From assembly GCA_030746535.1 (NCBI GenBank), contig JASLML010000014.1, forward strand, positions 1-34,912: DNA of 34,912 nt, given 5' to 3'. Source of the stretch: Fidelibacterota bacterium (GTDB lineage: Bacteria; Fidelibacterota; Marinisomatia; Marinisomatales; TCS55). The notes below the pieces were generated by a model. It saw nothing but the letters and a program-made list of their open reading frames with translations. It made no database searches and was not told the DNA's origin. Made by a program: the position numbers and the translations under genes. Position 1 is the first letter of the stretch. The number at the start of each line of letters is the position of its first letter. Of the stretch, positions 1 through 34,912 are shown one piece after another.

Positions 1-2
1 GC

Positions 3-302
3 GGGGTTTTTAATGTTGCGTCAGGAAATTTTACGGTTGGCCAGGTTGCGGACAGAATATGGGAAACTTTATCTCAAAAGTTTGGCATGAAAATTGACAT
101 GGATATCAAAAATATTGAAGATTATCGGAATTATAAAGTTACTACCCAAAAAGCGCAGGATGTATTGGGTGCAAAATTCAACGGATCCATTGAATCAATT
201 TTAACCGAGCTTGCGGAAAACTTCCCTGGAGGGTTTGATTTCGATCAGGATGAATTTTATAACATCCGCGTATTTGAAAAACTATTTAAGGATGCCAATT
301 AA
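3..302 (+). CDS. C-terminal part of NAD-dependent epimerase/dehydratase (SDR family), 5' truncated
   Basis: The frame is open from the first complete codon at base 3, so the gene begins before the window. About 99 residues are visible. They start with GVFNVASGNFTVGQV, which matches the 'N.G.g...s..e' stretch near the end of extended SDR nucleotide-sugar epimerases and dehydratases. The segment NYKVTTQKAQDVLGAKF matches the usual 'd...s..ka...LGf.p' tail. The catalytic YxxxK and the Rossmann glycines would lie upstream and cannot be checked. The stop TAA overlaps the ATG of the downstream RmlC-like gene (TAATG), which suggests co-translation and a shared role in making an activated sugar. The substrate cannot be told from this fragment. 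Confidence 0.72.
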   Translation, partial: GVFNVASGNFTVGQVADRIWETLSQKFGMKIDMDIKNIEDYRNYKVTTQKAQDVLGAKFNGSIESILTELAENFPGGFDFDQDEFYNIRVFEKLFKDAN

Positions 303-862
303 TGAAAGCAGAGAAGACACATATCCAAGGATTGACGGTGCTGCATCCAAATGTATTCGAGGATGACAGAGGATTTTTTGTGGAATCATTCAAAGAATCC
401 GTATTTAATGATCTTGGTATATCAATGCATTTTGTGCAGGATAATCATTCCCGCTCATCAAAAAATGTGGTTCGCGGGCTTCATTTTCAATGGAATCCCC
501 CAATGGCAAAACTAATGCGCGTAACCAGAGGAAGTGCTTTTCTGGTTGCAGTAGATATTCGCCACGGATCGCCTACCCTCGGCGAATGGTACGGGCGGGA
601 AGTGAATGACGAAAATAAACTGCAGATATTTGCACCTGCAGGCTTTGCACGAGGATTCTGCTCGCTGAGCGATATAACGGAAATTCAGTATAAATGCACA
701 GGCGAATACAATTCTGCGGGCGAAGGAGGAATCTGTTGGAATGATCCTGAGGTAGGAGTTGAATGGCCGGTTGAAAACCCGATTTTGTCAGAAAAAGATC
801 AAACGGCGCAAACACTCAGCCAATGGCTGAAAACCGAAGACAGCCGAAACTTTTCCGTTTAG
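302..862 (+). CDS. rfbC: dTDP-4-dehydrorhamnose 3,5-epimerase family protein (RmlC/RfbC-like)
   Basis: This 186-residue protein has the usual length of the cupin-fold RmlC family, which epimerises C3 and C5 of dTDP-4-keto-6-deoxyglucose on the way to dTDP-rhamnose and related sugars. Visible motifs are the start FEDDRGFFVESF, the FVQDNHSRSSKNVVRGLHFQ block carrying the catalytic His, VAVDIRHGSPTLGEW with the partner Asp, FAPAGFARGF, and IQYKCT with the catalytic Tyr. The ATG overlaps the stop of the upstream SDR gene by one base. The SDR neighbour fits surface-polysaccharide sugar synthesis. Related epimerases act on other dTDP- or CDP-sugars, so rhamnose specificity is not certain. Its stop overlaps the stop of the convergent gene on the other strand. 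Confidence 0.88.
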   Translation: MKAEKTHIQGLTVLHPNVFEDDRGFFVESFKESVFNDLGISMHFVQDNHSRSSKNVVRGLHFQWNPPMAKLMRVTRGSAFLVAVDIRHGSPTLGEWYGREVNDENKLQIFAPAGFARGFCSLSDITEIQYKCTGEYNSAGEGGICWNDPEVGVEWPVENPILSEKDQTAQTLSQWLKTEDSRNFSV

Positions 863-1713
863 TCCTTTTTCTCCTTTATCGTATTCTTCAATAAAACACC
901 AGCACTTCCGGGATCCATTTCGCTTAACCTGATAAGGATTGCTTCTCTGCGAAGCGTTGTAAGTGTGGATGATAATTCTTCAGCGTGAGCCTTTATGAAG
1001 TATTGTGTACGCGCTCTGGGAAATTGCTCGTACACCAATTCAAACTGTTTCATCATTTCTTGAAATTCCTTTACTGCTTCATCGGGGGCGCCTAATTCAA
1101 ACAATTCCATGGCATAATAGTAACTGAATTTTCCTTCTCTGTATGGTGTATTATCTGTGATGTCATTGATCAATTTCGTCCTGGATGACCATCCCTTTGA
1201 ATAATCGGAACTGACACCGCGAAGGGCAATCGTCCGCGCTTTTTCAATATGTGGTGTGCCACGGAGCGGTTCGTAGGTGTCCATTTCTCCGGCAAGAATG
1301 AGATGGGCGTAAAATGAGAGCAACCCTCCCAGGGGATCAAATTGGACTGGATTATAGAAAATAGATCCGCCGGAGTTATAATAGAACTGAGCGGAACTGT
1401 CAAAATAGCGCTGATCGGAATCGGTCGAGAAAAGGGCCTGAATTAAAAACGTATTTTGGGATCCTTTGGAAACACCGCCTTCAAAAATGAGCTGAATATT
1501 GACCGGGATATTGAGATCTTTCCATTCATCGTCCCATACAGTGTACTGAAAATATCTCTGAATTTCCACAGCCAATGATGTGATTTCTTGACGTTCGCTC
1601 CCTCGCAATAGTCGGTCATTTAGTGTAACCGTTACTTTCCCGAACTGGCAAAACCCAGCTGAGATTAGGCAGCAAAAGATGGTGATTCTGAATGAATAGG
1701 TTTTTGATCTCAT
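859..1713 (-). CDS. PorD/DUF4835-like secreted protein
   Basis: The frame is open from base 1758, but the ATG at 1713 (protein MRSKTYSF...) gives a clean signal peptide: basic start, hydrophobic run and a cut near GFCQF. The mature part of about 265 residues starts with FGKVTVTLNDRLL, a beta-like beginning. It later has NIPVNIQLIFEGG, then YNPVQFDPLGGLLSFYAHLILAGEMDTY, and a helical tail with EAVKEFQEMMKQFE. This order resembles DUF4835/PorD of Bacteroidetes, a periplasmic protein linked to type IX secretion. The match rests on pattern memory and is moderate. No other type IX secretion gene is in the window. Its gene converges on the RmlC-like gene, with stop codons that overlap. Confidence 0.62.
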   Translation of the reverse strand: MRSKTYSFRITIFCCLISAGFCQFGKVTVTLNDRLLRGSERQEITSLAVEIQRYFQYTVWDDEWKDLNIPVNIQLIFEGGVSKGSQNTFLIQALFSTDSDQRYFDSSAQFYYNSGGSIFYNPVQFDPLGGLLSFYAHLILAGEMDTYEPLRGTPHIEKARTIALRGVSSDYSKGWSSRTKLINDITDNTPYREGKFSYYYAMELFELGAPDEAVKEFQEMMKQFELVYEQFPRARTQYFIKAHAEELSSTLTTLRREAILIRLSEMDPGSAGVLLKNTIKEKKD

Positions 1714-1787
1714 AACATCGGAAAATACAATACTTGCTCCGAGCCAACAATCATTCAAATTTAGATTACTTTCCCGTAATTTTTAAA

Positions 1788-3206
1788 ATGGCAAATCTAA
1801 AGGATTTAATAGAAAAAAATTCAGAAGCTGCGGAGATTTTGAAACTCGCCGGCAGTTTGGGTGAAAAATCCGGGATGGATACGTACGCGGTCGGCGGCTA
1901 TGTTAGGGACTTATTTCTGGAAAGGCCCGTAAAAGAAATTGATCTGATGGTGGTCGGCGACGGAATCGCATTGGCGAAACTTCTGGCGAAAGAATTAGGC
2001 GTTAAAAAGGTAGTGCCGTTTGAAAAATTCGGAACTGCGCATATTCCGAGTAAACCGTTTCCAATAGAAGTTACCGGCGGTAGGACAGAAGCGTATGAAA
2101 AGGAATCAAGGAATCCTCAAAAAATTGAATCAGCGGATATCAATACAGATCTTATGCGAAGGGATTTTACCGTGAATGCTATGGCGGTAAACCTGATGCC
2201 GGACGCTTTCGGCGAATTGATTGATCCGTTTCAAGGCATTTCGGATTTACACGCAAAGCACCTAAAAACACCGCTCTCTGCCAATGAAACTTTTTCTGAT
2301 GATCCTCTGCGGATGATGCGGGCCGCATATTTTGCATCCGAACTGGATTTTGAACTTGATGAAAAATGTCTAAAAGCAATGGTAAAAAACGCGGAACGAA
2401 TCACCATCGTTTCTCAGGAACGCATTACCAACGAATTCACCAAAATACTGGCATCTCCAAAGCCGAGCATTGGTCTGCGGATTTTACAGGAAGTTGGGCT
2501 GCTGAATTATGTATTTCCTGAAATAGAAGAAATGGTTGGCCTCGAACAGACGAGCAAATGGCACCACAAAGATATTTACAATCATACCCTTCAGGTGGTT
2601 GATAATGCCGCTGCTTTATCTAACCAACCGAATCTTCGGTTTGCAGGTCTAGTGCATGATATAGCAAAACCGCGAACTCGCAGGCTTGATAAGAATAAAG
2701 GGTACACATTTCACGGACATGATGAAATTGGTGCGCGCATGCTAGGAAAAATTGCAAAACGGATGAAACTCTCTAATGAACTAAGGGATTATCTTCAAAA
2801 ATTGACCAGACTGCATCTGCGTCCGATTGCTCTGGCTCAGGAAAATGTGACCGATTCTGCTGTGCGAAGGCTGATGGTTGCAGCGGGTGATGAGATTGAT
2901 GATCTCATGAAATTGTGCAGGGCTGATATAACCAGTCAGAATCCGGCATTGGTAAAAAAATACATGAGCAATTTTGAACGAGTGGAAAACAGAATGCAGG
3001 ATGTTCAAGAAAGGGATGCAATGAAAGCATTTCAATCACCGGTGCGCGGGGATGAAATCATGAAAATTTGCGGACTGAAAGAGGGGAAAGCAGTCGGAAA
3101 ATTAAAATCAGAAATTGAATCGGCCATCCTGAACGGTGACATCGAAAATACGCACGAAGCAGCGATGGAATTATTGTTGAAGAAAAAGGATGATATTCTC
3201 TCATAA
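1788..3206 (+). CDS. CCA tRNA nucleotidyltransferase / poly(A) polymerase family protein with HD domain
   Basis: The ATG at 1788 is chosen over the longer frame from 1734, because it starts the conserved domain and leaves room for a divergent promoter region. The 472-residue protein has a class II nucleotidyltransferase head (GGYVRDLFLERP, then EIDLMVVGDG) and the RRDFTVNAMAVNL motif near residue 135. The tRNA-binding middle contains DPLRMMRAAYFASEL. An HD domain with HKDIYNHTLQVVDN and AGLVHDIAKPRTRR follows. It should add or repair the CCA end of tRNAs, or, as a relative, add poly(A). At the usual Asp-x-Asp metal site the first residue is Glu (E50-I-D52), a conservative change. The HD domain suggests extra phosphohydrolase activity, as in some CCA enzymes. 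Confidence 0.88.
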   Translation: MANLKDLIEKNSEAAEILKLAGSLGEKSGMDTYAVGGYVRDLFLERPVKEIDLMVVGDGIALAKLLAKELGVKKVVPFEKFGTAHIPSKPFPIEVTGGRTEAYEKESRNPQKIESADINTDLMRRDFTVNAMAVNLMPDAFGELIDPFQGISDLHAKHLKTPLSANETFSDDPLRMMRAAYFASELDFELDEKCLKAMVKNAERITIVSQERITNEFTKILASPKPSIGLRILQEVGLLNYVFPEIEEMVGLEQTSKWHHKDIYNHTLQVVDNAAALSNQPNLRFAGLVHDIAKPRTRRLDKNKGYTFHGHDEIGARMLGKIAKRMKLSNELRDYLQKLTRLHLRPIALAQENVTDSAVRRLMVAAGDEIDDLMKLCRADITSQNPALVKKYMSNFERVENRMQDVQERDAMKAFQSPVRGDEIMKICGLKEGKAVGKLKSEIESAILNGDIENTHEAAMELLLKKKDDILS

Positions 3207-3207
3207 A

Positions 3208-3228
3208 ACAAGGAATCCTTTTCCTTGT
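3208..3228 (+). repeat. Perfect 8-bp inverted repeat after the CCA-adding gene
   Basis: ACAAGGAA at 3208-3215 pairs with TTCCTTGT at 3221-3228 around the five-base loop TCCTT. It starts two bases after the stop codon of the upstream gene. There is no following T-tract, so it is not a classical intrinsic terminator. It could be a weak terminator, an RNA-end stabiliser or chance. Confidence 0.35.
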
Positions 3229-3278
3229 GGCGGGAATGCCGATTAGACTAACTTAAGTCCCGAAACGGTTTCCATTTT

Positions 3279-3602
3279 ATGTCAAAATCCCAGAAAGTAA
3301 CAAAAGAAGACGTATTGAAAATTGCGGAACTTGCTCAGCTCACGCTCAGCGAAGAAGAGCTGCCCGTATTTACGGAACAGTTCAATAAAATATTGGATCA
3401 CATGGACCAGTTAAATGAATTGGACACGGACAATGTTGAGCCGCTCAGCCATGTACTGGACCTTGTAAATGCGACTCGCAAGGATGAGCCTCAACCGTCG
3501 CTGGATCAGGAAGCAGTGCTGAAATTGGCTCCTCAATCGAAAGATGGACATGTCGCTGTACCGCCTGTCATTCAAAAGACAGAAAAAGGGTCTTCGCAGT
3601 GA
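3279..3602 (+). CDS. gatC: Asp-tRNA(Asn)/Glu-tRNA(Gln) amidotransferase subunit C
   Basis: At 107 residues this is GatC size. It has the expected order: VTKEDVLKIAELAQLTLSEEE at the start, FTEQFNKILDHMDQLNELDTDNVEPLSHVLDLVNATRKDEP in the middle, and a C-terminal APQSKDGHVAVPPVI segment that normally wraps around GatA. GatC is the small belt subunit that holds GatA and GatB together in the complex converting misacylated Glu-tRNA(Gln) or Asp-tRNA(Asn) to the amide form. GatA and GatB are not in this window. It heads the long Kdo/Lpt gene run; its stop TGA overlaps the GTG start of kdsB. Confidence 0.93.
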   Translation: MSKSQKVTKEDVLKIAELAQLTLSEEELPVFTEQFNKILDHMDQLNELDTDNVEPLSHVLDLVNATRKDEPQPSLDQEAVLKLAPQSKDGHVAVPPVIQKTEKGSSQ

Positions 3603-4300
3603 CCGCAGTCGGCGTCATTCCGGCCCGCCTTGATTCCACCAGATTTCCCCGAAAGATACTTGCCCCCATCCATGATAAACCCATGGTTGCAGTCGTTGCT
3701 GAAAAAGCGCAGAAATCGGAAAAACTGGATCAGATCATTATTGCCGTTGACAGTGAAGAAACCATGGACGCATTGAAGCCTTTTAAGCTGAATGTAGTGA
3801 TGACGTCTTCCGATCATCGGTCCGGTACGGACCGGGTTTCGGAGGCTGTTGCTGATGAAGATGCTGACATTGTTATTAATATTCAGGGAGATGAGCCTGG
3901 GTTAGACCCGGCTATTTTAGATGCTATGGTTGATAAACTGAATGATCCTGGCGCAAATATGGTCACTGTAGTTTCCACTAAAATTTCGCCTGAAGATATA
4001 CTCGATCCGAATGTTGTGAAGGTGCTCTTAGATGAAAATGAGACTGCAGTATCATTTACTCGGGAAGCATCCGACTGGGGATCGGCAGGGTATTTCCGGC
4101 ATGTAGGATTGTATGGATTTACTAAAGAAACATTGAACCAATTTACGCAGTTGCCGCCTTCTGAATCTGAGAAAGCGCATTCACTAGAGCAGCTTCGCGC
4201 ATTGGATAACGGAATTAACATTCATTCGGTCATTACAGATTATCCGCATTATGGCATTGATACAGAAGAAGATTTAATGAGATTTGTGAGAAATGGCTAA
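3599..4300 (+). CDS. kdsB: 3-deoxy-manno-octulosonate cytidylyltransferase (CMP-Kdo synthetase)
   Basis: The GTG at 3599 overlaps the gatC stop and begins directly with the family's N-terminal motif VIPARLDSTRFPRKIL. The 233-residue protein then shows TSSDHRSGTDRVSEA, the nucleotide- and metal-binding NIQGDEPGLDP, HVGLYGFTKETL, LEQLRALDNG and a C-terminal GIDTEEDLMR. KdsB joins CTP and Kdo to give CMP-Kdo, the donor for the LPS inner core, in the cytoplasm. The gene ends inside the first codons of pyrG, the enzyme that makes CTP, and is followed by kdsA and kdsC, so the whole CMP-Kdo route except the arabinose-5-phosphate isomerase (kdsD) is together. Confidence 0.95.
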   Translation: MTAVGVIPARLDSTRFPRKILAPIHDKPMVAVVAEKAQKSEKLDQIIIAVDSEETMDALKPFKLNVVMTSSDHRSGTDRVSEAVADEDADIVINIQGDEPGLDPAILDAMVDKLNDPGANMVTVVSTKISPEDILDPNVVKVLLDENETAVSFTREASDWGSAGYFRHVGLYGFTKETLNQFTQLPPSESEKAHSLEQLRALDNGINIHSVITDYPHYGIDTEEDLMRFVRNG

Positions 4301-5909
4301 CCCTGTAAAATACATATTTGTGGTTGGCGGTGTCATTTCAGGATTGGGGAAAGGCATCACCGCTTCATCCATCGGTTACCTCCTTAAAAGCGCTGGATTG
4401 AAAGTGACCATCCTTAAGCTGGACCCTTATCTGAATGTTGATCCGGGAACGATGAATCCTTACCAGCACGGCGAAGTTTTTGTGCTGGATGACGGATCGG
4501 AAACCGATTTAGATCTTGGGCATTATGAAAGATTCATTGATGTGGATATGGGGAAATTCAATAACGCCACTGCCGGACAGGTGTACAATACAGTTCTAGA
4601 CAGGGAACGATCCGGCGATTACCTCGGGGAAACTGTTCAAGTCATTCCGCACATTACGGACGAAATAAAGAATCGCATTTTAGCCGTAAATAAACCAAAA
4701 AAATATGATGTGGTAATTTGTGAGGTCGGCGGGACCGTTGGCGATATCGAAAGCCTTCCATTTATGGAGGCTCTCCGGCAAATGTCCGTAGATGTCGGCT
4801 ATCATAATCATTTGATCGTTCATGTAACCTTGGTGCCGTACGTAAAAGCAAGCGAAGAATTGAAAACAAAACCGACACAGCATTCGGTGATGAAGCTACG
4901 GGAAATCGGATTGGCGCCTGACATTATCCTATGCCGTTCGGACTATAAATTGAACAAGGGTATTCGTGATAAAATTGCCCTTTTCTGCAACGTACCGCCG
5001 CATCATGTGATCGAAGGAAAAGAAGTGGAAAGCATTTACGAGGTGCCGCTCGTTCTCGAAAAACAAAAAGTAGGTGAACTCATTACGGATCGGCTCGAGT
5101 TGGACAGCAGCCCTGTTATTGACGAATTGGAAACATTTATTTCTCGGTATAAAAATCCTAAGCACGAAGTCAGCATAGCCATGTGCGGGAAATACAACGA
5201 GCTGCCGGATGCGTATAAAAGTGTGCTGGAAGCATTCATTCATGCCGGTGTAGAAAACGATACAAGAGTAAAAGTGGAATGGATACATACAGAAAACATC
5301 AAGTCTCAAAAGGATGCTGAAAAAGCTTTTTCAGGAATAAATGGAATTTTGCTACTTCCCGGTTTTGGTTCGCGAGGGTCGGAAGGAAAAATCCGATGCT
5401 GCACTTTTGCACGTGAGCAAAATGTGCCCTTCCTCGGGATTTGTCTCGGACTTCAGTGTGCAGTGATAGATTTTGCCCGAAACATCTGCGAAATGGAAAA
5501 AGCAAACAGTACGGAATTCAGTAAAGCTTCACCGCATCCGGTCATAGATCTTATGGAATCGCAAAGGGCTATCCGTAGAAAGGGCGGTACCATGCGCCTA
5601 GGCGCTTACGATTGCACGATTAAACCCGGCACAAAGGCATCATCCGCATACAGGAAAAAGAATATTTCGGAACGTCATAGGCACAGATGGGAAGTAAACA
5701 ACCGGTACCGGTCAAAACTCGAAAAAGCAGGAATGGTTTTTTCTGGCATAAATGAGGAACTGAATCTCGTTGAAATCATAGAACTGCAGAATCACCCGTG
5801 GTTTGTTGCAAGCCAATTCCATCCAGAATTAAAAAGCAGAGTGAATCATGCACATCCGCTTTTCAGGGATTTTGTGGGTGCGGCGGTTAAACATAAAAAC
5901 GGAAAATAA
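4293..5909 (+). CDS. pyrG: CTP synthase (glutamine-hydrolysing)
   Basis: This 538-residue protein has full CTP synthase length. The N-terminal synthase domain starts with KYIFVVGGVISGLGKGITA (P-loop region). It carries LDPYLNVDPGTMNPYQHGEVFVLDDG, CEVGGTVGDIES and the KTKPTQHSV segment. The C-terminal class I glutaminase domain has LLPGFGSRGSEGK, the nucleophile motif FLGICLGLQ, and ASQFHPELKSR with the His/Glu pair. It makes CTP from UTP with glutamine and ATP. The start overlaps the end of kdsB by 8 bases. Its place between kdsB and kdsA makes sense because KdsB uses CTP as a substrate. The activity is nevertheless needed for all RNA and phospholipid synthesis. Confidence 0.97.
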   Translation: MANPVKYIFVVGGVISGLGKGITASSIGYLLKSAGLKVTILKLDPYLNVDPGTMNPYQHGEVFVLDDGSETDLDLGHYERFIDVDMGKFNNATAGQVYNTVLDRERSGDYLGETVQVIPHITDEIKNRILAVNKPKKYDVVICEVGGTVGDIESLPFMEALRQMSVDVGYHNHLIVHVTLVPYVKASEELKTKPTQHSVMKLREIGLAPDIILCRSDYKLNKGIRDKIALFCNVPPHHVIEGKEVESIYEVPLVLEKQKVGELITDRLELDSSPVIDELETFISRYKNPKHEVSIAMCGKYNELPDAYKSVLEAFIHAGVENDTRVKVEWIHTENIKSQKDAEKAFSGINGILLLPGFGSRGSEGKIRCCTFAREQNVPFLGICLGLQCAVIDFARNICEMEKANSTEFSKASPHPVIDLMESQRAIRRKGGTMRLGAYDCTIKPGTKASSAYRKKNISERHRHRWEVNNRYRSKLEKAGMVFSGINEELNLVEIIELQNHPWFVASQFHPELKSRVNHAHPLFRDFVGAAVKHKNGK

Positions 5910-5912
5910 ATT

Positions 5913-6725
5913 ATGAATATCGTTTCAGTTGGATCCATAGAATTTGGTAAGGACCGCATGCCTTTGATCGGCGGACCGTGTGCAATTGAAGGATTGGATC
6001 ATTCCCTGAGAATGGCAAACTCTATCAATGAAATTGCTGAAAAGATTGGATTTCCGCTTGTATTCAAAAGTTCTTTCGACAAAGCAAACAGAACATCCAT
6101 TCATTCTTACCGTGGCCTAGGATTTGACGAAGGATTGGAGATTCTTTCGAAGGTGAAATCTGAAATCGGCGTTCCCGTATTAACGGATATTCATGAAGCG
6201 CATCAGGCTGAACCTGCGTCCCAAGCTGCGGACATCCTTCAGATTCCGGCATTTTTATGCAGGCAAACAGATTTACTAGTTGCTGCAGCCAAAACATCCA
6301 GTACAGTCAATGTGAAAAAAGGCCAATTCCTTTCTCCGTGGGATGTGAAAAATATTGTTGAAAAATTGACCGAATCCGGAACGGAAAACATCATGCTCAC
6401 GGAACGCGGACATCAGTTTGGATACAATAATCTTGTTTCCGATATGCGTGCCATTCCGATCATGCAGGAGTTTGGATATCCGGTTATTTTTGATGCGACA
6501 CACAGTGCTCAGCTTCCGGGAGGGCACGGAGACAAAACTGCAGGCATGAGAGATTATATTCCGGTTGTAGCCCGTTCTGCTGTTGCTGCCGGCTGTGATG
6601 CATTATTTATGGAAATTCATGATGATGTTGAATCTGCAAAATCGGATGCGTCTACTCAATGGCCGCTGGATAAACTTGAAGATTTGCTTTCATCCCTGAA
6701 GCGGATACGGGAAGCTGTGAAATAA
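5913..6725 (+). CDS. kdsA: 3-deoxy-8-phosphooctulonate synthase (Kdo-8-phosphate synthase), metal-dependent class
   Basis: The 270-residue TIM-barrel enzyme condenses phosphoenolpyruvate with arabinose-5-phosphate. Family motifs are easy to see: [91 protein letters not shown] and a C-terminal SDASTQWPL. Cys23 in the GGPCAIE motif is the residue that marks metal-dependent Kdo8P synthases (Aquifex type); the metal-independent E. coli type has Asn there. The His in DATHS and the acidic residues near MEIHDD complete the expected metal site. Only three bases separate it from pyrG and two from kdsC. Confidence 0.96.
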
Positions 6726-6727
6726 AT

Positions 6728-7267
6728 ATGTCTGATCTTCGTTCCTCCTTATCCAAAATCCGAATGGTAATCACCGATGTGGACGGTGTATTGACAGACG
6801 GCTCTATTTACAAAGGTCCGGATGGGTTGGAATTAAAGAGGTTCAATATTTCCGACGGTGCCGGCGCAGCAATTGCCCAAGCAGCAAAATTAAAAATTGC
6901 TATTATTTCCGGCAGACATTCCGAAGCGACGGCACAACGCGCAAAAGAACTCAAAATTGAGGATGTATACAACGGATCGCTTAACAAAGTCGGCCCTTAC
7001 GAAGAGCTTAAATCAAAATACAGCCTGAGCGATGAGAATATTGCATATATCGGTGACGACTTGATTGATATTCCCGTCATGGAATTAGCAGGAATTCCAA
7101 TCGCTGTCAGCAATGCGCTGAAACCGGTAAAAAATGCCGCAGTATATGTAACAGAAACTGCCGGAGGCGACGGCGCTTTTCGGGAAGCCGTTACATGGAT
7201 TTTAAAAGAAACCGATTCCTACGAAAAGGCACTTGAATCATTAAGAAAGATTATTGATCAATCTTGA
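6728..7267 (+). CDS. kdsC: 3-deoxy-D-manno-octulosonate 8-phosphate phosphatase (HAD, KdsC type)
   Basis: The 179-residue protein is a capless C0-type HAD phosphatase of KdsC length. The nucleophile motif is ITDVDGVLTDG with D17 and D19. Motif II is the Ser of IAIISGRHSEAT, a Lys follows in YEELKSKYSL, and motif IV is YIGDDLIDIPVM. C-terminal features are GIPIAVSNALKPVK and TAGGDGAFREAVTWIL, which contributes to the tetramer's substrate gate. It removes phosphate from Kdo-8-P to give Kdo for KdsB. In this gene order (kdsC-lptC-lptB-rpoN) it follows the E. coli layout, apart from the missing lptA. Confidence 0.95.
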   Translation: MSDLRSSLSKIRMVITDVDGVLTDGSIYKGPDGLELKRFNISDGAGAAIAQAAKLKIAIISGRHSEATAQRAKELKIEDVYNGSLNKVGPYEELKSKYSLSDENIAYIGDDLIDIPVMELAGIPIAVSNALKPVKNAAVYVTETAGGDGAFREAVTWILKETDSYEKALESLRKIIDQS

Positions 7268-7308
7268 TGTTTAAGCAATGTGTTGGGATGCTAAACTGAT
7301 TTATCCTG

Positions 7309-7842
7309 ATGTTATACTACCGAATTTATTTTCTCTTATTATTTTTGATTTCATGCTCTGATTTGAGCGAGCAAAAGTCTGCACCAAGTAGAGATGGAAA
7401 GCCAGACCAGGAAAGCTGGAATGTAACCATCACGCTGACGGATGAAGGACTGCGGCGGGCGATTGTAAAATCGGGGCATCTGCAAAAATTCCATGACCGC
7501 CAATTCATCAATTTGGATGAAGGTGTAGATGTTGATTTTTTTGACAGTGATGAAAATCATACCAGCAATCTCGTATCTGCCTTGGCCACGGTGGATGAAA
7601 AAACCAATTCGATGAAAGCGGTTGGACAGGTTGTGGTTGTATCTGATAGTGGTGTAACATTATTTACCGATACTCTTTCATGGGATAACAGAAAAGAATT
7701 AGTTTTCACGAATGATTCCGTAATGGTGGTAACCGAAGAAAATGATACACTTTACGGAGTCGGATTTGAATCTGATATGGGACTTGAATATTGGAAAATT
7801 TTACAGCCGTCAGGAGTAGTTGGAGAAACAAATGGAGAATAA
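7309..7842 (+). CDS. lptC: LptC-like LPS export protein, lipoprotein
   Basis: The 177-residue protein starts with a short hydrophobic signal ending in a lipobox LISC (Cys16), so it should be a lipoprotein rather than the single-helix membrane protein of E. coli. The mature part has the LptC/OstA beta-jellyroll pattern: [38 protein letters not shown], and [17 protein letters not shown] followed by YGVGFESD. This fits the LptC role of carrying LPS from the LptBFG transporter across the periplasm to LptA. Its 3' end overlaps lptB. No separate lptA lies between lptC and lptB. Sequence identity in this family is low; the call rests on repeats plus position. Confidence 0.83.
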
Positions 7843-8569
7843 CCAGCACGTCTTAGGCACCAGCGGACTGCACAAGCAGTATGGGAAACGGTGGGTTGTG
7901 AGCGATGTGGATCTTGAGGTCCGTAAAGGCGAAATTGTTGGACTTCTTGGCCCAAACGGAGCAGGAAAAACAACGACCTTTTACATGATTACCGGCATGA
8001 TCAAACCCACAAAGGGGAAAATATTGCTCGATAAGATTGATATCACGAATGAGGCTATGTATTTACGTGCCAGAAAAGGAATTGGATATTTAGCGCAGGA
8101 ACCCTCAATCTTTGGGAAATTGACCGTGGAAGAAAACTTAAGGCTTGTTCTTGAAATGAGTTCATTTTCGAAGGAAAAACAGGAAAAGAAAATTGAAAAA
8201 TTGCTGGATGATCTAAGCATATCTCATTTGAAGGATAGTAAAGGAAGCAGTCTTTCCGGAGGCGAGCGCCGCCGTGTGGAAATCAGTAGAACGCTTGTGC
8301 TCGATCCTGATTTTATTTTGCTGGACGAACCATTTGCCGGCGTAGATCCAATCGCAGTGGAAGATATCCAGTCTATTGTTCATTCGTTAAAAGACAGGAA
8401 TATTGGAGTATTGATCACGGACCATAATGTGCGGGAAACGCTGTCCATAACGGATCGCTCTTACTTATTGTTTGATGGAAAAATTTTAAAGTCCGGAACT
8501 TCCGAATCACTGGCAAATGACGAAGAAGCGCGCCGGCTGTATCTTGGTGAAAAATTCACGCTGAATTAA
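7832..8569 (+). CDS. lptB: LPS export ABC transporter ATP-binding protein
   Basis: This is a stand-alone ABC ATPase with Walker [11 protein letters not shown]-loop LAQEPSIF, signature [11 protein letters not shown], Walker [14 protein letters not shown] and switch His in ITDHNVRET. The signature and the D-loop extension [11 protein letters not shown] are typical of LptB. It powers extraction of LPS from the inner membrane with LptF and LptG (not in the window). The frame opens with a TTG at 7820, but the ATG at 7832 has GGAG seven bases upstream and is preferred. It overlaps the end of lptC, and its stop overlaps the rpoN start (TAATG). Confidence 0.95.
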
Positions 8570-9921
8570 TGGGAAAGCTCGAACAGCAGCTTCGTCAAAA
8601 ACAAACACAGACGCCGCAGCAAATCATGCAGGCTACCGTTTTGCAGAAAACTGTTGCTGATCTGGAGGAAACGATTCTCGAAGAATTGGAAAATAATCCT
8701 GTCCTTGAACAAGAGGATTCAGATGAAAATCAAGAACCTGAAACCCAAGCGAATGAAGAAGACGAAATGGACTGGAACGAAGAAATTGATGATTATGAAC
8801 CTATGTATTCTGCGCCAAAAAGCACAGAGACACGAGATCTTCCCGTTCCGGAACGTCCTGATTTTGTCACCGGACTGCTGAAGCAAATAGAAATGTTGGG
8901 CATGGTTGATACTGAATTAACCGTTGCAAAGGACATTATCTGGAATTTGGATGAACGGGGATATTTATCCGGTGATCCGCTTTTACTGGCAGACAAATTC
9001 GGTATTACCGAATCTAAACTGGAGCACATTTTGGGAATGATTCACCAGTTGGAACCGAAAGGATTGGGAGCAAGGGACCTGCGCGAGTGCCTGTTGGTTC
9101 AATTGGATAAAGAAAAAGACACTTTGGCATATAAGGTTCTAAAAAATCAATTTGATGATTTTGCCAATCACAGATACGAGAAAATTGAGAAAAGCCTTTC
9201 TTGCTCTGAAAAAGAACTTGCTGCTGCAATAGAGCGCATATCAAACCTGAACCCTTCGCCCGGAGAAGGGCAGCAAATCACAAAGGATGAAACAGTCATA
9301 CCGGATGTTATTGTTGAAAAAAGAGATGACGAGTGGTGCATCATTACTAATGATAACTGGATACCGGAATTAAGGATCAGCGATACGTATAAGTCACTGG
9401 TAAAACAAAAAGATCAAAATGATGAAACAAAACGATTCATCCGAAAGAAGATGGACTCCGCAGAATGGTTTATTGAGGCATTGCACAAGCGACGAGAAAC
9501 ATTAATCAGAGTGACGGCTGCTATTTTGCAGCGTCAGCCTGAATTTTTTAGAGGAAACATCAACACAATCCTGCCCATGAAACTTCAGGATATTGCAGAC
9601 GATATTTCTATGGATGTTTCCACCATCAGCCGAGCCACACGCGGTAAATATGTCGACACTCCATACGGCGTGTTCGAATTAAAATCGTTTTTTTCTGAGT
9701 CCATTGAGCTAAAAAGCGGTGAAGAAATAAGCAATAAAATAATTAAATTTGAACTACAGCAATTGATTGAAAGTGAAGATAAAACGCATCCATTGACGGA
9801 TGAAGCAATCACGGATTATTTGACAGAAAAAGGATTTCCGGTAGCGCGAAGAACCGTAGCGAAATACCGAGGTCAATTAAAGATTCCAACCGCAAGGCTG
9901 CGAAGGCAGCTTACGCATTAG
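8569..9921 (+). CDS. rpoN: RNA polymerase sigma-54 factor
   Basis: This 450-residue protein has all RpoN regions. Region I is rich in Gln and Leu (LEQQLRQKQTQTPQQIMQ), and an acidic region II follows around residues 50-85. The core-binding domain includes LEPKGLGARDLRECL. The helix-turn-helix is LQDIADDISMDVSTISRATRGKY. The RpoN box near the C-terminus, ARRTVAKYRGQLKIP, recognises the -24 promoter element. It directs polymerase to -24/-12 promoters and needs an AAA+ activator, none of which is encoded here. The place just after lptB is conserved widely in Gram-negatives. No clear -24/-12 promoter was noticed in the window, though the search was by eye. Confidence 0.96.
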   Translation: MGKLEQQLRQKQTQTPQQIMQATVLQKTVADLEETILEELENNPVLEQEDSDENQEPETQANEEDEMDWNEEIDDYEPMYSAPKSTETRDLPVPERPDFVTGLLKQIEMLGMVDTELTVAKDIIWNLDERGYLSGDPLLLADKFGITESKLEHILGMIHQLEPKGLGARDLRECLLVQLDKEKDTLAYKVLKNQFDDFANHRYEKIEKSLSCSEKELAAAIERISNLNPSPGEGQQITKDETVIPDVIVEKRDDEWCIITNDNWIPELRISDTYKSLVKQKDQNDETKRFIRKKMDSAEWFIEALHKRRETLIRVTAAILQRQPEFFRGNINTILPMKLQDIADDISMDVSTISRATRGKYVDTPYGVFELKSFFSESIELKSGEEISNKIIKFELQQLIESEDKTHPLTDEAITDYLTEKGFPVARRTVAKYRGQLKIPTARLRRQLTH

Positions 9922-9933
9922 AAAGGAAAAAAA

Positions 9934-10901
9934 ATGGCGAGACGAATTATCATCGGGGACCAGGAAGTGAATATCCCCGACAAAATATTAAAACTGGGGC
10001 TCATTCCTCTTTTACTAATTGGATTGGTGCTTTGGCTTTTAACAGGGGTATATATTGTCGGCCCGGATGAAGTGGGCGTTGTGCAGACTTTCGGAAAGTA
10101 TACACGGCAGGCTCAGTCCGGACTCAATTATCATTTTCCATTCCCGTTTGAAACAGTGCAAACTCCGAAAGTTACCGAAGTAAAGCGGATTGAAATCGGT
10201 TTCAGAACGGTTGGGAAAAATCAATGGAGAACAGTTTCTCAGGAAAGCCTGATGCTGACCGGCGATGAAAATATCGTAGATGCTGAAATGATCGTTCAGT
10301 ACAAAATCAAAGATCCGGTTGCGTATTCATTTAATTTTGTAAAGCCGGAACTAACCGTACGGGAAGCATCGGAGGCATCCTTGAGAACCGTTATCGGCCG
10401 GCACAATATTGATGAAGCGCTCACAGCCGGTAAATTTATGATTCAGGAAGAAACAAAATCACTTCTGCAATCCGTGCTTGATAAATATTCGACAGGGATA
10501 TTGGTTGTGGCTGTCCAACTGCAGGATGTGTCGCCGCCAAAGGAAGTGATAGCAGCATTTAAGGATGTTGCTTCTGCCAAAGAGGATAAAAACAGGATGA
10601 TCAATCAGGCGCAGGGATACAGAAACGACGTTATACCGAAGGCGCGCGGTGAAGCGCAAGCGCAGTTAAGGGAAGCGGAAGGTTTCAAAGAAGCACGAAT
10701 TAGCCGTGCACAAGGCGATGTTTCCAAATTCAACGCAATGCTGAAAGAATACAGAAAATCAAAAGATGTGACCAAGACCCGGCTGTATCTTGAAACGGTA
10801 GAAGAAGTATTGGCAAAGGCGGATAAAATTGTTGTTCCTGATGCGGAAGATAGCAATGTTTTAAATCTATTAAATCTTCAGACGAAAGGAGGGAATTCAC
10901 A

Positions 10902-10905
<4 letters not shown>
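9934..10905 (+). CDS. hflK: HflK, FtsH protease modulator (SPFH/band 7)
   Basis: The 323-residue protein has one N-terminal membrane helix at about residues 20-44 (LGLIPLLLIGLVLWLLTGVYIV). The SPFH domain starts at GPDEVGVVQTFGKY and contains FPFPFETVQTPKV, GDENIVDAEMIVQYKI and ASLRTVIGRHNIDEAL. A long charged coiled coil follows (AQGYRNDVIPKARGEAQAQ, then KEARISRAQGD). HflK and HflC form a large periplasmic cage around FtsH and limit its action on membrane proteins. AAGGAA lies just upstream of the ATG. The end overlaps hflC by four bases. Whether FtsH is present cannot be seen here. Confidence 0.94.
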
Positions 10906-12678
<1,773 letters not shown>

Positions 12679-12687
12679 AGGTTTAGA

Positions 12688-13503
12688 CTAGTTCGTTTCT
12701 GTCCACCGCAAATCGTAGGTGCGGTATTCCACTTCCTGTTTTTCATCAGACAACGGCACGATCACTTTAAACTGTGTTGTTGCGCCCGGTTCTAATGCGG
12801 TATCGGTGATAACCCCGGAAGAATATGATGTTTCAGTCCCGGTAACAAATGAGGAGTCTTTAGCAGCTAAATCGGTAGTTTTTGCCCAAAGATTTGCAAT
12901 AACACGAACAAAATCAGCTCTGGATTTTCCAGTATTTTTTATCATTCCTGTAATTTCTTCCCGGTCTGGGAAGGCATTAATAAAAGGTTCACCTACGATC
13001 TCTATTTTGGCACTTAAAGGTACGGCCTCCGTAATGTGAACCACTTTGTTTGTATCAATCTTCAAACGACCTAAGCTGGTTTGAAGAATAATAAAATTAA
13101 CATTCTCCTCGATCAATTCTCCGAATATGACCGTTCCGTTGGTTAGCTCCACCCTGTGCTGCATTTGGGGGATTTTGATTAGATTTAGCAGCTCCTTGTC
13201 AAGGGTAGGCATTCCTTGTGACTGCTGATAAAATTTGACCATTTTTTTCAAAGAGTCGATTTCATTCTCAAGTTTATCGATTCGCGGCTCAAATTCGAAA
13301 AATGACTCTCCTGTATCCAGCAGCGCTTCTTTGGCATCTTCTATACGAAGCTGCGGTATGGGAGCATCGGTTTCTTGTTCATCCGGAATGGATTCCTGAA
13401 CCGTTATTTCGTCCATCTTCTGCGTTTCGGCTGTTGCTGTGTCAGCACTTTCCTGGGCAAGGATTCTGCCTGCCAATAATAACAATAGAATAACTTTCAT
13501 CAT
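12688..13503 (-). CDS. Secreted protein with coiled coil, Sm-like module and FxLYD-like domain, function unknown
   Basis: The 271-residue protein starts with a signal peptide (VILLLLLAGRILAQ). An acidic, Thr/Glu-rich linker follows to about residue 60. A coiled coil of about 25 residues comes next (IDKLENEIDSLKKMVKFYQQ). A small beta module (residues about 117-158) reads VELTNGTVIFGELIEENVNF then LGRLKIDTNKVVHI, similar in layout to Sm-like 'G.v..G.i....' domains. The C-terminal half has ITGMIKNTGKSRADFVRVIANLW and LEPGATTQFKVIVP, typical of FxLYD-type domains in periplasmic proteins. It overlaps the upstream HEAT lipoprotein gene by ATGA. A scaffold role at the cell envelope is a guess only. 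Confidence 0.75.
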   Translation of the reverse strand: MMKVILLLLLAGRILAQESADTATAETQKMDEITVQESIPDEQETDAPIPQLRIEDAKEALLDTGESFFEFEPRIDKLENEIDSLKKMVKFYQQSQGMPTLDKELLNLIKIPQMQHRVELTNGTVIFGELIEENVNFIILQTSLGRLKIDTNKVVHITEAVPLSAKIEIVGEPFINAFPDREEITGMIKNTGKSRADFVRVIANLWAKTTDLAAKDSSFVTGTETSYSSGVITDTALEPGATTQFKVIVPLSDEKQEVEYRTYDLRWTETN

Positions 13504-14627
13504 TGCGAAACTCCGGTGTGAGCTTCGAAAGCCATGCGGCGTAAAGTTTGTTGGTGTGCTTCCAATTCACCCATTGCATTCAAAGATTCAAGGATAGCAT
13601 TCCTGTAAATATAATTGTTGGGCGACTGCAGGATGTTTAGCAATTGGGGAATAGATTCTTTGTCTCCGAAATCGCCAATCTTTTGGATAGCTTTCATACG
13701 AAGCTGAGGGGAATAATCCTCATTCAATGCAATTTCTGTTACCGCCAATCGTACTTCAGCATCGTTGAATTCACCGAGAGCATCGAGCATGGTATTTAGC
13801 ATGCTGAAATATTGCTTCTTGCCTGTATTGTAAGTCTGTAACAAGGCCAGTATGAGGTTTTCCTCCTTTACGCCGCCAAGCGTATTGAAGGCAAAATCCT
13901 TGACTTCCATGTTAGTGTTGGGGTCTCCGAGAAGTTCGGCAAATGCGCTTGCCACTTCCATCGGTTGTTTTTTTCCAAGGATTTCCACAGCGCGGTTTCT
14001 AATTCCTACATTTACTTCGGGATCCTTTGAAATAGACAGCAAAATGGGCACAACTTCTGCCGTACCCAACGCTCCCAGAGTTTCCGTCATCAATTTCTCT
14101 GTCCTGTTCAAGTTCGCTTTACTTATTTCGTACAGTTCCAACAGCGCATACACCTGATCTTTTGTCCTCACTTTATTCAGATTCCGGATCAGTGTTATGT
14201 GCAGTTCGTTTGTTTTCTCTTCAACTTGGTGCATAGCTCGTACCATGGCATCTGCCGCTTTAGGATTATCTTTAAATGTCGCTAGTAATTCAATGGATGT
14301 GATCATCAGTGATAAATCCATCGCTTCCGCATCGGCAACAGTTTGAGCAATGGCGTTAAGGGCAGTAGGATGGTGTGTTTCTGCGAGTGCTTTTCCCGCC
14401 GCTATCCTGAAATCAAAGGGCTGGTTTGAGTCATGATAAATACTAATCAATTCTTCCAGTGCCTGAATTTTACCTTCCTGATACGCCATACGCAGTCTTT
14501 CCACCTCATCGAATCCTGTATCAGCGGTTACCTCATCTTTTTTTCCGAACAGCCCTTTAATCATGGAGCATCCGCTGAATGCAAGGAAACTACCTATCAG
14601 CATGGCGACGATGATATGTTTACGCAT
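13500..14627 (-). CDS. HEAT-repeat lipoprotein
   Basis: The frame is open from 14699, but the ATG at 14627 (MRKHIIVAML...) gives a lipoprotein signal ending in the lipobox FSGC; an ATG two codons earlier (14633) is also possible. The mature part of about 355 residues is almost all paired helices in HEAT/PBS-lyase-like style. Examples are AFNTLGGVKEENLILALLQT, LGALGTAEVVPILLSI, RNRAVEILGKKQPMEVASAF and KAIQKIGDFGDKESIPQLLN. Such arrays bind other proteins. The start lies inside the end of lpxH, and the stop overlaps the FxLYD-like protein, so the three genes should be co-translated. The function is unknown; an envelope scaffold is plausible. Confidence 0.82.
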   Translation of the reverse strand: MRKHIIVAMLIGSFLAFSGCSMIKGLFGKKDEVTADTGFDEVERLRMAYQEGKIQALEELISIYHDSNQPFDFRIAAGKALAETHHPTALNAIAQTVADAEAMDLSLMITSIELLATFKDNPKAADAMVRAMHQVEEKTNELHITLIRNLNKVRTKDQVYALLELYEISKANLNRTEKLMTETLGALGTAEVVPILLSISKDPEVNVGIRNRAVEILGKKQPMEVASAFAELLGDPNTNMEVKDFAFNTLGGVKEENLILALLQTYNTGKKQYFSMLNTMLDALGEFNDAEVRLAVTEIALNEDYSPQLRMKAIQKIGDFGDKESIPQLLNILQSPNNYIYRNAILESLNAMGELEAHQQTLRRMAFEAHTGVSQ

Positions 14628-15360
14628 TGCCATCCCAGATTTGAATCGACATTTCATTTCCGTCGAATTTACCGTATGTGAAAAAACTAAGCCAATCACC
14701 GAGTATCACCAGTTTGCCCGGCCCGGTATTTTCGATCACAGCCTGATGGTAATGTCCAGAAATGACGAAATCTGCACCGTTTTCTGTCTGTTTAGCTGCA
14801 AATATCTTCAAATCGTCCAGAATTTTTCTGTTATAACTTTCGTCGTGATCATAATGCTTACCTCGTTTGGATATCCAGTTGCCAAACCTATACCCAATGT
14901 TAGGATGAACCCACCTGTACAGCCAAATAAAGGGTTTGCTCTGAATAACTTTTTTTAACATCCTGTAACCGTGGTCCCAAGACAAATGCCCATCTCCATG
15001 CGTAATATAAAATGATTTGCCATTTATTTGAATGGTTGTGTCTTCAAAATAGGTTCGTGTGGTGATTGTATCAGTAATAAAATCCATGACCCAGTAATCG
15101 TGGTTTCCCAGCACATAATGAATTTCGACTCCGGCATTCTTCAAAAGGGTTACTTCGTGGAAAAAATCAAAATATATTTTTGGAATAACATCTCTGTATT
15201 CAAAATAGAAATCAAAGATATCACCAACAATAAACAGCGTTCCGCCAGTTGAGCGGATATGCCGCATAAAACCGAATAATTTTTCGCGGCGCTGCTGTTC
15301 CTGTTCCGACATATTGAGCATCAGATGGGTGTCAGAAATAAAATAGACGGGTAAGTCCAT
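14620..15360 (-). CDS. lpxH: UDP-2,3-diacylglucosamine diphosphatase-like metallophosphoesterase (LpxH family)
   Basis: This 246-residue protein is a calcineurin-like phosphoesterase with all five metal blocks: FISDTHL, VGDIFDFYFEY, LGNHDYWV, THGDGHLSWD and ISGHYHQAVI. Length, the YRWVHPNIGYRFGNWISKRGK insertion and the order of motifs match LpxH of the Bacteroidetes group, which cleaves UDP-diacylglucosamine to lipid X in lipid A synthesis. This fits the Kdo and Lpt genes nearby. Related phosphoesterases of unknown substrate exist, so the substrate is inferred. It begins the minus-strand operon lpxH, HEAT lipoprotein, FxLYD-like protein. Confidence 0.85.
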   Translation of the reverse strand: MDLPVYFISDTHLMLNMSEQEQQRREKLFGFMRHIRSTGGTLFIVGDIFDFYFEYRDVIPKIYFDFFHEVTLLKNAGVEIHYVLGNHDYWVMDFITDTITTRTYFEDTTIQINGKSFYITHGDGHLSWDHGYRMLKKVIQSKPFIWLYRWVHPNIGYRFGNWISKRGKHYDHDESYNRKILDDLKIFAAKQTENGADFVISGHYHQAVIENTGPGKLVILGDWLSFFTYGKFDGNEMSIQIWDGNA

Positions 15361-15516
15361 AGCATAAGAAACTAAATACCTCGTTCCGTTCAGACAATTG
15401 TCTTTTTAAATAACAGAATCTGATTAACTTTCTGAGAATGATTCGGTCAATAGATTAATGACAAATAAACGTAAACTCTAATAGGGAACCATTTACCTTT
15501 TTATTCCGTAGAGAAA
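15361..15516. promoter_or_regulatory. Divergent intergenic region with perfect palindrome AGACAATTGTCT
   Basis: This is the longest gene-free stretch (156 bases), between the divergently oriented lpxH and the large peptidase/barrel gene, so promoters for both strands should lie here. A perfect 12-base palindrome, AGACAATTGTCT, occupies 15392-15403, about 30 bases upstream of lpxH. It could be an operator half-site pair or chance. No convincing -35/-10 or Bacteroidetes-type TAnnTTTG pair could be fixed by eye on either strand. Confidence 0.35.
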
Positions 15517-18500
15517 ATGATGAAAAAATACGTAAGTACATCTGTGTTTTGTTTGCTGATTCAAACCGGTTTTGCGCAGTCGTTCGGCCAAAACAAAGTT
15601 CAATATGAATCATTCAACTGGTCATTCATATCCTCCACCCATTTTGATATATATTATTATCAGAATGAAAAACAGCTTGCAGAATTCACTGCGGAAGAGG
15701 CCGAAAAGGCATACGAACAGATTTCCAAGCATTTGCGTTGGACACTCAAGAACCGTGTCTCAATAATCATATATTTATCTCACAACGATTTTCAGCAGAG
15801 CAATGTTACACTGGAGTATATGGTGGAAGGCGTCGGAGGTGTAACGGAACTGTTCAAAAACAGGGTCGTCATTCCTTTTGAGGGCAATTATGAGCAGTTC
15901 CGACATGTTATCCATCATGAACTTGTGCATGCAATGATTAACGATATGATATACGGCGGATCACTTCAAAATATGGTTTCGCGCCAAGTTAGAACGCGGC
16001 TCCCGTTGTGGGCGAATGAAGGATTATCGGAATATTTGTCAATGAATTGGGATACGGAAGCTGACATGATTTTACGTGACCTTGCGATCCATGAATATAT
16101 TCCCGCCGTTGACGAATTGGACTATTTTCTCGCATACAAAGGAGGCCAGTCTGTTTGGAGATTCATTGCACAGAAATACGGACGTGAAAAAATCGGTGAA
16201 ATTTTTCGGGAAATTCAAATCACCCAGTCTACTGAAAAAGGTTTTGAGCGCGTTTTGGGAATGAATTTTGAGGAACTTACCAAACAATGGCACAAATACC
16301 TGAAGAAGGAATATTGGCCCGATGTTAAGGATAGGGATGAAATTGAAGATATTTCCAAACGGCTGACAGATCATGAAAAGGAAAAGAATTTCATGAATCT
16401 TTCACCTGCATTATCTCCAGACGGAAGCCGCATCGCCGTACTGAGCGATCGGCTGGGATACACCGATATATATTTGATGGATGCAATTGACGGCACAGAA
16501 ATAAAACGGCTTGTAAAGGGAAACAGATCGCTGGATTTTGAGGAATTAAAATTCCTTCAGCCCGGAATTTCTTGGGCGCCCGACAATGAAAGGATTGTAT
16601 TCGCTGCAAAATCCGGCAATCAGGATGCGCTGTATATAATGGATGTAAATACACTAAAGCGTGAAAAAATACCCTTTGATCTCGATGGCATCTTCTCTGC
16701 AGCGTGGAACCCGGTAAAGGATCAAATTGCTTTTGTAGGTAATCAAAAATCAGCTTGTGATCTGTATCTTTACGATTTGGACTCCAAATCTTTGACAAAT
16801 CTGACAAATGACATGTTTGCGGATCTTGAACCTTCTTGGAACGATGATGGAACAGAGCTGGCATTTGTATCATCCAGAGGCTACCAATACCAAAAAGACC
16901 GCACTGGAATGATCAATTCGCAATTCAACATGGCAGAGCATGATTACAGCCAGCGAGACATTTATACAATCAATATAGCTTCCCGATCTATTTCAAGGAT
17001 CACCAATACTGAACATTTAGAAAATGATCCTATCTGGTCTAATACATCAAAAAACCTGTTTTATACCTCGGACAAAAATGGTGTTTGGAATCTGGTTTCT
17101 CACAATCTGAAAACCGGCAAGGCCAAAACAGTAACCAATGTTCTTACCGGCATTTTTCAGCCAAGCATTTCCTCAAACGGCGAATTATTGGCTTTTTCCG
17201 GATATACGGACAGGGGATGGGATGTGTTTACACTGACGAAACCGGATGAACTTGAGCATCAGGAAGTTCCTATTACAGGATTTATTGCAACTGCTGACAC
17301 TGAAGATAATCTTGTCACCGATTTACGCATGGATAAGAAACGGTCCATGACTGGTGGTATTAATGATTTTTCGCGTCACATATTTGCTCCTGATTATGTG
17401 CATTATAATCAGGATAATTATGAAGCGGAAGAGGATCCTTTCTTTGGCGTGGACAGCCTGCGTACGGATGATGGCGGCTATATGCCCCAGCAGTACAAAA
17501 CAAAATTTTCACTTGATATCGCAACCGGCTATCCCTCTTACAACACCATGTTCGGCGCTTCGGGAATGGCTATGTTTGCCTTTAGCGATATTATGGGAGA
17601 TCATCAGATAATCATTGGTACAGAATTGGTTCTTACGCTAAAGGACAGCGATTATTATATTAGCTATGCCTATTTGAAAAACCGCACTAATTTGTATCTA
17701 TCGGGGTTTCATATTGCAAATCTATTTGATGCTGGAATCCGATATTATCCTGATACGGGATTTCTAAATCAACTTGTAGGCAGGCTAAGGAATTACGGAT
17801 TGTCCGGATATGTTTCCAGGCCTTTTAACAGGTTTAACAGGCTTGAAGGCGGAGCATCGTACAGTGTAATTAATTATGATTTGTTTGAACTTGATTCATG
17901 GACAAATACTACCACCTTAGATACTTCCTTCGGCTTTTCGCTGCTTACACCAAACTTCGGCTGGGTTTACGATAATTCAATCAATGGATTCTACGGTCCG
18001 TCAGATGGATTCAGATCCAATACATCTGTCAGGTTCAGCCCTGGAATCGGCACCAAAAAACTTGAATTCACAACACTGTCGGTTGATCTGCGCAAATACC
18101 AGCGGATTTCACGAAGAGTGACTCTAGCCGGTAGGTTTACGCTGGGGGCGAGCGTAGGCAATGATCCTCAGAAATTTTATTTGGGGGGAGATGCGCTTTG
18201 GTTTGCAGGTTTAGGGGAAACGAATGGCAGAAAGGATCAAACCCAGTGGCAGCAGGATCTACTTGTGGATACAAGCAGAACATTTCTTGAAGATATATAT
18301 TTGTCGGAATATGTATTTCCGCTGCGGGGAGCCAGGTTTGCTGAGAGATATGGGAAAAATGTTGCCCTTGCAAACATTGAGCTGAGATTTCCCTTCATCG
18401 ATTATATTGCTTTGGGTACCGGCGGTATTTTTGGCAATATTCACGGTCATTTATTTCTGGATATAGGTGCTGCCTGGGATAACATGGATGAATTTGAAGA

Positions 18501-18690
18501 TCACTCCAAACTTCAGCAAAAATACGGGCAAAACATTCCTGATACTTTTTCACCTGTGTTTTCAACATTTGGCTTTGGAGTTAAAATTCCAATTCTCTAT
18601 TTATTCAGAATTGATGCTGCATGGGACTTAGAACCGGGGTTTACCACTTCGCGCCCTCAATGGATCTTTTCGATGGGATTTGACTGGTAG
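15517..18690 (+). CDS. Outer-membrane protein: peptidase MA-like zinc domain, TolB-like beta-propeller and BamA/D15-like barrel
   Basis: The 1057-residue protein starts with a signal peptide (cut near GFAQ, residue 21). Residues about 35-250 form a zinc peptidase domain: THFDIYYYQN, then HHELVHAM with the HExxH at 134-138, and LPLWANEGLSEYL with the third ligand E168. This is the pattern of the peptidase MA/gluzincin family. Residues about 290-590 hold WD40/TolB-like repeats (LSPDGSRIAVLSD, SWAPDNERIVFAA, SWNDDGTELAFVS, SSNGELLAFSG). The last 380 or so residues are beta-rich and resemble bacterial surface antigen barrels (LRGARFAERYGKN, ALANIELRFPFID), ending in Trp as outer-membrane proteins do. 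It may be an outer-membrane protease or processing factor. Substrate and surface orientation are unknown. Confidence 0.85.
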   Translation: MMKKYVSTSVFCLLIQTGFAQSFGQNKVQYESFNWSFISSTHFDIYYYQNEKQLAEFTAEEAEKAYEQISKHLRWTLKNRVSIIIYLSHNDFQQSNVTLEYMVEGVGGVTELFKNRVVIPFEGNYEQFRHVIHHELVHAMINDMIYGGSLQNMVSRQVRTRLPLWANEGLSEYLSMNWDTEADMILRDLAIHEYIPAVDELDYFLAYKGGQSVWRFIAQKYGREKIGEIFREIQITQSTEKGFERVLGMNFEELTKQWHKYLKKEYWPDVKDRDEIEDISKRLTDHEKEKNFMNLSPALSPDGSRIAVLSDRLGYTDIYLMDAIDGTEIKRLVKGNRSLDFEELKFLQPGISWAPDNERIVFAAKSGNQDALYIMDVNTLKREKIPFDLDGIFSAAWNPVKDQIAFVGNQKSACDLYLYDLDSKSLTNLTNDMFADLEPSWNDDGTELAFVSSRGYQYQKDRTGMINSQFNMAEHDYSQRDIYTINIASRSISRITNTEHLENDPIWSNTSKNLFYTSDKNGVWNLVSHNLKTGKAKTVTNVLTGIFQPSISSNGELLAFSGYTDRGWDVFTLTKPDELEHQEVPITGFIATADTEDNLVTDLRMDKKRSMTGGINDFSRHIFAPDYVHYNQDNYEAEEDPFFGVDSLRTDDGGYMPQQYKTKFSLDIATGYPSYNTMFGASGMAMFAFSDIMGDHQIIIGTELVLTLKDSDYYISYAYLKNRTNLYLSGFHIANLFDAGIRYYPDTGFLNQLVGRLRNYGLSGYVSRPFNRFNRLEGGASYSVINYDLFELDSWTNTTTLDTSFGFSLLTPNFGWVYDNSINGFYGPSDGFRSNTSVRFSPGIGTKKLEFTTLSVDLRKYQRISRRVTLAGRFTLGASVGNDPQKFYLGGDALWFAGLGETNGRKDQTQWQQDLLVDTSRTFLEDIYLSEYVFPLRGARFAERYGKNVALANIELRFPFIDYIALGTGGIFGNIHGHLFLDIGAAWDNMDEFEDHSKLQQKYGQNIPDTFSPVFSTFGFGVKIPILYLFRIDAAWDLEPGFTTSRPQWIFSMGFDW

Positions 18691-18727
18691 AATTTTATCC
18701 TCTGTCTAAGTCTTATCCCGCAAATAA

Positions 18728-19872
<1,145 letters not shown>

Positions 19873-19873
<1 letters not shown>

Positions 19874-20331
19874 TGTTGCTGAAAGTTGGATCACAAGCTC
19901 CTGATTTTTCTTTAACAGAATCATCTGGTGAAGAGATAAGCCTTGCCGATTTTACAGGAAAAAAGATATTACTATGGTTTTTCCCTAAAGCAAGTACACC
20001 AGGCTGAACAATCGAAGGTGAAGGATTCCGTGACGAATTCAAACAATTTTATAAGAACAATGTTCTTATTATTGGCGTGAGCAAGGATTCGCCGAAAGCG
20101 CAACAGACTTTTAAGGAAAAAAATAATTTCCCCTTTTTTCTTGCCAGCGATCCATCAACTGAAATGATTCAAGCCTATAAAGCATGGGGAAAGAAAAAAC
20201 TGTATGGACGCGAATATATGGGAATAAGCCGCATGTCATACTTAATTGATGAAAAAGGAATGGTTGAAAAGGTTTACGAAAAAGTGAATGTTAAATCTCA
20301 CGCACAGGATGTTCTGCATGATTTATGCTGA
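19873..20331 (+). CDS. Selenocysteine-containing peroxiredoxin, BCP/PrxQ type (TGA at codon 45 read as Sec)
   Basis: Read through one in-frame TGA at 20005-20007, this gives 152 residues, the normal BCP/PrxQ length. The part before it (VGSQAPDFSLTESSGE, LLWFFPKASTPG) and the part after it (TIEGEGFRDEF, VLIIGVSKDSP, NFPFFLASDPST, RMSYLIDEKG) are both clearly peroxiredoxin. The TGA stands exactly where the peroxidatic Cys belongs: P38-x3-T42-xx-U45. Other genes here (gatC, kdsC, argF) end in TGA, so TGA is not a general sense codon. The usual resolving Cys five residues later is E50; the only Cys is the last residue, C152. A hairpin of bacterial SECIS form follows. AAAGG lies six bases before the ATG, which overlaps the tgt stop. 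It should reduce peroxides in the cytoplasm. A sequencing error or pseudogene is the alternative, but there is no other lesion. Confidence 0.88.
20005..20040 (+). promoter_or_regulatory. Sec TGA codon with predicted bacterial SECIS hairpin
   Basis: After the TGA (20005-20007), GGATTC at 20023-20028 pairs with GAATTC at 20035-20040: six pairs, one of them G-U, around the six-base loop CGTGAC (20029-20034). The loop begins 22 bases after the TGA and its second base is G. This meets the published form of bacterial SECIS elements: short upper stem, loop of 3-14 bases with a G among the first two, 16-37 bases after the UGA. The hairpin lies inside the coding frame, as bacterial SECIS elements do. 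Pairing was found by eye; folding energy was not computed. Confidence 0.7.
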
Positions 20332-20340
20332 ATGGAATAA

Positions 20341-21258
20341 TCAATCCATGTGGTATGTAAAATTTAGGAGCGGCATAGGGATGCCCTCCATATCCAAAAT
20401 GTAAAGGCCGCCTAGGTCAACAGAAATTTTTCTTCCGATAAACCGAACAGCTGTCATTATTGGCGATTCTGTGATGCCTGCTTCAGACGGTTTCCAAAAT
20501 TCAAAAACAAGAGCAAGGTTAGTCGTCATTCTATAATTTCCTCCAAGGACAAATATTGGATCGCTTGAAAAATCCCATGTATTATTTTGATAAGAATATC
20601 CCCACCCTAGCGATGCTGATAGATGAGAGAACCTGTCACCTGTAGTAGCAGTTGCAAATGCAAATCCGGATCCATTTATTCCGCCATCGTCACCGTCTTC
20701 GCTTGAACCCCAATCAGGCCATTTAATAAACATGATTCCTGTCGCGAATCTGTATTTTCCTACAGCAGGAAGAGAAATTTTTCCGGAAGCAACAATGGGA
20801 ATCTCTTCAATCGGCATTCCCGGGAACACAAATGCGCCGGCCTGTAAGGATATGTTGTTTGTAAAACCTCTATTATAAGATGGGAAAAATAAACAAAAAT
20901 CCCTGCAGTAAGATTTATCATGTTCAATCGGAAATGCGGATGGAGCAAATAGGTACATGCTTTTATTCGGATCCGGCCTGTATACTTCTCCTTTAACTTC
21001 CGTTATTGTCATTTCGACTATTTCTTTTACTCTGGATTTCGGAATTTGAATTTCGATGCCGCTTTTTGTCCGCAAGGTATATTCTGACTCAGTTTCGGCA
21101 ATAATATCCCCCAAAAATATATTGCCGTCATACATCGAGATCTCAACTGTTGTAAGTGAATCTCTTTTTTCGGTTTGAGACGATACTGTTTGCTGTGCGA
21201 ATGCGCAACAGCACAAAAACAATAACAAGGTTATTTTTTTTATTTTGATTATATCCAT
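20341..21258 (-). CDS. Secreted protein with Sm-like module and probable beta-barrel, function unknown
   Basis: This 305-residue protein has a signal peptide (ITLLLFLCCCAFAQ). Residues about 35-80 read VEISMYDGNIFLGDIIAETE then LRTKSGIEIQIPKSRVKEI, a small beta module whose layout matches the one in the secreted protein at 12688-13503. The remaining 210 residues are rich in Gly, aromatic and alternating hydrophobic residues (ISLQAGAFVFPGMP, FAFATATTGDRFSHLSASLGWGYSYQ, LALVFEFWKP, KISVDLGGLYIL) and end in LNFTYHMD, suggesting outer-membrane strands. It lies 24 bases after the AMP-binding-like gene, so it may share the tyrosine-degradation transcript, but no link of function is evident. It converges on the peroxiredoxin gene. 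Confidence 0.75.
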   Translation of the reverse strand: MDIIKIKKITLLLFLCCCAFAQQTVSSQTEKRDSLTTVEISMYDGNIFLGDIIAETESEYTLRTKSGIEIQIPKSRVKEIVEMTITEVKGEVYRPDPNKSMYLFAPSAFPIEHDKSYCRDFCLFFPSYNRGFTNNISLQAGAFVFPGMPIEEIPIVASGKISLPAVGKYRFATGIMFIKWPDWGSSEDGDDGGINGSGFAFATATTGDRFSHLSASLGWGYSYQNNTWDFSSDPIFVLGGNYRMTTNLALVFEFWKPSEAGITESPIMTAVRFIGRKISVDLGGLYILDMEGIPMPLLNFTYHMD

Positions 21259-21282
21259 ATGTGAAATGCTTTATTCGAAAAT

Positions 21283-22203
21283 CTAGTCATTTTTCCAGTC
21301 CTGATAAAACCATCCATTATGAAAATATTTATCATTCATATTGTTGTCAAGATAGCCCATCATGACAGAATGTCCCTCAATCTGCAATTTATTGCTTTCT
21401 TCTTTTATTCCTGTCATATGCACTGCTTTTTTCCCGATCGATAATACCGCAGTATTCTCTGGCACGATACATATTTCTCTTGGTTTCAATTTATGGAAAA
21501 ATTGAGGTCCCTCTAGCAATTGGATATCTTTCCCGAAGTGGCAGGTTGAGGCATTGCTAGAAAATGATCCCCCAGTATACAGCGGCAAAAGCAATTGAAG
21601 TACAACCCAAGCGGTGGAGTTCGGCTTCAATTCAGAAAAATGTACTGTTTTATCATCGAGACTTAATGCTTTTTCAACGGCATAAGTATTCACTAAAATA
21701 TTATAATGGCTTAAGCGGACACTTTTATCAGGCAGGCAAAAAATCAATGCTTCATCACTTAAAAGGGGAATGTAGGTTGGCTCAAATGCATCCGGCTGTC
21801 CGGATAGACAATCGGGGAAAGGACTTTCTAAAATGCTGAAAGAAGCATTTGTTATTTTTGCTGCTTCTTCCGATGTGGATTCATCAGCAATCACCAGCGA
21901 TGCCCCGAGCGTCCAAACGGCAAATGCAAGCAATTCAGCATCGGGAAAGGAAAGAGGCCCAAGGGATACACGCTCTTTCGGATTCACACCTTGGCCGCTG
22001 AGCCAGTTGGCAGTCCGTTTGACTTTGTTGTGAAAATCCATTCGCGTCCATCCTTCATCCGTATAAAGCATTTTATCGCTGTGCTTTACAATCATGCCAT
22101 CGATAAGAGAAGCAATATTTGGATAAGGAACCATGTATTCAATAGGTTCTACATCGCCGAAACACTGCGCTTTGTAGATTTTATCTTTGAGGGATTGATC
22201 CAT
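21283..22203 (-). CDS. Shortened, degenerate AMP-binding (acyl-CoA synthetase-like) protein
   Basis: The 306-residue protein follows the layout of an ANL-superfamily enzyme (usual length above 500): SLIDGMIVKHSDKMLYTDEG, WTRMDFHNKVKRTANWLSGQGV, KERVSLGPLSFPDAELLAFAVWTLGA, then DEALIFCLPDKSVRLSHYNILVN. In that last stretch (about 150-172) the normal ATP-binding loop TSGTTGxPKG is missing while the flanking 'LSHxNil' is kept. It ends with GYLDNNMNDKYFHNGWFYQDW, matching the usual 'GY...p..t...f.dGWf.TGD', but the TGD is lost and the C-terminal lid domain is absent. The frame is intact, so it is not simply a decaying pseudogene. Adenylation activity is unlikely. It sits in the tyrosine operon; it may be a non-catalytic ligand-binding protein. 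Confidence 0.7.
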   Translation of the reverse strand: MDQSLKDKIYKAQCFGDVEPIEYMVPYPNIASLIDGMIVKHSDKMLYTDEGWTRMDFHNKVKRTANWLSGQGVNPKERVSLGPLSFPDAELLAFAVWTLGASLVIADESTSEEAAKITNASFSILESPFPDCLSGQPDAFEPTYIPLLSDEALIFCLPDKSVRLSHYNILVNTYAVEKALSLDDKTVHFSELKPNSTAWVVLQLLLPLYTGGSFSSNASTCHFGKDIQLLEGPQFFHKLKPREICIVPENTAVLSIGKKAVHMTGIKEESNKLQIEGHSVMMGYLDNNMNDKYFHNGWFYQDWKND

Positions 22204-22255
22204 TGATTCGTTGGGGAATTCCTATGCCAATTATCCGGTAAAGGAATGAAAGGAT

Positions 22256-22879
22256 TTATTTATCGGGTTTAATTTGGCGGACCGATTCAAAGGTATCGGT
22301 AATGCGGGTGTAACTGTTTCCGGCAAGCCTTCCTATCGGATTCAGCGCATGTAAATCGATCCGTCCATTTTTGTAAACGTCATCATCAATATGAAAAAGC
22401 ACGACAGTCCCAATAACGATAAATCCACTTCCCGCTGTTCCATCGCCGATTTCGACGATTTGATTCAGATCGCATTCAAAACTTACCTTTGATTCCTGAA
22501 CGAGTGACGGTTTTACTTTGCTGGAAGGTGCGGAAGTCAATCCGGATATTTCAAACTCGTTCACATGCGGATCAAAATCGGTTGAACATTTGACCATTTT
22601 TTCAACGAAGGATTCAGAAACAATATTGATCACAAATTCCTTTGTTGCGCGGATATTGTTCAGAGTATCCTTGGTTTTCCCATCGTAGCCGCGTCTGCCG
22701 GGTGCAAACATAACCGTTGGCGGATTGGAACAAACGCCGTTGAAATAGGAAAAGGGTGCAAGGTTCGGCATGCCTTCACTTGAGACAGTTGACACAAAAG
22801 CGATCGGCCTTGGCACAATCGATCCGATCATGATTTTATGATTATCCTTAAAGGACTGTTCTGCCGGATCGATGATCAT
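22256..22879 (-). CDS. Flavin reductase-like FMN-binding split-barrel protein
   Basis: The 207-residue protein has the flavin-reductase-like split-barrel pattern: IMIGSIVPRPIAFVSTVSSEGMPNLAPFSYF, PPTVMFAPGRRG, DTLNNIRATKEFVINIVSE, FEISGLTSAPSSKVKPSLVQES, FECDLNQIVEIG and a later 'FIVIGTVVLFHID' strand. This is the DIM6/NTAB-type family (COG1853), which binds FMN; many members reduce flavin for partner oxygenases or act on small substrates. It sits nine bases after the homogentisate dioxygenase gene in a tyrosine-degradation operon. None of the pathway's known oxygenases needs flavin, so its part is unclear. Confidence 0.85.
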   Translation of the reverse strand: MIIDPAEQSFKDNHKIMIGSIVPRPIAFVSTVSSEGMPNLAPFSYFNGVCSNPPTVMFAPGRRGYDGKTKDTLNNIRATKEFVINIVSESFVEKMVKCSTDFDPHVNEFEISGLTSAPSSKVKPSLVQESKVSFECDLNQIVEIGDGTAGSGFIVIGTVVLFHIDDDVYKNGRIDLHALNPIGRLAGNSYTRITDTFESVRQIKPDK

Positions 22880-22888
22880 AAAGATTGA

Positions 22889-24070
22889 TTATTCCAGAGA
22901 CAGCAAATCTTTATAATCGCCGCCGTCCAGCCATGAAAGGGGGTATTTCGGATCATCAATGTCTTTGCAGGCTACGGTTTTTTTAAGCGGGTGGAACGTG
23001 TCGACCATTACGGCAAGTTCGGTGGTTTCTTTTTCTCCGATACTCGCTTCTGTTTTTCCCGGCTGCGGGCCGTGCGGAGGTCCGGCAGGATGAAAGGTGA
23101 TGGATTCTTCCTCCATTCCTTTTCTGCTCATGAAATTGCCTTCCACATAAAAGATGACTTCTTCCGAATCCACATTACTGTGGGCATACGGCGCTGGAAT
23201 TGCTTCCGGATGGTAGTCAAATAATCTTGGTACAAAAGAGCATACTACAAGTCCGGGAGCCTGAAACGTCTGATGAACAGGGGGCGGTTGGTGAACTCGT
23301 CCGGTGATTGGTTCAAAGTCTCCGATATTGAAAATCCAGGGGAAGTAAAAGCCGTCCCAGCCAACCACATCAAACGGATGATTGGCATAAATATAAGACT
23401 GTGTTCCGCCCTGAACTTTTGTCAGAATAGTAAAATCACCAGTTTCGTCTTTGGCATCCTGAAGTTCTGGTGTGCGAATGTCCCGTTCGCAAAATGGCGA
23501 ATGTTCCATCAATTGGCCGTGTTCATTCCGGTACCTCCGTGGCGTTTCCATGGGGCCGGCGGTTTCAATAATAAGAAACCGACATTCGCTTTCCATGGAC
23601 ATTTTCCAAATCACGCCCTTGGGGATGACAATATAATCACCTTTTTCAAATGTCAGATCCCCGAGATACGAATGGAATGTTCCTGATCCTATGTGAACAA
23701 AAATGGTTTCATCCGCATGCGAATTGCGGTAAAAATAATCCATGGATTCTGCTGCATGCGATTTCAACAGTGTTACATCGGAATTGAAAAGAAGCGGGAT
23801 TCTGCTTGAAATCGGATCGCCGGCGGATTTTATTTTCCCGGAACGGAAGTGGCAGTGGCGGTGTTCGCCGGACCATTCTTCAAAAGAAAACGGAGTAAAC
23901 TTCCCAACTTTTTTCACTTGGGTCGGCGGATGAATATGATAAAGATTGGAATAAATGTTCGAAAATCCCTCACGGCTCATATGCTGTTCTTTATAAAGCG
24001 AACCGTCAGGCTGTTTGAATTGCGTGTGGCGTTTTGCCGGAATGTTTCCCTGTTTTACATAAAAAGGCAT
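22889..24070 (-). CDS. hmgA: Homogentisate 1,2-dioxygenase
   Basis: The 393-residue cupin-fold enzyme opens the ring of homogentisate to maleylacetoacetate with Fe(II). The iron ligands known from the human enzyme can be matched: the His in PYAHSNVDSEEV, the Glu six residues later, and the second His in PAGPPHGPQPG. VEGNFMSRKGMEEESITFHP is typical of the bacterial form. The N-terminal cupin holds GDYIVIPKGVIWKM. At 393 residues it is shorter than the proteobacterial and human enzymes (about 430-445), as seen in a second HGD subgroup. Flanking genes for HPPD and FAH agree with the call. Confidence 0.91.
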   Translation of the reverse strand: MPFYVKQGNIPAKRHTQFKQPDGSLYKEQHMSREGFSNIYSNLYHIHPPTQVKKVGKFTPFSFEEWSGEHRHCHFRSGKIKSAGDPISSRIPLLFNSDVTLLKSHAAESMDYFYRNSHADETIFVHIGSGTFHSYLGDLTFEKGDYIVIPKGVIWKMSMESECRFLIIETAGPMETPRRYRNEHGQLMEHSPFCERDIRTPELQDAKDETGDFTILTKVQGGTQSYIYANHPFDVVGWDGFYFPWIFNIGDFEPITGRVHQPPPVHQTFQAPGLVVCSFVPRLFDYHPEAIPAPYAHSNVDSEEVIFYVEGNFMSRKGMEEESITFHPAGPPHGPQPGKTEASIGEKETTELAVMVDTFHPLKKTVACKDIDDPKYPLSWLDGGDYKDLLSLE

Positions 24071-25057
24071 TTAGACCACCTTGTTTTCCAAAATTCCAAG
24101 CCGCTCGATTTCTAATGTTACCGTATCGCCTTTTTGAATCCATCCGCCCGTGTTCTCCGGCTTCAGCTCCATGATGCATCCCGTACCTACCGTCCCGGAA
24201 CCGAGATATTCTCCAGCAACAAGGGCAGTGTTTTTACTCGCCCTTTCGATGATCTGTCCCCAGGAAAAATACATATCGTTAGCATTGCCGTCCGAAAGCT
24301 GTTCACCGTTTCTGTGTAAAGTCATCCGTAATTGCAGGTTTCCGTCATCATCCCAGGCATCGGCCAACTCGTCCGGTGTTACCATATACGGACCAAAACA
24401 TGATCCGAAATCTTTCCCCTTGGCCGGACCCATATTGAGAACCATTTCTTCTTTTTGAAAATCCCGCGCAGACCAGTCGTTCAAAATGGTATATCCGCCG
24501 ATAACGGTATCTGCATCGTCAGCGGAAATGTCTTTTCCGCCGTTCGCGATAATGATCGCCAGCTCAAGCTCAAAATCAAGCGCATTACTGCCTTCTGGAT
24601 AGGGAAAATCTTCCCCATGACCAAACAGATTTACGGGATTTGAATAATAGAAAACTGGAAACTCGTACCAGCTAGGATGCATGTCCAGCCCGCGCCCCTT
24701 CCTTGCAGCTTTTACATGCTGTTCAAAAACGTAAAAATCCCTGAATACCGCAGGGTTAGGGACGGGCGGAAGAAGGCTCACATCTGCGATGGGCTTTGCT
24801 ATCAGGTTGCCGCCGGCGTTGAGCGCATCAAGTCCGGAATCCGGAAGAGACTGATCAAGTTTTTGCAATAGCGGAAGCATGGCATTCCATTGTTCAAGGC
24901 ACGCCTTTAAAGAAGACGGAATCGATAGGAAATTTGAATTTCCCTCGGATTCATTCATATAAATTGCTGCGCGCAGGACGTCCACAATTAGACCATCCCT
25001 GACAATCCCAAATCTATGCGAGTCATATCCTTTTTCTGTATATGTTGCGAATTTCAT
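24071..25057 (-). CDS. Fumarylacetoacetate hydrolase family protein
   Basis: The 328-residue protein has the FAH C-terminal fold: PVFYYSNPVNLFGHGEDFPYP, the metal-binding ALDFELELAIIIANGG with two Glu ligands, GYTILNDWSARDFQKEEM with the Asp ligand, GPAKGKDFGSCFGPYMV, and GTGCIMELKPENTGGWIQKGDTV. It should cut fumarylacetoacetate (or, if the route lacks isomerisation, maleylacetoacetate) to acetoacetate plus the dicarboxylate. Its stop is directly followed by the homogentisate dioxygenase gene, and its start touches the HPPD gene. No maleylacetoacetate isomerase gene was seen in the operon, so this enzyme may accept maleylacetoacetate directly, or the isomerase is elsewhere. Confidence 0.9.
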   Translation of the reverse strand: MKFATYTEKGYDSHRFGIVRDGLIVDVLRAAIYMNESEGNSNFLSIPSSLKACLEQWNAMLPLLQKLDQSLPDSGLDALNAGGNLIAKPIADVSLLPPVPNPAVFRDFYVFEQHVKAARKGRGLDMHPSWYEFPVFYYSNPVNLFGHGEDFPYPEGSNALDFELELAIIIANGGKDISADDADTVIGGYTILNDWSARDFQKEEMVLNMGPAKGKDFGSCFGPYMVTPDELADAWDDDGNLQLRMTLHRNGEQLSDGNANDMYFSWGQIIERASKNTALVAGEYLGSGTVGTGCIMELKPENTGGWIQKGDTVTLEIERLGILENKVV

Positions 25058-26163
25058 CAGCCTCCTACCGGTTCAAGATTTCCGCGGGCTTCCTGTTCCC
25101 GCTCAATGGATTCAAACAGAGCTTTGAAATTGCCCTTACCAAAACTTCTGGACCCTTTCCTTTGGATGACTTCGTAAAACAAGGTTGGCCTGTCCTGAAT
25201 TGGTTTTGTAAAAATTTGAAGCATATACCCGTTTTCATCCTTATCAACAAGGATTCCCAACTCTGCCAAAGTTTGGATATCTTCATCTATATCTCCGATT
25301 CTGTCTGTTAAATCGGTATAATAAGATTTCGGGACCTGAAGAAATTCAATTCCGTTATTTCTCATTTTGGAAACAGTATTAATGATGTCTTTGGTTGACA
25401 TGGCAATATGCTGAATTCCGGCCGTGTGGTAATAATCAATAAATTCCTGAATCTGTGATTTTCGTTTTCCATCTGCCGGCTCGTTGATCGGCATTTTAAT
25501 TTTTTCATTCTCGCTCGCCATTACGATGGATCGAAGAGCGGAATATTCCGTATTTATATCTTTATCATCTACGGACCAGTACCGGTGAAAATCGAAGATT
25601 TTTTCATACCAATTGCAGACTTCCTGCATTTTACCATCCGGCATATTCCCGACAACATGATCCATGTGCACAAGCCCGGACGGATCAGCAATTTGTTCTT
25701 CTGTTTCATAAACCTGATAACCGGGGAGAAAGACGCCCTGGTATCCGTCCCGCTGTACAAAGGTGTGAGTGGTATCACCAAATGTTTTAATCGTGGAAAT
25801 TATTGCCTGTCCCCGATCGTCTTCGATGAGGCAAGGTTCCAATATGCTTTCCGCTCCTCTTTCCGTGGTTTCCTTCCATGCCTGTTCGGCGTTATTAACG
25901 GAAAATGAAATATCCCTAACGCCGTCCCCGTGATATTCAACATGCCTTCCGATAGGCGAATCCTTTTCGAGAGCCGATGTCAGGACAAACCTGATTTTAT
26001 TCTGTTTCAAAACATAACTGACTCGGTCACGGGACCCCGTCTCCAGCCCTCGGTAGGCAATAGGCTGAAAGCCCAAAGCAGTCCTGTAAAAATGAGCCGC
26101 CTGTTTTGCATTGCTGACATACAGTTCGCAATGATCAAATCCGTTTATGGTATAAGGTTTCAT
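25057..26163 (-). CDS. hppD: 4-hydroxyphenylpyruvate dioxygenase
   Basis: The 368-residue protein is a pair of VOC domains. The N-terminal one starts at FDHCELYVSNAKQAAHFYRT. The catalytic C-terminal one holds the Fe(II) triad: His in VHMDHVVGNM, His in GIQHIAMST, and Glu in TLFYEVIQRKGSR. The end (GSRSFGKGNFKALFESIEREQ) is the usual lid helix region of HPPD. It converts 4-hydroxyphenylpyruvate to homogentisate, the substrate of the enzyme two genes downstream. The relative HmaS (hydroxymandelate synthase) is similar, but the neighbours favour HPPD. Confidence 0.94.
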   Translation of the reverse strand: MKPYTINGFDHCELYVSNAKQAAHFYRTALGFQPIAYRGLETGSRDRVSYVLKQNKIRFVLTSALEKDSPIGRHVEYHGDGVRDISFSVNNAEQAWKETTERGAESILEPCLIEDDRGQAIISTIKTFGDTTHTFVQRDGYQGVFLPGYQVYETEEQIADPSGLVHMDHVVGNMPDGKMQEVCNWYEKIFDFHRYWSVDDKDINTEYSALRSIVMASENEKIKMPINEPADGKRKSQIQEFIDYYHTAGIQHIAMSTKDIINTVSKMRNNGIEFLQVPKSYYTDLTDRIGDIDEDIQTLAELGILVDKDENGYMLQIFTKPIQDRPTLFYEVIQRKGSRSFGKGNFKALFESIEREQEARGNLEPVGG

Positions 26164-26166
26164 CTA

Positions 26167-27252
26167 TTAGATCACGCTTGTCAATGTTTCAATAAATGCT
26201 TCATTTTCGGATTCAAGTCCAGTGGAAACTCTCAAGCAATTCGGCCATCCGAAAGAATCCAGCGGACGCACAATAATTCCCCGCTTTAATAATTCTTCCG
26301 CAATGGAATGTGCTCTATCGCCCGATTCCCAAAGAGTGGTAATAAAATTTGCTGCGCTGGGAATGGTTTCTACATTCAATTTACGCAACTCATCGGATAA
26401 ATATTGAAGTCCATTTGTATTCAGATTCAGTGTTTGGCTGAGAAATTGCTGATCTTCAAGCGCGGCAGCGGCTGCACTCTGCGCCAGCATTGACGGTTCA
26501 AAAGGAACTTTTACTTTCATCAGGTTGCCAATCAATTCCCGATGTGCAAAACCATATCCGATTCTTAGCCCTGCAAGTCCATAGGCCTTTGAAAAGGTTC
26601 TGAGTGTAATAACATTATCGTAGCGGTAGCTCATGGAGTCCGGATAATCCTCAATTTCTTTTGAAAATTCATAGTATGCCTCATCAAGGATAATCAGCAC
26701 ACGATCGGGTACTTTCTGGTAAAATTCATCAAATTCCTGACGGGTAATATAGGTACCCATTGGATTGTCTGGATTGGCAATATAAATGATTTTGGTATAT
26801 TCATTGATTGCATTGGCCATCGACTTCAAATCGTAGCGGTAATTTTCCATTGGCACCCAATGCACTTTTCTTCCCGAAGCATTGGCCAGTACTCTAAATC
26901 CAATAAACGAATTTGCAGCAGATACCAATTCATCATCGCTCAGCAGAAAAGTCCGCATAATTGTGGACATGATTCCTTCCGACCCCGCTCCAAGGACAAC
27001 ATTGTCCAGTTTTACATCGAATTTGTCAGCCAGTTTCGTTCGTAATTCAAATCCGAATGCATCAGGATATCTGTGTGTAGAGCCTAATGCTTTTTTTACC
27101 GCTGCTATCGCTTTAGGTGACGCACCAAGAGAATTTTCGTTCGATGATAATTTAATCACCCCTTCAAGACCGTATTCTCGGGTGACTTCTTCTATACGTT
27201 TGCCGGGCTTATAATTGGCTAGATTGCTGATATAGGATGGAACAAGCGGCAT
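26167..27252 (-). CDS. PLP-dependent aminotransferase, histidinol-phosphate/aromatic type
   Basis: The ATG at 27252 (MPLVPSYISNLANYKPGK) gives 361 residues and the usual HisC-like start; the frame is open to 27297. Motifs are KLSSNENSLGASPKA, GAGSEGIMSTIMRTFL, YIANPDNPMGTYI, ILDEAYYEF, and TFSKAYGLAGLRIGYG with the PLP-binding Lys. HisC-family enzymes often act on aromatic amino acids. As the first gene before HPPD, FAH and homogentisate dioxygenase, it likely converts tyrosine to 4-hydroxyphenylpyruvate. A role in histidine synthesis cannot be ruled out, but no his gene is nearby. Confidence 0.88.
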   Translation of the reverse strand: MPLVPSYISNLANYKPGKRIEEVTREYGLEGVIKLSSNENSLGASPKAIAAVKKALGSTHRYPDAFGFELRTKLADKFDVKLDNVVLGAGSEGIMSTIMRTFLLSDDELVSAANSFIGFRVLANASGRKVHWVPMENYRYDLKSMANAINEYTKIIYIANPDNPMGTYITRQEFDEFYQKVPDRVLIILDEAYYEFSKEIEDYPDSMSYRYDNVITLRTFSKAYGLAGLRIGYGFAHRELIGNLMKVKVPFEPSMLAQSAAAAALEDQQFLSQTLNLNTNGLQYLSDELRKLNVETIPSAANFITTLWESGDRAHSIAEELLKRGIIVRPLDSFGWPNCLRVSTGLESENEAFIETLTSVI

Positions 27253-27339
27253 GGAAATCAAATAATCATAAAATTGAGATTGATATTTATTTATCACCCA
27301 TATTTGAATTTACAACTGAGGAAGACTAAACTCCCAATC

Positions 27340-29022
27340 GTGAAGCAGGCACAAAATACAAAATCAGCATTATTACTAATTACGGTTGTGGCATTGTTTG
27401 TTCAATCCTGTGCTGCAGTAAAGGGGCCCAGCGGAGGGCCAGTTGACACCACTCCGCCGGAAGTGATCACTATTTCTCCGGCAAACCGATCGCTGCATTT
27501 CAAAGGCGGCAAAATTAGCATAGAATTTTCCGAATACCTGGATGAGCGCACTGTAGATAATGCTATCCGTATTTCACCGCTATTATCAGGCCGGCCCGAA
27601 TTTGTTTTGAGGAAGAAAACATTGCTGTTTGATTTTCCGGAAGACCTAATACAAAATCAGACTTATGTGATTACGCTAGGCCGCACGTTAACAGATGAAC
27701 ACGGCGTATCATTGGCCCAACCGGTTCAAATTGCTTACAGCACCGGAAACACCATTGATGAAGGCAATATTTCGGGAAGAATCTTTTCCGCGAATTCTTT
27801 TTCAGCCCATCTCTGGAAAATTGATCCGACCACAATAAATGACAGCCTGTTTGCCGAAAAACCTCACTTCGTTTCAGAAGCGGATGATAACGGGAACTAT
27901 AAATTTCAATTCTTGGCATCCGGGAATTATAAAATTCTTGCGATAGATAACCGAATGACCGGTTTGCCTTTAATTCCATCCCGGATGGAATATGGACTTC
28001 CATGGGTGTATTCTGTTTCGCTGGATACCTCTCAATCTGTTTCCGGAATTCATATGATGCCGTTCTCCGAACCGGAAGATTTTCGAATTATCAAAGGAAA
28101 TTGGCTTGGCCCAGACTGGGGACAGGTCACCTTAAACAGAGCTGTGCCAAAAGGAAGCAGAATCGGATCCGCCTATATCATGCCTGAATCGGGTATTCCG
28201 GTAAATGCTAAAACGTATCTCGACCCATTGGATTCGTCAATGGTGCAGGTGCAGATTGCGCATCCGGCAGAACCGGGAGTGTCTTCCATTGTTATTGAAT
28301 CTATTTTGCTGGGAGATTCCGTTCTTATGAACTCCGGGAAACTGGATGTCCGGGTTCCCGCTGCATTTGATACTGCGGAAATAAAATGGAACCTTCCAAA
28401 AAGAATGACAAATCTGCAGCCGGAAAAAGAATCCCAGCCTTATTTAGATTGTATTATTTCTCATCCAGTAATCTTTCCAAAGGATATATCAAAAAACATT
28501 CGATTAGAAGACTCAGATTCACTTGAAGTTGAAGTCAAAATAAAGATTATTTCCCCATTTCATTTCAAAATGTTACCGATAGAAGGATGGGGATCAGATG
28601 AGAAATACAAATTAACAATTCTCGGTGAGAGACTGCATACAACTTCCGGAGAATCAATCATTGATTCGGTATCAATATTTTCAATTTCTGTAAGTGATTA
28701 TCCGAGTTTTGGTTCCTTGGAAGGAAGAATATCCGGAAGCAGAAAGGACAAATTGCTGGTAGTTGCATCTTCTGCTGAAAAGGAACTTCCGATCGCAACT
28801 TCCGTTGTAAATTCCGATAATGTTTTCACATTCGAAAAGCTTCCGGAAGGATTGGTTAGACTGATGGTTTTTCAGGATTCTGACATGAATAATCAATATT
28901 CCCACGGATCAGCGATTCCCCATAAGCAAGCGGAATGGTTTGCTGTTGTTCCCGATACCTTTGAAGTCCGCGCAAACTGGGACAAAGTTATTTCTGCAAT
29001 TCATTTGGGAGAAGTAGACTAA
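27340..29022 (+). CDS. Lipoprotein with N-terminal Ig-like (Big_5) domain
   Basis: The frame is open from a TTG at 27274, but the GTG at 27340 gives a proper lipoprotein signal: MKQAQNTKS, a hydrophobic core, and the lipobox FVQSC at residue 24. This start also leaves room for a promoter between it and the divergent aminotransferase gene. GPSGGPVDTTPPEVITISPAN marks the start of a Big_5 Ig-like domain (about 100 residues), which ends with PVQIAYSTGNTIDEG. The rest, about 430 residues, includes an NYKFQFLASGNYKILAIDN stretch like carboxypeptidase-regulatory folds, and a second similar one near the end. Such lipoproteins are common and uncharacterised in the FCB group. Its stop overlaps manC (TAATG). 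Confidence 0.8.
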   Translation: MKQAQNTKSALLLITVVALFVQSCAAVKGPSGGPVDTTPPEVITISPANRSLHFKGGKISIEFSEYLDERTVDNAIRISPLLSGRPEFVLRKKTLLFDFPEDLIQNQTYVITLGRTLTDEHGVSLAQPVQIAYSTGNTIDEGNISGRIFSANSFSAHLWKIDPTTINDSLFAEKPHFVSEADDNGNYKFQFLASGNYKILAIDNRMTGLPLIPSRMEYGLPWVYSVSLDTSQSVSGIHMMPFSEPEDFRIIKGNWLGPDWGQVTLNRAVPKGSRIGSAYIMPESGIPVNAKTYLDPLDSSMVQVQIAHPAEPGVSSIVIESILLGDSVLMNSGKLDVRVPAAFDTAEIKWNLPKRMTNLQPEKESQPYLDCIISHPVIFPKDISKNIRLEDSDSLEVEVKIKIISPFHFKMLPIEGWGSDEKYKLTILGERLHTTSGESIIDSVSIFSISVSDYPSFGSLEGRISGSRKDKLLVVASSAEKELPIATSVVNSDNVFTFEKLPEGLVRLMVFQDSDMNNQYSHGSAIPHKQAEWFAVVPDTFEVRANWDKVISAIHLGEVD

Positions 29023-30080
29023 TGTTTGCTGTTATTATGGCCGGAGGAAAAGGCAAGCGATTTTGGCCGTACAGCCGAAACGACCGGCCCAAGCAGCTCT
29101 TAAAGATCATTGGAGAAGAAACCATGCTTCAGATGACGGTAGACCGTCTAAAGAAACTGAAGTCTGTGGAGGATATTTTTATTGTAACGGGAAAGGACCT
29201 TGCACCGCTGATTCAAAAAGAAATAAAAGGCATTAGCAAAAATAATATCATTGTTGAACCTTCCGGGAAAAACACTGCTCCGTGCATTGGCCTTGCCGCA
29301 TTAAAAATCGGCCGGATTGATGAAAATGCAGTCATGGGAATTTTCCCCGCTGATCACCTAATCATTGGACATAAACTATTTCAAAAAGCACTTACGTCGG
29401 GTTCAAAAATTGCTACTAAAATGGATTCTCTCGTTACCATCGGCATAATACCGAGTTATCCGTCCACAGGATACGGATATATTCAGCACAGTTCCAGGCG
29501 GCTGAGGGGGTTTGATAATGCTTACAACGTGAAAACATTTGCAGAAAAGCCCCACTTGAGCCTAGCCAACCGATTTATCAGCAGCGGTGATTTTCTGTGG
29601 AACGGAGGCATGTTTATCTGGAAAATTTCCACAATTTTAGATCAGTTTGGGATTCATATGCCGGAATTAAGTGATCATCTTTTTCAAATTCAGGAACTTC
29701 AAAACAGCAGGAAATCTATCTCGGGAGTTTGGGATCGAATTGTGCCGGAATCCATAGATTACGGACTCATGGAAAAGGCGGACAATGTGCATGTAGTAAA
29801 GGCAGAATTTACATGGAGTGATGTAGGATCGTGGCAGTCTGTATTTGATCTTTCATCCAAAAATAAGCAAGGAAATGTGATTCGCGGCGATGGTGTATCC
29901 ATTGGAGGAACAAATAATTTCATTGATTCCAATGACAGATTTACCGCAGTCATCGGCGCGGATGATTTGGCGGTAATTCATACGGATGATGCAACGCTTG
30001 TGGTTCCGATGGAAAAAGTAGAAGAAGTAAAAAATTTAGTGGAGTATTTACAATCGAATAAACGTGAAGAATTGTTATGA
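29022..30080 (+). CDS. manC: Mannose-1-phosphate guanylyltransferase
   Basis: The 352-residue nucleotidyltransferase begins with the signature GGKGKRFWPYSRNDRPKQLL, then EPSGKNTAPCIGLAA, FPADHLI, GYIQHS, VKTFAEKP, FLWNGGMFIWK, and SIDYGLMEKADNVHVV followed by WSDVGSW. This is the single-function GDP-mannose pyrophosphorylase without the C-terminal isomerase half of the long ManC/AlgA type. It makes GDP-mannose for surface sugars. It overlaps the Ig-like lipoprotein gene upstream and the small unknown gene downstream. Confidence 0.94.
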   Translation: MFAVIMAGGKGKRFWPYSRNDRPKQLLKIIGEETMLQMTVDRLKKLKSVEDIFIVTGKDLAPLIQKEIKGISKNNIIVEPSGKNTAPCIGLAALKIGRIDENAVMGIFPADHLIIGHKLFQKALTSGSKIATKMDSLVTIGIIPSYPSTGYGYIQHSSRRLRGFDNAYNVKTFAEKPHLSLANRFISSGDFLWNGGMFIWKISTILDQFGIHMPELSDHLFQIQELQNSRKSISGVWDRIVPESIDYGLMEKADNVHVVKAEFTWSDVGSWQSVFDLSSKNKQGNVIRGDGVSIGGTNNFIDSNDRFTAVIGADDLAVIHTDDATLVVPMEKVEEVKNLVEYLQSNKREELL

Positions 30081-30355
30081 TACAGGAAATGAATCCTGAA
30101 AAAATGATGGAATTGTTTGAAGAATTAGCTGACCGGCTTCATATAGAACTTGTTTTGGGAACGGGAGATTTTGTCGGAGGATCGTGTATACTGAAAAATC
30201 AGAAATATGTTATCCTGAATAAAAAACATCCAATTGAATCCCGTCTTAAAATTCTCGCAAGCGAGTTTAAGTCGATGGATGTTACCGATGTATATATTGT
30301 GCCTGCTCTTCGGGAATTCATTGAAGAAAAAAGTTCAATTGATCAGCGGAATTGA
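30077..30355 (+). CDS. Small conserved-looking protein of unknown function
   Basis: I do not recognise a named family. The 92-residue soluble protein starts with a helix (PEKMMELFEELADRLHIEL), then GTGDFVGGSCILKNQKYVILNK, two or three beta strands with a glycine turn, then a helix (IESRLKILASEFKSMDV) and VYIVPALREFIEEKS. The start overlaps the manC stop by four bases, which supports it as a real, coupled gene. No Cys or His cluster suggests metal binding. It is followed by a 125-base gap and the EF-G-like gene. Confidence 0.7.
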   Translation: MIQEMNPEKMMELFEELADRLHIELVLGTGDFVGGSCILKNQKYVILNKKHPIESRLKILASEFKSMDVTDVYIVPALREFIEEKSSIDQRN

Positions 30356-30480
30356 ACTGCGATAAACGGCTTGCCTGAAAACGGCACGCTTCCTTACACT
30401 TTATCCCATTTTCCGCATGCCATTTTACGAAATCGAGGTAAGAGGTTTCGACAAATTTTAACAGAATAAGAGGATATTGA
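30356..30480 (+). promoter_or_regulatory. Leader of the EF-G-like gene with a short hairpin
   Basis: This 125-base gap precedes the EF-G-like gene and probably carries its promoter. CGAAATC at 30428-30434 pairs with GGTTTCG at 30444-30450 (seven pairs, one G-U) around a nine-base loop. AAGAGGA, about eight bases before the ATG, is a good ribosome-binding site. No -35/-10 could be fixed with confidence, and no T-tract terminator follows the upstream gene. Confidence 0.35.
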
Positions 30481-32559
30481 ATGAAAGAATATGCTTCTGG
30501 CGACATTCGAAATTTTGCACTTGTAGGCCATGGTGCATCCGGAAAAACTATGCTGGCTGAGTCCATGCTTGTTTGCGCAGGCGAAATAAACAGGCTTGGC
30601 ACCATTGAAGCAGGCAGCACCGTCTCTGATTATCATCCCGAAGAAAAAGAACGGCAGATTTCCATTCACTCCTGCCCGCTTCATTTGGAATGGGAGGGAA
30701 AGAAATTCAATTTTATTGATGCTCCCGGTTACATGGATTTTATCGGTGAAGCAATCAGTTCTCTGGCTGTTGCGGATTTATCTGTTGTAGTTATTCATGC
30801 GGTCAACGGAGTAGAGGTTGGCACCGAACAGGTTGTTGGCTACAGTACAGGGTTTGATATACCAAAAGTTCTGGTAATTAACGGGCTTGACCGCGAGCAT
30901 ACAAAATTTGACACAATACTTGCTCAATGTAAAAAACGGTTTGGCAACAAAGTTTTCCCTATGCAGCTGCCTGTAAATGCAGGACCCGGATTCAATCAGA
31001 TTGTTGATGTGCTTCGAAAAGAATTGATTACCTATAAAACGGACGGCAGCGGAACATTTTCGGAGGAAGCACTTCCGGAAGACTGGGAAGAAAAAGTGAA
31101 CCAGCTCCATGAAGAGTTGATTGAATATGTTGCAGAATCGGATGATACACTCCTCGAGAAATTTTTTGACGAAGGCGGTCTCTCAGAAGAAGAAATGCGC
31201 GGAGGAATTCATCAGGCTGTTCAGGATCAATCCTTCATCCCGCTGTTTTGTACAGCTGCAGGGTCAACTATCGGCGTAGCACGCCTGATGGATTTCTTGT
31301 CAAAATATGGATCTTCTCCGCTGGACCGTGAAAAGGTTTCAGCTACTAAACCAAACTCAGAGGAAGAAGTTGAGGTTCGGCTTGACGGATCGGATCCGGT
31401 TGTTTTTGTGTTTAAAACTATCAGCGAAGCTCATGTTGGAGAACTGTCCTTTTTTAGAGTTTACTCCGGCAAGGTGAGCACAGGCATGGATCTTTATAAT
31501 GCTTCGCAGGGACATTCCGAAAGATTCGGGCAAATGTTTGTTCTTAACGGGAAAAACAGAACCAGTTTATCTGCGTTGAATGCAGGAGACATCGGAGCTG
31601 TTGTAAAATTGAAATCAACTCATACAGGTGATACATTATGCCTTTCGAAAAATCCCGTTCACCTGAAGGGTGTGGATTATCCTAACCCAAACATTCATAT
31701 GGCTATTAAGTCTAAATCCAAAGGCGACGAGGAAAAACTTGCCGTCGGCCTTGCAACCATCCATGAAGAGGATCCGACGTTTGTTTACCATGTTGATCCG
31801 GAATTGAAGCAAACGGTTATTTCCGGACAGGGAGAACTGCATTTGCAGGTTGCCGTGGGAAGTTTAAGCAGGAATTACAATGTTGAACTGGATATGATGC
31901 AGCCAAAAATTCCCTACCGTGAAACAATTAAAGGCGCTGGTGATTCCAAATACCGCCATAAAAAACAATCCGGGGGCGCAGGTCAGTTTGCGGAAGTTTG
32001 GATGCGGATAGAACCGTCGGAACGCGGAAGAGGAGTGGAATTCAACGAATCTCTTGTAGGGCAAAATGTTGACAGAGTGTTTGTTCCATCCGTGGAAAAA
32101 GGTGTAACTGCGGCGTGCGTCGACGGAATCATTGCAGGCTACAGAGTTGTGGATGTAAAAGTGGATTTTTACGATGGGAAACAGCATCCGGTGGATTCAA
32201 AAGATATTGCATTCCAAATCGCCGGAAAGGAAGCATTCAAGGAAGCGTTTCGCAGTGCGCAGCCCTGCCTTTTGGAGCCGATTATGGACGTTTCCATCAA
32301 AGTGCCGGAAGATTACATGGGCGATGTGATGGGCGATTTATCCAGCCGCCGCGGAAAAATTCAGGGAATGGATTCCGAAGGCGCACTTCAAATTGTAAAC
32401 GCAAAGGTGCCGCAGGGAGAACTGCATCATTATTCAACCAGGCTTCGGTCTCTCACCGGCGGCCGCGGACTGCATTCGGAAGCATTCAGCCATTATGAAG
32501 AAATGCCGCGAGAACTGGAAAGCCGTGTGTCTTCGGCGCATCAAAACGAAGACGAATAA
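30481..32559 (+). CDS. EF-G-like translational GTPase (elongation factor G paralogue)
   Basis: The 692-residue protein has all five EF-G domains. The G domain shows G1 GHGASGKT (residues 16-23), G3 DAPGYMDF (80-87) and G4 INGLDRE. Domain III carries TVISGQGELHLQVAVG, domain IV KKQSGGAGQFAEVWMRIEP, and domain V EPIMDVSIKVPEDYMGDVMGDLSSRRGKIQG. Domains IV and V are typical EF-G, but canonical EF-G has DTPGHVDF and NKMD in G3 and G4. Here the catalytic His of G3 is Tyr84. This matches the EF-G-like group often annotated EF-G2, whose job is unsettled (a second translocase or ribosome-recycling role has been proposed for relatives). A standard fusA is expected elsewhere. Regulation is unknown. Confidence 0.9.
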   Translation: MKEYASGDIRNFALVGHGASGKTMLAESMLVCAGEINRLGTIEAGSTVSDYHPEEKERQISIHSCPLHLEWEGKKFNFIDAPGYMDFIGEAISSLAVADLSVVVIHAVNGVEVGTEQVVGYSTGFDIPKVLVINGLDREHTKFDTILAQCKKRFGNKVFPMQLPVNAGPGFNQIVDVLRKELITYKTDGSGTFSEEALPEDWEEKVNQLHEELIEYVAESDDTLLEKFFDEGGLSEEEMRGGIHQAVQDQSFIPLFCTAAGSTIGVARLMDFLSKYGSSPLDREKVSATKPNSEEEVEVRLDGSDPVVFVFKTISEAHVGELSFFRVYSGKVSTGMDLYNASQGHSERFGQMFVLNGKNRTSLSALNAGDIGAVVKLKSTHTGDTLCLSKNPVHLKGVDYPNPNIHMAIKSKSKGDEEKLAVGLATIHEEDPTFVYHVDPELKQTVISGQGELHLQVAVGSLSRNYNVELDMMQPKIPYRETIKGAGDSKYRHKKQSGGAGQFAEVWMRIEPSERGRGVEFNESLVGQNVDRVFVPSVEKGVTAACVDGIIAGYRVVDVKVDFYDGKQHPVDSKDIAFQIAGKEAFKEAFRSAQPCLLEPIMDVSIKVPEDYMGDVMGDLSSRRGKIQGMDSEGALQIVNAKVPQGELHHYSTRLRSLTGGRGLHSEAFSHYEEMPRELESRVSSAHQNEDE

Positions 32560-32567
32560 TACAGCCG

Positions 32568-33059
32568 GTGGATGAAAAATCCAGACTGTGGGCACCATGG
32601 CGGATTGAATACATTTCTGCTCCCAAAGCAGACGGCTGTATCTTTTGCGCCAAACCAGATGATGATAAGGACAGGAAGAACCTTATTCTTTATCGCGGAA
32701 ACCATTGTGTTGTTTTGATGAATCTTTATCCTTACAATAATGGGCATCTTATGATTTCCCCATACGAACACGTCTCAAACCCGACGGAATTGGACGAAGA
32801 CATTTTGCATGAGATCATGGAAATTTCCACAAAAAGCAAGGCAGTTTTGTCAGAAGCACTAAAGGCTGAAGGATTCAATTTTGGAGCAAATATCGGGAAA
32901 GCCGGCGGTGCTGGAATCGAAGAGCACATCCATTACCACATTGTACCAAGGTGGACAGGCGACACCAACTTCATGCCTGTTACAGGAAATTCAAAAGTGA
33001 TGGTAGAGGGATTGCTTGAAACGTATGATAAACTGAAACCGGGATTCGATAAAATTTAA
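32568..33059 (+). CDS. HIT-family nucleotide hydrolase/phosphorylase
   Basis: The 163-residue protein opens with RLWAPWRIEYI, then the zinc-type CIFC pair, LMNLYPYNNGHLMISPYEHV, and the histidine triad HIHYHIVPRW near residue 120. This is the FHIT/Ap4A-phosphorylase-like HIT subgroup (COG0537), which splits dinucleoside polyphosphates or related nucleotide conjugates. The start is a GTG nine bases after the EF-G-like gene; the LWAPWR block follows at once, so the start is well placed. It is probably in one transcript with the EF-G-like gene. Confidence 0.92.
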   Translation: MDEKSRLWAPWRIEYISAPKADGCIFCAKPDDDKDRKNLILYRGNHCVVLMNLYPYNNGHLMISPYEHVSNPTELDEDILHEIMEISTKSKAVLSEALKAEGFNFGANIGKAGGAGIEEHIHYHIVPRWTGDTNFMPVTGNSKVMVEGLLETYDKLKPGFDKI

Positions 33060-33060
33060 T

Positions 33061-33270
33061 ATGGATTTATTTTCACACTCTTGGCTTCCGTTTTTTTACC
33101 TGTACGGCGTTGGAGGACTATTCTTTTTTGCTGGAATTATAATCATACGCAAGAGCGGATCCATTGACCTAAAAAATCCAATACACAGCAATTGGCTTAA
33201 AATCCTTTATTTCGGTTTCATCTGGTATATGATGATCCATGGACTGCTAACACTGTTTGCATTGCGCTGA
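33061..33270 (+). CDS. Small two-helix membrane protein, possible symporter accessory subunit
   Basis: The 69-residue protein has two hydrophobic helices: about 8-28 (WLPFFYLYGVGGLFFFAGII) and about 46-67 (LKILYFGFIWYMMIHGLLTL). A short basic/polar link, RKSGSIDLKNPIHSN, separates them. I do not recognise a named family. Its stop TGA overlaps the symporter's ATG (TGATG), so the two are probably made together. Small membrane proteins are coupled to some sodium:solute symporters (for example DUF4212 and YhdT-PanF), so an accessory role is a fair guess, not shown. Confidence 0.75.
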   Translation: MDLFSHSWLPFFYLYGVGGLFFFAGIIIIRKSGSIDLKNPIHSNWLKILYFGFIWYMMIHGLLTLFALR

Positions 33271-34912
33271 TGGAAACGTTTCACAATATAGGAACCTCAA
33301 CGGACTGGATCGTCATGGTGGTGTATTTCCTCGCCATCATGTTATTCGGAAGCTACTTTGGAAGGTACACGCGGACAACTTCCGATTTCTTTTTCGGCGG
33401 ACGCAGATTTTCGTGGTGGCTGATTACGATGTCCATTGTGGCAACAGGTGTTGGCAGCCACAGTTTTGTAAAATATTCCGCTAAGGCATGGGAGCACGGA
33501 TTCAGCTCCACCATGACCTATATGAATGATTGGTTCTTTATCCCCTTTTTCATGTTTGGATGGCTTCCGATTCTGGTCTATTCTAAGGTCAGGTCCATTC
33601 CCGAATATTTTGAAAAAAGGTTCAGCCCGTCCGCAAGATTTTTAGCGACAATCCTCTTATTGCTCTATATGATCGGCTACATTGGTATTGGTTTCCTCAC
33701 GTTGGGGAAAGCGGTCATTCCTATGCTTCCGGAAGCATTCACTTTGTTCGGTTCGGATATCGAAATAACACTCATGCGCGCCATAGTCGTTATTGCAATT
33801 ATCACCGGCATTTATATCACATTCGGCGGCCAGACTGCTGTCATTTTCACCGATCTTTTACAAGGATTTATCCTCCTGTTTGCTGGACTGATGCTGTTTG
33901 CAATTGGAGTTTCCTATGTAGGAGGATTTGATACATTTTGGAATCTGCTTCCACAAACGTGGAAACTGCCATTGGCGGATTTCAATCAGCCTTCCAGTTT
34001 TAATTTTGTCGGGATATTCTGGCAGGATGCGGTTGCCGGATCCGTCGGATTTTTGTTCATGAACCAAGGCCTCATTATGCGGTTCATGGCCTGCCGAAAT
34101 GTGAATGAAGGACGCAAAGCAGCCGCCGTGAATATCCTTTTTATTCTTCCGATTTCCGCGATTGTTGTTGGTAATGCCGGCTGGATCGGCAAAGCAATCA
34201 GTGTTGCAAGTCCGGACATTGTGAGTCCGAATATTTCTCCCGATGAAATTTTTGTAGTAGTCGCGAGCATTGTAACCAGTCCGGGAATTTTCGGATTTGT
34301 AATGGCGGCCTTAACAGCGGCTCTAATGTCAACTGTTGATACGCTGATCAATGCAACAGCAGCTGTTTTCATTAATGATGTTTACCGCCCTGTAAAGAGA
34401 TATTTGAATAAATCATCTACTGACAACACGGATGAAAAAGGCGAATTAAGAGCTGCGCGGTATACATCCATTGCAATTACTGTTTCCGGTGTGCTGGCGG
34501 TGCTTGCTTTTAAGAATTTCCCGACAGTTTATGAAGCCCATGGATATTTCCATTCAACCCTAACACCTCCGCTCGTTGTGGCGATTTTCCTCGGAGTCTT
34601 CTGGAAGAGATTTACACCGTCGGCGGTGATCACGACATTTATTGGAGGAGTTGCGCTCATGATTCTGGGTGCACGGTATCCCGGAATACTTATTTCGCCT
34701 TTTGATCACGGGATTGCCATGGACCCGGCCAGACCGTATTCATACATCCGTGCCTTATACAATACATTGGTATGCGTTGGCGTAGGAGTAACAATTACTT
34801 TTCTTTCATTATTTCTGGAGCAAACCTCAAAGAATTTTTCGAGGCAGGCAATGCAGGGGCTGTCTATTCTTGCGGCTGTCCTGTTTTTTGCGGTACTGTT
34901 TGATCTTTTCGG
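33270..34912 (+). CDS. Sodium:solute symporter (SSS family), 3' truncated by window end
   Basis: The frame runs open from the ATG at 33270 to the window end: 547 codons without a stop, so it is truncated there. The protein is mostly membrane helices. SSS features are DWIVMVVYFLAIMLFGSYFG at the start, the TTSDFFFGGRRFSWWLITMS block, ATGVGSHSFVKYSA (sodium/substrate region of TM1), SIPEYFEKRF, YITFGGQTAVIFTDLLQGF, and MAALTAALMSTVDTLINATAA (TM8 region, second sodium site). The substrate cannot be read; sugar, amino-acid and carboxylate carriers share this pattern. More than 540 residues suggests a member with extra C-terminal helices. Confidence 0.92.
   Translation, partial: METFHNIGTSTDWIVMVVYFLAIMLFGSYFGRYTRTTSDFFFGGRRFSWWLITMSIVATGVGSHSFVKYSAKAWEHGFSSTMTYMNDWFFIPFFMFGWLPILVYSKVRSIPEYFEKRFSPSARFLATILLLLYMIGYIGIGFLTLGKAVIPMLPEAFTLFGSDIEITLMRAIVVIAIITGIYITFGGQTAVIFTDLLQGFILLFAGLMLFAIGVSYVGGFDTFWNLLPQTWKLPLADFNQPSSFNFVGIFWQDAVAGSVGFLFMNQGLIMRFMACRNVNEGRKAAAVNILFILPISAIVVGNAGWIGKAISVASPDIVSPNISPDEIFVVVASIVTSPGIFGFVMAALTAALMSTVDTLINATAAVFINDVYRPVKRYLNKSSTDNTDEKGELRAARYTSIAITVSGVLAVLAFKNFPTVYEAHGYFHSTLTPPLVVAIFLGVFWKRFTPSAVITTFIGGVALMILGARYPGILISPFDHGIAMDPARPYSYIRALYNTLVCVGVGVTITFLSLFLEQTSKNFSRQAMQGLSILAAVLFFAVLFDLF

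Follow-up and report, generated by a model that had tools for sequence, protein, structure and literature searches.

What could a single protein do that carries a zinc peptidase, a β-propeller, and an outer-membrane barrel in one chain? The question is raised by a gene in the 34,912-nucleotide stretch of Fidelibacterota DNA analyzed here (the window). The frame runs from an ATG start to a TAG stop codon and encodes 1057 amino acids (Table 1). All three domains exceed the curated Pfam cut-offs, and AlphaFold2 modeled the full chain from an alignment of 68 orthologs with a mean pLDDT of 82.7 and a pTM of 0.79; we consider the peptidase-propeller-barrel anatomy almost certain. A separate observation concerns Gln21 (window position 15577), which directly follows the predicted signal-peptide cut (A followed by QSFGQ), is nearly invariant in the orthologs, and resembles the Q-rule of Bacteroidetes, which is reported not to extend to the FCB group as a whole (PMC5837995).

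Table 1. The gene, the parts of its product, and neighboring genes (window positions, unless a related locus is named).
Feature	Position	Strand	Basis
Peptidase-propeller-barrel gene, 1057 aa	15517..18690	+	ORF, Pfam, AlphaFold
Signal peptide, residues 1-20, likely cut between GFA and QSFGQ	15517..15576	+	Inferred from sequence; pLDDT low at residues 1-24
Gluzincin peptidase domain, residues 26-280	15592..16356	+	Pfam PF13485, AlphaFold, Foldseek M1/M9
HELVH, residues 134-138; putative zinc ligands H134 and H138, putative general base E135	15916..15930	+	Motif, invariant in 68/68
E168, putative third zinc ligand in WxxEG	16018..16020	+	Motif, invariant in 68/68
Six-bladed TolB-like propeller, residues 286-590	16372..17286	+	Pfam PD40, TIGR02800, strand pattern, Foldseek
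Linker, residues 591-660, weakly conserved, low confidence	17287..17496	+	AlphaFold, alignment
16-strand Omp85 barrel, residues 661-1057, C-terminal Trp	17497..18687	+	Pfam Omp85, AlphaFold, Foldseek
PLRG, residues 935-938, likely counterpart of Omp85 loop-6 (V/I)RG(F/Y)	18319..18330	+	P935, R937, G938 invariant; assignment inferred
FLDIG, residues 980-984, likely counterpart of Omp85 (F/G)xDxG	18454..18468	+	D982 invariant; assignment inferred
lpxH-like lipid A phosphodiesterase, divergent neighbor	14620..15360	-	NCBIfam PRK05340, 1.2e-21, below its cut-off
HEAT-repeat putative lipoprotein, conserved neighbor	13500..14699	-	Pfam HEAT_2
Secreted protein of unknown family, conserved neighbor	12688..13503	-	No family match
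tgt, downstream neighbor	18740..19873	+	TIGR00430, 1.7e-147
mlaE (mlaF in some) directly downstream of the ortholog	L104:9092-10701, L112:9047-10647; also L106, L111, L113		

The N-terminal domain matches Peptidase_MA_2 (PF13485) over residues 68-263 (E 2e-11; 44.5 bits against a cut-off of 32.4), and the same profile is matched by 61 of 61 homologs. HELVH is the sole HExxH of the chain. The pairing of HExxH with W..EG occurs in all 80 related loci compared, the best 80 of at least 551 relatives, with HELVH in each of them; in 68 aligned full-length orthologs H134, E135, H138, E168, W165, and Y207 are invariant, as are E111, K114, N115, and R116 just ahead of the active-site helix. Chance does not account for motifs present in 80 of these 80 best loci with ligands invariant in 68 of 68 orthologs. 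Across the same 68 sequences the peptidase is also the most conserved domain, with a mean column identity of 0.75 (residues 21-280) compared to 0.62 for the propeller, 0.57 for the barrel, and 0.39 for the linker. Together with the invariant residues of the putative zinc site, this would argue for selection on activity; such conservation would not be expected of a decayed, inactive peptidase domain.

A PDB search with the peptidase sequence profile found no chain above chance, after which structure comparison was used. Predicted in isolation (pLDDT 80.5), the domain matches M1 aminopeptidases, M9 collagenases, and lugdulysin (Foldseek, best E 2.2e-5). A fold match of this kind without a sequence-level match in the PDB suggests a gluzincin lacking a close solved relative, and the HExxH with its downstream Glu, the profile, and the fold together place the 1057-residue protein in clan MA(E). 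The M48 profile (PF01435) does not match this protein and yields one match among the 61 homologs, at E 0.0059.

Pfam detects PD40 in three stretches from residue 292 (E 1.7e-20), and the strands of the AlphaFold model suggest six blades across residues 294-574. The top NCBIfam profile for the protein is TolB (TIGR02800), and Foldseek likewise matches the propeller to TolB (E about 1e-11). The profile score of 145.1 bits, spread over three stretches, lies below the cut-off of 343.15 bits; thus, the resemblance to TolB is confined to the propeller, and the protein itself, which also has a membrane barrel and a peptidase, is not a TolB.

The Omp85 profile matches residues 757-1055 (E 1.8e-10; 41.3 bits against a cut-off of 24). 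In the AlphaFold model, sixteen strands are predicted across residues 665-1053, with strands 11 and 12 separated by a long insertion that probably corresponds to Omp85 loop 6. The best Foldseek match of the barrel is BamA (E. coli BamA barrel, E 6.7e-14). LRGA and FLDIG stand at the expected positions, with R937, G938, and D982 invariant, although LRGA differs from the canonical loop-6 motif; from known motifs, we take PLRG and FLDIG to be the loop-6 and (F/G)xDxG counterparts. POTRA domains, by which BamA and TamA handle their clients, have no Pfam match in the 1057-residue protein, and a weakly conserved linker precedes its barrel. The predicted C-terminal 16-strand Omp85-type barrel places the protein in the Omp85 superfamily. 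A propeller ahead of an Omp85 barrel with no POTRA corresponds to the WD40-Omp85 type, a comparison made with the description of that subfamily, identity with its sequence cluster being unproven.

These results bear out most of what the earlier note, made from sequence alone, had claimed: an HExxH at 134-138 with E168 as likely third ligand (HELVH and W165-A-N-E168-G are found there and are invariant), TolB-like repeats after the peptidase, and a D15/BamA-like barrel ending in Trp (the chain terminates in MGFDW). The structure prediction that it had called for returned the sixteen predicted barrel strands and a zinc-site domain resembling M1/M9 gluzincins. The domain order, the zinc ligands including the third, and a barrel, here with 16 strands, are all supported; that this barrel anchors the peptidase is the best reading of the architecture, and the enzyme would then face the periplasm. 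The note also proposed that such a peptidase could cut proteins at the outer membrane or help to assemble or release them, possibilities that are weighed below.

The earlier note had also taken this to be one odd protein, and in this respect it has to be revised. The relatives retrieved in a contig scan that can be named (among the best 80 of at least 551) are metagenome-assembled genomes of Candidatus Neomarinimicrobiota (Marinimicrobia, SAR406) and Calditrichota. With a clear ortholog defined by E<1e-100, one is present in 95 of 99 mostly near-complete Neomarinimicrobiota genomes, and some match is found in all 99: among the four others, G111 carries an ortholog-like C-terminal fragment (44% identity), and G045, G088, and G110 give weaker matches. 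In the phylum of a Calditrichota genome, 38 of 40 genomes carry the ortholog. It is also retained, mostly as the sole match, by the streamlined 0.8-1.0 Mb genomes of genus g22, and in these the Omp85 profile detects just the ortholog and BamA-sized proteins; the BamA-sized Omp85 protein that coexists with the ortholog has about 793-805 residues. Two paralogs lie in the same genome as the window, L002 (238-3339, minus strand, 1033 aa, HEFVH) and L003 (493-3474, plus strand, 993 aa, HELQH). Both keep the peptidase-propeller-barrel order with HExxH and WxxEG intact, although in L002 Pfam detects the PD40 part alone and the remaining domains were read from the sequence. This shared architecture defines a paralog family, of which the gene analyzed here is the conserved core member. 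One ortholog from a 1.0 Mb genome (G075:C1:72017-74914) contains an in-frame TGA, which may reflect decay, sequencing error, or recoding.

The surroundings of the gene are conserved as well. Among the best 80 of at least 551 loci, some of which end at contig edges, lpxH lies divergently upstream in 59, the HEAT-repeat putative lipoprotein is a neighbor in 55, the secreted orphan protein in 51, and tgt follows downstream in 58. The lipoprotein and the orphan protein, which travel with lpxH across the phylum, are possible partners of the 1057-residue protein. Six streamlined genomes share an arrangement much like that of the window, in which the ortholog comes after pyrG-kdsA-kdsC-lptC-lptB-rpoN-argF, faces lpxH, and is followed by tgt. 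In several Calditrichota loci, the position held by lpxH in Neomarinimicrobiota is occupied by a divergent gene for a DUF4296 putative lipoprotein (L104:5437-5817 and L112:5494-5871, minus strand). In 11 of 13 relatives' genomes, among them three from the genus of the window (one of these 85% complete), no M48 peptidase (PF01435) was found; in the other 2, an M48 match occurs alongside the ortholog. LptD is present in 13 of 13 (PF19838, LptD_2). Its apparent absence by PF04453 (0 of 13) was dismissed, since that profile also misses a Bacteroides control and PF19838 finds all 13.

Two further features of the window were recorded in passing. At 19876-20337 (plus strand), a Bcp-type peroxiredoxin frame, overlooked by standard ORF calling, has an in-frame TGA at the position of the catalytic Cys (STPG-U-T). 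The TGA is kept in most related loci and replaced by Cys in others, which makes a selenocysteine peroxiredoxin likely; Rfam gave no match at the gathering threshold. The gene at 21283-22203 (minus strand), next to a tyrosine/homogentisate degradation cluster (22889-26163), encodes a 306-residue protein whose match to the AMP-binding family (PF00501) is weak, partial, and under the cut-off; it occurs in 24 of the best 80 of at least 551 loci.

Both termini of Omp85 barrels are periplasmic. Given this topology and the precedent of PlpD, an Omp85 protein shown to retain its enzyme domain in the periplasm (PMC11116518), we expect the peptidase and propeller to lie on the periplasmic side. In E. 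coli, the periplasmic zinc peptidase BepA either promotes LptD or degrades it on the BAM complex (PMC8423444; PMC13067283). We hypothesize that the 1057-residue protein is a periplasm-facing, barrel-anchored peptidase exerting BepA-like quality control over outer-membrane and LPS-export proteins, and assign this reading a probability of roughly 45%. The Omp85-type 16-strand barrel would anchor the propeller and the zinc peptidase at the periplasmic face of the outer membrane and keep the enzyme near the assembly sites of barrels and of the LPS translocon; the propeller would dock envelope proteins or clients, and the peptidase would remove or process stalled clients such as LptD, a task that the soluble M48 enzyme BepA carries out in E. 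coli. A barrel-tethered peptidase, an LPS neighborhood, the lack of M48 matches in 11 of 13 genomes, and LptD in all 13 are most simply united by a peptidase that resides in the outer membrane for quality control or maturation of its proteins and those of LPS export; the LPS and lipid gene context and the missing M48 peptidases speak more for such control within the envelope than for release to the exterior. The periplasmic topology, the catalytic activity, the clients, and a part for the barrel in assembly are inferred. Against this reading count the lack of POTRA domains, the two genomes in which an M48 match coexists, and a neighborhood that also fits lipid homeostasis directly. With an M1/M9-like rather than an M48 fold, any likeness to BepA would be one of role only.

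The fit with lipid homeostasis leads to a possible, though doubtful, alternative in which the barrel and propeller would partner or regulate phospholipid or LPS traffic and the peptidase would control a lipid-transport protein, similar in spirit to PlpD, whose deletion shifts phospholipid levels (PMC11116518). The divergent lpxH is consistent with it, and so is mlaE (PF02405, E about 1e-72): in 16 retrieved loci, drawn from the two phyla, it comes next after the ortholog, and the two genes mostly overlap or lie no more than about 30 bp apart. This pair occurs in Calditrichota and deeper Neomarinimicrobiota branches, with mlaF next in some, and the ortholog adjoins mlaE in 11 of 21 MlaE-bearing Neomarinimicrobiota genomes. 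However, mlaE is missing downstream in 88 loci with enough downstream sequence, and in the window's order the gene persists, although MlaE was found in none of 20 and MlaD in none of 8 genomes searched. The gene is thus independent of the MCE/Mla system, and obligate partnership with it as the sole role was rejected: the linkage to lipid transport spans two phyla yet is not required. A quite unlikely reading is a proteolytically active fused assembly factor, whose barrel itself would insert or fold outer-membrane proteins, while the propeller would play the part of BamB and the peptidase would dispose of whatever failed. The BamA-like barrel fold and the invariant RG and FxDxG residues speak for it, as does the comparison of WD40-Omp85 proteins to a BamA-BamB fusion by Heinz and Lithgow (PMC4104836), but POTRA domains are lacking, a separate BamA-sized protein is present, and the PlpD barrel serves as an anchor without a lateral gate (PMC11116518). 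It is unlikely, too, that the ideas combine in a self-contained fold-or-degrade machine, in which a BamA-type barrel would engage nascent barrels, a BamB/TolB-like propeller would serve for docking, and the zinc peptidase would destroy what fails. Such a machine would take the place, in both phyla, of the BepA-type peptidases that associate with BAM, and would tie the control of outer-membrane proteins to the supply of LPS and phospholipid.

We regard as very unlikely a structural protein or Tol-Pal substitute, in which the propeller would bind Pal-like lipoproteins and the peptidase would be secondary. TolB is the top profile and a strong fold match, none of 14 genomes searched has a TolB above cut-off, and in streamlined genomes the ortholog is the best TolB-like match; nevertheless, the peptidase rather than the propeller is most conserved, and G114 combines the ortholog with a nearly full-scoring TolB (337.5 against 343.15 bits). 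Most improbable is a protease that would digest external proteins, either displayed at the surface or released, with the barrel as its secretion pore; this was first suggested for PlpD and was one of the options for the 'Metallo' Omp85 proteins (PMC4104836). The PlpD enzyme domain was shown to be periplasmic (PMC11116518), the propeller and peptidase would have to traverse a 16-strand barrel, and the fact that streamlined genomes keep the gene next to LPS genes suggests housekeeping.

Compared with known systems, the protein supposed here to be a quality-control peptidase comes closest in layout to the uncharacterized WD40-Omp85 proteins defined by Heinz and Lithgow in 2014, which share the TolB-like propeller before the barrel and the lack of POTRA, but for which the text of that study names no zinc peptidase ahead of the propeller; their 'Metallo' group belongs to PF00149, a family other than PF13485 (PMC4104836). 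PlpD likewise anchors a periplasmic enzyme by an Omp85 barrel and is tied to envelope homeostasis, but it is a lipase with POTRA and no propeller (PMC11116518). BepA shares the HExxH zinc site and the outer-membrane and LPS-export action proposed here, and differs in being a soluble periplasmic M48 enzyme (PMC8423444). The barrel fold and the combination of barrel and propeller are common to BamA/BamB, whereas the present protein is a single chain without POTRA and with a peptidase added. In the open-access literature we found no paper describing the peptidase-propeller-barrel architecture, and word searches of recent Bacteroidota BAM papers located a named propeller subunit and no peptidase subunit. 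The interest of the protein lies in its near-universality and its context, not in a new fold.

Widely distributed in the ocean, the Neomarinimicrobiota (SAR406) are almost entirely uncultured, and their envelope biology is essentially unstudied. A near-universal gene that 1-Mb genomes keep beside LPS genes, and whose putative zinc site is invariant, ranks high as a candidate for an important envelope enzyme missing from the standard model organisms, and its product offers a concrete target that can be tested by expression in E. coli or, provided that it carries the gene, in the cultured strain Fidelibacter multiformis (PMC11652737). If the quality-control reading is true, proteolytic quality control and an Omp85 barrel would be joined in one molecule, and the known range of the Omp85 superfamily would extend past assembly and secretion, with PlpD as the first step in that direction.
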